A stretch of 64,000 nucleotides of DNA from assembly GCF_022201045.2 (NCBI RefSeq), contig NC_068563.1:29113001-29177000 (forward strand), given 5' to 3'. The DNA is from Citrus sinensis. Its lineage: Eukaryota; Streptophyta; Magnoliopsida; Sapindales; Rutaceae. Numbering within the stretch: the stretch's first letter is position 1; every line of letters starts with the position of its first letter. Below are positions 1 to 64,000 of the stretch, one piece after another. The notes beneath the pieces are model-generated. The model saw only the letters and a program-made list of their open reading frames with translations, searched no databases and had not been told where the DNA came from. The position numbers were made by a program, and so were the translations under genes.

Positions 1-2104
1 TTATTTTCTTCAGTTGACGCAATTTCATCCTGGACTTGAACATCTGTACAATTAGATCATGAACCCAACATGTTAAAATGATATAAAACACTGCATTGGA
101 ATTTGTGAGTCTTGTCATTTTTAGCCAGTTGCAAGTGATTATACCCATTTGAATTATAAAAAAAAAAAAAAAAAAACGAATGTAAATTGCATTTGGTAAT
201 TTTTGTTCTTGTGTGTGTGTATAAGTACTATAACTTCTTTTCACGTGCTGATTCTATGCGAAAAAGAAGGAAAATATAAATTTTAATGCACTGTTTTTTT
301 ATTTTTAATATTTAAGATTTTAAACATAATAGCAATATAAGCTGTAATAAAAAAAAAAATTATACCATGTTAAAAATAAAATAAAAAAGAAACGAAGCAG
401 AGACTATCATTTTAAAAATAATGCAAAAAGAAAACAATTTCTAAAATGAAGAAGAATGAAGAACTTTAGAATAATTATGGGAATCTTACGATATAATAAT
501 ATTCTAAGATTTCTGAGATAGTGCTGGTGAAAGCTCAGATTCAGAGGGGATGAATCTGGTTCATCAAGACAAAGGACAAATCGTCTGACACAAGACATGG
601 TTGATCTGGAAGCCATACGATGGTCCTCACAGCAAACGGGTCCATCTATTTTAGACGGACCCTATTCTGCAAGAGCCACTAGAGATACTGGGTCAAAAAA
701 CAACATAATTTTTTGTATGATTTCCTTGCTTGGTGGCTCAAAACAAACGTTCTTGCATTCATGTAAATTCATTGGTACTGTCCCAATTTCAATTTAATAT
801 TGGGTTCAGTGCCCTACTAAAGAAGAATACGATCTCTCAAACATACGATGGGATTATTATTATTATTATTATTATTTCTTTCTGTTGTTCCACTTTGAGT
901 CAACAAAGGAGTTCCCTTTAAAAAAGAGACAAAAGTAGAAAACTTTTGGCCTTGTTAGAAACGCATTGCGGAAAATGAGCCCATTAACCTCGATTACGGT
1001 CACTAGGGGCCATTTAAAAACTAAAAAAGAATTGGCTCACATTAAGAATTTCTGTAAAGTGGGAAATTTCAGCTAGCGGGACTAAAGTATAATGTAATCG
1101 CAGCCCAAAGACTCTGTGACCAGGCGAATATTCAAAATGGTGTTGATTGTTTTTTTTTTTTAATCCTTACCTTATATACCTTCACTTCACTGGCATGAAG
1201 GCATGGATTCACCACTCGACTACGGCCTAGTGGCGAAATAAGCATGATTGTTACCAAACTAACAAGTTTGCTTAGCTGAGAATGAGATAAGTTTGATATC
1301 TGTGCAGCCGTGTATATATGTTTTAAAACATAAATTTAAAACTATACAATATTTTCTAATTATAATCAGACAGTGACAAAATACTTAATAAATCTAGATT
1401 TTTTGAATGCAATATGAGGAAACAAACAAGATTAGGTCTTGTCATGTAACATTGTAGCAATAATCTAGGCTTTGTGTTCACACCTGACACCCTTTGGTAA
1501 GATGTGGCCAAATCCTTGTTCATTAAGACAGCCTGTCTTGGTGGTGACCTTCAAAAGTCAAATGTAATATAATGTTTTCATTTCAACACACCACGGAATA
1601 AGCATGACCTAGCGGTAACGGCTGCTCCTGCTTTTGTTCCATTCAACATGCTATTCCTTTGTTAACGTAAGTCCTGTGTCCACTTTACTGTTCCTTGGAA
1701 ATAATTCTCCCCTCTCGTGAAGCCAAAGCGGAGGTTCAACTTTCAGTTCATTGAGGTACCCTCTTCGGTCTTCTTCACATTGGTTTCTTCTCTTTATCTT
1801 GTTCTGTTCTGTTGTTTTGTTTCATACTTGCTTCAGTCTATTAATTAATTAAACCTGTTTATTTTCTTTGTATTGTGGTCCTGTTCATGTAATTGCTCCA
1901 GAAAATTCTCAGTTGTTTATTTATTTATCTGTCTGGTCTTTCTTCTTTGCTTTATTTTATTATATTTTAATTTTAATTTTAATTTTTGGGGTAAAGCAAA
2001 GCAGTGGAGCCAAATTGGTCTTTTTTTTTTGTTTTTTCCCCTCTCAAGATCTCTCCTTTGGAACCAAAAATTGACCCTTGTTGTCGGTTTAAAATCCTAA
2101 ATGA
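1..2104. other. Intergenic DNA and 5' region of the GRAS gene
   Basis: No gene is recognised here. The stretch is AT-rich with poly(A)/poly(T) runs (about 160-176, 348-358, 1150-1161) and a short ATT/TTA microsatellite near 852-875. Short open frames on both strands, for example 407-616 minus, resemble no known family. The last few hundred bases before 2105 are pyrimidine-rich, as plant 5' leaders often are, and probably hold the promoter and leader of the GRAS gene. No clear TATA box was found. Confidence 0.6.
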
Positions 2105-4207
2105 ATGAAAACACTTGTTGAAGAATTTTCTGGTTCCATGAAGAATCCTTTACAATTCGATCGTGGTTCAGTTTCAACATATTCGAACCGGAACCATGTC
2201 GATAAGTTTAAGCTGAAACAGAGCCGCGAACCGATAGATCCTCCTCTTCCTCCTTCAGCTTCCCTTCAAAACAATCAAAACCCACCGAGTGATTCAGATT
2301 CATCATCCACTATGAGCTCATATGGAGATCCTGCAGACATCTGTGAGCTGTCTAATACAACTCTTAAGTTTATAAGTGAGATTCTAATGGAAGAAGACCT
2401 AGAGGGTAAGACTTGTATGTTGCAGGATTGTTTAGCCCTCCAAGCCGCTGAGAAATCATTTTACGATGTTCTTGGCCAGAAATACCCACCTTCACCAAAT
2501 CAAATATCTCCTTGTTCGAGTCGAAACTCTGAGACCCTCAATGATTATTGCACTAGTGGCAGTACTAGTGTTAACAACTTGTTTGAGCCCAATTGGATGA
2601 GTAATCAGGGGGATTCCAGTTCCTCTATTACTCAGACTAATCTTTTTAATTCTCCCGAAAGTGTCCTTGTACCAAATTTATTTAGTACTGGCAGTTCTTT
2701 CCTTTTAAACGATAATACTGCTATTATTAATTCAACAAGTGACTCAGCAAAGTCGCCTGAAGGGGAAGACAGAACTTACAGTTCACCATATGGGTCAAGG
2801 GGAAGAAAATATGATGAATTGGAGGATAGTGATTATCTTGAAGAAGGGAGGAGCAACAAGCAATCTGCACTTTCTCCTCCCGAAAATGAGCCATTAGAGA
2901 TGTATGATGAAGTGGTGCTATGTAAGTGTGAGAACAATAAGTCTACAGTATGTTTGATTCACGGCTACGTGCAAAATGGATCCAGTGGAAAGTTGCAGCA
3001 AAATGGGCAGCCAAAAGGGTCTAGCAGTGCAACAACACGCTCCAGGAGGAAAGGAAAGAAGAGCGAAGTTGTGGATTTGTGGACACTTTTAACTTTGTGT
3101 GCACAAGCTGTGGCTAATTATGACCAAAGAACTGCAAATGATTTCTTAAAGCAGATTAGGCAGCATTCTTCTCCTTTTGGTGATGGAATCCAAAGATTGG
3201 CACATTACTTTGCTAATGGCCTTGAGGTACGCCTGGCTGGGACTCGGACACCGGTTCAAACTCATCTAGCAAGTAGCAGAGCATCAGCCGCTGAAGTCTT
3301 ACAAGCTTATAAGGTGTATGTTTCATCCTGCCCCTTCAATAGGATGACATTTTTTATGGCAAACAGGATGATTTTGAAACTAGCAGAGAAAGCAACGAGG
3401 CTCCACATTGTTGATTTTGGTATTGGCTATGGTTTCCAGTGGCCTTGCCTCATTCAGCGCATTTCGAAAAGGCCTGGTGGCCCTCCGAAGATTCGTATGA
3501 CAGCCATTGAGTTTCCTCAGCCAGGGTTCAAACCTGCAGAAAGAGTTGAAGAGACAGGGCACCGGTTAAAATGTTATTCCCAGAGATTTGGTGTCCCATT
3601 TGAGTACAACACCATAGCACAGAAATGGCAGAATATCCAACTTGAGGATCTCAAGATTGACAGAGAAGAGATGACAGTTGTTATTTGTTTGTACAGGATG
3701 AGGAACTTGCCTGATGATACGGTTGTCATTAACAGTCCAAGAGATGCTGTTTTAGAGTTGATCAAGAAAATAAATCCAGACATTTTCATCCATGGAGTTG
3801 TTAATGGTACCTACAATGCACCCTTCTTTCTGCCACGATTTCGAGAGGCACTCTTTCATTTCTCCACGTTTTTTGATATGTTTGAGTCTACTGTACCTCG
3901 AGAAGATCAGGGGAGGATGATATTTGAGAGAGAAATATATGGGAAAGACGCCATGAATGTCATTGCGTGTGAGGGTATAGAGAGGGTTGAAAGGCCAGAG
4001 ACTTATAAGCAATGGCAGGCCCGGAATCTGAGAGCTGGATTCAAGCAGCTTGAACTAGACAAGGACATTCTGAAGACTATTAGGACTTTGGTTAAATCAA
4101 ACTTTCATCCAGATTTTGTTATCGATGAAGCTGGCGAGTGGATGCTGCAAGGATGGAAGGGGAGGTTAGCCTACGCACTTTCTTTCTGGAAACCTGTTAA
4201 GGATTGA
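2105..4207 (+). CDS. GRAS-family transcriptional regulator, SCL14/SCL33-like (LISCL clade)
   Basis: A single uninterrupted frame encodes 700 residues, the usual size and intronless form of LISCL-type GRAS proteins. The N-terminal 300 residues are low-complexity and Ser/Asn/Asp-rich with acidic stretches, as expected of the variable activation region. The GRAS domain starts near residue 320 (VVDLWTLLTLCAQAV, leucine heptad repeat I). The VHIID-type motif follows near 433 (LHIVDFGIGYGFQW), the PFYRE region near 557-590, and a SAW motif at the C terminus (WMLQGWKGRLAYALSFWKP). Known relatives act in the nucleus as co-regulators, SCL14 with TGA factors in detoxification responses; the exact role here is inferred. 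An in-frame TGA directly precedes the start, so translation cannot begin further upstream. A second ATG lies four bases upstream in another frame. The next in-frame Met is residue 12. Confidence 0.95.
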   Translation: MKTLVEEFSGSMKNPLQFDRGSVSTYSNRNHVDKFKLKQSREPIDPPLPPSASLQNNQNPPSDSDSSSTMSSYGDPADICELSNTTLKFISEILMEEDLEGKTCMLQDCLALQAAEKSFYDVLGQKYPPSPNQISPCSSRNSETLNDYCTSGSTSVNNLFEPNWMSNQGDSSSSITQTNLFNSPESVLVPNLFSTGSSFLLNDNTAIINSTSDSAKSPEGEDRTYSSPYGSRGRKYDELEDSDYLEEGRSNKQSALSPPENEPLEMYDEVVLCKCENNKSTVCLIHGYVQNGSSGKLQQNGQPKGSSSATTRSRRKGKKSEVVDLWTLLTLCAQAVANYDQRTANDFLKQIRQHSSPFGDGIQRLAHYFANGLEVRLAGTRTPVQTHLASSRASAAEVLQAYKVYVSSCPFNRMTFFMANRMILKLAEKATRLHIVDFGIGYGFQWPCLIQRISKRPGGPPKIRMTAIEFPQPGFKPAERVEETGHRLKCYSQRFGVPFEYNTIAQKWQNIQLEDLKIDREEMTVVICLYRMRNLPDDTVVINSPRDAVLELIKKINPDIFIHGVVNGTYNAPFFLPRFREALFHFSTFFDMFESTVPREDQGRMIFEREIYGKDAMNVIACEGIERVERPETYKQWQARNLRAGFKQLELDKDILKTIRTLVKSNFHPDFVIDEAGEWMLQGWKGRLAYALSFWKPVKD

Positions 4208-5886
4208 CTAGGCCTGGAACAACTCTTAGTGAGTGGATCATCAGAATCTATTGTATAGACTTTTAATTATTATATATTTTTGATCTATTAATCAAATGGA
4301 TCATTGTTGTGTGAAAGAAAACTTAAATGATATATGATCAAGTTACCATATGTTCTAGTAGTGATGATTCAAATGTATTGTTTTTAACGGGTTTATAGGG
4401 TTGCGGAAGTGCTTCTAGATCTCATGGAATAAGGCAGAATTTAAAACAACACTTTCCATCTCTTGCTTTCATAGAAAAAAAAAAAAGAATTTAGGAGATG
4501 AAATCCTGATTACATTACCACTGTGGGTCGACAGGTAAAGTGTAAAACTTCCGTCGTAGGTAGGATGTTTTTGTTTGACGAGCTAGAATGTATCAAACAT
4601 TCAGTTATGTACTTGGAAGAAGTTGATTTTAGTTTATTATGTCATGGCAAGCGAAGATAAATGAGTGCTTCTTATATATTTGTCAGTGGATTGAAAACAT
4701 TTTCTGGGAGTAGAGCAACATTTTCTAGAGTTGTTTGGATACGTGTCCAGAAAACAGTTTGATGCAAGTATTTTATCTAAACACTTGCAAATGAACCCTC
4801 ATTGCAATCAAATAAACAAGTATTGGAACATTTTTTTCAAATGCTTTTCGGAGAACAGGATGCGTAGCTGATAAGCCGACGAGAGTGTCGTGCTGCTGCA
4901 GCACGGACGCAGGCTTAAAATTTGTACATTTCACGCAGATGAACGAAACGACTAGTCCAAATTGACTGCTGGGGTAACGCTACGTGTCACTTTTGATGAT
5001 GGGATTGTTGTGTCTTGCATTCATTCACATCTACTCAGAATATGGTCAATTACGCGTGCTGCGTGCATCAACTGTTATACTTGTACAGGTGGCTTATCTG
5101 ATTCCGCCATAGCATTATTCATTGCCGCTTATTTCATTTCCCCTGGGCTCTTCTAGATTTCCAAATCAGTAATGATAAACATTCCAGATTTTTTTTTCTC
5201 AAATTTAATCTCAAATAATGTGTTATTAATTGAGTGGTTAGTGATTCTTTATAAAATGTAAGTGAATTAATTATATTATTTCACTAACCAACTAATAAAT
5301 ATTACATCATCTTAAATAATTTTTTGAGAAAAAAAATTTGGACAACCAACCTGCCCTTTAAGGTTCGAGTCCTGTCATAAAGTTTGACTAACGATTCCCC
5401 TCCCACTTGCTCTTCCTAAGAAATAGATCGTACGCTAGATAAATTCTTCTGAATATTAGTGGAATAGATTTATCGAGTATGAAAGTAGGAATCTGCACCA
5501 TATGATAATAGAATTTATCTAGATTAGTCCCCACAGACTAATCTGATCATAAATTCAGATTATAAATATCGGTAAACTTTTAATTGTAAGAACGTATCAG
5601 TATTAAAACTAATTGATACCAGAGTCCGTACACAAATTTCATATCTAGGACAGTATTCCACCACAAAAATAACAAATTGGGCAGTAAAGTATCAACACTA
5701 AATAAAGATAATTCTTTTCGTACATGTTAAACAAAAAAGTGGACTAAATCTTGAGGGAAAAAAAAAATTACGATATCAAACGGCTAATTGGAAAAACTGA
5801 AAATTTTATATCATCGCATGATTACAAATCCACATGCTGAGACCCGAATGAAAATTCAAAGGAAGTAAATAAAATCAATACAACAT
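4208..5886. other. 3' region of GRAS gene and intergenic DNA
   Basis: The 3' UTR of the GRAS gene probably occupies the first few hundred bases. The remainder has no supported gene. It contains a foldback element (5184-5341) and, just downstream, a short stretch carrying a perfect Pol III B-box-like sequence (GGTTCGAGTCC near 5362-5372) without a tRNA fold. The C-terminal exon of the minus-strand MPP6-like gene follows. Confidence 0.5.
5184..5341. mobile_element. Small foldback element (MITE-like)
   Basis: About 158 bp forms an imperfect inverted repeat. The left arm begins CCAGATTTTTTTTTCTCAAA, and the right arm ends with its near reverse complement (TTTTTTGAGAAAAAAAATTTGG). GGTTAGTGAT on the left pairs with TCACTAACC in the middle of the element. 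Size, AT content and inverted arms fit a MITE, but I see no convincing target-site duplication, so the superfamily is unassigned. Confidence 0.45.
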
Positions 5887-8346
5887 CTAATTTTGTTCAC
5901 TCTCTTTTTTTGGGAACTTTGGTGGTCTAAGAACACTCCAGTCCAGCTTTTCATGCTTTGCTTGCTTTTGGGAACTTTTATGGTAACTTGGTGAGGCTTG
6001 TTTGCCGGCTTGAACATTTTTTGGGGATTTATTTGGATATTGTTTTTCTGAGTCTACTTCAGACTGTTTCCTTTTGAGGTCCCCATTAGCATCACATTTA
6101 TCGGCTTTTGAGCACTCTGCTCCATCCTCTGATGAACCATTTTCTCTATAAAAAAGCACAAGAAAAAAAAAAATTATACATATATAACCAGATGTTTAGA
6201 GCAAGTTCTGAGATAATGTATCATCTTTCCAAGTTCCGACACATGGTTATTTTGATCCTATATTTATTAATCCCTCCATTATCCTCAGATCTTCTAACTA
6301 TTTATACATCCATTAACACTCATTGAGTCTCTATGTAATATCATTTATCTAAAATTTGGCTACCAGCCCTTAGTCAAGAAATGCCACTTATATAAGAAAA
6401 CAGCTGTGCTTTGATTTGGCATATCAAACCTGTTTCACTAGGATCACACACACAAAAAGTGTACTTCAGATGAATTTCTAGTGAATTACGGCAGAGAAAG
6501 AGATCGTGTAGAGCAGCAGAGATGGATCATTATCCCAATCATGATGCAAATTTGACTAGAAAATGCAGCTGCGCTATGAATCTATACAATCTCCATATTA
6601 CCACGATAGAAACATCTAATATTTCTCAAGGTAATGATCGACGCAAATAATCTTATAAAGCCTGAAGCTTTTCAATACTGAGTCAACCAGCCAATGAGTC
6701 AAAAGAAAAGCTTATACTCAATTCATTTTGTTAATTGTTGTTTCATAGAACAGCCCTATTTTAAGAACTTTTGCCAATCATTGGCAGTAGGCCAGAGAAA
6801 ATTCCAGTTGGGCCATGTCAATTAGGCAATATTTCTGTAAATTGAAAACCCATCATGAAGAAAGAAAATTCAGAATCTTCATGTATTTGCCAGACGAAAC
6901 CCTAGTGCACATATAATTTTTCCTAATATGGAGATAAAGTTCTGTAAGTTTCCATAAAGATTCAAGAAGGCAAGCCACGTACCTCAAAGCATTTCTTCCA
7001 ATTTGACTGCTAAAACATGTGGAAGAGGCCTCTGGCTGGTGAGCATTTGCTGCTGCTTCATTCAATTTCTACCAAGACAATGCCTAAACGTGAGGACCAT
7101 AGTCAATAGTCAATCGAAATTTTCAGGTCACCCGACCTTTATACTCACATCAATAGAAGGATTGAAACTTTGAAATGACATACGGCCTATAATAGCCCCT
7201 GGATGAGGATCTCCTTCCATTACGACCACACTGCATGTGCACAAAGAGAAACACATTATAACTACTAAATGAAGAGGGAAAAAAGTCAAATATTTGGAAA
7301 AAGAGCCCCCCGGGGGGGGGGGGGGGGGGTGTGCAGTGGTTGTTGGGGGACTTAACAAAATATGCCGCTCTGATGCGTACTTGCTGCTATTCGATCCTAA
7401 ACAGAACCCTATATTTTGCAGATTATGGAATATCTAAACTGCATTGTTAGCTTTGGAGAAGGATGCTCCTATGTTCCCTACACAATAAAAATGTCACATC
7501 CTAGATAACTCCAATTTAAATATCCAATTTACATGGATGCATATGTTCTTATTCAACCACATCCTGAAATCTTCAAGATCAATTTGACTTTTGTGATTCA
7601 ATGTACTCTTTAGAATATTTGACCATTGGTGTAATACTATAACCAGCCTCTACCTACTGATGAATAATCAGAAAAATAAGGGTCTTTTACCCCAACGCAT
7701 CCATTAATCAAAATCGTAGTTAACTAAAATAACAGTCTCTAGAACACCACATCAGATGCCTAGAAGCATCAAGTATAAGACGTTTTGATCCTAAACACAT
7801 CTCAGTTTAAGCATTATGGCATCTAATTTCAGGTATAAAACAAAACTCGAAATAATGCAAGGGGCAAATCATAAATTGTGTTAGCATACACAATAGCAAC
7901 AAAATTCAAACCATAACAAGAAGAATTAGAAATAGCAATTGGAACAAAAAAAAAACTCAAGAATCAGAACAAAGCCGAATACTGAAATAAATAATACATA
8001 TTAATAAAAAGGAAAGCTTACCATTTTCTTTTAATAGTATCGGGAGATGTGAAATTCCTCTCAGACTTGACCTCTTCTTCTTTCTTTGCTTTCTCCTCCC
8101 TATGAGCCGCCCTTTGCATAAACTATTACAATAACAGATAAGCTCACAAGCTTACAAGGGTAACAACTTCACATAATTTGAATAAACTATTAAAAAAATA
8201 AAAGACACCCAGATCAATTATTAAAGCGAAACCCAGTACAAAATTCAACTTCTGTTTATCAAAAACACAATAATTAGAAAAAAAAAAAATAGTTCTTGTT
8301 TTACCTTCAGGTTCTTTAAGGTGCTGGAAAGCTCGCGTTTTGCCAT
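5887..8346 (-). CDS. M-phase phosphoprotein 6 (MPP6)-like RNA exosome cofactor
   Basis: Five minus-strand exons join in frame: 8305-8346, 8022-8122, 7149-7230, 6983-7068 and 5887-6145, all with GT-AG borders, giving 189 residues. The N terminus MAKRELSSTLKNLKFMQRAA matches the conserved start of MPP6 proteins (KNLxxMKFMQR in animals). Residues around 62-72 carry GRMSFQSFNPSID, the counterpart of the animal GRMSFRGFNP motif that anchors MPP6 to the exosome. The C-terminal third is Lys/Ser-rich and basic, ending RPPKFPKKESEQN. Known MPP6 proteins bind the nuclear exosome and help bring in the MTR4 helicase for rRNA processing and RNA decay; function here is inferred from those motifs. The gene is divergent from UFD1, about 1.3 kb apart start to leader. 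Confidence 0.85.
7311..7329. repeat. Poly(G) tract within an MPP6 intron
   Basis: A run of about 19 G residues follows CCCCCC in intron 2 of the MPP6-like gene. The length is likely variable between alleles and error-prone in assemblies. No function is suggested. Confidence 0.8.
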
Positions 8347-9658
8347 ATTTAGACTCTGTAATTTACTTTGAAGATCACCAATGATCTGAAAGGAGCAAAT
8401 TTTGGACTCTCTCTCAGTGAAAGAAGGGAACTTTTTGGGTTCAGGTTCTCCAGCAAGGACTGGGAAGAGCGGCCGTGGGTTAGCGGCTTAAGTCGCCAGA
8501 ATTCATCTTAATTCGCAGAGGATTTTGAGGTGCGCATTGCTCATGTTTGGACTGGGCTATATTATGGGCCTGTAACAGGCTAAATTTTAGGCCCAATGCT
8601 CAACTAAGAAAAATTAAACAAATTAAAATTCTTTTTTAATGTACAAAAATAAAAATATATTACGATTGAATATTTTTCAATGGATTTATGTGGTAAATGT
8701 AAAAGAAATAATTGTTATACATAAAAAATTTAAATTCACATCAAATTTATATGTTAAAATAAGACCTGCGACTTAGGCCATGATTGGAACGTATGTGTAG
8801 TGACTTTTTGGGTTGAATTATTACATTGCAAACTACCTACATTATAATGTAATTGACAATTGTGATATTAACAAATTAACTGTTAATTTGTCTATTGAAA
8901 AATTAAAATAAAAAAACAATAGTACATAGGTGTATAAAATGTATTAAGATTCAATGGTGAACTTTTATTTCTGTTAAGTAAATAATCAATAGTTAAGATC
9001 TATTTTATGTTTTTATTGTTTTTATTTTTCTTATTTAACAACTATCGGTTCAGTGGTCAGTAAAAATTTAAATTCAACACTGAATTTTTGTCCCGTTGAA
9101 AATTTTTTAGCGATAAAGATGAAATCTCTTGTATGTGTATATACATATAATTTATTACTACTCACAATTGAAGTGGGATTGAGTTAAGAATCGAATAGTT
9201 ACGTTTAAGGAGTACTATGATTCCGGTGTGTACTAGGGAACCGAACAGACTACGCACAACATCGCCTCGAACTCGAATATAGCCGCTCTGTCAACCTATA
9301 TTTAACCTCCAAAGACCACTCTTCCTTTGAAATTCCTTTGAAGTTGCCAACTTTTTAATTTTTTTCAAATTTCAAAGGTTGTTCTTTTTCACTCTTTCTT
9401 GATCAACAATCCATAACTCTAAAATCCCATGTTTTGTTATGTCACGTTGATATAAAGTTATAGACATTCTCATCTTTCACTTTTGTTTAATATGATATAT
9501 CTTCTGGGTACTTGAATGTATATGATTTGATGTTTCAGAATTAATCTTTTGATGATTCTCAAGTTAGTTTATATTGGTTTTGGTTGATCATGACATGAAC
9601 TTTAGAACTGGGTATTTTGTGTCTACTCACTTGTTTATTATGTTGAGAATTTGTGCAG
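8347..9658. other. Divergent promoter region between MPP6-like and UFD1 genes
   Basis: This non-coding stretch separates the MPP6-like start codon (minus) from the first recognisable UFD1 coding exon region (plus). It is AT-rich in the centre (8600-9150). The segment about 9290-9450 is pyrimidine-rich and probably includes the non-coding first exon of UFD1, followed by a 5'-UTR intron that ends at the CAG at 9656-9658. No protein-coding frame or transposon with clear ends was seen. Confidence 0.5.
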
Positions 9659-12047
9659 ATTTTCAAAGTCCTCAAGTGGGTATTAGCTCTCTGACTCGGT
9701 GATCATGGTGTGTTAATGGTTCATCATTGTCTTTGTTGTAGTTTATGTTTGTTGATTTGTAAAGTTTGGGGACAAAATCGGATTGTGAATATGGTTTGTA
9801 TTTTGTTGATTATATCTTGATCAGTTCCCCCGCCACCCCCAAAAACCATGAATACATGTTTATCATCAATTTACTTGTTGGTTAGCTTTTGATCATTTGA
9901 ATGAGTGGCTACGTATCAGATATGTATTAAACACTCACAGTTATAACTTGCTGGTGGGTCTAAACGTTAATCTTGCATTTTAACTTCATATTTTCAATAA
10001 TGAACAGAAGCCTAACTGGAAATTATATTTAGCTTGTCAAATTTCTTTGTTGCTCTTTATTTTTGTTTTTGTTTTTTACTTCTGATCATGTATGTCGGAG
10101 ATTTCAGGCTTATGAAAACCATCACGATGCAGCATTTGAAAGAAAGTACCGTTGTTACCCTATTTCTTTCATTGATAAGGTAAAGAGTAGTGTTTATAGC
10201 GAATGGAATTCAATTTGATTTTCCTTCTTTTGTTCTATACAAGGAGATATTATTGGTAATATCCCATGGTGTTTTGTGTGTCAAAATAATTAAAATCTTT
10301 GCAGCCACATCTGGAAAATGGTGATAAAAGTACGTATATCCTCTTCAACAAGTTCTATGATGTTTCACCTAATAAATAGGTAATTTTTTTTCCTGAGTGT
10401 TTTGAATTAACTGATCATAAGATTTGTTATTGCTTCCAGTTGTCATGCCACCATCAGCTCTTGATCGCCTCGGTAAGTACCAAGAAGAGAAGTCTGCTTT
10501 TAGCCTTATCTTCATTCTGTGTTCTGGCTGCTGCATTTTGTTGGGATCTTGCTTGACATAATTATATAATTCTCTCCAGCCTATTTGCATATTGAGTATC
10601 CTATGTTGTTTGAATTGAGTAATACTTCTGCTGGGCGGGTCACTTATTGTGGAGTCATGGAGTTCATTGCAGATGAGGGTCTGATTTACTTGCCATACTG
10701 GGTAAGCTTTTGCAATTTTCTAATTGTTCATAAGTATGGTGGTCTCTTTCTTGATGACGTTGCAAATAAACTAAATCAGCTCCTTTCATCTCTTTGAAGT
10801 GAGAAAATGAGCAGCAAGCTGAAATTTGTAAACATGAAAATCATCAGGTTCTTTCTTTGTTGATATTTGTCATGCTTATCTTCTTGATTTCAGATGATGG
10901 AAAACATGCTACTACAAGAGGGAGATATTGTGGAAGTTAAGAATGCCAGCCTAGCAAAGGGATCTTATGTGAAACTGCAGCCTCACACGAAGGATTTTTT
11001 AGACATCTCCAATCCAAAAGCCGTGTTAGTTTATTGCTCTGTCATCTCCTTTTCTACAAGATAGCTATGAGAGCCATATTTTCCCTTATGCCCATTTGAC
11101 AACCTTTTTGCATTGTGTTGACTTGCAGCTTGGAGACTACATTGAGAAGCTACTCTTGCTTAACCACTGGTGACACTATCATGGTTCCTTATAACAATAA
11201 GAAGTATTACATTAATGTAGTCGAAACAAAGCCATCCACGGCTGTCAGTATAATTGAAACAGACTGTGAGGTGGACTTTATCCCTCCTCTTGATTTTAAA
11301 GAACCAGAAAAACCTTCATCATCTTCTCTGTCAAACAGGACACTACCTGAAGGTTTTTACCCCCTGAAAATGTCTCTTTTTGATATCTGTTAATCTGAGT
11401 TTTGGGTTTACAAATGACCATTAATTATTATCTTTCAGTAAAAGAAGAGCCTCCTCTTGATTTTAAAGGACCAGAAAAACCTTCATCATCTTCTCTGTCA
11501 AACAGGACACCACCTGAAGGTTTTTATCCCCTTAAAATGTCTCTTTTTGATATCTGTTAATCTGAATTTTGGGTTTACAAATGACCATTAATTCTTATCT
11601 TTCAGTAAAAGAAGAACCTCCAAAAAAGATTGCCAAGTTCAGCCCATTTACCGGTTCTGGCAGACGCTTAAATGGAAAATCCTCAACGCAGCCCGCCGTA
11701 TCACCTTCCTCTCCACTGATTGACAATCCTCAACAAAATGCTGCCAATGGGATTAACGGTTCCAAGTCATCAAGTGCTTCATCTCGTCAGAAATCTGGAA
11801 AACTCATATTTGGTTCAAATGCAAACCAATCTTCAAATGGAACCCCAAAAGTATGTTTTCTGTTGAAATTATCTTTTGTAATAATTTGATTCTATAACTG
11901 CTGATTAGCTGATCCTTAAATTCATCAATTGATTTTCCTTTTGTACTTCAGGTTCTGCCAAAAAGCAGCAGTGGGGAGCCACCTCAGGTCGAGGAAAAAC
12001 CAAAGTTCCAAGCATTCACTGGGAAGAAGTATTCACTGAGAGGTTGA
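9659..12047 (+). CDS. UFD1: Ubiquitin fusion degradation protein 1 (UFD1)
   Basis: Exons in frame: 10108-10179, 10305-10329, 10440-10472, 10580-10701, 10894-11024, 11129-11352, 11439-11519, 11606-11850 and 11952-12047. The most plausible start is an ATG at 9705-9707 that directly abuts a GT donor in exon 9659-9707, leaving one coding codon there; the total is then 343 residues. Recognisable blocks are [77 protein letters not shown] and the C terminus [16 protein letters not shown]1 with NPL4 is the CDC48/p97 cofactor that extracts ubiquitylated proteins, for example in ERAD. The N-terminal double-psi barrel is complete. The gene carries a tandem duplication that adds an in-frame exon (11439-11519) compared with the expected layout. 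Without it the protein would be 316 residues, close to the length I recall for the Arabidopsis protein. Confidence 0.9.
11283..11616 (+). repeat. 167-bp tandem duplication inside UFD1 (two copies)
   Basis: Copy 1 is 11283-11449 and copy 2 is 11450-11616, equal in length. By eye they differ at seven positions (about 4%) with no gaps. Each copy starts CCTCC, and a third CCTCC begins directly after copy 2 (11617), so the breakpoints lie at a five-base microhomology. The unit spans the end of one exon, a whole intron of 86 bp and the first 11 bases of the next exon. Copy 2 therefore supplies a new acceptor-exon-donor set and an 81-nt chimeric exon. Confidence 0.95.
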
Positions 12048-12181
12048 CATTGTTCAAGATCCGTACCTTGAGGGTGTTCACTGTTCAGCACATCTATTCT
12101 TTGCTTGCACTTATCATTATATTGTTTGTAATTGTAAACCCCTGAACTGGTATGGGCACAGACAGTTAAGCGCCTTGGGCA

Positions 12182-12434
12182 TATAACATTATGTTTGATT
12201 ACTCAAGTTTTGTGTATGTACACATTCTTTCACATGTCAGTAATTCTGGAGATTCAAGGACAGAACAAAAATATTGAGAAAGAAAAATGCTCAGGTGAAA
12301 ACAGTGGTTTTATAACATTATGTTTGATTACTCACGTTTTGTGTATGTACACATTCTTTCACATATCATATTCTGGAGATTCAAGGACAGAACAAAAATA
12401 TTGAGAAAGAGAAATGTTCAGGTGAAAACAGTGA
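12182..12434. repeat. Tandem duplication of about 129 bp downstream of UFD1
   Basis: Copy 1 (12182-12310) and copy 2 (12311-12434) both begin TATAACATTATGTTTGATTA and run through GATTCAAGGACAGAAC to GGTGAAAACAGTG. They differ by a handful of substitutions and a two-base gap, so the identity is roughly 95%. Confidence 0.9.
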
Positions 12435-12529
12435 TAACTTAATTTTTTAAAAATGATGGCAGAAATACCTATTACATAAACAGTGATAATTTTTTTGAAA
12501 TGATGGCAGAAATACCTATTACATATTTT
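12429..12529. repeat. Tandem duplication of about 52 bp
   Basis: Copies at 12429-12480 and 12481-12529 both begin CAGTGATAA and share ATGATGGCAGAAATACCTAT. The first copy starts inside the end of the preceding 129-bp repeat, so the two duplications are nested end to end. Confidence 0.85.
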
Positions 12530-12551
12530 ATTCAGTTTAATCAGTAAATGC

Positions 12552-14180
12552 CTAAGCAATGACCGATGTTTCGATGGAAACCTTTCCTGAATAGCTGATG
12601 CTCTCTGAATTCTCACCAGCAACTTCCCAGAGCTCCGGCAATGCTTCCTTGATATTGTGGATGCTCTCTAATGCATAGTCCACACCTTCAGCTCTGTGGG
12701 AAGTTCCCACCTATTTCCCATATCATGAAAATTTAAGGGAAAGGAAAAAATGAGTACTTCTGTAGGTAGCTAAGCAAGAACATGAGAAAATTGAAAAGAA
12801 AACTCTAAGCAACATCAGCAGCCTCGCTTACCCATACAGTATGAAGCCCCAATCTTTTACCAGTCTCTAAATTACGAATACTGTCATCAAAAAATATCTG
12901 CGATGAAAGATATAATAATTAGTTAGTGGATAATTACAGATGATAGAGCAGAAACATGAAGAATGTGCAAATAGCACATTCCTAATATAAGGTCTGAATC
13001 AATTTGTGAAGGCAAAGAATTGGTTAAAATGCTAAATCATCTTACAGTTTTCCGAGGGTTGATGTTGGCAATCTTAAAAACTTGTTCAAATGCTTCTTCA
13101 AAAGGTTTGCAGACAACTGGAGTCCTTGGAAGTTCGAGATCAGCATTGGGACGAGAACAATAATCATCGATGTCAAATAATTCAGTAGGTCTTTCGGATT
13201 CAGAGGCATCCTGATCCACCAGAACAGTGCCTTTGTCCGTGGAATTCAAAGTTTCAAAGGATATAATTCTTTCAAAGCAATCCTCCAGACCAAGCCTGCT
13301 AAGCACTCTAGCAGCATGAGTTTTATCTGCATTGGTAAAAATCTACAAAAGGCGAGAACACCATCGTCATTTGAAGAGAAAAGATGAGTAAAAAAAATAA
13401 GAACAAGTTATCTATAAGCAAAAAGAAAAGACACTCACAACTTTCCGAATGGGCAGACTAAGCAAAAGATTCCTTAAAACAGGGTCAGGTTTTAGCATCA
13501 TGTAGGGCAATCTCCCATGAACATAACTGTAAAACATAGATAATGCGAGGTTGGGTGCTTTATACCTCAACTACACAAACGTACTGGAAGCTAAAGTGCA
13601 TACCTGTGGAAGTCATCACAGTCAAACTGATAGCCGATAGCCTATAATAAGGAAAAAAAAAAAAACCATGACAAACGACTGTCAACATGCTGAAGTTTCA
13701 ATATTCACCCCAAAAAAGAAAAAAAGAAAAAAGAAAAGAACACTTAGTCATACCCGAAGACCTGCCAATGTTGTCCCATAGAATTTGTACAAAGAAACAC
13801 ACAATTCAGGGACTTTAGCCTCCTCGATGCAAAGCTTTTGGAGCATATATTCTAGAGAAGTAAATAACAGAAAAGCCATGGAATTTGTCATAGTTTTCTT
13901 AAGAATAAAATAAATTTAATTGATTTGATGAAAAGGAAAAAAACAAACTATTATGCATGGGATACCTTGAATATTCTTGGTCACTTCTTTTGACAATCCA
14001 GAAGTCAGAGGATAAATGGTGTCATCTAGATCTGAAATTCAAATATAGCAACCAATAATGTCAACCTTCAACAGCAGTCAAATTAAAACACGAAAAATGA
14101 TGTACACATCAAAGCTTACCAAATAAGAGACAATCATATTTTTGGTTTGAAACCTGCTTGTTCTCATTCTTGTATTCCAT
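12552..14180 (-). CDS. HAD-superfamily hydrolase, pyrimidine 5'-nucleotidase (SDT1)-like, copy 1
   Basis: Eight minus-strand coding exons join in frame: 14120-14180, 13966-14031, 13754-13851, 13604-13641, 13439-13526, 13046-13342, 12832-12897 and 12552-12710, encoding 290 residues. HAD motif I is DLDDT at residues 21-25 (nucleophile Asp21, acid/base Asp23). Motif II is FTNAD at 119-123, the motif III lysine is near 196 in CKPFEEAFEQ, and motif IV is FFDDS at 218-222. This is the subfamily IA fold of the yeast SDT1/PHM8 group, which dephosphorylates UMP, CMP or lysophospholipids; the plant substrate is not shown by sequence. No transit peptide is evident, so a cytosolic site is likely. A 5'-UTR intron (14202-14857 region) separates the start codon from a leader exon ending at 14858. 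The neighbouring gene at 17583-19167 is a tandem paralog. Confidence 0.92.
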
Positions 14181-14200
14181 TTTAAGCTAAAGGAACTCAA

Positions 14201-15240
14201 ACTGCAAAGGAAAATTACCGCAGCTACAGTTACTGGCACAGAAACGCAAATTTTAGCAGCAATAGCACATGTAGATCAGAAAAGGAGTTCTGAAAGTTGT
14301 CGAGCATAATTATCAGAAATTTTGACACGTAAATTCCATGAGACTAGCTATAATGTCTTTCGGAAGATGAAATAGAACCACAAATCCTGAAACTTCATCA
14401 ATAAATCTGTAACCACAAGCACCACCTATCAAACAGAACCCCAAACCATCGATTCAACCAATTAACTCTAGAATGAAATAGAGTTTTGAAACAGATATGA
14501 ATAAGCAAAACCACGCCAGATCAAAATCTACCCCAATCAAAAACCAGATCACTAAAACTATAGGTATTTAACAAACGGTACCAAAATGTGCAAGAAAACA
14601 AAACAACCCACCAAAATAAAAGGTAAAGAACAGTTTTTTACCAACCAACAAATTAATTCTTGAATGTACTAAACTCACCAAAAAAAAAAAAAAAAAAACA
14701 CCCCAGATGAAATCTACAGCCGTTAAAGCACCAGATCACTAAAACTATAAGCATGTTACAAATGGTACTAAAATGTGAAAGAACTAAAACGACCCACCAA
14801 AGAAAGAAGATTTTGAATAAGCAGTGATATAAGAGCAGAGTAGAGGCAGAGCATTACCTGACTGGAAAATGAGCAATGTGTTCTTAACGGATGCTGAAGA
14901 AAAGGGAAATGCAAAGAGAGAGATTTCGTTGTTTAAAACAGCGAGCCTTAAATAAGAGAAGAAATGGAAATGAGTAAAAAAGTAATGATGCTTTATGAGT
15001 TTAGCAGAAGAGAAACCGTAGAAGGGACAAAAGTGTCAGTCTGCGTAATGTTTCATTGTCATTGGACTTGAAAATCCCACCACTGCCTTAAAAGTCGGAG
15101 CTGCGACTTTTTTCACTTTAACATGACGTTTTTAAAGACTACCCACTAGTGCTTCTCATATCGACACGTTGTGTTCCCTCGAGTAAGCGAACGCGGTTGG
15201 CCACAACCGGAGTCACTTGCATAATTACAAACTAATCCAT
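14201..15240. other. 5'-UTR intron, leader exon and promoter of HAD gene 1
   Basis: On the minus strand a leader exon ends at 14858 with donor GTAATGC, and the acceptor TTTGCAG lies at about 14202-14208, giving a 5'-UTR intron of roughly 655 bp. The intron contains a diverged tandem duplication of about 105 bp (near 14516-14625 and 14703-14810), both copies carrying CCAGATCACTAAAACTATA. Sequence beyond about 14950 is promoter, with a TTATTTAAG box (reverse strand, near 14946-14955) as a possible TATA element. Confidence 0.6.
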
Positions 15241-17582
15241 TTCTTTTATGTTCACTTCAATAAGGGCCTAAATTATCCATTCGCATCAAATAGGTCCCTG
15301 TGTATTACGTAACATGCATCTCCCTTAACATTACTGGACTTTCTGCCCATTTGATATTTACTTCTTTACTGGTCAAAGAGCTATCTCAAGTACATTAATT
15401 TTCTGAAGCATTATTTAGATTTTTAAATCTTTTTAATATTTGAAAAGTTTATGTTTACTCACATTTCGTAAAGAATAAGACTGTAAATTTTCTTTAATAT
15501 TCGAGAAGTATATGCTCCACTCACATTTTATAAAAGAGAAAATTGTTTCTACATAATTATTTTAAAATTGAGTTAGTATTAAAAGAAATCCCATAATATT
15601 TTTATGGAGACTCAAACTATTGTACTCACACATTGTGAGTACAAGGGTTCTCCCACTAGAGTAAACATCCATTGGTATGATTAAAGAAAAAAATTATTTT
15701 ATTTTTATTGAGAGATTCAAATTTTGTAATTTTGAGAGTTATAAAACTTTATTACAAAGTTGAACTATTTTGAAATATCTTTACCGTACTTCAAAAAAAA
15801 ATTATTTAATTTAGTTCACAACATATCCGGTAGAAATTTATCTATTAAAATAACTATATAGTTTTACAAAAATTATAATTGAAAACTAAACAATAGAAAT
15901 TTATTAGTTAAGAAAGAATTTGCTTGTAGAAGCTCCACTTCGAAAGCTCAACTTGATGGATGTTCAACATTACTATTTAGTATTTAAGGCTCCGTTTGAT
16001 ATAAATTTTTTAAATATAATTTATTTAAATAGAAATTTACTTTTAGAATTTTTACAAGTAGAGTTTTTACCATAAATATTTGAGACACTTAGTTGTCCAT
16101 GAGAATTTTTATTAAAAATTATAAAAGAAAATAAACTAAGATTGTGAAATAAATTTGAAGTATTTTGCACAATTTAACTCTTTAAATAAATTCTACCATT
16201 TCAACTCTTAAAAAATTAAAATTTGAGCTTTTATTAATAAAAAAAATAACTTTATAAGAACTTATAAAATTAAATAAATACTTATAACTGTTAAATAAAT
16301 CACACCAAACAAACATTTACTATGAGAATTCCAATCAATTCAAAATGGGTTTGGATCTAGTAGAAAAACATGAACAAATTATATCCGTTTTTGAGAAATT
16401 TACAAAATGAAGGAACCCATTTATTTAGATTAACGAACTTTTTGAAATCACCAATGACGCATTAGAATAGTTTTTTTTTTTTTTTCAATAAATGGAATTG
16501 AGAACCCTGTGGATTGTGAAGATTAAGCTCTCTCATAAACTTGATCGAGTTTTGTATTGACAACTTCTCTCTTATGGATATAAAAATTGTGGAAAGAACA
16601 AGATTTGCAAACCCTTTGTGTGATTTGAGTGAAAGATGAAAAGAGCAACTTCTTTAATCTTTATTATTATTAACGTGTTCCTCAACTATACCACATACCA
16701 GACATTGCACGTTAATTATAAGTTGAGATATGAAGTAAGTGTAAAATACAAGAAAGTAGAGACGTTTGTAGAGATTGGTAATTTGACCTCCTCAGCTTTC
16801 ATTGAATTTCAATGTGAACAAAGCAGACCTACTGATTAATTGAAAACAAACAAACTAAAGTGGAAAATTTAAATTAATTTTCCTGCAACAGCAAGCAGCC
16901 ACACCGACTTGTTACGGACTTATATTCACGAGTTGTCGTTAATTATTTGATTGGCGATGGATGATGCTCACAAATCACAATACAGTGATTCTTCTTCTAG
17001 GGTAACAACGCTATGCTGCTTCAAATTAAACAGTGAAACAGTGATCATTTGAATGACAAAGAAATGGTTGCCTGTTTTGGGGCATCCTTGTGCTGCTGTG
17101 CATTTATGTATAAAAGCCATTATTCTGCTCTCATTAGCTTTGCAGTTGTGATGGTCAGCACTCAGCAGCAACAGATATGTACTTTTTTATTTCTTCATTA
17201 TAGAGTGTAAATTAGAGCTAGCTAGATCGAGACAGCCCACGTTAGCTCCATTAATGTTATATTGCTTAGCCATTAATTCTTAACATGTACATTTTATTCA
17301 TTTCAAATTTTGGACATTTATGCACCGTGGATGTATTCAATTTGCCAAGACAAAATAGTATGGCCTTATATAATTATTAATCCTTTTATTTTCTTTAACC
17401 ACAAGCTTCTCAGAAGTGAAGACATATTTTCTTCAAATGCATGCTGCTTAACCTCTCTTTGTCTCACAAAATTATATTGCAGGCTTTATTATGTTCTGAT
17501 CATCACATAGAGATCTGAAGATATGCAAATTCACAGGAAAATAAGAACATTAAAAGATCTGGGCTAACTAATAATAATACAT
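15241..17582. other. Intergenic DNA between the two HAD genes
   Basis: Very AT-rich, no supported gene. It includes a decayed two-copy repeat of about 70 bp near 15425-15545 (sharing CTTTAATATT and ACTCACATTT) and a candidate TIR element at about 16010-16312. A short open frame at 16636-16839 resembles no family and has no supporting features. Confidence 0.5.
16010..16312. mobile_element. Possible decayed TIR-type element (MITE)
   Basis: The left end reads GGCTCCGTTTGATATAAATT and the right end, reversed, reads TTTGTTTGGTGTGATTTATT. The interior is almost pure A and T. GG..CCGTTTG-type ends are common in plant hAT-like MITEs. The terminal match is weak and I found no target-site duplication. 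Confidence 0.25.
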
Positions 17583-18695
17583 TTAGGCCGTGACTGGAGT
17601 CTCAATTGCAACATTCTCTGAGCATTTGATATTTTTGGAAATTTCATCGGCATCCCATAGTTCTGGAAACGCTTCCCTGATATTGTGAATGCTCTCCAAT
17701 GCATAATCAGCACCCTTTGTTCTCCGCGAAGTACCCACCTGTTACCGTATTGTGTACATACATAATTAGTTGATGAAAAAGGAAAATCAATTATGATCAA
17801 AAGAAGTTTCTTCAGGAATTGACAATAATGTTAATTTCTGAACTTAATTACCAACACAGTATGGAGGCCAATGCTTTTTGCACACTCTATGTTGCGGGTG
17901 CTATCGTCAAAGAACAGCTGAAACAATGCCAAACCGTACTCGCATTATAGACAAGTGCTTGATGATATATAGCATTTATGGGATTTTTAAAGTAAATTAA
18001 TTAGAATGATAAGGTTATGTAATCTTACTGTTTTATGAGGGTTGATGTTAGCTATTTTGAAAGCTTGTTCAAATGCATCCTCAAAGGGTTTGCAAAAAAT
18101 TGGACTCTTTGGAAGAACTGATGAGTAACCATTCGTAGCATCAAGATTAATTGCAGTTCTTGACCCGCTGCGCACCAGATAACCCCCATCAAAATTGTTA
18201 CTGGTTTTGTTGTTGGGATTGAGGCTCTCAAAATTTACAATCCCATCGAAGCAGTCTTCTAATCCAAGCTTTCTTAGAACTTTAGCCACGTGAATCTCAT
18301 CCGCATTTGAAAAGATCTGTCATATGCATTGCAATTATCATAAGGATAAAATTTTTAATAAACCTGACCAGTTCATCATCATTTGTGTCTGACATTGAGG
18401 CTGGGGAGATGCTTACAACTTTTCGGATAGGTAGGCTAAGTAGAAGATTTCTTAGAACAGGATCTGGTTTCAGGTTCTCATACGGTAATCTCCCATGAAC
18501 AAAACTGTAAAAATAGAAAACACATTACAAGTTATAATATAACAAAGGGAAAAGGACACTTATTCCCCTAAGATTTGCCCTAAGGCTTGAAGTGATCAAT
18601 ACAACTAGAAAGGAAAATAATGTTACCTGTGATAGTCATCATTGTCAAAGTCATAGCCAATAGCCTGCAAATTTACAATAATAACAGCATTTACA

Positions 18696-18726
<31 letters not shown>

Positions 18727-19167
18727 GAACAAGAGAGTATATTAAGTTACGTATAGAGTATACCTTGAGACCAGCCATTGATGTGCCATAGTTTTTGTAA
18801 AGTACCCTATTGAATTCAGAAACTTCACTTTCCTCTATGCCGAGCTTTTGAATCATATATTCTACACAGAGTGAGTTTGTAAAAACTCGTTATACATTTA
18901 TTAAACAAGGAAACAACTTGAAGAAAGAATTAGATGACCAAGTTATATCCGTAAGCATCATAATATAATTACCTTCAATATTTTTGGAGCATTTGTTGGA
19001 GAAACCATAACTATGAGAATAAAGTGTGTCGTCAACATCTAAAAAACAATGTAATTTTCAGTTACATGTATGACAATATATATATATATATATATATATA
19101 AACCATTAATAGTATAGTTTTTGGCATTGAAAGGCTTACCAAATAGAAGACACTCATATTTTGTCAT
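17583..19167 (-). CDS. HAD-superfamily hydrolase, pyrimidine 5'-nucleotidase (SDT1)-like, copy 2
   Basis: Eight minus-strand exons join in frame: 19140-19167, 18973-19038, 18764-18861, 18627-18664, 18417-18504, 18029-18316, 17852-17917 and 17583-17738, giving 275 residues. Exon lengths 66, 98, 38, 88 and 66 are identical to copy 1; only the first, the sixth (288 versus 297) and the last (156 versus 159) differ. Motif I is DVDDT at residues 10-14, motif II is FSNAD (Ser replaces the Thr of copy 1, still a normal HAD choice), the motif III Lys is near 182 in CKPFEDAFEQ, and motif IV is FFDDS. The N terminus is 11 residues shorter than copy 1. The middle of exon 6 has diverged most. All catalytic residues remain, so the copy looks functional, with substrate unknown. 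Introns carry (AT)n repeats near 18706-18726 and 19078-19100. Confidence 0.92.
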
Positions 19168-20621
19168 TTTTTAAGAATCTTAAAAATCTCAATAAATGTA
19201 ATGAAATGAAAAATACTGAGAGTTTTTCAACAAGAGAGATCAGGAACAATGAGCTGAGACACAGAAGATGAAGGAGATGATAGACTTATATATGACAAAA
19301 ATATTTGTTGAAAATTTGATATGGAAGGAGACAGGAAGATCATATGCATATATATAAATTGGTCCTCTAATTATTAATTTGTGTGAATATAGCCTCGTCT
19401 TTTTGAATGTGACCTTCCATTTCCAAATGGTTGAAGACTCGGTTGGAGATTGGAGACTTCCAATCAAAGACCAAGTTAATAATGAAATTACAAATTCTTT
19501 AAATATATGTTCTAGAAGTCATCAAGTCTCAAAGTATTGTTTTGAGGGGTCATAACTTATGCTTTGTTGCATGGGGTGTCCACACGAACTGGGTCATTTT
19601 CCTTCCACAATAATTGAACCATAATTTAATAGTGCTTCGTGTAAAGAATTGATGATGTATTTATTAAAATAAACAAAGATATAGTTATTTATAATAAATA
19701 GTTCGGAAATGTATCTAATTATCAAAGGAATGCATTTCTTTTTCTGCCTTAAACCAACCTCATATAATGTTAACTACCAACTAACCCATGTCACATCTTT
19801 TATAAAATAAAGTTTCATGCAAAATCACGTGTCGGACTTGGAACACAATTTAAGCACCATTCAAATTAAGAATTAAAGCGTGTTGCACTTTATTCTTCGC
19901 AGCGTAATTAATTTGACCAGCAAATTGGGGGGAAATATATTCATGAATCTACACGTTCACCTGCTCTTTCTTTTCTTTTATTACTCACTTGTTTAGAAGA
20001 AAACGAGGAGAATCTTTTATTATTATTATTTTTTTGAACTTTTTTTTGCTAAATCTACATGATTAATTTTGGGGAACTTGATGGGATTTTGGTCATTTTC
20101 CCTCACAGCATTCAAATCAAGAGAATGGTTGAAGATTAGGTGTTTTAAAGATAATAGAGACCAAGAGCAAACGTTTTGAATCAAAATGTTCATTTGTTTC
20201 TCTTTCATAAAAAGAATAGGCTGCGACTGCATTTCAGGCTTACAAGAAGAAGAATGCCGAATTTCCGGGGACCATGTTACTTAGCTCAATGGAGGATACA
20301 TCCATCATCTAGGAATGTCGTTAGAAAGAAAATCAGAGGAAGGTGAGATGGATTCACTTTTCAACGTACAACGCTTTCTACAAGGATTCTAGAGCTAGGG
20401 CCCAGAAAACTGAACGTCAATAAAACAGCTTAACTCGGGGTCTACAAATTGACAAATAGAGACTTCATCTGTCAGAAAGATCTTAGGGATAAAATTAAAT
20501 AAAAATTGAACACTATGAATATGATTACAAATTACAGAGTACCCTAATTCCAACGGGCGGGGAAAAAAAAAGAAAAAATCATCTCAAGTATGAATTACAA
20601 ACATTTAACCTACATGGTTTC
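19168..20621. other. Promoter of HAD gene 2 and 3' region of FtsH gene
   Basis: The first 150 bases hold the leader and TATA box of HAD gene 2. The last 350 or so probably hold the 3' UTR of the minus-strand FtsH gene. Between them is AT-rich DNA without a gene; a short minus-strand open frame at 20026-20232 is unsupported. Confidence 0.5.
19285..19292 (-). promoter_or_regulatory. TATA box of HAD gene 2
   Basis: Read on the minus strand the sequence is TATATAAG, about 118 bases upstream of the start codon at 19167, a normal distance for a plant TATA box plus short leader. Confidence 0.5.
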
Positions 20622-22301
20622 TCATGCCGGAGCAACCTGAGGCTCGAGTGGTGAAGAACCATCATCCACGGTTCCAGTCTCTGGGGGCGCTGAGCTCTTC
20701 TCTTCCTCTTCGAAACCTTGCTTGAATCTGTCATAATTTGTGAGCTCACTGGATTTGAATGGCCGTTCACCCAGAACTCGAAGCAGATCATCTTGGTGAA
20801 GAACTTCCTTTTCAAGCAATAACTCGGCAATCTGAGCTACATGCTCTTTGTGTTCCTCAATAAGTTGGACTGTGCGTACATATGCCTTGCCTACCCATTC
20901 TCGAACCTCGGCATCTATGATTGCCCCAGTCTTGCTACTGTATGGCTTACTCATTTCGAATGTGTCTTCTCTTTGTGGGAAAGACAAGAGACCAACCTTT
21001 TCGCTAAAACCATACACGGCAACTTGGGCATAGGTCATCTTTGTTACCTTCTCCAAGTCATTTTGAGCTCCAGTAGATATCTTCCCCAACAAAACCTGAA
21101 TTTCAAGAGGAAGGAAAGGCATATGTAAGAAAAGATACTATTCATACCATCAAAGGGCTAAGGAGCAAAGAAAGTCCATAGCTACCTGCTCAGCTGCTCG
21201 ACCGCCAAGGGTCATACACGTCATATCAAAAAGCTGCTCCTTTGTCAGAAGAAGGTTCTCGTTAGGGACATACTGGGCAAATCCAAGTGCAGCTGTACCT
21301 CGAGGAACAATTGTCACTTTTAACAAGGGTTCTGCATGTTCCAGAAACCATCCAGCAACAGCATGGCCGGATTCATGGTAAGCAACTGTCCGGCGCTCCA
21401 ACTTGCTTATAACCTATCAAAAACATGAACATAAGTAACTTCTCACATTAATTACTAGGAAAAGAAGAAAAAGTTGGGGATAGTTAAAAACACAGAGGTC
21501 AAAAAAGTTTAAAAAGCTATATCGTATTGAAGAAAACTTTTCAGCATCACCAACATATAATTTAATGCCAGAAAAAAAAAACTAAGGGTTACCTTATTCT
21601 TCTTCTCCAGACCACCAATGACCCTATCTATAGCTGCCTCAAAATGTTCCATTGTGACTTGTGAATTTTCACCCCTTGCAGCAATCAAAGCAGCTTCATT
21701 GCAAACATTTGCAATGTCTGCTCCAGCAAATCCAGGAGTGAGTGCTGCAAGCCTCTGAGAATAATAAGATGGTTCGTGATCAAGTTTGATCTTTTTCAAA
21801 TAAACTTGGAATATCTGGTCACGACCTTTAATGTCAGGTTTATCAATTGTAATTTGGCGATCAAATCGACCAGGCCTCAATAGAGCTTTGTCTAAAATAT
21901 CAGGCCTATTAGTGCCAGCAATCACAACTACTCCGGCAGTAGTTCCGAAGCCATCCATTTCCACCAGTAATTGATTAAGAGTGCTTTCACGCTCATCATT
22001 GGCACCTGAAAAGCCTCCGCGCCCTCGTGCTCGACCGATTGCATCAATCTCATCAATGAAAATTATACTAGGAGCACACTGCCTTGCTTCCTGAAACAAG
22101 TTTCTCACCCTAGAAGGCCCAACACCAACAAACATCTCCATGAAATCTGAACCAGATATAGACAGGAAAGGCACACCAGACTCCCCGGCAGTCGCTTTTG
22201 CAAGAAGGGTTTTTCCTGTGCCAGGAGGGCCTACCAAGAGAGCACCTTTTGGAATTTTCGCTCCAAGATCCTCATACTTCCTGGGGTTTTTCAGGAAGTG
22301 C

Positions 22302-22339
<38 letters not shown>

Positions 22340-24684
22340 GGCAACATCCCTGAAATAGACCTGGCATAGCCCAATTTATAAGTATAAAAGAGTTGAATAT
22401 GCACCTTGACAAGTTTTCCTGCCTAAAAGGACAGTTTTATAATTAGTGGAAACAAAGTAAGAAAAAATTCTGTCAATTGTTCAAGACAGCGAAACAAAGG
22501 GCGCTATCATTAACAGGGGAAAGAGACTAATCACTGTTTGGGGAATGAGAAGTCTAACCTTATTCTTGGCATTTTTGTCTACTTTAGTCACATGGGCTTT
22601 TCCTATGTTAAAAATTCCACGGGCACCCTTCCCACCACCGCCGCCAACACCCAATCCACCTTGCATTCTCCGACCCATGTACATGAGGGTTCCCAAAAGC
22701 AACAGTGTTGGTGCAAACCTCATCAGTTCATTGTACCAAACCATTTCTGAGACATAAGTGACAGGAACAAAATCGTGAGGATCAATCCCTAGTGTTTCTT
22801 GTGCTTCCTCCAACTTCTCCTCAAAAGCTTCAACACTGCCAATATTGAAGTAGTATTTATATTGACCCCCATGTCCTTTCGAAGGGGTACCGCTAACAGG
22901 ACCATGGAAATCATCCTCAATTGTTTGATTGTGTGGTGAGCTTCTTACAAACACCTTTGCAACTGATTTATTAGAAACAACTATATGGTCCACTAAGCCT
23001 GGTTCCAGAAGCTTGTTTTTGAACTCTTGAAAACTAATCTGTAAAGAACAAAAATTAGATCAAATAATCAGGAAGTCCTAGAAGAAATAATCATCAAATG
23101 CATATCAGGAATAACGTGAACTTAGAAAAAAAAAAAGAAAACGAGAAGCAATCTGATAGTCACTGATTAGCTTAATATATTGCACAAACAAATTAGAGAA
23201 AGGCCTCTTATCCTGCTTTTAGTAGTTCCAAACATGATGTTACCATATTTCATTATTTGAATTTGTCAACTTAAAATTTCCATGAAGTATACACATGGAA
23301 GTACTTACTTGTTGCTGCTCACGAGGACTCAAAGAAAAAGAAGAAAGAAACAGTGCAATCACTAGTAGAGGGGTGATTAAATTTTGAAACTGCTTCATGA
23401 AAGTATCCTGAAAATTCCCATGATCATCTGTATTTGAATCTTCTGAAATTGGAAATAATAAGTAAGATTTCAGGTCTTAAATGCTTTGATCACTAAAAAC
23501 ATATGCACAAATGACAAAAAGGGGATAGAGAGCGAATACAAAAGACTAAAAAGTGATTATAGCCACCTTTAGACTCGGATTTCTGCTCATCCTCTTTTGG
23601 TATTTCCTTCTTCTCTTTGGGGTAGAAATTCTCAAAATCTGTAAATAAAGAGAAAACCCACAAGACAGAAAGTTTAGAAACCATACCACATGAACAAAAT
23701 GTACAGAAACTGACCAATCTTCTTTCACGTTTACAGGTTATGATTTTGCTTCTGAACGTAATAGTTGCTTCACTACAGATCTAAAAACCTCTTGCAAAGG
23801 GTATGAAAAGTACTTTTCTTTCTCAAACACTAAAGCCAATAGATTTAGCTTTTAATTTAAACTGTCAGTTAACTCCTCTAGAACGAATTCAGTAACTACA
23901 TAGCTCTTGCTTCAAAATTTATTTAAACTTACAGGTTACCCCAGCATCCCATAATGACCTATTTGTTTACCTTAAATAATCACTTTCACTCGATCCCAAT
24001 CAAAACTCCTCACACTTTGCTTAAAATGCAACTTCCTTGCCTCCAAAAACAAAAAGATCTGGTTCAAAGTAAAACGACTACCAAATCACTAACCAACAAA
24101 ATTAAAAGACAACCAAATCACTAACCCAAAAAAATTTTAACACCACAATACCAATATCAACTAATGCACTTTTCCCACTTATAAAACACAAATATACTAA
24201 CATTTCATTACCAAAATCTATCAAATAACTTCCACTACGCTAGTTATACATTGCCTAGCCATTAAAACAATCCATTTTGACCGGAAAAATAAATAAATAA
24301 ATAAAATAAAATCCTTACTTTTCTTATTCTTGGGTGATTCACTGGAGAAAAATCTGTAAATCCCAGGGTTTGCAAGAACATGATTCAAATCCCATAAATT
24401 CGACTCGTTTTTAGCTCCTATTGCAGCTAAATATCCTCTCAAAACCCCTAATCTTCCGTCCACTAATCCATCCGTGACACGTGGCAGCCGCGGAATCCCT
24501 CCGCCAACAATCGCCGATCTCACTCCGCCGCCGTACAACAAACTCTATCAACTCAAAAACAAACACAGGATCAAAACCCAAAAAAAAAAGAACAAAATTA
24601 AATAAAAATTAGAAGAAAAAAATGGCTTACATTAGAACGAGAAGATGATCGCGTGAGGCAACGCCCGAGCTTAGAAAAGATCAT
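20622..24684 (-). CDS. Mitochondrial ATP-dependent zinc metalloprotease, FTSH3/FTSH10-type (m-AAA)
   Basis: Eight minus-strand exons join in frame: 24631-24684, 24319-24544, 23567-23638, 23309-23442, 22559-23038, 21593-22360, 21186-21413 and 20622-21095, giving 811 residues, as expected for this clade. The N terminus ([18 protein letters not shown]) is Arg/Ser-rich and followed by RFFSS, fitting a mitochondrial presequence. Membrane segments lie near residues 139-156 and 269-284, with an intermembrane-space domain between them. The AAA module has Walker A GPPGTGKT (366-373), Walker B IIFIDEID (421-428) and the second region of homology ending RPGRFDR (about 484-490). The zinc site is HESGH (591-595) with Asp667 in NDLEK as the probable third ligand. 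The family assembles in the inner mitochondrial membrane facing the matrix, degrading unassembled membrane proteins and assisting maturation. Assignment to the mitochondrial rather than plastid clade rests on the GGGVRSA N-terminal region and the C terminus PLEPQVAPA. Confidence 0.95.
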
Positions 24685-24912
24685 AATTTATATCCTGGAA
24701 AACAAAATGAAAGTAATTCTGGAAAACCGATTTGGTGACAGAGGTTTTGTATTTTTTGTTGTTGTTGACGAGGAACAAGGTTGTGTTTGGACGCGACGAA
24801 CCGTTGTGCTGTGTTTTTATGATGCTGTATTAACTTGCCAAACAAGATAATATTAGCCGTGTTTTAAGACTTACTTTAAAATACAAAAAAAAAATATATA
24901 TATATATATATA

Positions 24913-25593
24913 GTAATTTTTAAAAACATCTTCCGAGATTTGGGCTTGTTGCAAGTAGATGGCGAGAATCTATTTATTTATAAAAAACCTCCTACCATCA
25001 ATTAAGTTTAACATTGACCGTTAGTTAATTGTGCAAAGACAATATTACCCTTAACAACAGTTTGTAGACGGACATAACTAAAAAAAAAAACTAAAATTGT
25101 TGGTTATTTTACCCTCTTTAAATTATTAATATTTCTTTAAAGTTCCTACAAGAAAGATAAAATTAAAAACTTGAAAAATCCTCTTTAAATTATTGATATT
25201 TCTATAAAGTTCCTACAAGAAAAATAAAATTAAAAACTTAAAAAATTATTTTTAAATTATTGATATTTCATTAAAGTTTCTTCAAAAAAGATAAAATTAA
25301 AATTTTGAAAATAAAATAGTCATAATCTTTACCTATGATATTGTAAATCTTTAGAATTGACAAGAATAAAATTGTCAAAAAATAGGGTTTGTGCTTTTCG
25401 CGCCAACAATTTTAATTTTTTTTTAGTTATGTCAGTCTACAAACTGTTGTTAAAGGCAATATTGTCTTTGCACAGTCAACTAACGGCCAATGTTAAAATT
25501 AACTGACGGTAGAAAATTTTTTATAAATAAATAAATTCTTACCATTTACTTGCAACAAGTTCAAACCTCAGGGGAGATTTTTAAAAATTACCC
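24913..25593. mobile_element. Non-autonomous long-TIR element (probable Mutator-like MITE) with internal 67-bp repeats
   Basis: Long inverted arms face each other: about 24913-25108 on the left and 25390-25593 on the right. Both share AAACTGTTGTTAAaGG (in opposite orientations), CAATATTG, TTGCAAGTA and GTAATTTTTAAAAA at the tips. The right tip has GGGTAATTTTT; the left shows GTAATTTTT. Both ends are flanked by (TA)n, so a target duplication of 8-10 bases is plausible but cannot be delimited. The centre holds three tandem copies of a 67-bp unit (about 25114-25315) sharing TTTAAATTATTgATATTTC. Length of TIR and size fit Mutator-like MITEs; no coding sequence is present. Confidence 0.7.
25114..25315. 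repeat. Three tandem copies of a 67-bp unit inside the long-TIR element
   Basis: Units begin near 25114, 25181 and 25248. They share TTTAAATTATT followed by ATATTTC, AAAGTTCCTACAAGA or a close variant, and TAAAATTAAAA. The first two copies are closest to each other. Confidence 0.8.
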
Positions 25594-26679
25594 TATATAT
25601 ATATATGGATAATTGACAGCCAGGAAAGATATTTATAGTGCTTTGGCAGTTTGGCTCCCTCCAACGCTGGTTCTAAACTATAATGTGCGAACAGAATATA
25701 CACACGTACCTATTTCTATAAATTTTGATTAAGAGTAGATGTTTTTGACACTCCTCTAAAGGACTAGATGATCAATTTTAATTTATGTGTTAGCATTAAG
25801 ATAAGAGTATTTTAAGCAATAGAATTTAATAGAAATGGCATAAAGATTTTTTAGAAGTCTTAAAAGCTCCCCTTTCAAGATTTTCTATAAGACGTGTGAG
25901 TTGAGGAAATATTCAATGAAGTTAGTTTGATTCCGAATCATTATAGTATTTTGTTGTATTTTTACAATTCTAAAATCATTTTTTTAAGATTCAAATCAGA
26001 CTAAAAAAAATAGATTTTGAACTACTACAATATTAGGAAAGCAACCCAATTTTTGGTAAATTGTGTGTTGTTATAATTAAGATTTAAATAAACTTATAAA
26101 AATGCAGTAATTATCATTTTGTTCAAATATTAAAATTGTAGTAAGAACTTTAAAAAGCTTATTTTAGAAGCTATTTATAAAAAATAATTCCCTACTATGT
26201 TTTTAAAAACAACTATAAAAATAGATTATAAAATAAGCAGTTTTTTTTTAAAAAAAAAAAACTATCAACGCTATTTTTTTTTTCAAAAACACAATTTTTA
26301 TTACAACTAATGAAACAAGTTATTTACAACATTTCAACTACAATATCAAATGAAGTTTGTTTTTTTTTTCAAAGAAAATTAAGCAAAAAACAATTTGCTA
26401 AATAAATCAACACTAAATCCCCTACATTTCATGCTAGGCTCATGAAATCTTAGGAAACTTATAAATAGTCCTCAAACTTCGTTTCCATTATCAAGTCACA
26501 TGAATTAAGATATGTCTTCCTTATAACTATTTTATGCTACAACAGTTACAAAATTTTCATTATTCTTTCAAAATTTACTTTACAAGAACACAAGATCTTA
26601 AATATAACCAGAAAACAAAAAAAAATTGAAAAATAAATCAAAATTTGTTATCTGGAGCGAAAAATCTACCACCAGCGAA

Positions 26680-27105
26680 TAGAGATGGCAAAACCTCGGG
26701 CCGGGTCCGGGTATTGCCATGACCGGACCCTGCCCGGATGCAACCGGTCCGGGTCCGGGTCCGGACCGGGTTTTAATCTGGGTACCTGGATTTTATATTT
26801 TTTAATATTTTATGTGTATATATTTTTTATTTTTTGGTAATTTTATAAGTTTTAAATTTATTTCAATAAAATTTGACATGAAAATATAAATTTTAAGTGT
26901 TTAAAACTTTATATATGTATAATAAATAAGTCAAATAAAATATAAAATATTTAAAATAATATATATTTTATAATTTTTTTAATAAAATTCGGGTTCCGGA
27001 TTTATCAAGTGATGCCTAAGACCGATCCGACTTCATACCCGGGCCAAATATTACCCGACCTACAACACCCGAATCCAGACCGGACGGGTATTTTTACCAC
27101 CTCTA
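26680..27105. mobile_element. hAT-superfamily MITE, 426 bp, with 8-bp target-site duplication
   Basis: The ends are TAGAGATGGCAAAA and, reversed, TAGAGGTGGTAAAA (12 of 14 match). The flanks are CCAGCGAA (26672-26679) and CCAGCAAA (27106-27113), an 8-bp duplication with one mismatch, as expected for hAT elements. Subterminal regions are GC-rich with repeated CCGGGTCCGGG-type motifs in both orientations, and the centre is AT-rich. No coding capacity. It lies about 430 bases upstream of the methyltransferase-like gene. Confidence 0.85.
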
Positions 27106-27534
27106 CCAGCAAACGGTGGCATTTGGTAGACGCATGTTTTTTTCGGTACGGACTTATTCAATTTTGGGGCCCCATAAAGAATGCACACGTCCACTGGGAC
27201 CAAGTATTCTCGTAGGCTCATGATGGGAACGGGCCCGATTCTCATTTATGTAAGTGTACTTAAGAGACACCTGAACGCAATCATTCTATCATCATTATTG
27301 GGCTACACCAAATGCGGCTTTGAAGGCACGTAGCCCAAACACTGACTTAGGCCCATTATCTACTAAACAAATGAGTAGCGCCGATCATTAACTGAAACGA
27401 TCACATCTTCGGACCTGAGCGAGCTATCAGCTTTCTTTCGCCGCTGCTTTTTTTTTTTTTTTTTTTTCTCTCGAATGATATTAAGAATTTCATAATACTT
27501 CCCATTGAAAGTTCTTTCTTGCTTCACTTACAAC

Positions 27535-28728
27535 ATGGAAGCCACCACATCAGTTATTATCCACTCGAGAACCATTCCATTTGGTTTCACGTTCACAAAC
27601 AGTCCAAAAATCTCTTTCAGGCATTTCAACAAACGCTTACAATTACAAAACCAGCTACCAAATCACCGCTTTCACTCCCGGCTAAGCCCTAACCTTATCA
27701 AAACTCAACCAAGTTTAATTTTTTCCCTGAAAAGATCAAGAACCCGTTTCTTATCTCCCGTCAAATGCTCTCTTTCCGACTCCGCAAGCCCCGATTCTTC
27801 CCAAAAGACATGGCTAGAGCCCTTCAAAAACCTAAGTGTTGATAAAATTAAGACAGCCGTTTTAAAGTTAACCCCTTTTGATATTATCAAGTGGTCTTCT
27901 ATCTTATCCATTGCAATTGCAGCCACTAAATGGACTGTGAATTTAGTTTTAAACCCATTTTTTTGGATGTATTTTAGCTGGACTTGGTTGTTTTGGCCTT
28001 GGTATGTGGCTATAGCCCTTGGTGTGTACGGCTTATACTGTTTCAGAAAGCAGTCACTTGGCGAAGCAAGCATATTTGAGCAACTTGCTATTGTTACTTC
28101 ATTGTTTACTTGGCTAACATTGGTGCCACCAGCCGTTTTCAATGGCTACCTTGAAGGTTGGCCTTTTGTGTTCTTTTTCGTGTACCATTACTTCTTTTTC
28201 TTCAATGTTAGTGTAAGAAAACGGTTGTATGGTGATTATTATGCACGTGAGCACGATCCCAGGTGGGATATAAATACTCCCACATGGTGTCGCATTTTGT
28301 TTACTATTGGTGTCATGGCTGGCCATTGGCTTGTGGCATTTGAAGGGCCAGAATTGCATAGGATTCCTGGTGGATGGAACAATGCAGGGATGTGGATTTT
28401 GATAGTGTTGACATTGCTAATGCAATATAACTCAACATTGTATCTCGCAAAGTATTCGGAGAAGGTGGTGGTGCCAACCGCAGTTGTGCAGTTTGGACCG
28501 TATAGGTGGGTGAGGCATCCGATATATGCTTCGACAATGCTACTGTTTGTGACTTACTGTATTGCACTCCGAGCACCTTTGAGCTTGCTATTTCTTGTAG
28601 CGGTTTGTTTGGTGTATTATGAGCAGAAGGCAAAATTAGAGGAGGCTTTGATGGTAGAGACTTTTGGAGAAAGATACTTGGAGTATGCGAGTAAAGTTAG
28701 GCACAAGTTCATCCCCTTTGTTTACTAG
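27535..28728 (+). CDS. Predicted plastid membrane methyltransferase-like protein (ICMT/phospholipid methyltransferase fold)
   Basis: One uninterrupted exon gives 397 residues from the ATG at 27535; the reading frame extends upstream only to a TTG, so this ATG is the start. The first 80 residues are Ser/Arg/Lys/Asn-rich and nearly free of acids, typical of a chloroplast transit peptide (inferred). Several hydrophobic segments follow (about residues 118-170, 185-225, 263-283, 295-312 and 333-360). The C-terminal third has GPYRWVRHPIYAS (about 318-330) and a downstream EE pair with FGERYLEY, the signature of the isoprenylcysteine/phosphatidylethanolamine methyltransferase fold that binds S-adenosylmethionine at a membrane surface. 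The substrate is unknown. A donor-like CACAG/GTATGC at about 28739 and acceptor CTGCAG near 29008 suggest a 3'-UTR intron. Confidence 0.8.
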   Translation: MEATTSVIIHSRTIPFGFTFTNSPKISFRHFNKRLQLQNQLPNHRFHSRLSPNLIKTQPSLIFSLKRSRTRFLSPVKCSLSDSASPDSSQKTWLEPFKNLSVDKIKTAVLKLTPFDIIKWSSILSIAIAATKWTVNLVLNPFFWMYFSWTWLFWPWYVAIALGVYGLYCFRKQSLGEASIFEQLAIVTSLFTWLTLVPPAVFNGYLEGWPFVFFFVYHYFFFFNVSVRKRLYGDYYAREHDPRWDINTPTWCRILFTIGVMAGHWLVAFEGPELHRIPGGWNNAGMWILIVLTLLMQYNSTLYLAKYSEKVVVPTAVVQFGPYRWVRHPIYASTMLLFVTYCIALRAPLSLLFLVAVCLVYYEQKAKLEEALMVETFGERYLEYASKVRHKFIPFVY

Positions 28729-31700
28729 TGGCTCACAGGTATGCACTAATTATTTATGAATTGTAATGGATGTATAAACTCAAGTATTTGAGCATCAAAA
28801 TGTGGATGGAAATGCTAGATTATATTAAACAGAGCTGCACCTCTCTTTTCTGATATCACACGTCTATTTCTTGGTTGTTTTCAAAGCCATTTATATATGC
28901 CTAGTTGATAGATTTTTATGTTCTTCATTTTTTCTTTATATGGTTGAGGCTTCAGTATATTAGCTGTGCAATTGTGGCACTTTGCTTTTGTGGTGTCCTT
29001 GGCTGCAGGCATGTGGGTTTGTAAAATGCCAGCAGTATGGATCTGATTATCCACCCTAGACTAATTCAAGGTTTTCATATGCCATGGGTGTTGGTCAACA
29101 TGATTTCATTTTCCTTTACAGAATTATGCACAAATTATTCTCCATTTGGTGGTTTAACAACAACAGTGACGCATAGGCATACCAGAGGTAACAATAATAT
29201 CAAATTTATTGTGTCATGGCTGCTTTCTGGAGCTAGACCATATTAATTTGTTCAAGATCTAGAAAATACAACAGTCATGCATATGATATGATATAGGTAT
29301 TTTATTATATTCCCAGAATTTATATTTCTTTTCTGGTGTTTTTTTTATCCATGCATAACACACGCACTTGCGAAACCTGGTAGAAAGCCCCATTTAAAAG
29401 ACGTAAATGCAGATACCGTCAAGTAATAATTTTATTCACAGTCTCTTATTATTCTGGAATGTGTGCAAACATGCCTGTGCTAAGGGCTGTAATCATTTTA
29501 CTGCTTCGTTGCATTTCTTAACTTTATAATTGCATTGAGAAATGAATAATTGAAGAAATCAACCAACCCACTGAATTGATTGCATCTAGAAATTTTGCTG
29601 AGAGATGGATTTCTGAGATGTGATAGTGCTTGAAAATAAGTTAAATATCAAGATCGGGAAGCTTAATTTATTACGCTTCTCATTGCACTTTTTCCATATT
29701 GATATTTATTAGTTTCAAGAAGTGAGCGAGCTTCTTCTTCATAGTTTTTTGCGAATGGTAGCATGAACAAACTAATCTCCACTTGAGTTTGGACATTTTC
29801 ATTTGGTTGCCTAAAAAAAACGACATGCGGGTCAATTAACTTTGCTTCTATCCACCTTCTTCATGCTTAACCTGCCTTGCCCTTTCTCAGAAATTATTGA
29901 CCTACCTTTTTTTTTTTTTTTTAACTCTCATTGCATATGGATCATTGTTCTTGGATATGAACCTGCAGTTAAGTCTATTCCTTTGACTGAGCAGTAGTAC
30001 CTCCCTTCGCTTTTCATAGATATAGTATCAACAATGTTTTGGTAGGCGGAGGCTTCATCCCTTCCATTATTCTCAAAGCCATATTGGCATAAGAAAGATG
30101 TGTGACTTCATATCATTGGTCAGCATAAACCTGAGCCATACTATTGTAGCATAAAGCTGCTTACCATGCAATCCCATCTGTGATCAGAATGGGCCCAACA
30201 TTCCAATGACTGATAAGCTTTGCTGACTAACACAGCGGCTGTCTAAATTTTAGAAAGATAAAAAGACCAGTAGAATGTAGAAGCCACCTCGCATTCACTC
30301 TATGGCCAACTGGTGTACGCCACATATTGCGCTCTCACTCACCCAAATTTGATGTCCTTGTAAAAGGATCACTTCAAAATAATCAGAGGTTCTTCCTTTT
30401 GAGAGCATTTGAGCCATCACTTTATCAAATGTCCTTTGCTGTATATTTGTTTTTTTTTTGGGACTAGTAGACAAGAGTTATTGGTCCTATTTTGGCTTCT
30501 CAGTTCTATCAAGTCCTCCAAATAGAGATCTGTTGGCTTCTTTCTTCTTGCTTTCTTGCTTTTTTTTTATGTCATTTGTGTGTGCGTGAGAGTTTAGTCA
30601 TCGTTAGACTAAACTTAAGCTGTTTGGCTCTTTATAGATAGAGAGCAGACCAAAACATTACGTTATGTCTGCTTGGCCTGTGAGAGGGCTTTATAGAATT
30701 ATTTATTGATTTTTTTATCATTCTACCACCATTTTCTTTTTATGAGGCATGAGCGAAATAATCAGAGGTTCTTTCTTCTGAGAGTGTTTTAGCCATCACT
30801 TTATCGTATGTCCTTTACTATATATTTGTTTTTTCAGACTAGTAGACCAGAGTTATTGGTCCTATTTTGGCTTCCCACTTCTATCAAGTTCTCCAAGTAG
30901 AGATGTGTTGGTTTCTTTCTTCTTACTTTCTTGCATTTTTTATGTCATTTATGTGGGCGTGAGAAATACAAGTTAGCATGACCAATGCTTCTTGTGTGTT
31001 GCACTTGGTCTTGAGATTTTGAATTCCCTCCATATCTGATGAATTTAAAGATTCATCTCCATTTAATTCGTGATTCTACAGTAAAGCAATCTATTTAACT
31101 ATATTTATACTTTGGCTTAACGTTTCTGTGTTTGGCATGAGAAATGGGCCTCATTGGGGCATGTTATCCTTGTGAAAAGTGTTTTCATTAGCTACAGTGG
31201 ACATGCTTTCAGTGTGTTTAATATTGTGCCAAAACATCATGAATTTAGAAAATAGGTGTTTGCAATGTTAAGAAGATGTTATTGATCTTCTGTGGACATG
31301 CTTGTCAAAGTTGTGGACTTTTCTGTGCTGACTGAAATTAGGACGAGGGAAGCTTCCTGTGTATGCTTACATTTTCGCATAAGTAGTTCCATTGTAGGAA
31401 CAAAAGTCTGCATGTTAGCCGTATACATGAAGTTACATTCTGTATAAGAAGATTTGTCAATACTGGTGGGGGCATTTTTGTAATGGGGGGTGTATTGAGA
31501 TGATCCATGTGAGAAAGAGCTCGACCTAAAAATTGGGGCTTCAGGGTTATGTCTTCCGAGTTGTGTTCAAGATTCCTTTATTATGTTTTGGATAAGGGCA
31601 TAGGGGACCTCCCTTTTAGTTCTCGGGACTCGGTGCACTTCATGTGTTAGATTTTGCGGTGGACACTTTTCTGAAAATTGAAAACCAGAAGAATCATTAT

Positions 31701-33020
31701 CTATGTGATATTTGACTATAGAAATGCTCTTTCGCTATCCTCGTCTTTGGTGAAATATCGGTATATATTGAACAGTGAACACTCCAAATGATTCGATCAA
31801 AGTTTAGAGACGTTAACAATTTATTTGTCTGGGAGATTACTTAAGAAGAAAAGTGACTAGCAAGCTCCTCTAGAATCACAAGCAGAATTGTCGAAGTGGA
31901 TGATTTCAAGTAGTAGGGGCCACTTCAAGGAAATAATGCATAAGACAATTCGTTGTCTAATGATCTTCCACAACTTCACAAATTGCAATAATTGTTTCCG
32001 ACATCATGGTATCCCACACTGTGCAAATCCAGGCATGAAACGATTATAACTTCTTATTGTGGTCGAGTTACTTTCGGATATGACAAAATTTGAAGCTGTG
32101 GTTCTTCCATGAACCGCAAGTCAAGTGATTGATGTGAAGTGAAGATCCCAAATGACTGTTAGAATCATTTTCATTGCTGTAGAAAACGGGTATATCTTCT
32201 TCCTGATCACGGAAGCAAGAGGTGAAATCCTGATAAGAAACAATTGGACCATGTTTTTAACCATTTGTGTTTTAACTTGTTTTTGAAAAGTATTTAGTAA
32301 ACATCTAAAGTCACAGCGGTACTCTGCAATGCACCTATGCTGAAATGCTCAGGGCACTCTGTTTATTTCACAGCAACTGTGGATGAGAAGTCACGGCCCC
32401 TCAATCTCAAATAGGCCCACGCATATCCACGGAGGCAACAAAATTGTGCTGAGGCGCAGCCTTACGTGGGTTTCTAGTGTGCACTACTCGGTCCTGCCGT
32501 CTTGTTGCATAAAAAATGCCTGGTGATAAGCTAAAGGCCCAAAATGATATCATCTCAGCTCTTTGTAGACCATAAAAGAGGATGGAAAAATCTAGGGAAT
32601 ATGATAGTTACTTCACCAACATCGAAATCCACACACATTTGATCCTCAAAATACACGAACTTTTAACTTTTTTTCAAAAACACAAATGCAAAGTAACCCT
32701 TTTTTTTTTCCGGATTTGCTTTTTTGCAAACAACTTTTAGTTTTAGATATACATTACAAAAACCCACAACAATGGACCACGTTGGTGCACTCGTTGACAC
32801 CTATGCGTGTCCTGTCACCTTCACATTTGACAAAAAACTAAGAAAAAGATTTGCTAAACTTTAATCGAAATGCAAAGGATTCTGATTCCCAGCGCAACAA
32901 CGAAGGGGAAAAAAGGAAAGCAAAGAGAAACACACGGATGGATAACTTGCTTTGGGCCCGGTTGAACTAGATTTTCGTCATCGTCAAGAATCCATTTGCT
33001 GAAGCGCTTTCGATCGATGA
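28729..33020. other. Long gene-free stretch between the methyltransferase-like gene and CYP707A
   Basis: The two genes are convergent. The first few hundred bases are probably 3' UTR, with a likely intron at about 28739-29008. I see no coding frame of substance and no transposon with clear ends in the remaining 3.7 kb. Base composition is less AT-biased than other spacers here, which may mean a decayed or non-coding transcript, but I cannot support one. It contains a dispersed direct duplication at 30377-30590 and 30756-30963. Confidence 0.5.
30377..30963. repeat. Diverged direct duplication, two copies of about 210 bp with a 379-bp offset
   Basis: Copies at 30377-30590 and 30756-30963 share AATAATCAGAGGTTCTT, GCCATCACTTTATC, GTTATTGGTCCTATTTTGGC and TTTATGTCATTT, ending in GCGTGAGA. 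I judge identity at about 85-90% by eye. About 165 bp of unrelated sequence lies between them. Confidence 0.85.
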
Positions 33021-37927
<4,907 letters not shown>

Positions 37928-38043
37928 GGTAAAAGTTGGGATTGAAAGAGAGAGGTGGCAGAGGCTAACTTGAACAGCTATAGCTAGCGAGTCTTGAAAT
38001 TGTACTTGAGTGAGGTGGGGGATTATGTGGCGAGGTGGTGGGG

Positions 38044-38051
38044 TTTATATA
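38044..38051 (-). promoter_or_regulatory. TATA box of CYP707A
   Basis: On the minus strand the sequence is TATATAAA within CCTATATAAACCC, 117 bases upstream of the CYP707A start codon. Confidence 0.65.
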
Positions 38052-40046
38052 GGCCGGAGCAGCGGCATATTTGTGACAGACGTCGCCACATTTCTTGGAA
38101 CACCTTGCTTACCCTTTTTTTTTTAAAAAAAAAAATTTATTTGTTTTTTTTGCGCGACCCCCTCACACTCTCTCTCTTTCTTTTTACCCAACTACTACTA
38201 AAATTAGAAGAGAATTCTAATGAGAGGGTTTCCACTCTCGGTGCCGACCAATAAAATTATGTTATGTATGGTTGGAAAAAAATAATAATAATTTATCGCA
38301 ATTTTATTTTGTCATACTCTTGGGATAAGGAAGGTTTTTCTCGTATATATTATTTTGAAACATTTTTATTGATGAGTGTGTGTTGATTTATATTCCTTTT
38401 CGAAACGTTTTATTGATATGTGTACATATATATAGTTTACATACATTTTCGACTTATTTTATTGATGTGTATGTGTATTGGTTTATATTCCTTTTCAATA
38501 CGTTTTATTGATGCGTATATACTCGTAGTGTGAACCTTAACCCTTTTAATCTTTTATACTGCTGAAGAGTTAATATTGCGCACAAAAATAATTAGAAAAT
38601 AACCATAATTTACAATGTGACTTAAACTTTCAAATCATATTGCTAATAAATGTGAATGTTAGACCATTAAAAGAATGTGGTGTTGACTTCATTTACCTAA
38701 GCCGCTCCATTAATTCAAAGTAGGAACTTAAAAGTCACAATCACAAAAGATTCAACTTCATCATTAATAACTAGCCTACATTTTCTTTTTTTCTAAATTT
38801 TTTAATTTTTTAAAATAATTTGAACCTTGCTTGAATATGATACTGACACGTGTCTTATATCAGTATACGAACCAAAAAGAAAAAAAGAAAATCCGTGCAA
38901 TAATTATAATTTATTCTTATATAATAAATAAACATATATAATAAACGTATGATCTTACTAATTTATACTAGACAGACACAATTTACGTTTTTCATATACC
39001 AAATATATTGGTGAGATTATGCTCTTGACTAGAGATTGGCACCGAAATTCATTAGTAAAATGAAATGAGACCGGTGTAACATGTTACCTATGACACTAGC
39101 AAAGTCAAGTGAGAATGTGAGATCACGCTCCTTATAGAAGCGTGAGTACGAAAATTTACTGCCGTGCAGATGACAAAAGCTCCCCGAATCTACTTAGGGA
39201 CACCGTTGGCCCAGCGGAGCGAAAGCCGGCCATAGCCCAGCCCAACACAGCCACCATTCCCCACCCCCCAACGTGAGGCGCTAGGTAATCACAGCAGTCA
39301 GCCAACGGGACTTGGGCCTTCACACGTGTCAAAATCCTAACTGTGTACGTGCAACTGTATCGCCTGAAACTCACTGAATCTGAAACACCTCCTCTTTTTT
39401 AAGAAGAAAAAAAAAATTAATTAAACGGTGGGTTCTCGTTTTCTGTATTGGTTAGTATATCATCATCAACTTTAATTTTGCTATTTTAGGCAAATTACTC
39501 ACCGTCTCCGTTTCGTGGAGCCAGCAGCGTCGACTTTCTTACAATACGCACACAGAAACAGGACTCACGTCTTTAACCAGTTTATAGAAAAACTTTTAAA
39601 TTAAAATTTTAATGGACCCCTCTTTGCCTGACTCACAGGTCTAAATTTTATGGCAAAGTTTAATATTATGTAAGCACTGTCATTGACACATATCACACAG
39701 TAACACTAACATGGATGATGATTGTCAATGATTTTGTCACATACAGATGATTGTGATATCACTTCCCCTAGTGCCTTATGGTGTGACAATTGTGTCACAT
39801 GAATCTTTTATCCATTAACCAAAAATGAAAAGAAGTAAGATTTAGGGAATAGGAAATAGAGATCGATATAATCACCGTGTCAGTACAGAATTGGTGCTCT
39901 AGTTTTATTATTTATACTTTTTGGAAATGCAAACTTATTTCACCTGATCTTCGTGATTATACAGTAAATTTTAAAATTTTCTCCATTTTTTCGGATCACG
40001 AACATGCGTTACAAGAATAAGAATGAAAGTTCACCTGAAAGAATAA

Positions 40047-40786
40047 CACGTGGCATGAGTGTTGAGCCTGCAATGCAAAATTGCAACGCCAAAGGGGAAA
40101 ACGCGTGTGGCACCTGTGCACACGTGTGGAGAGCCAGGCTCAAAAGACCCCAACTGATTCACGTGGTTTGCACCTGACGCGTTGGTCTTCCGTTCAGCTT
40201 TCTTCAGAACAAACGAGCGCTGCCAGATGACTTCCTCCTCGGCCTCCACCGGTCGGCCTTGGCTGCCAGCTAGTGTACGTGTCATTCACATGGCACGTGC
40301 GAACACCACCTCCCGTACGAATATTCTGGTCCGCAACGATGTTCGTCTCATGAAATACGCGTACGAAGAGTGTGAGTGTAAAACATTCCAGCATTAAGCG
40401 TGTTTGAACGAAAACGATACTACAGCAGGTGATCTCGGCACACGGTTAATGAGATAACGCCACGTGTGCGAGCATTTCTCAAGCCCAGTAATACTCGCAC
40501 ATGAACTCACTAATATGCACACGGCAAGATTGACTTAGAAATGGGCGAGAATTTAATGGAGGGCGCCGCAGGAAAATCCCAGCACGATTTCAATCTGGAT
40601 GGACTTTCCAGTGGCCACCTGCATACGTGGACCGCTGTGATCGCCCCCACGTAGCACCTCTCCCTTCAGAACACCGCCAGCTTTCGATGATAAACAGTAT
40701 CATGTGTGAGATTTCGGTTGGTCGGTATTTTTCTTTTGGGAAAAGTGTTGGCCTTTAATTGTAATCTAGTTGTCAAGACACACGTG
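40047..40786. promoter_or_regulatory. Cluster of six G-boxes (CACGTG) 2.1-2.9 kb upstream of CYP707A
   Basis: CACGTG occurs at 40047-40052, 40121-40126, 40160-40165, 40294-40299, 40461-40466 and 40781-40786; another lies at 39323-39328. Two of the six continue as CACGTGGC, a strong ABRE core bound by bZIP factors, and further ACGTG cores (about 40276-40283 and 40625-40630) lie between. Chance expectation for a given 6-mer in 740 bp is about 0.2. ABA-induced expression is known for CYP707A genes, so an ABA-responsive distal region is a reasonable inference, not a demonstrated one. Confidence 0.45.
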
Positions 40787-40841
40787 GCAATCAATCCACG
40801 GTGATAGTGATTGGGGCATTTTTAAAAAAATTTTAATTTTT

Positions 40842-40866
40842 TTCTCTCTCTCTCTCTCTCTCTCTC
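40842..40866. repeat. (CT)n microsatellite
   Basis: About 12 CT units follow an AT-rich stretch. No function is inferred. Confidence 0.9.
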
Positions 40867-43685
40867 GCTAGGGCCCGTTGCCCTTACGGCCTTATCCTAA
40901 TCCTCCCTCTCCCCGACTACAGGAGATTGATTTTGGATGTACTTGTGATCATCTTTGGAATTGTGAAGCACTTAAAGTTCAACCCATGAAGTTAATTGTA
41001 TCACATTGTTAGATTGCGACGTGCCGCATGCGATCAAGATTTTGTAGCATAAAGCCATAAACTCTGGACATTACTACAGTTAAAAATTGTTGGTTTTTTT
41101 TTTTTAAATTTTAATACAAATTAAACAAAAGAAGAACAAAATTACTAGATATTTGCTTTTGAAAAAATGTTGGATATTTCATCGACAGGGATAAATAATA
41201 TTCGGATCCTCATTGTCCTTACCCGCACAAAGAAGGATACAAATTTGTTACTCACCCTCATCATTCTAACGACGATCAATATTACTCCGCGTCTGATCTG
41301 ATCAATGTATAATTGTTTGAACAGGATCTATTTGATAAAATGTGAGAACTGTTGGATGCTTATAAGAAAATGACAGGCGGCAAAATTTCTTGATTGCCAT
41401 GTGGCAAAACGGGACTGAAGAGTAGCCGTCAGATCTTTTATATTATAACTTGACTCTCTTGTATAATGAGGGTTAGTTGTCTCTCCACATTAGAGTATAA
41501 TCAATCTCCCTCCAATATTAATTATGAGTGTAACATTCGGATTGTGCTGTAATAGGATTACTCAAGAGAATCTTGATTGATTTCTGATTGGAAATATCAA
41601 TAAAATTCTGATTATAATATATTAGTGTATAAAAAAAAAAACACACACACACATTTTTGTTTTGTGTGGCATCGGCCATGGTAAACCCGGGCATTGTCAT
41701 TTTATTGGAGCAACTCAATTTATTTATTAACTTATAAAATTTGTACACGTTTGTGTTTGTCAATTTAATCTGCCATGTTTGACTTTAAATGAGATTTAAT
41801 GTTTCTTGTACATTTTGTCCTTGATTCGTGTAGTATAATGAAGAAATCGCCCTCGTTACAACGTTTTTAGTTAGTTCTTTGTTTCCCAACTAATAACATT
41901 GCAAAGACTTTGCTTAAGTGGAGGTTTTGTGGCATAATCATTTAGGAGTTGAGATGATTGACAAGTGCAATTTTTTTCCCCTTTTGAAAGGAGATTTTAA
42001 TTTGACAGGTGTTGAATAACAAGAACATTTGGAACATATTCTAATGACATACACATGAATTAATTTTTTTTAAAAAAAGAAAAGAAAAAGAAAAGATACG
42101 TTATTTGGCTTGTATGTAAAAGATATATTTTAAAAAATTTAACAAATCTTGTGGAAATCCTTCTTTAATCCTCAATCGATTTGACAAGATTACTGATAAT
42201 GAATGCGGTGATGTTACAAAGTTTCTTATTCAAGTATCTAGAATATTAATTGAGATTTTGCTTGGAGTAATAACCATATTTTGTCTAAAAGGGATCTAAT
42301 CCTCTTCTTTATTGAAGGTTTATGGGGAAAACTAAATTATATATCAGGAGGTTCCAAGCTGAGAAAAGTGTTGTGGTATTGATTCTAATGAGGTGCTTCC
42401 AAAACCAAAAATAGCAACTCCACATTTTGCATTTTTGTGATGGTACATGATTCTTGCCTTCACTTTTCTTCATTCAGGCACCAGTACCATCAATTTGAGA
42501 AAAAGCTTGAATGGAAAGAAAACCAGTGGTTTGGTTTGTGTGGGCTTACAAGTTGGGCCGTTAATTTTTGCAGCTTACAACTGCCGGAACTGCAATGGCT
42601 AGAGAGGAGTAGGTCTTTTGACACCCCTTAAAAGTTTCATATAACCCCCTTTATTAGAAATTACATAAATATCCAAAGATAAATTTGAATGAAAATTCAA
42701 TTAAACACTTCAATAAAATTTTATTTCAACAAAATTTTTACACCCACCCCATTTTATAATTTATATTTATGTTATAAATTTTTTAATTGAACGAATAATT
42801 TTTTTGAGAAAATTATGAGAGTTTAGAGTTTCAAAGACAAAAATATATAATACTAAGATCTTAGAATTTACATGCAATTTATAAATAAAACTTTTTAAAA
42901 AAATTTTGGAGTGAAATTCTATGGAATAGTGATTAATTTGAATACACTGATTTGCATTTTATGATTTTAATTCACAGTATTTTAAGAAATAAAATTGAAA
43001 GGGGGTGCTAATAGAATTTGGAGGAGTGCTAAAAGCTGGCACGAGAAATGTTTGAACCAAATTAGCCTAAAATTGTTAGTAGGCCCAATTGTTGTTGATC
43101 TTCTCGAAACGTTGCAATTTCTTGTAATTCTCCAATATTTACCAAATATTGGCACTTGTTTTATTGGAAACAATCGTCGGTAAAAATAAAAAAAAAAAGG
43201 TAAAAAAAAAAAAAAGCGCTTCTTACATTTTCACATCTGTGAAAAGGGTTTGAGTCTGATGTATATTAAGTTCGTTTTTATTTTTTCAATATTTGAAAAT
43301 AGATTTAACTATGAACAAATATCAATTCTCTAAATAGATTTAGGTGTTGTTTGTCTTTTAGCCTAGAGTCTGAATTTAACTTTTTTGCAAACATTAACTT
43401 ATGTTTAGTTGTTTGTTTTCTTAACTTATCACTTATTGTCAGATAATTTTATCTGAACAAAAAAAAAAGAAAAAAAATTACTTTTATTTGAAGTCTGAAA
43501 TCTAAATAGAAAAATTTAGTTTCAAATCTCAATAATACTCTTAACAATTCATGTTCTTTTCTATATTATATATAAATCTAACATTTTTGTATTATCCTTG
43601 AAGTTATTTTTTAAATTGCTTCAATTTTTTATGCACATGGTAACTTTAAGTAAAGCAAAATATGGGACAAAACAAATAAGATTAT

Positions 43686-44549
43686 GGGAAATTTGTAACC
43701 TACCCCCAAATAAATTGACGTTTTGCACCGCGTCCCTAACAAATTTGACTTGTTGCACTGCGCACCCAAAAAAATTGACATTTTTGCACCACGCCCCCAA
43801 TTCCGTTATTTTCTCAGTTAAGTTTAACGGCTCCGTTTAACTTTTGATTGAATGACAAAAATGCCCCTCTATGTAAAAAAAACAAAATTTTTAGCTCATT
43901 TAATTTTTTAAGGTTTTTTTTTCAATTGTAATAAAAAAAACAATTCTTCTTACATGTTCATTGTCACCACTATTATTTTTTCTTTAATTTTTTAAAGATT
44001 TTTTTTTCAATTTTAATAAAAAAAATTCTTGTTACATGTACATTTGTCACCACTATTATTTTCCTTTAATTTTTTTAAAGATCTTTATTTCAATTGCAAT
44101 AAAAAAAATTTCTTGTTACACGTACATTGTCGCCACTATTATTTTTTCTTTAATTTTTTAAAGATTTTTATTTCAATTTTAATAAAAAAAATTCTTGTTA
44201 TATGTACATTTATCACCACTATTATTTTCCTTTAATGTTTTAAAGATTTTTATTTTAATTGTAATAAAAAAATTTCTCGTTACATGTACATTGTCACCAC
44301 TATTATTTTTTCTTTAATTTTTTAAAGATTTTTATTTTAATTACAATAAAGAGAATTCCCATTAAAATTAATTTAAAGAATAAACTTCCAATTTTACCCC
44401 TCCACTGTTAAACTTAACTGAGAAAATAACGGAATTGGGGGCGTGGTGCAAAAATGTCAATTTTTTTGGGTGCGCAGTGCAACAAGTCAAATTTGTTGGG
44501 GACGCGGTGAAAAATGTCAATTTATTTGGGGGTAGGTTACAAATTTCCC
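43686..44549. mobile_element. Mutator-like MITE, 864 bp, with 143-bp TIRs and 9-bp target-site duplication
   Basis: Terminal inverted repeats of about 143 bp (43686-43828 and 44407-44549) are over 90% alike by eye, both starting GGGAAATTTGTAACCTACCC. They are flanked by the perfect 9-bp direct repeat TAAGATTAT (43677-43685 and 44550-44558), the size typical of Mutator-like elements. The interior has no transposase. It is mostly five tandem copies of an 83-bp unit. The matching short peptides readable on opposite strands at each end are by-products of the inverted repeat, not genes. Confidence 0.92.
43930..44350. repeat. 83-bp minisatellite, five copies, inside the Mutator-like MITE
   Basis: The marker CACCACTATTATT (or CGCCACTATTATT) recurs at 43965, 44048, 44131, 44214 and 44295, that is at spacings of 83, 83, 83 and 81. 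Each unit also has TCTTGTTACATGTACAT or a close variant and CTTTAATTTTTTAAAG. Confidence 0.93.
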
Positions 44550-46376
44550 TAAGATTATATCTATTGTGATGTATCAAAACTGAAATAACAATGTTGACTT
44601 CATAATGAAAGTTGATGTTAATATGTTATAGTTACATCTTTAATTACAAAATTAAATTAAGAAACAATGATAGTATATATTTTTTAATGTTATCAAACTA
44701 ATTAACTTGTTAATCTTCTTAATTGTGAAGGGCAAATATATGTCCCGCTTAAAAAGATATTTGTGTCAAACTACTAACTTTTAAAATTTTATATTGATAT
44801 GTTGAAAAAAAAGAAAAACAAACATGCTATTTAGATATTTATATTCAGAACTATTCAGATTTTGGTTAAGTTTAAACTTATTTAGATTTCGAATAAGAAA
44901 AAATAAGTAACCTTGGACTTACCATTTGTAGGTTTTAGTTAATTTTGTTTTCTTTTAATTTTTGTTCATTTTTACAAATGCTGTTGTTCTATATTTCAGT
45001 TTTTTCGTGGTTCAAATTTTTTAAACCGAAATTGTATTGATTATTAAACCAAATGGCTTAGTTTGGTTGAATTATACTTCTATCCTTATGAGTCCATGTA
45101 TACATACAGATCTATCCCACCGCTTTGTTATCCTAAGCCCACTTGAATTTGTATTTTATTTTACTCATTCATTCATTTATTTATTTTTTAATATGACTAC
45201 TCAATTAGTTACAATAAACCAATAATATAATTTAGAAGCTAACAGATGCAATCCCAATTTTAAGCTCCAACAATCCTGGTTCATGGTAAAGACATTGCAG
45301 AAAATATCTATGTGTAGGAACTTGTTCATATGTTATTGAAGTTGGATTTATTAATAATTAATATTATTCTTATTGCATCATATTCACAGGCGAGCTTCTC
45401 AATATGGCACGGTGGCTCCCCCCTCGGCCAAGAGATAAACATAAACTTGACGCTGTGTATGAGTCCAAGACTGCCACCCAATGTGTCAGTCAGAGAAGCA
45501 TTTAAAACAAACAGATCATCAATTCATCATCTTTGTTTAGTGAGAACCGTTCGATTAGCATCCAATGCTCTACTCCGCAGGATCCCGTACTTTGTCCTTC
45601 GAATCGACGTGTGTGCATTGACAATTACATAAAACTGGAAAAAATCATAAAAATAAAAAGAAAATAAATTTAGGTAGTGTTTATTTTTTTATCTGAAATT
45701 TAAATGGGTTTAAATTTTTCTGAAGTCTTAATAGATTTGAATATAAAAATTTAAATAACATGTTTATTTTTATTTTTTAATATTTAAATATAAATGGTAT
45801 CTTATTTTTTTTATAATAAAAAATATCTTAAATTTAATTATTTGACATTTATGTCCTTATAAATTAAAATAAAAAAGAGGATTAAATTTTATAATTTAAG
45901 AAATAAGTTATTTTATAGAGATATTTTTAAAATATAATATTTAGTTGTCATTCAGATATTTTTTTATTTACATAAAAATTACAAAATTTTATTTTTTTTA
46001 TTCAGATATAAATATCTAAAAATCAAACATAAATATAAAAAAAAAAATTTTAAAAATATCTTAAATTAATAAAATTTCAGACTTCTTAGTCCGGAATCCG
46101 GATAACGCGTAGGGTTCGGCCAACACAATTGGAAAGTGCTGGTAAGCGGCGTTTCCCGCGCTTTTTTAAGTGACCTCGACTGGGGCCTTGGCGCCATTTT
46201 TAATTCAAGCGGAGTTCAAATCTGACGAGTGTCCTTCCCACGTAGATCAAAGCGCAACCGTTAATTGAAACGTGGGTACGCACGATGTCTCGCTGTAGTC
46301 ATCCCTAGCCACAAATTTCAAAACTAGCAAGTTCGAGAACACGCCACCAACCGCTTCGAAAAGTTCATCGACATCT

Positions 46377-46384
46377 TATATAAA
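46377..46384 (+). promoter_or_regulatory. TATA box of the SMR gene
   Basis: TATATAAA lies 77 bases upstream of the SMR start codon, which leaves a leader of about 45-50 bases if transcription starts about 30 bases downstream of the box. Confidence 0.6.
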
Positions 46385-46460
46385 CCTGAAACTACTCGAA
46401 CGCTATCAACTATCAACATCAAGTCCAGTTCTGTTCTCGCAGAACAACATAACAAATTAA

Positions 46461-46685
46461 ATGGGGGCTGCTTATGAGGAGATGATGCAAGAAGAAGAAG
46501 GAGGGTGTTCGACGCCGACAAGAAACGAGTGTCGGATACCGGCGGTGCCGTCTGCGTGCCCTCCGCCGCCACCGAGGAAGAAGCCATTTTCGTGTGGCAA
46601 GAAGAGGGGCCCACCAAAGAATGCGTATTTTCAGTCGCCAGAAATTGAGCTGCTCTTCGCTATGTTTATGGGTTCGAGAACTTAA
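46461..46685 (+). CDS. SIAMESE-RELATED (SMR) cyclin-dependent kinase inhibitor
   Basis: A single exon encodes 74 residues. After an acidic N terminus (EEMMQEEEGG) comes TPTRNECRIP, then CPPPPPRKKPF (about residues 33-43), a basic GKKRGPPKN stretch and the C-terminal YFQSPEIELLFAM. The TPxxxECRIP, CPPxPPRKK and F-x-x-P-[ED]-[IL]-E-x-[LF]-F blocks are diagnostic of short SMR proteins such as Arabidopsis SMR4. The family binds CDK-cyclin complexes, restrains mitosis, and promotes endoreduplication or cell-cycle exit in response to stress and development. Intronless structure and length are normal. A TATA box is 77 bases upstream, and the promoter has several ACGTG-type cores. Confidence 0.9.
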   Translation: MGAAYEEMMQEEEGGCSTPTRNECRIPAVPSACPPPPPRKKPFSCGKKRGPPKNAYFQSPEIELLFAMFMGSRT

Positions 46686-48593
46686 ACACAGTAGGCTTGT
46701 GGTCGATTAAAAGTTCCAAGCATCCTCCAACGCTGTAAACCATACTCACTAATTAGCTACTGTAGGTCTGTATATGATCGAATGTGATTACAATCTGTTA
46801 TGTTGCTCTTTGCCGTTGTAAGTTGATGAATGCTGATTGCTGAAGTTTGTATTTCACTCGGGATCGCTGATGCAGCAAAAACGATTTTTTTTTTTTTTTA
46901 GTTTTTAATAAGAAGCTTATTTGTTAATGAATTCAAGTTTAATGTTGAAAAGAATATTTATATTTTCTTTGCAAGTGACAAGCCTAACATTGCCCATACA
47001 GTGAAGTCGACTGCTACTGCAAGAACAGTTTTTTTAATACACTTTTTACATCCTTCAAAATTTCACGTAAAAATTTTTTGGTTGAATTTTTTTTTTTAAA
47101 TAATTGGAGATAAATCAATTTATTGTAGATATAAATAGTTAACTGCATATAATTTGATTTTTAGATAAATTGTTTTTTTAGTAATTTTCTACATTCATCT
47201 TATTTTATAATTTATTATATTATAGTATTAATAATTATCTCAACTATGATTTGGAAAAAAAAATTTAAAATTTTTATTAGGATAAAAATTAATGGGCTGA
47301 TATTAATTTTATAATTCGAAGTAGAAGGCATTTAAAAAAAAATAAAATTCTAGATTTTAGAGGGCATTAAAAGTTCTATGCAGCAAAACTTTTTCTCGTT
47401 GGCCCAGTTTGGTAACGTAGGCCCAGGTTTAGGCCCCAGCCTGAAAGTCCATACCAGTAAAAATAGATTTTATTTGATTTTAGGCGCAGAGAGAACGTAC
47501 TTCCAAACAAGCACTTTTCTAACGACACTCGCGAACTTAATTAATTGATATTATGAGGCCCGAACCGGTTTCCCTAATGATGTGTTTAACCTAATGTAAG
47601 CGACTAAGCTTTTAAGCACGTGTGGAGCTGGACGGCTCGCCAATCAGCGACAGATTTACTGGAATTTTTGGTCTTATCTAAAGGTAAGGTCGGCGTAAAC
47701 CATTTGCATTGATAAGATTGAGATAATTACTTATTATCTTGAAAACTCTTTATGTTTCATTTTTCTAGTGGTTCAAAAACACTATCATAAAACCTTTTAA
47801 GTTTTTCAGTTAATCAATTATTTTAATGATAACAGTAGAGTTACAAATAATTTTGTATAAACTAACGTATATTGGTTGAAAAATAAATAATAATAATAAT
47901 TTTTTAATTTCATGGGCCTGATGACAGTTTTATATTTATTTGTGGATTTTCGTTTCTATCTATAATTTGGCCTGCGCATCAACATGAATTTAATTGTTGG
48001 ATTAATATCAATTAATATATTGGTCGTTCTTTAATTTTTTGAACTTAAATTTTTAGCTCCTGTATTTGATAATCTCATTTTTTGCACAAAAAGTTTCTTC
48101 TAATTTGAGCTTCATGCATTTAAAAGGAACTAGAAACTTTAAAAAAAGATTACCAAGGATTGTTGTTAGAAGCATTTTTAACTTAATTCATGATGGCTGC
48201 ATTGTAAAAATTGCAAGTTAATCATATCTGTCTGCCTTCTCTGAAACTAGAAAAGTTAATAAGCAGCAACTTCAAGCCATAGGCGGCGCCACAAACAGTG
48301 GCACCAGTAGCGGCTTCAAGGCCAAGAGCATTGTCATGATTGGCTGGACGCAAGTAGCAAATGGACACGAGCAGCGGCACCAACAGCGACATGGTCTGTG
48401 TGCAGCGAGTTAGGGAATTAAGGGTTTGTGATTTTTTTTGATAGGTTTTTAGTTTAATCGATTTAGTGTCTTATATTTGTAATTTTTGGACAAGGTCTTT
48501 TAGGTAAATTCACCAAATTTTTAAGGGAATAAACTGAGTTCACCTTTTAATTATTTAACCAAACTGAATCCATTAATAATTTAGGGTTTAAGT

Positions 48594-49314
48594 CATAGGC
48601 GGTGCCACGTCGGGACTAGGGGGCTTGACTTTCAAAATTTACAAATTTAATTAAATATTTGTCTCATTTATTATAAAAGTCCCTATTAAAATTAAAAAAA
48701 TAATCAAAATATTAAGTATTTATCTTTAACTTCCAACCCACAAAGAAATTATTATTTTGAGATTCGTTGCACGCTAACTCTCCTCACACAAAAAAACAGA
48801 AATTATTTTATCTTATTGAGTTTATCAAAATAATTTTTCTTCAATGAATCTTATGACACTTAAAATTCAATTTGATATTTACATTATATAAGTGGGTTCT
48901 AATAACAAATTTTCAAAATTGAAAGAGATTGATAGGTTAACAAGAAAAATAGTTGATATTAAAAAAGATAAATTGTATTCATTAATTTATTTATCGATAA
49001 CATTAGCATTGAATTTACTAGTTGTCATAACTACAGTAGTAAAAGGCGTTTTCAACTATGAATTTTGTGAAAAATCGTCTGTGAAATCATATTAAAGATT
49101 AATAATTGAGTAATATTATTATTACACATGTAGAAAAAGATTTATTTTGTGTTCTTGATGATAAATTTATTTTTTAACGTTTTTAACATATGAAAACACG
49201 TCGAGATCAATTATAAATGTATTGAATATGTTAGTGAATTTTTATTTTTGATACTTATTATTTATTGACTTTTTTTAAATTGCAATATTTTTTTAATTTC
49301 TGGCACCGCCACTC
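48594..49314 (+). mobile_element. Internally deleted hAT transposon with transposase C-terminal remnant
   Basis: The 8-bp direct repeat GTTTAAGT is perfect on both sides (48586-48593 and 49315-49322). The ends read CATAGGCGGTGCCA and, reversed, GAGTGGCGGTGCCA, the CA..GGCGG.GCCA type common in plant hAT elements. The plus-strand frame at 48892-49093 encodes a peptide with KLKEIDRLTRKIVDIKKDKL and LALNLLVVITTV, which resembles the hAT dimerisation region of zinc-finger MYM-type-1-like transposases (compare LVYxLIxLALxLPVATATVERAF). Only this C-terminal part survives; the frame ends early and catalytic regions are absent, so the copy is non-autonomous and decayed. Confidence 0.8.
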
Positions 49315-50557
49315 GTTTAAGTGTTATTTTCAAAATATTAGGAACTTTTATATCTCTTTTCCTAAACATATGGGATCTATTAGTCTTTTTCCCTTTATAA
49401 TATTCAACATAGGTACTAGCTGCTAGCTAGCAATTCAATTGAAAGCTAATTTGCTTGTAATTGATGCCCTAAACAAGCCGCGGCCGGATTATTAAAATGT
49501 TAATTCCCCAACAAAACCAAGTGCCTCAATCCATAATATCCACTTTAATTACGCCGTTGCTAATCTTTGTTAACCACGTACGACAACTAACCTCAAAAAC
49601 ATAATTTGATTATTCTAACTACACTCTAATTTGATTCCCTTACGTTACGCCGATTTTGCTGATTCCCATATAAACTAATATTGTTAAGAAAATTTAAAGC
49701 AACTAAACGGATCACTTTATGTTGTATACATTGCCTTTACACGTAGGGCGCATTTTACGCAGCCAATTAGCTGCACATTATCTCGCATGATTAGCTTAAA
49801 GAAGCATATGTTTATGTAACTATAAGCTTATCTTCTTAATGCCACTTGCCCATACGAATAAAATGAGCTTCACTTTTTCTCCAAGTTGGATTGATGCCTT
49901 TGTGTTCTTTTAAGCAGCACGAATATTCCAGAGAAGTATGCCTTGCTAGTCATTTGTAACTATCAAAATTGTGATAATGGATTCGCGAGATATGAATTGT
50001 AAGTAATTTGTCCATGAATGCTTAAATAATAATTATAAAAGGCAATATCAATAGATGGATCACTCATATTCGCTGAAAAAGCTTGGAATTGCCCCTAACT
50101 CACGATAAGATTTTGAAAATAAGTTAAATTTATGAACTAATTAATTTACTGCTGTATGAAAAGATAAAAAAGACCAGATTGTGAGTGATGTGGATATTTT
50201 TGAAAAAAAAAAAATTACATATTGAGAGTGTAACATAGATAGGGCCACGAGTTCCTTCCGATGAAATTATTAAAAGTCGAAAAGAAAGAAATTTTTTTAT
50301 TAAAAAAATGGTAGATGATGAATAGATCCAAATTAATTTTTTAATTCTCTATCACTCAGAATTTAAAATCAAGTGGCCAATTGAATAAAATTGGTTGAAA
50401 ATCACACCATCAAATTTCCAAAGGCCAAAAAAACATCATTATACATAATCTTCCAGTAAAATTAATAATATGAAACAGTGTTACATCATTGAGACGCATC
50501 AATTTATACAAGTAAAATCTATAAAAGTGTTTCAATCATAATATTTTTGCAAAAGAA

Positions 50558-50914
50558 ATTTAGCTTTAACTTGCCTTGAGACACCTGGTGCTTGGCCAGT
50601 GTCATATTGAAGCTTACCTCGGCCCATTGATAAGTACTTTCTGCGGTTAACAGGGTGTAAAGTAGAAAAATTCAAAGTGTGATTCCCATACTTGGAAGAT
50701 CCTCAGCTCAATCAAATAAACTAGTTCTTTAGATTCTATTGAGATCAGGAGACATTTTAATACTAAAAGCCCCGAATAAATCTAAGGCACTGGCGAAAGT
50801 ATAAAGTGAAGAGTTTTGTGTGGTGACTACAAGAATCTCCAAAGAGTGCAGCCTTTTGATAATATATTCATTTGTATCTGGGGTCAATCCCTGACAAGTC
50901 CCTCCAAAATCCAC
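50558..50914 (-). pseudogene. Possible decayed host-gene fragment, family not recognised
   Basis: On the minus strand a continuous frame at 50558-50700 reads GNHTLNFSTLHPVNRRKY followed by LSMGRGKLQYDTGQAPGVS. A different frame just upstream (50729-50914) reads CQGLTPDTNEYIIKRL and SLYTFASALDLFGAFS. Composition and codon choice look protein-like in both, unlike the AT-rich surroundings. There is no start, no shared frame and no intron pattern that I can support. I do not recognise the family. Confidence 0.3.
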
Positions 50915-51660
50915 ATGAAATGTTTACTTATGTCTCTTAGTGTTTTATGATGATATATGTTGAATTTTAATTTTTTTTGTCATGGGTGTATTTATAACAG
51001 TAAATAAATAAAATTCAGTAATTCCATTATTTTTTATTTAATAATTACCTATCATAATTTTATATTTTTCTTAGCGTACAATGTAAAATTCATTCATCGT
51101 TTCTCACCCTTTAAACTAGAGTCACTTCATCGTTCATGATTTTTATTATTACTAGTTCTTTTTATGACATCTATTTATTCAAATTAAAGTGCACTAGGTC
51201 TATACAACATATGTAAAGAATATCTCAATAGATATGCACATGATGTAATAATAAAACATTGACTTTTCTACTTTCGCCACTAAATATATACCTTAAGCTT
51301 AACCAATCATCCCCTCAGGGCTCAGGTTCTTTCTGCTTATATCTCTCTTCTTCCCTTCAAATCCTCATCACCAACATTCACTGACTGTTTCTTTCTTAGG
51401 ACCCATATGACCAGAATTGTTAGCTGGCTTTTGTAATTTTTTCATCTTTGTTACCTTGGTGGGTCTTTAATTGCAGCTGTAAGGTTAGTGTAATGATTTT
51501 ATCTAGGTGGCATTCTTGGCTTTTACTGCACCTCTCTTGGCTTTTCTTTTTAACTTTCAACTAGATGGTGTAGTTTCTCTTTTGTTTTTCTTTTGATGGT
51601 TAGGGTTTGTACACACACACACATATGTACACATACACTCTCATAATCATCTTCACTTGC

Positions 51661-51860
51661 ATGGAGCTGATAAGATCTCATCAAGAGCTAGCTGCTGCCA
51701 ATATTTGCGGTTGCGGCATCATCAAGATTCACAAGCTTTAGCAAGGGAATTCATTGAATAGGCCTATTCAAAAGTTCCTTCCAAATAATGGGAATCTTGA
51801 TGATGCTGCATCAGCAAATATTTGACTACGATTCATACCACTTTTGAATTTCAAATACAC
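51661..51860 (+). ncRNA. MIR172: MIR172 microRNA precursor hairpin
   Basis: The 21 nt at 51791-51811 begin GGAATCTTGATG and end ATGCTGCAT, identical to the mature miR172e form known from Arabidopsis. The opposite arm at about 51713-51732 reads GCGGCATCATCAAGATTCAC, a fitting miR172* with a small number of mismatches. The stem extends outward: AATATTTGC (51700-51708) pairs with GCAAATATT (51814-51822). A palindromic GAATAGGCCTATTC lies in the loop. The mature strand is on the 3' arm, as in all MIR172 genes. miR172 represses AP2-type factors and so promotes phase change, flowering and floral patterning. The primary transcript probably starts near 51370 and may be spliced; its ends are not defined. 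Confidence 0.95.
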
Positions 51861-53844
51861 ATGCAGCACAGATAGATGCTCATGATCGTTTGTTCAGATG
51901 ATTGAGACCACACTCGAAATTTCATGAGGTGCTTTTTATTATTCTTTTTTTCAAAATTTTCTTATACTACTGTACTGTCACAATTAGAATTAGGGTTTTT
52001 GTAATTTTTGATATATATCTGTGACTGATCACAAATGTTCTTCTGAATTCCTGATGTTTGCTTTAATTTGTTTAGTCATTTTCCCAACTTTTATGCAACT
52101 GAAGCAGTCAGGAGACCTGAAGCTTTATCATCTCAAAATTTTCACCAAATTAAAGACTATGCCAAAGAGGTAGGGCTTTTATTTTTTTTATAAATACACT
52201 ACATCTAAAGCTTTATTGTTATTTTATTTCTTTTCTATGTGTGTATGTTGCTGTTTGTAAGTTAGCGCGTGTATGAAGATTATATATCTTCTTTATTGAG
52301 TAAGAATTTATCTGAAACTCCTCGCTATATATAGCAGCTATTCTTCCAGGAATTTGGTCCATGAAAATGAAAATTATTATGGGGTTTTGTTGCATGAAAT
52401 TTATCTGAATCTCCTCGCAGTCTAATTTAAAGAAAAAAGATTCATGTTTCATATGTAAGCATCAATTTATATGAACATTAATTATACACTATGAGTGCCG
52501 TTGTATTTCACAGGGTGGTCTATCTATCAATGTTGGACTATTCTTGTGATCTCATGATTGTCACATTTTACTTTGATAGCAACTCTTGTCCATATATATT
52601 GTTTTGTCTGGCACCTTCTGTGATTTTTTATATTTCGTTTCTATTAATTGTAAACTTTGGTTCCTTACCTCATACATATATTGAAAGGTTCGGATTTTGC
52701 AGTGGTTCAAAATTATGAAAGCATCATGTGATAGGGGGCATGTTTAGTTGTTTCTTCGTCGGACTTTTTGATGGTATACGTTTATATACAAACCTAGTTA
52801 ACTATTTGTTTATAACTAATTAATATTGGTGAAACGAACAAGCTTTTCTTGTTTATAAAGTTCACATTCTAAGAAGAATTTGGGATTTTAAAAAACAAAT
52901 CAACTAGTTTTATGATCATTTGTTGACCTCGTTTCGGCGGTTTAATAGTCACTAGTATTATTAAGTTTCGGAGATCTGAAAGAAAAGATTTACAGGTGTT
53001 TTTATCTTTCCCATGATCATGATTTGATCTAATGCTCTCTTTCTTTCAACTTGATGTTGCACCTTAATTCATTCATTATCTCTTTCCTTTCCCTGTGGCA
53101 TGCAGCTATACAAATTGTTATAATTTTTAAGAACTTCGCATACTCAAGATTAAGTCCCTGTATGTAATTATAAATCCTTTCCCCAAATAAGATATTTTTG
53201 GGTTCTTGCTTGTAGTACTTAACCCAAAGTTTGTGGCATCTAAGATATAAGGATGACATTATGATCCCAAACAATTCTTCTCGATTAAGACTATTATGTG
53301 CCAAACATGAAAACAATCCCAAAATTATGGTGATTGATTATGTTCCTTTTATATATATTATCATATTTCTTATATAAAATTGACGTTAATTAATTTGAGT
53401 CACGTTGAATAAAAACAAGAGTGAAAAGTTACACGTTCTATATTGTTCTTCAATTTTGACAACCAAGCCCTTGATCATATAATTATGATGATTATAGCTT
53501 ATGCTTAACATATGGTCACATAATCTGTGAAGATTGTCAATAGTTAGGATGCCAGTTGCCACCAAATACACAGATAGCATATGTTTATGTTGATTTTCCG
53601 CAGCTGTAGTATTTGTTTTTTAATGTTTTTTGAGGGATTGGTAAATTTTTATTTTATTTTTTGTGGGGGAAAAATTTGTTCGCAGGGTTGGAAACTACTA
53701 CCACAATTGCCTAATTCCCAGTACTCTCTATGTACAGAAGAATAAAAAGGGTAAAACGAATGAGTCAAAAATCCAATGAAATGGTAGCAGAGTGTAGCTT
53801 TGGTTCAACTACTCTTAATTTCAAAAGGAACATAGTATGATTGG

Positions 53845-54115
53845 ATCTTTATTTGAAAAAAGTTCAAGATAGAAACAAGCGAGGAACAAGAAGAAGTATG
53901 CTACTAGCTATGTTAGAACAGTGGGAATCATTTGGAAAACAATGGACCCAAGAATCCAGCCGCTGGCAAGAGCTCCAGGTACAATAATTGAAGCTCTAGC
54001 CAGGCTCCATGCCTTTGCATTAAAAAAATATATGCAAGCAGCCAAAGACACAGCCACATGAAAGCAGGTCCGCCTTCATCAGAATTCATGATGCTCCAGC
54101 CACCTATGAATGCAA
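53845..54115 (-). pseudogene. Decayed gene fragment resembling the C terminus of CPP1/CDF1-like plastid proteins
   Basis: On the minus strand one frame reads HVAVSLAACIYFFNAKAWSL, then ARASIIVPGALASGWILGSI and QMIPTVLT, then meets a TAG, and continues in the same frame as LVAYFFLFLACFYLE. This resembles the membrane C terminus of CPP1/CDF1-like (DUF3353) proteins, whose last block I recall as TSLVAYFFLFLACTFLK. The conserved PTWTLELL block expected between the pieces is missing and a stop stands in its place. There is no start and no clear upstream exons. Family assignment rests on memory of the motif and is tentative. Confidence 0.45.
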
Positions 54116-54409
54116 ACAGAAAACAATCTTCTGAAAATAACATCCTTTGGTGCATACTTAACATATAAATTACAAATGATATTCATCAGTATTATCTGGA
54201 TATAATATTTTTGCAAGATGACTGATCATATACATAATTTCTGAAATGTAATCATAGATAAAGAAAGATAAAAATTCCTCAATACTGAAACAATTTAAAG
54301 ATTTGCTGAAATATCTTAAGAAACAGGGCCGAGCGCCGGAATAGAAATGCCAAATGAGACCACAATTTTATTGAAATGGTGAAAATTTTCTCTTTCCACA
54401 CAAAATGGG

Positions 54410-55125
54410 TAGAGTTGACAAAACGGGTCATTAGGTCGTATTCGTGTCGTGTCAGTTTTGTGTCGTGTCAAATTTAGGTCGACCCAAACCCGACCCATTT
54501 AATAATCGTGTCAAAATATTGAGACCCAAACCCGACACGGAAAAATAATCGGGTTACCCAATAACCCGCTTAATATCTATATATTAAACAAAAGTTACAT
54601 CAAATATTTACACTTTGTTATACATATGTATGCACATACATACATCCATCCATACATACATACATAATTTATCAATATTATAAAATATACATATCTACTA
54701 AAATATTACACACACTATTGAGGTTTTAATTATATATATGTAAATAATATTATACATCAATATTATAAAATATACATGTCTACCAATATTTTATACATTT
54801 ACACTATTAAAGCTCTAAATGTATTTAAAATTTTATAAATAAAATATTGTGCCTATATTCATCCTTTTAAAGAATAAAAAAAATCATCTCTAATATTTGA
54901 GTTTTGACGACAAGAATCTGTAAATTATTTTAAAATAAAAAATATAATCGGGTCATTAATCGGGTAAATGGGTCAAGAATTTTAACCCTAACCCGACACG
55001 GAAAAAATCGTGTTGACCCGGACCCGACCCATTTAATAATCGTGTTAAATTCGACAACTCATACCCATTTATTGGTGTCGTGTTCGTGTCGGGTAATCGA
55101 GTCGTGTCAAATTTTGGCAGCTCTA
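54410..55125. mobile_element. hAT-superfamily MITE, 716 bp, with 8-bp target-site duplication
   Basis: The ends are TAGAGTTGACAAAA and, reversed, TAGAGCTGCCAAAA (12 of 14 match). The flanks are AAAATGGG (54402-54409) and AAAATAGG (55126-55133), an 8-bp duplication with one mismatch. Subterminal zones at both ends are packed with GTGTCGTGTC and ACCCGACAC/AACCCGACCC motifs in opposite orientations, the presumed transposase-binding repeats. The centre is AT-rich with a TACA microsatellite. No coding sequence. Confidence 0.88.
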
Positions 55126-55267
55126 AAAATAGGTAGGATTTTAGTTTTTTGATCCAATATAAGTGAATTTTTTCTTGCAATTTTTTGGATTTATTTGGAG
55201 GTAAATTTGATACATTTTTTAGTCTAAACATTGGGATTGCTATACATCGTATAGCTAACTGAGCAGG

Positions 55268-55268
<1 letters not shown>

Positions 55269-55328
<60 letters not shown>
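55269..55328. repeat. (TA)n microsatellite
   Basis: About 30 uninterrupted TA units. The length is likely polymorphic. The frame of repeated Tyr-Ile codons through it is not a gene. Confidence 0.95.
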
Positions 55329-55330
<2 letters not shown>

Positions 55331-55502
55331 TTTGAATCAAGGATTTATGATTGTATTGGTAAGATAAAAAATAAAAAAAAAACATAGATTCCAATATTAT
55401 AATACCACAAAATGCACTGTATTTAACTCTGTATGTGTTTGTAATATATAATATATAATTATACAATCATTCTCAATTATGAGCGCTCTCATTTTCTTTT
55501 AA

Positions 55503-56059
55503 TGCAAATACACTATTAATACACTATAAAGTTGTGCGGTTTAATAATATTAAAAAATGACTTTGTTGAACCTCACGGCTTAAAAGCATGTATACATGAA
55601 AAAAAACTTGAAAACACGCGCACTAGAGAAGGAATATATATACAACAATCCCAATGTTTAGAAATGATATTAACCCATTTAGCTTAGCGCCAGTTTGGTA
55701 ATGTTGTCACTTTTTAAATAATTGTTATTCACTAATCTATATAAATAATTAACTGTAAAGAAAATTAATTAAATGTTTGGTTGCAAATACACTATTAATA
55801 CACTATAAAGTTGTGCGGTTTAATAACATTAAAAAATGACTTTGTTGAACCCCATGGCTTAAAAGCATGTACGCATGAAAAAAAAATTGAAAACACGCGC
55901 ACTAGAGAAGGAATATATATACAACAATCTCAATGTTTAGAAATGATATTAAGCCATATAGCTTAGCGCCAGTTTGGTAATGTTGTCACTTTTTAAATAA
56001 TTGTTATTCACTAATCTATACAAATAATTAACTGTAAAGAAAATTAATTAAATGTTTGG
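55503..56059. repeat. Tandem duplication of 279 bp (two copies)
   Basis: Copy 1 is 55503-55781 and copy 2 is 55782-56059. Both begin TGCAAATACACTATTAATAC and contain AAACACGCGCACTAGAGAAG and AGCGCCAGTTTGGTAATGTT. By eye they are about 95% identical. Confidence 0.95.
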
Positions 56060-56575
56060 CAAAATAAGTATTGTGAGTTTTAAAGCAATCGTATGTGTTT
56101 GACAAATTTTATTATCAAAGTACTATAAGACTGAACTGGGCATAATGTTAAATAAAATTTATTTACATATTTACAAACATGTATATAAAAATATTTTTTA
56201 TTGTTTATATATAATAATTGATAACTAAAATAAATATTTTATACATTATTATTATTATTTGGTTATCTCAAAATAGTTGGTAATAACAATAATCTCTTTA
56301 AATTTAATGATTCTATTTCCTAATGAATAAGAATAACTTTAGATTTTTACAAAATACATGAGGATATATTTGGAATTATATTAAATATAAAACTAATTTC
56401 CAAATTTAAATTTTAAAAAGTTACTCTTTCCTTAGTTTTTTTAAAATATGTTATAGTATAGGATGATTTTATCAAAAGTAGTTTCTAAAAAATTTTACCA
56501 AGAACCAAAATTAACTTTTAGCTTTTTAAAATCACTTTTGGCCCTCCCAAAAACAATCTCAAAGGACCCTTGATA
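55960..56575. mobile_element. Possible decayed TIR-type element
   Basis: The left end (TTAGCGCCAGTTTGGTAATG, also present in the upstream copy of the 279-bp duplication) and the right end, reversed (GGGTCCTTTGAGATTGTTTT), resemble the GG.CC.TTTG..A.TG ends of plant hAT-like MITEs. The terminal match is poor and no target duplication was found. Confidence 0.25.
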
Positions 56576-57838
56576 GTGTACTGGCCGATATTATATTATT
56601 AAACTATATAACTTAATATATTTTTTTATTTTAATAAAACGTAAGATTCTAAACTAGATCAGTACTATATATACACACGCGCGTGCACAACTTGACTTAA
56701 CTCTACAAATTAAAAACTTAAGAAAAAGGAAAAAAAAGGATCCCAGCCAAAATATACTGTACTTATCTTATTAAATAATCATATCATATTATTGTATAAT
56801 ATATGGTATTGAATTATTATTGTTATTATTATTTTTATGGTTATGATTTGATTTTCTTTTTCCATTGATGAAGATCCTATCTGCTCTGGAGACAGAGATC
56901 TTTTGGAGATTAATGATCGGATCAACAAAAAAGAATCGATAGAGACCCAATATTTACAGGCCAAAACAAGACTAATGTTTTTGGGTCTTAAAGAATAATT
57001 CAAAAAACACAGGCCGAAACTCTAACGTCATATCCGATAAAATGTTTCAATATTTTAGGCAAAATATACTATATGGAACCAACAATGTAAAGCTGTGAAG
57101 ACTCTAAAGTCTGAATTTTTGGCTATAAATTAAAGTTTAGACATAAAATTGTGCAAAGTTTGACTTGTTTACTATTTGATTGTATTGTATAGTACAAATT
57201 TGTTAAAATGGGTCCTGGCTTTTATTAGGCCACTGCCTTGCGTTGGCCCCCCTGACCATGCTTGTGCAACTCACATGTCTGCATGTGGGTCTCCCAAATG
57301 CTCATATTCTCAATATCACATGATGATGATGAATGCAAAATATTAAGTAGCAGAAACTTTGGTAAGCACAAAGGACTTCTAGAGCCTCAAATTAAAAAAG
57401 TGTTAATTCAAAAGGTGCGTTGTATTGTATTTACATTCAAAACATACCATGTGACTTGATTTTGACCCATCTAGAAGTAATGTTTGACCAATCAGATCTT
57501 GTGGTTTCATTGATTAATTGATTGGTGCTTAATTCGTGATCACAATATATGTTGAAATGGCAGTCTTATTTCTTCTAAGTTCTAACAGGAGAAACCCATT
57601 TGGGTTTTAGCCATCTTCATTCACATCTCTTTTTTTTTTTTTTGGGTAATCACCTCTTATTATTTAGGAGAGAAACTTGTGTAAGCTAATTCTATCACCT
57701 TAGCCACCAAATCTAATTATAGAATATATTATTTATTTATATTAAATTTTGATGGATCCCAACTACTTTACCAAATACAGAATCTGAAGGACTAATCCTA
57801 CCACCTCATTATGATAGTACTTAGCTTCCTAAGTTTTT

Positions 57839-57840
<2 letters not shown>

Positions 57841-57870
<30 letters not shown>
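57841..57870. repeat. (AT)n microsatellite
   Basis: About 15 TA units in otherwise unremarkable intergenic DNA. Confidence 0.9.
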
Positions 57871-57873
<3 letters not shown>

Positions 57874-60096
57874 CCCAAAGTAAAATTTATGGTTTTGTTT
57901 CACTAAGTGATACTTTTTAGGAGTAAATATTAGCACTGCTTTAAAAAAAAACAAATATGAAAATATTCAATTTGGATTAGACATAATTATATAATATCAA
58001 AACTACATTTTCAAATGGGCGATTGAACGTTAATTTGACGAGTCAAATCATGTGGTTTCATTAATCGATTCTTAATCATATCGTGAAATGAAATAGGCAT
58101 AGTTCTTCCGAAAGACCAACTCATCTGGAATGTGGCTATTTTCATTCGCATATATATTATTAGCTTATGTGATCAATGAAATTTTTGAGTTTTCCTTCAT
58201 AGGACATTCTTTAATGCAGCCTTTCGCATATATTAAAGTATAAATTTGGGACTAAACATTGTTATACTTAGTTACAATTCATATTTTAAAACATAAATTT
58301 AAGACTAGACATTGTTATATTTGGCTGCTTTACCTAAAAAAATTCTATACATATATTAATTATTTCTTCCGATTTTTAGTCACGATCCTGTACTAATAAC
58401 TAATAAGCGCATGTGGGGTACATGGTGAGCTATTATATTTGATAAAATTTTATTCAAACTCTTGATTCCAATATTCTATTGAGGCATCTATTTATTATAT
58501 GAATAATGATTCATAATGTGCCAAAGATCGAGCTTCTTTTATGGGGGGGAAATGTTTCAAGAGGCAATTTCTTCTACTTTACTAGCAGGCCTCTTCCTTT
58601 AGAAACATAAATTATTTGGATTCACAAATTGTATGTTAACTACACTGTTTCTTGGTAGCAATTATTGATCGATACTATAGGGTACTTGCTGCGACTGTGT
58701 GAAATTATTTTCAGTGGTTATATAGTTGGTGCTATCTGTCAATCTCTTTATATGTGTGAATTTGGTTTGGATTTGTAAGAGTTTTGTGCTCAATGACCTC
58801 ATTGTTGGTCAAGAAATAAACATTTTTTTTTCCTGTTCAAAATAATTTATTTATTCTTTCTTCTCAGTTTCCAAATATATAAATAATTCATCTCTGCAAA
58901 CTACAATGACCAACCTTCTGGCAGCTTCAGTTGCCATATGAAGAAAATAAGCCAAAACTTTCTTTATTTCATAAGATTAGGCATTAATTCCTAAATAGTC
59001 TCCATAAATGTGATTGTAGAAATGATGCCAACCAACGTGAAATTTTCAGGTCATTTTCAGAACACAAGGACCAATTAGAAATTGATACCTAATTTTGAAG
59101 GCTACAAGAAATTGTTTTTTGTTTTTTCGAAAATAGAATAATTCAGCATCAACAATCTCGTAAATTGAACTTTAATCCTATGGGTTGTCTGATCCCTTAA
59201 CTAGCAAGCAAGCATTAATTTACAAATTGGTTTAATTTAATTTCTCCTGTCGATCACGACTTCAGCTGAGGGCATGTCTAATGTATTTTTAATTCAGAGA
59301 TGCGCCTTGGACCGGCTAATTTAAATTCTCGAGTTTCAGATTGCTGATCGAATAGGTTACAATCCCGTTAACTATGTGGGTACTGGGGTATGATCAATTA
59401 CTTTACTAGCAACTAATTTTGGAATACAAGGTATGATTGTGGCAATTAATTAATTGATTTACACAGCAGGAGGCTTGGACCGTTGTTATATGCCACATCA
59501 TTTTACACACAGCCACTCTAGGAAACCAAACCAAGAAAAAGAATCCAAGGCAGGCCGATATTGCAAGACCTAAATCATGCCGTCAAAACGAAAAAGCACG
59601 AGTCATGATAATGCAATATAATTTTACAAGTTAATTAGGAGGTTAATTAGTCAATCAAATCATCCATTATGCATGCTTACATTATCGTCAATGGAGAAAA
59701 GTAAATAGTAAATTCTAATCTTCAATAAAAGAAAGTTGACGCTGGAAGATTATTGTAATCATGACCTGTAATGATAACATATCCAAAACCTATACAAGTT
59801 TATTTTTATCATGCTTTTGACCATGCGAAATTATTTTGACGTGATCATGAACATGATTTCACTTTTTTGATTTTTTAGATATTATATTGTAAAATCGTTT
59901 TTAGGTGTGGGTATCTACACTCGATTAATTTCATTTTATAATATAATCTACCAATATTTAAAATTTAAATAACTTCCAGAATCTCTAGTTAAATAGTTAT
60001 GTGAATGTATGAACTCAGAAAAAATAGTTACCGTGTCATGAACCAACCTAGATCTCATAAGATATTTTTCTTTTTGGACCTTAACAAGTCTTGCAT

Positions 60097-60284
60097 GGTT
60101 TCGTTTCTACGACACTCATACACTTCAAAACACGTCTTGCCAATTAAGATGTAAATCACCCTTTATAAATCTCACATCGACAAAGTATGAGAGAAATGTT
60201 GAGATTATAAGGGATCGGGTGATACACACCTTAATTGACAAGATATTTTTTTAGAGAGTATGAGTGTCTCCAAAATAAAACCGT
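60097..60284. repeat. Foldback sequence of about 188 bp
   Basis: Two arms of about 85 bp are imperfect inverted copies. The left has GACACTCATAC, TCTTGCCAATTAAGATGT, ATCACCC and TATAAATCTCACAT; the right, reversed, has GACACTCATAC, TCTTGTCAATTAAGGTGT, ATCACCC and TATAATCTCAACAT. The ends and target duplication are unclear. It could be a MITE or two facing copies of a short repeat; no coding sequence. Confidence 0.6.
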
Positions 60285-61329
60285 GTGAATTTTTTTAAAG
60301 TGTAAAACAGACAATATCTTTACAGATTGGATGACATTAATTAATATTTTTATTTTTCAGTCCGTATGCATGATATTACTGTTGGAATAAGAAAGATGAA
60401 TATGTAACGTAAGAGGTGATGGTTGATTCACCAAAAGTGAAAAACATATGAATTATTAAAGCAAGGCAAGACTGTCGTTTGTAGAACAAAATGGGCACGA
60501 TGCTCATCACAAGAACCAGCTAACAACTGTCTCATGTTATCATATATGGCCACTGACGTGAGAGAGAGAAGCGAGGAGCATAAAAAAGTCACTGCATAAT
60601 GGGCACCGTACGACAGCAATGTCTCTAAAATTAAATGATGGATCTCAAGGTGATGACCGAGACCGAGAGATGGAGCTTGCACATTCAAGAATCAATTCAA
60701 ATTAATAATCAAATCTTACACGGTAATTTTTTCAAAAAACCAAACCAAAAAAAAAAAAAAAAAAGGAAAGAAATAAAGAAATTGAGTTCTCATATAAACA
60801 AGCCAATCAGATTTTGCCACAAAAGCATTAATTAACAATTTCAACCGCTGTTTGCATACTAACCCACTAAATTTTTGGTTGTATATTTCTTAATTTATAC
60901 GGTTATAATTGTTCCATTGTAACATTTCCTGTTAATAATAAAACTGAGTTTTTTTTTTTCAGATAACTATTTTTTTATGGGTGGTTCAAGTCTTCGTAAT
61001 TGCCTGTTGTGTAGATTCCTTTCTTGCAATTAAATTTTCCAATTATTCATCATTGTTATACTAATCAATGCTGATTTGGTAGATTTCATTGCGTTCATAG
61101 CCATTGGACTAATCATGGCTAATTTGGAAGATATCTAATTCAGCTAATTACCATTTTGCTTATCAAGATTAGTTTTGATAGATTTTTTTAATTGCAATAT
61201 CCGCAAATTTAAAATTTAATATTAAAAGATGTTTTTTTTTTTTTTCTTTTTCAGTTCTTCTAACACAAAGGTAAATAAGAGATACTCTGAATTACCCTAG
61301 CTAGCTGAAATTTTCAGTGACTGGATCAC

Positions 61330-61338
61330 TATATATAT
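61330..61338 (+). promoter_or_regulatory. Probable TATA box of the RTFL gene
   Basis: TATATATAT stands about 175 bases upstream of the start codon and is followed by a pyrimidine-rich leader (TCTCTCTTTCACTCACTCAC), as in many plant genes with leaders of about 150 bases. Confidence 0.5.
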
Positions 61339-61511
61339 CAACAAAGACCCACTTAAAGCCCAGAGAAACTCATCTCCATCACGTCTCTCTTTCACTCACT
61401 CACTCACTGTCTCCCAATCTCTCTCTCAAACACAAACACGAACACAAAAGACAGACAAAGAAGCTCCATCAACATTGCTTGTGCAAGCTGTGCTAAGGTG
61501 TTCTAGATTAC

Positions 61512-61808
61512 ATGGATGAGAAGTGGAAGCTATCAAAGAAAGATGGTTCATGTAGCAGCAGCCATGCTTCAAGTTCACACAAGTTACCTTTCACAAGGAG
61601 CTTTTCAACAAAAAGCACTTCTTCAAAGTCCCCTCTCTTGCAAAAAAGTTCTTCCACTAAATGCCCTCTTCCTAGAAGCTACTCACAAAAGGGTTCCTCC
61701 ATTTCAAGAAAGTGTAGTAGCTTGGCCAAAGAGCAAAAGGCAAGATTTTACATCATGAGGCGCTGCGTTGCCATGCTTGTTTGTTGGCACAAACATGGCG
61801 ATTCTTAA
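61512..61808 (+). CDS. DVL/ROTUNDIFOLIA-LIKE (RTFL) small polypeptide
   Basis: A single exon encodes 98 residues. The N-terminal 70 residues are Ser/Lys/Thr-rich and variable (repeats of the type SxSxKSxSxKSP). The conserved RTF domain is at the C terminus: KARFYIMRRCVAMLVCWHKH, about residues 76-95, including the Cys pair, the RRC motif and the WHKH ending. DVL/RTFL peptides are plant-specific, attach to the plasma membrane, and limit polar cell proliferation; overexpression shortens organs in Arabidopsis. No signal peptide is present, normal for the family. No intron. Confidence 0.95.
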   Translation: MDEKWKLSKKDGSCSSSHASSSHKLPFTRSFSTKSTSSKSPLLQKSSSTKCPLPRSYSQKGSSISRKCSSLAKEQKARFYIMRRCVAMLVCWHKHGDS

Positions 61809-64000
61809 AGATTAATTAAGAAGGGGATCATTTGATGGTCATGTATCAACAAGTTTTAATTCCTCGTTTCTGCTTCTTCTTTTTCTAGATTCAGATGTAA
61901 TTACAATTTGAGGAGAGCAACAAGTTTCCCCCCCCCCCCCCCCCTCCCGTTTTTTACACATTTTGTAAGAAGAGATTATATATCACAACTAGAATACTCT
62001 TAATTAAACTATCAACGTTAATGTACTAATGTTGGTTAATTTTGTGTTTGTTCGACATCAATCATATCAGATCTCACAGCGCTCGTAACCCTTTTTGAAT
62101 TTTTTTTTATTCTCTATTTCTTTTTTAGTAATTTTGATTAATTTGTTTACTACTATACTTATTCTCTCTCTTTTTTTTTTTTAATTTCTCTATTGCTTTT
62201 TTTTTTTTTTTCTTTCTGTACTCTTCTTCTTTGTGCTCTAGACGAAAGAGAGATTCCTTTCGGCTGTTGGGTTTTTTTATTATAAAAAAGGCGCATTATT
62301 GGTGATTGGATCTGCATTGGAAATGCAAGTCACCTTTCACATTTTGAGAAAATTAAAAAGAGCTTGGATGATCAGTTAAGATTCAGTAAAAAGGGAAACC
62401 TTAGTTTGATCGATTCTAAAGTTGTAGCTATCTTCCTCTCCAGGCATCTCTTTCTCCACTCATTTCAGTGCGTGTATTAATCTCTCATTCGCCTGAGTCA
62501 GTACGAACACAAAAGTTGAAACAAACACTTTGCATTAATTTCACTTTGTTGATCAATCATACTAAACTTTAAGCAACCTTTGAACAAATTTTGGAGGTTA
62601 ATTGCATGGCTCTCCACACTCTTTTTAGAAGGATCCTTTTGATGCTACTGCCCAGCAGTTTTACTTTTAAAAGTAAAGTCGTTTAAGTATTAAGTAAACA
62701 ATTTTAACTACCTATTTACTTTTACACAATACTTAGCAATCTGTTTAATTTACAGTAATTATGGTTTCAATGTCACGACTCTACAACTTCAAGCGGACCC
62801 CCTAAAGTATTAAAGCTAGGTACGTAATTGGTGAACACGTTATTGCTAACCAATATGCCATTCAAGCACAAGAATCACAAACTCTAACTTCCCCATATGT
62901 CCCCATCAGTAGTTCATTATGTGTGTTCTGGCTAACCCTTCCCATCCAACATTAATTTTAACTCAAATTTATGCAATTTTATAGTTTATTGTTTTTACAG
63001 TTTTTACGGCTTAAAAAGAGAAATTCTTAAGAATTCTTAAAAAGAGAAATTCTTTTACAGTTTGTAATTTATTTTTTTAAATTACGTCTTGAACTCTCTT
63101 AGAAATTGTTTTCAGTGATTACGTTCTACATAAGGGGCGGAGTAGTGTTGTTTTAGTTTAGTATTGTATTATAGAGTGGCTAGCTGGTTCAAATTTAAAT
63201 AAAATTGAATGTTCTCAAAAGAAAAAGGCTTTAAAATCTCAATAATCTTACGTATAATTTATGAATTAAAAGTTTGTTGATATTATTTTATTTAATCTAA
63301 TGACAACTTAATTTTCTCTCTATTCGTGCGAGTAGAATTTAAGTTTTAAAGCACAAGAGATTTTACCAATCCAATTAAATAGCAGCCACAAATCTGCTTA
63401 TGTTCTTTGGAATAAATTTTAGAAATCAAATCATTTTATTGCTGTGGTCACTATTTTTCTTTCCGCTATTATACTTGCATTATTTGCCGTGAAATCAACT
63501 TTAATTGTGCCATGTACCGGATTTCGAAACCTAAATATTAATACGTCACCCTGATGATAGTTTGAGTTTAAAGAAATCGGTTACTTTATTTATTAATTTT
63601 ATACTATTTTTAAGCAATTTACTATTTTCAACGACTTATATGTAATTCGGATAAAGCACCGACACATTTATTATATAATGAGATATGCCTGCAATGATTA
63701 ATATGACTAAGCAGACACTTTCATAATGAGCAAGTTTAATTAATTTATTTAGGATAATTATGTAATAGAAAAGTAAACCGGGCGATTTTTAGCTGAAGTA
63801 CATTTGACCAAAGTGAGACCTTTTTCTCTGGTCAACGGCATCTTTGAAAATATGGTTTTTAAAGCCAACTGGGACGGCATAGCATGTGGGCAAGCCATTT
63901 TCAAGCAGAGCCATGCATGGCCAAAAAGATCAAGCAAGGCAAATGAAATTTCAAAACCACATACTTTATTAGGAAGACTCTTAAATTAAAAGTGAGCCCC
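61809..64000. other. 3' region of RTFL gene and terminal intergenic DNA
   Basis: No further gene is supported. The 3' UTR of the RTFL gene includes a poly(C) run (about 61927-61945). Further on are poly(T) runs (62170-62181, 62198-62211), a short local repeat of AAAAAGAGAAATTCTT near 63013-63052, and a small palindrome TTTACTTTTAAAAGTAAA near 62661-62678. An open frame at 63804-63989 is unsupported. Confidence 0.5.
61927..61945. repeat. Poly(C) tract
   Basis: About 17-18 C residues, in the likely 3' UTR of the RTFL gene. The length may be unreliable in the assembly. Confidence 0.8.

What the first reader, a model, noticed from the sequence alone, without database searches (positions are those of the whole stretch)
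11283..11616. UFD1 gained a chimeric, frame-preserving exon through a 167-bp microhomology-bounded tandem duplication
The two 167-bp copies abut exactly and start with CCTCC, which also follows the second copy. The unit runs from inside one exon, across an 86-bp intron, to 11 bases into the next exon. The new exon (11439-11519) is thus 11 nt of downstream-exon sequence plus 70 nt of upstream-exon sequence. It is 81 nt long, has good AG and GT borders and no stop, and adds 27 residues ([15 protein letters not shown] and on) to the linker after the UT3 domain. Inclusion or skipping both keep the frame, so two isoforms are possible. About 4% difference between copies suggests an event of a few million years at usual plant neutral rates.
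Basis: partly seen in the sequence, partly recalled or inferred. Interest (0 to 1): 0.75.

Follow-up and report, generated by a model that had tools for sequence, protein, structure and literature searches.

The report
Tandem duplication adds exon to UFD1
In a plant gene for the protein-recycling factor UFD1, a short stretch of DNA was copied head to tail so that the gene seems to have gained one extra intron and a small in-frame exon that would lengthen a flexible tether by 27 amino acids; this is a clean but ordinary kind of change, and its use in RNA is not yet shown.

Summary
11283-11449 and 11450-11616 are two abutting 167-bp copies with 7 differences (4.2%); CCTCC starts both copies and follows the second. 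The gene is a UFD1 homologue: ten predicted exons join to a stop-free 343-aa frame with both UFD1 N-terminal Pfam subdomains. The unit holds a whole 86-bp intron, so the duplication yields a second intron copy and a chimeric 81-nt exon (11439-11519) with inherited splice signals. The extra 27 residues repeat a segment just after the UT3 fold (25 of 27 identical) and lengthen the tether to SHP1 from 31 to 58 residues, against 29 and 54 in two UFD1 chains of the PDB (counted). Less special: 32.9% of breakpoint pairs would also keep frame without stops; the window holds two more two-copy duplications with about 4% divergence, one just past this gene. The age is loose (about 0.6-18 My). Skipping also keeps frame; which form is made is untested. 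Similar events are published in plants. Verdict: real, probably spliced in, a new member of a known kind; no RNA or plant relatives could be examined.

The parts
9705..12047 (+). UFD1 homologue, inferred coding span (343 aa with the new exon, 316 without; start codon inferred as the last 3 nt of a leader exon)
   Evidence: exon joining gives one stop-free frame; Pfam UFD1_N1 1.7e-39 and UFD1_N2 1.6e-37; the ATG at 9705 is an inference
11129..11352 (+). upstream parent exon; its last 70 nt (11283-11352) lie in the duplicated unit
11283..11449 (+). copy 1 of the 167-bp unit
11450..11616 (+). copy 2 of the 167-bp unit
11283..11287 (+). CCTCC microhomology, first occurrence (reads Pro-Pro in frame)
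11450..11454 (+). CCTCC at the duplication junction
11617..11621 (+). CCTCC following copy 2 (also Pro-Pro in frame)
11353..11438 (+). 86-nt intron, copy 1 (retention gives a stop at residue 217)
11439..11519 (+). predicted new chimeric exon, 81 nt, phase 1-1, 11 nt of downstream-exon plus 70 nt of upstream-exon sequence
11520..11605 (+). 86-nt intron, copy 2 (retention gives a stop at residue 244)
11606..11850 (+). downstream parent exon, carries the SHP1-like motif FTGSGRRL
12182..12433 (+). separate two-copy tandem duplication starting 135 bp past the UFD1 stop, 4-nt insert at its junction; context, not part of the new exon

Best explanation
One germline tandem duplication of 167 bp, joined at a 5-bp microhomology (CCTCC), copied a complete 86-bp intron together with 70 nt of the exon before it and 11 nt of the exon after it. 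The gene thereby received a second copy of a working intron, and between the two introns a chimeric 81-nt exon whose acceptor and donor are both inherited. CCTCC sits in the same reading frame (Pro-Pro) in both parent exons, so the join keeps frame. The exon is most likely included as the only or the major form, giving a UFD1 with a 27-residue tandem repeat in the flexible tether between the ubiquitin-binding UT3 domain and the SHP1 Cdc48-binding motif: a longer reach for UT3, probably near neutral. Shown: duplication, junction, open frame, position in the protein. Inferred: break-repair origin, splicing, tolerance.
For: Exact abutting copies and 5-bp flush homology; by base composition a flush homology of 5 bp or more has probability 0.0067. 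Both introns keep GT and AG, the same T-rich 3' end and a TTAAT branch-like site, have lower G+C (0.30 and 0.28) than the three exons (0.39-0.43), and have equal calculated donor-U1 pairing of -4.1, inside the range of the gene's other seven predicted donors, -1.6 to -10.7. Retention of either intron gives an early stop, while inclusion or skipping of the exon gives a complete frame. Pfam UFD1_N2 ends at residue 182 and the repeat begins at 181, so the fold is spared. Distance from the conserved glutamate (KEP/VEP) to the SHP1 phenylalanine: 58 with the exon, 31 without; 29 in 9yrc_H and 54 in 8dar_H (my count; human and yeast by recall). In the human p97 complex UT3 is too flexible to see (PMC13087191, passages).
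Against: No RNA evidence and no relative was available, so neither splicing nor polarity is tested. The duplicated donor GTTTTT pairs with U1 over four bases only. The two amino-acid differences between copies are not conservative: E to G at a glutamate aligned with E in both PDB chains, and L/P; this could mean relaxed constraint or a little-used exon. CCTCC is not the longest microhomology the two exons share (a 7-bp pair exists). Three duplications of like divergence in one window leave some room for an assembly cause.
Confidence: 0.75

Rival explanations
1. The duplication is real, but the new exon is mostly skipped (11352 joined to 11606), so the protein is the 316-aa form and the copy is tolerated as intronic baggage.
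For: Skipping gives a full frame of 316 aa; the donor of the new exon pairs weakly with U1; one residue shared with both PDB chains has changed in the new exon.
Against: The donor of the parent exon is equally weak and must be used in either case. Short introns with inherited signals favour joining of neighbouring sites (general knowledge of plant splicing, untested here).
Confidence: 0.12
2. Both forms are made in regulated amounts, giving UFD1 isoforms with a short and a long UT3 tether and different substrate reach.
For: Both forms keep frame; the two predicted linker lengths, 31 and 58, lie close to the 29 and 54 counted in two known UFD1 chains.
Against: No sequence feature that would regulate the choice was looked for beyond splice sites, and none was seen; no RNA data.
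Confidence: 0.06
3. Assembly artefact: two haplotype copies of one stretch were placed head to tail.
For: Three two-copy duplications above 94% identity have like divergence, 7/167, 5/123 and 10/278 (homogeneity p = 0.94), as haplotypes of one heterozygous plant would. The three were picked by high identity, so part of the likeness is by choice.
Against: The join falls on a 5-bp microhomology, and the other two joins carry 4-nt and 1-nt inserts, not expected of contig overlaps (inference). Older abutting repeats exist in the same window, 74.7-89.7% identical. No N in the window.
Confidence: 0.05
4. An older duplication kept alike by gene conversion or unequal crossing-over, so the 4% does not date it (this overlaps with the main reading and concerns age alone).
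For: Tandem copies are prone to conversion (general knowledge).
Against: The simplest reading needs none, and the seven differences are spread along the unit; untested without relatives.
Confidence: 0.1

Closest known systems
Potato RdRp intron gained by tandem genomic duplication (PMC4974935; abstract and Results section read)
   Same: Plant gene, recent small tandem duplication crossing an exon-intron border, new intron and inserted exon sequence with mostly inherited splice signals, ten differences between copies, and a second tandem duplication in the same gene.
   Different: There the new donor was a cryptic exonic GTAAG. Here both splice sites of the new intron copy already existed, because the whole intron lies in the unit. 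The potato case has RNA-seq and relatives; this one has neither.
CENP-C exon-pair duplications in grasses (PMC549713; passages seen)
   Same: Tandem duplication of exons in a poorly conserved middle region of a plant gene needed at every mitosis.
   Different: Exon pairs were copied there; here a chimeric exon arises from two part-exons.
Tandem genomic duplication model of intron gain, AGGT type (review PMC3443670; passages seen)
   Same: Tandem duplication raises the number of introns.
   Different: The AGGT model creates novel splice sites. [quoted passage not shown]
Rice insertions as tandem duplications from patch-mediated break repair (Vaughn and Bennetzen 2014; not read, known only from passages of PMC7407515)
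   Same: Size class 10-1000 bp, tandem, ascribed to end joining.
   Different: Here the mechanism is inferred from one junction alone.

Membership tests
UFD1 (ubiquitin fusion degradation protein 1) | UFD1 N-terminal subdomains 1 and 2 (UT3) | tested here: met
   PF03152 133.8 bits (cut-off 29), PF24842 127.8 bits (cut-off 37); PDB UFD1 chains 9yrc_H E 1e-68 and 8dar_H E 5.9e-54
UFD1 (ubiquitin fusion degradation protein 1) | SHP motif(s) after UT3 | tested here: inconclusive
   FTGSGRRL at 245 lines up with FSGSGNRL of 9yrc_H in the expected order, but this stretch scores only 5.8 bits on its own; FTGKKYSL at 334 is taken as a second motif by recall
UFD1 (ubiquitin fusion degradation protein 1) | binds Npl4 and Cdc48 | not testable with these tools
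   no binding data
Intragenic tandem duplication with intron and exon gain | two abutting direct copies that include an intron | tested here: met
   (intron by prediction)
Intragenic tandem duplication with intron and exon gain | single copy in the outgroup | not testable with these tools
   no whole genome held; scans of genome contigs and viral contigs found no relative
Intragenic tandem duplication with intron and exon gain | new intron and exon spliced in mRNA | not testable with these tools
   no RNA data
AGGT-type intron gain by tandem duplication | new intron uses splice sites made from duplicated exonic AGGT | tested here: not met
   both predicted introns use the copied pre-existing GT and AG
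Microhomology-mediated duplication | short flush homology at the junction above chance | tested here: met
   5 bp; probability 0.0067 by composition; one event only

The most novel reading that the evidence does not exclude
This plant lineage makes two UFD1 forms whose UT3 tether differs about two-fold (31 against 58 residues) by optional use of a recently born chimeric exon, which tunes how far UFD1 can reach for ubiquitin on Cdc48 clients.
Probability: 0.05. Interest if true: 0.6.

Novelty: new member of a known kind. Interest (0 to 1): 0.27.

Why it matters
It is a compact, recent example of how one small duplication can add an intron and a coding exon at once without breaking the reading frame of a core gene. 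The frame match is cheap (about one in three) and the target is a flexible tether. It would also be a natural experiment on UFD1 tether length, in a protein whose exact function is still called unclear. It does not change any general picture.

Tried and rejected
The window's own genome: none is held (error). Relatives in prokaryote genome contigs: 19 stretches matched a pattern, none confirmed by tblastn (a second scan was allowed and not used). Viral contigs: no match (1 of 8 scans used). So there is no outgroup. Gao and Lynch 2009 (PMC2791625) is not held; it is known to me here only as a reference of PMC3443670. For a report of this exon in plant UFD1 I searched with three to five terms: 1 paper, unrelated; 1 paper, CENP-C; 2 papers, cancer fusions; 3 papers on UFD1 and At2g29070, 1 opened for passages, 2 not opened. 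That is a narrow search of open-licence papers, not proof of absence. Phage, plasmid and E. coli collections were not searched, as they cannot be expected to hold a plant nuclear gene. Structure prediction was not tried: the spliced protein is not given letter for letter by the window DNA, which the tool requires.

Selection on the new exon was considered and dropped: 2 replacement and 1 silent difference give no power. An empirical microhomology count (202 of 4401 positions) includes the duplication itself and was not used; the composition-based value was. My first gene-model script mis-set one exon start, and the model listed with exon end 11852 is out of frame; 11850 is the end that works (of four tried; asserted; both forms and both intron retentions rechecked). 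The breakpoint and microhomology counts rest on the copy-1 sequence alone; with copy 2 the microhomology pairs are 52, 21 frame-keeping, against 49 and 19. For the comparison of divergences I took 3 abutting two-copy repeats above 94% and left out the other abutting rows: 25113 (87.9%), 43896 and 43899 (89.7 and 86.7%) and 54671 (74.7%, also two-copy).

Full report
Observation. The window holds a direct tandem duplication of 167 bp at 11283-11449 and 11450-11616. The copies differ at 7 of 167 positions: 11302/11469 A-G, 11344/11511 T-C, 11360/11527 C-T, 11366/11533 G-T, 11399/11566 G-A, 11427/11594 A-C and 11449/11616 G-A. CCTCC begins copy 1, begins copy 2 and follows copy 2, so the flush homology at the junction is five bases. 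The best 100-bp self-match around the site is 96 of 100, against at most 50 in 30 shuffles; it is not chance.

Gene. Joining ten predicted exons gives one open frame of 343 residues ending in a stop at 12047. Of four tried ends for the second-last exon only 11850 leads in frame into the final stop. The start ATG at 9705-9707, alone at the end of a leader exon, is an inference. Pfam finds UFD1_N1 at residues 11-105 and UFD1_N2 at 107-182, and a CDC48_2 match below its cut-off. PDB comparison finds 6 distinct sequences at E up to 0.001, all named as UFD1 or its synonyms, from 1e-68 (9yrc_H) to 3.9e-53 (1zc1_A). I call 9yrc_H human and 8dar_H yeast by recall; the call gives no organism. A review lists four Arabidopsis loci under UFD1 (PMC4012192, passages). 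From memory the window protein resembles the At2g29070 type; this was not tested. That the window is from a plant is likewise judged from its genes and a MIR172 match, not given.

Anatomy. The unit spans the last 70 nt of the exon 11129-11352, the whole 86-nt intron 11353-11438 and the first 11 nt of the next exon. After duplication there are two 86-nt introns and between them an 81-nt exon (11439-11519) that starts and ends in phase 1. [quoted passage not shown] Inclusion gives 343 aa and skipping 316 aa; retention of the first or second intron gives a stop at residue 217 or 244. Both introns keep the same T-rich end and TTAAT element and are poorer in G+C than the exons. Their donors have equal calculated U1 pairing of -4.1, within the range of the other seven predicted donors of this gene, -1.6 to -10.7.

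How special is it? Taking every pair of breakpoints with one in each parent exon, 18,046 of 54,880 (32.9%) would give a frame-kept, stop-free gene (copy-1 sequence). The two exons share 49 microhomology pairs of 5 bp or more, 19 of them frame-preserving, the longest 7 bp; with the copy-2 sequence the counts are 52 and 21. A flush homology of 5 bp or more at a random join has probability 0.0067 by base composition, so the junction does point to a microhomology-guided process, but this is a single event. The window has two further two-copy tandem duplications above 94% identity: 12182-12433, starting 135 bp past the UFD1 stop, with a GTTT insert at the join and ATAAC shared by the unit start and the right flank; and 55503-56059, with a one-base insert at the join. 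Divergences are 7/167, 5/123 and 10/278, statistically alike (p = 0.94). I chose these three by identity; older abutting repeats of 74.7-89.7% identity also occur (25113, 43896/43899, 54671). Small tandem duplications therefore look frequent in this window, of several ages. Inserts and microhomology fit end-joining repair; PMC8355091 (passages) reports in mouse cells that polymerase-theta duplications are larger and more often carry microhomology than most. The like divergence is also what an assembly of two haplotypes could give, so I keep that rival at about 5%.

Age. 7/167 gives a Jukes-Cantor distance of 0.043 (95% limits 0.017-0.090). That is 3.1 My (1.2-6.4) at 7e-9 per site per year, 1.4 My (0.6-3.0) at 1.5e-8, and 8.6 My (3.4-17.9) at 2.5e-9 (rates from general knowledge, species unknown). 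Gene conversion would make it a minimum.

Protein. The result is a 27-residue tandem repeat, 25 of 27 identical, starting at residue 181, at the end of the UT3 fold, and ending before the SHP1-like FTGSGRRL at 245. The distance from the conserved glutamate (KEP here and in 9yrc_H, VEP in 8dar_H) to the SHP1 phenylalanine is 58 with the exon and 31 without, 29 in 9yrc_H and 54 in 8dar_H (counted by me on the alignments). The longer form is thus near a known length. [quoted passage not shown] In the human p97 complex UT3 is too flexible to be seen, SHP1 precedes the Npl4-binding loop, and the exact function of Ufd1 is called still unclear (PMC13087191, passages). The two replacement differences are E to G at a glutamate that aligns with E in both PDB chains, and L/P. 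The first suggests that the G, in the new exon, is the derived state; which copy is the newer one has no meaning beyond that.

Most likely working. The exon is probably spliced in, and the longer tether is probably tolerated. Two isoforms are possible but no sequence evidence favours them. Splicing, polarity and fixation are untested because no plant genome or RNA was available here.

Known relatives. The potato RdRp gene (PMC4974935, abstract and Results read) is the nearest published case I saw. Grass CENP-C (PMC549713, passages) shows tandem exon duplications. [quoted passage not shown] This one belongs to that set-aside class, with the extra that its new exon is chimeric.

Verdict. Confirmed, ordinary in kind, worth noting in an annotation; interest 0.27.

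Noticed in passing
window 12182-12433: Two-copy tandem duplication just past the UFD1 stop (5 of 123 aligned positions differ plus a 2-base gap, GTTT insert at the join, ATAAC shared by unit start and right flank).
   Followed up: partly
window 55503-56059: Two-copy 279-bp tandem duplication, 96.4% identical, one-base insert at the join.
   Followed up: partly
window 43677-44558: Fold-back element: 143-nt terminal inverted repeats, 98% complementary, holding 30-bp repeats in the arms and an 82-bp tandem array between them. It is flanked by a perfect 9-bp direct repeat TAAGATTAT, the size typical of Mutator-like elements (recalled).
   Followed up: partly
window 51701-51821: MIR172 precursor match, 86.4 bits on + and 73.7 on - against a gathering score of 70.
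   Followed up: no
window 13039-13543 and 18022-18520: Two short stretches (94 and 110 bp) 83% and 79% alike, about 5 kb apart in the same order, perhaps neighbouring paralogous genes. The 31-aa translation of one had no Pfam hit.
   Followed up: no
window 30377-30591 and 30756-30964: Direct repeat of about 215 bp, 87% identical, not abutting.
   Followed up: no
window 2105-4207, 21509-22312, 27505-28728, 37302-37679: GRAS protein; AAA ATPase part with AAA lid; phospholipid/isoprenylcysteine methyltransferase-like protein; cytochrome P450 piece.
   Followed up: no
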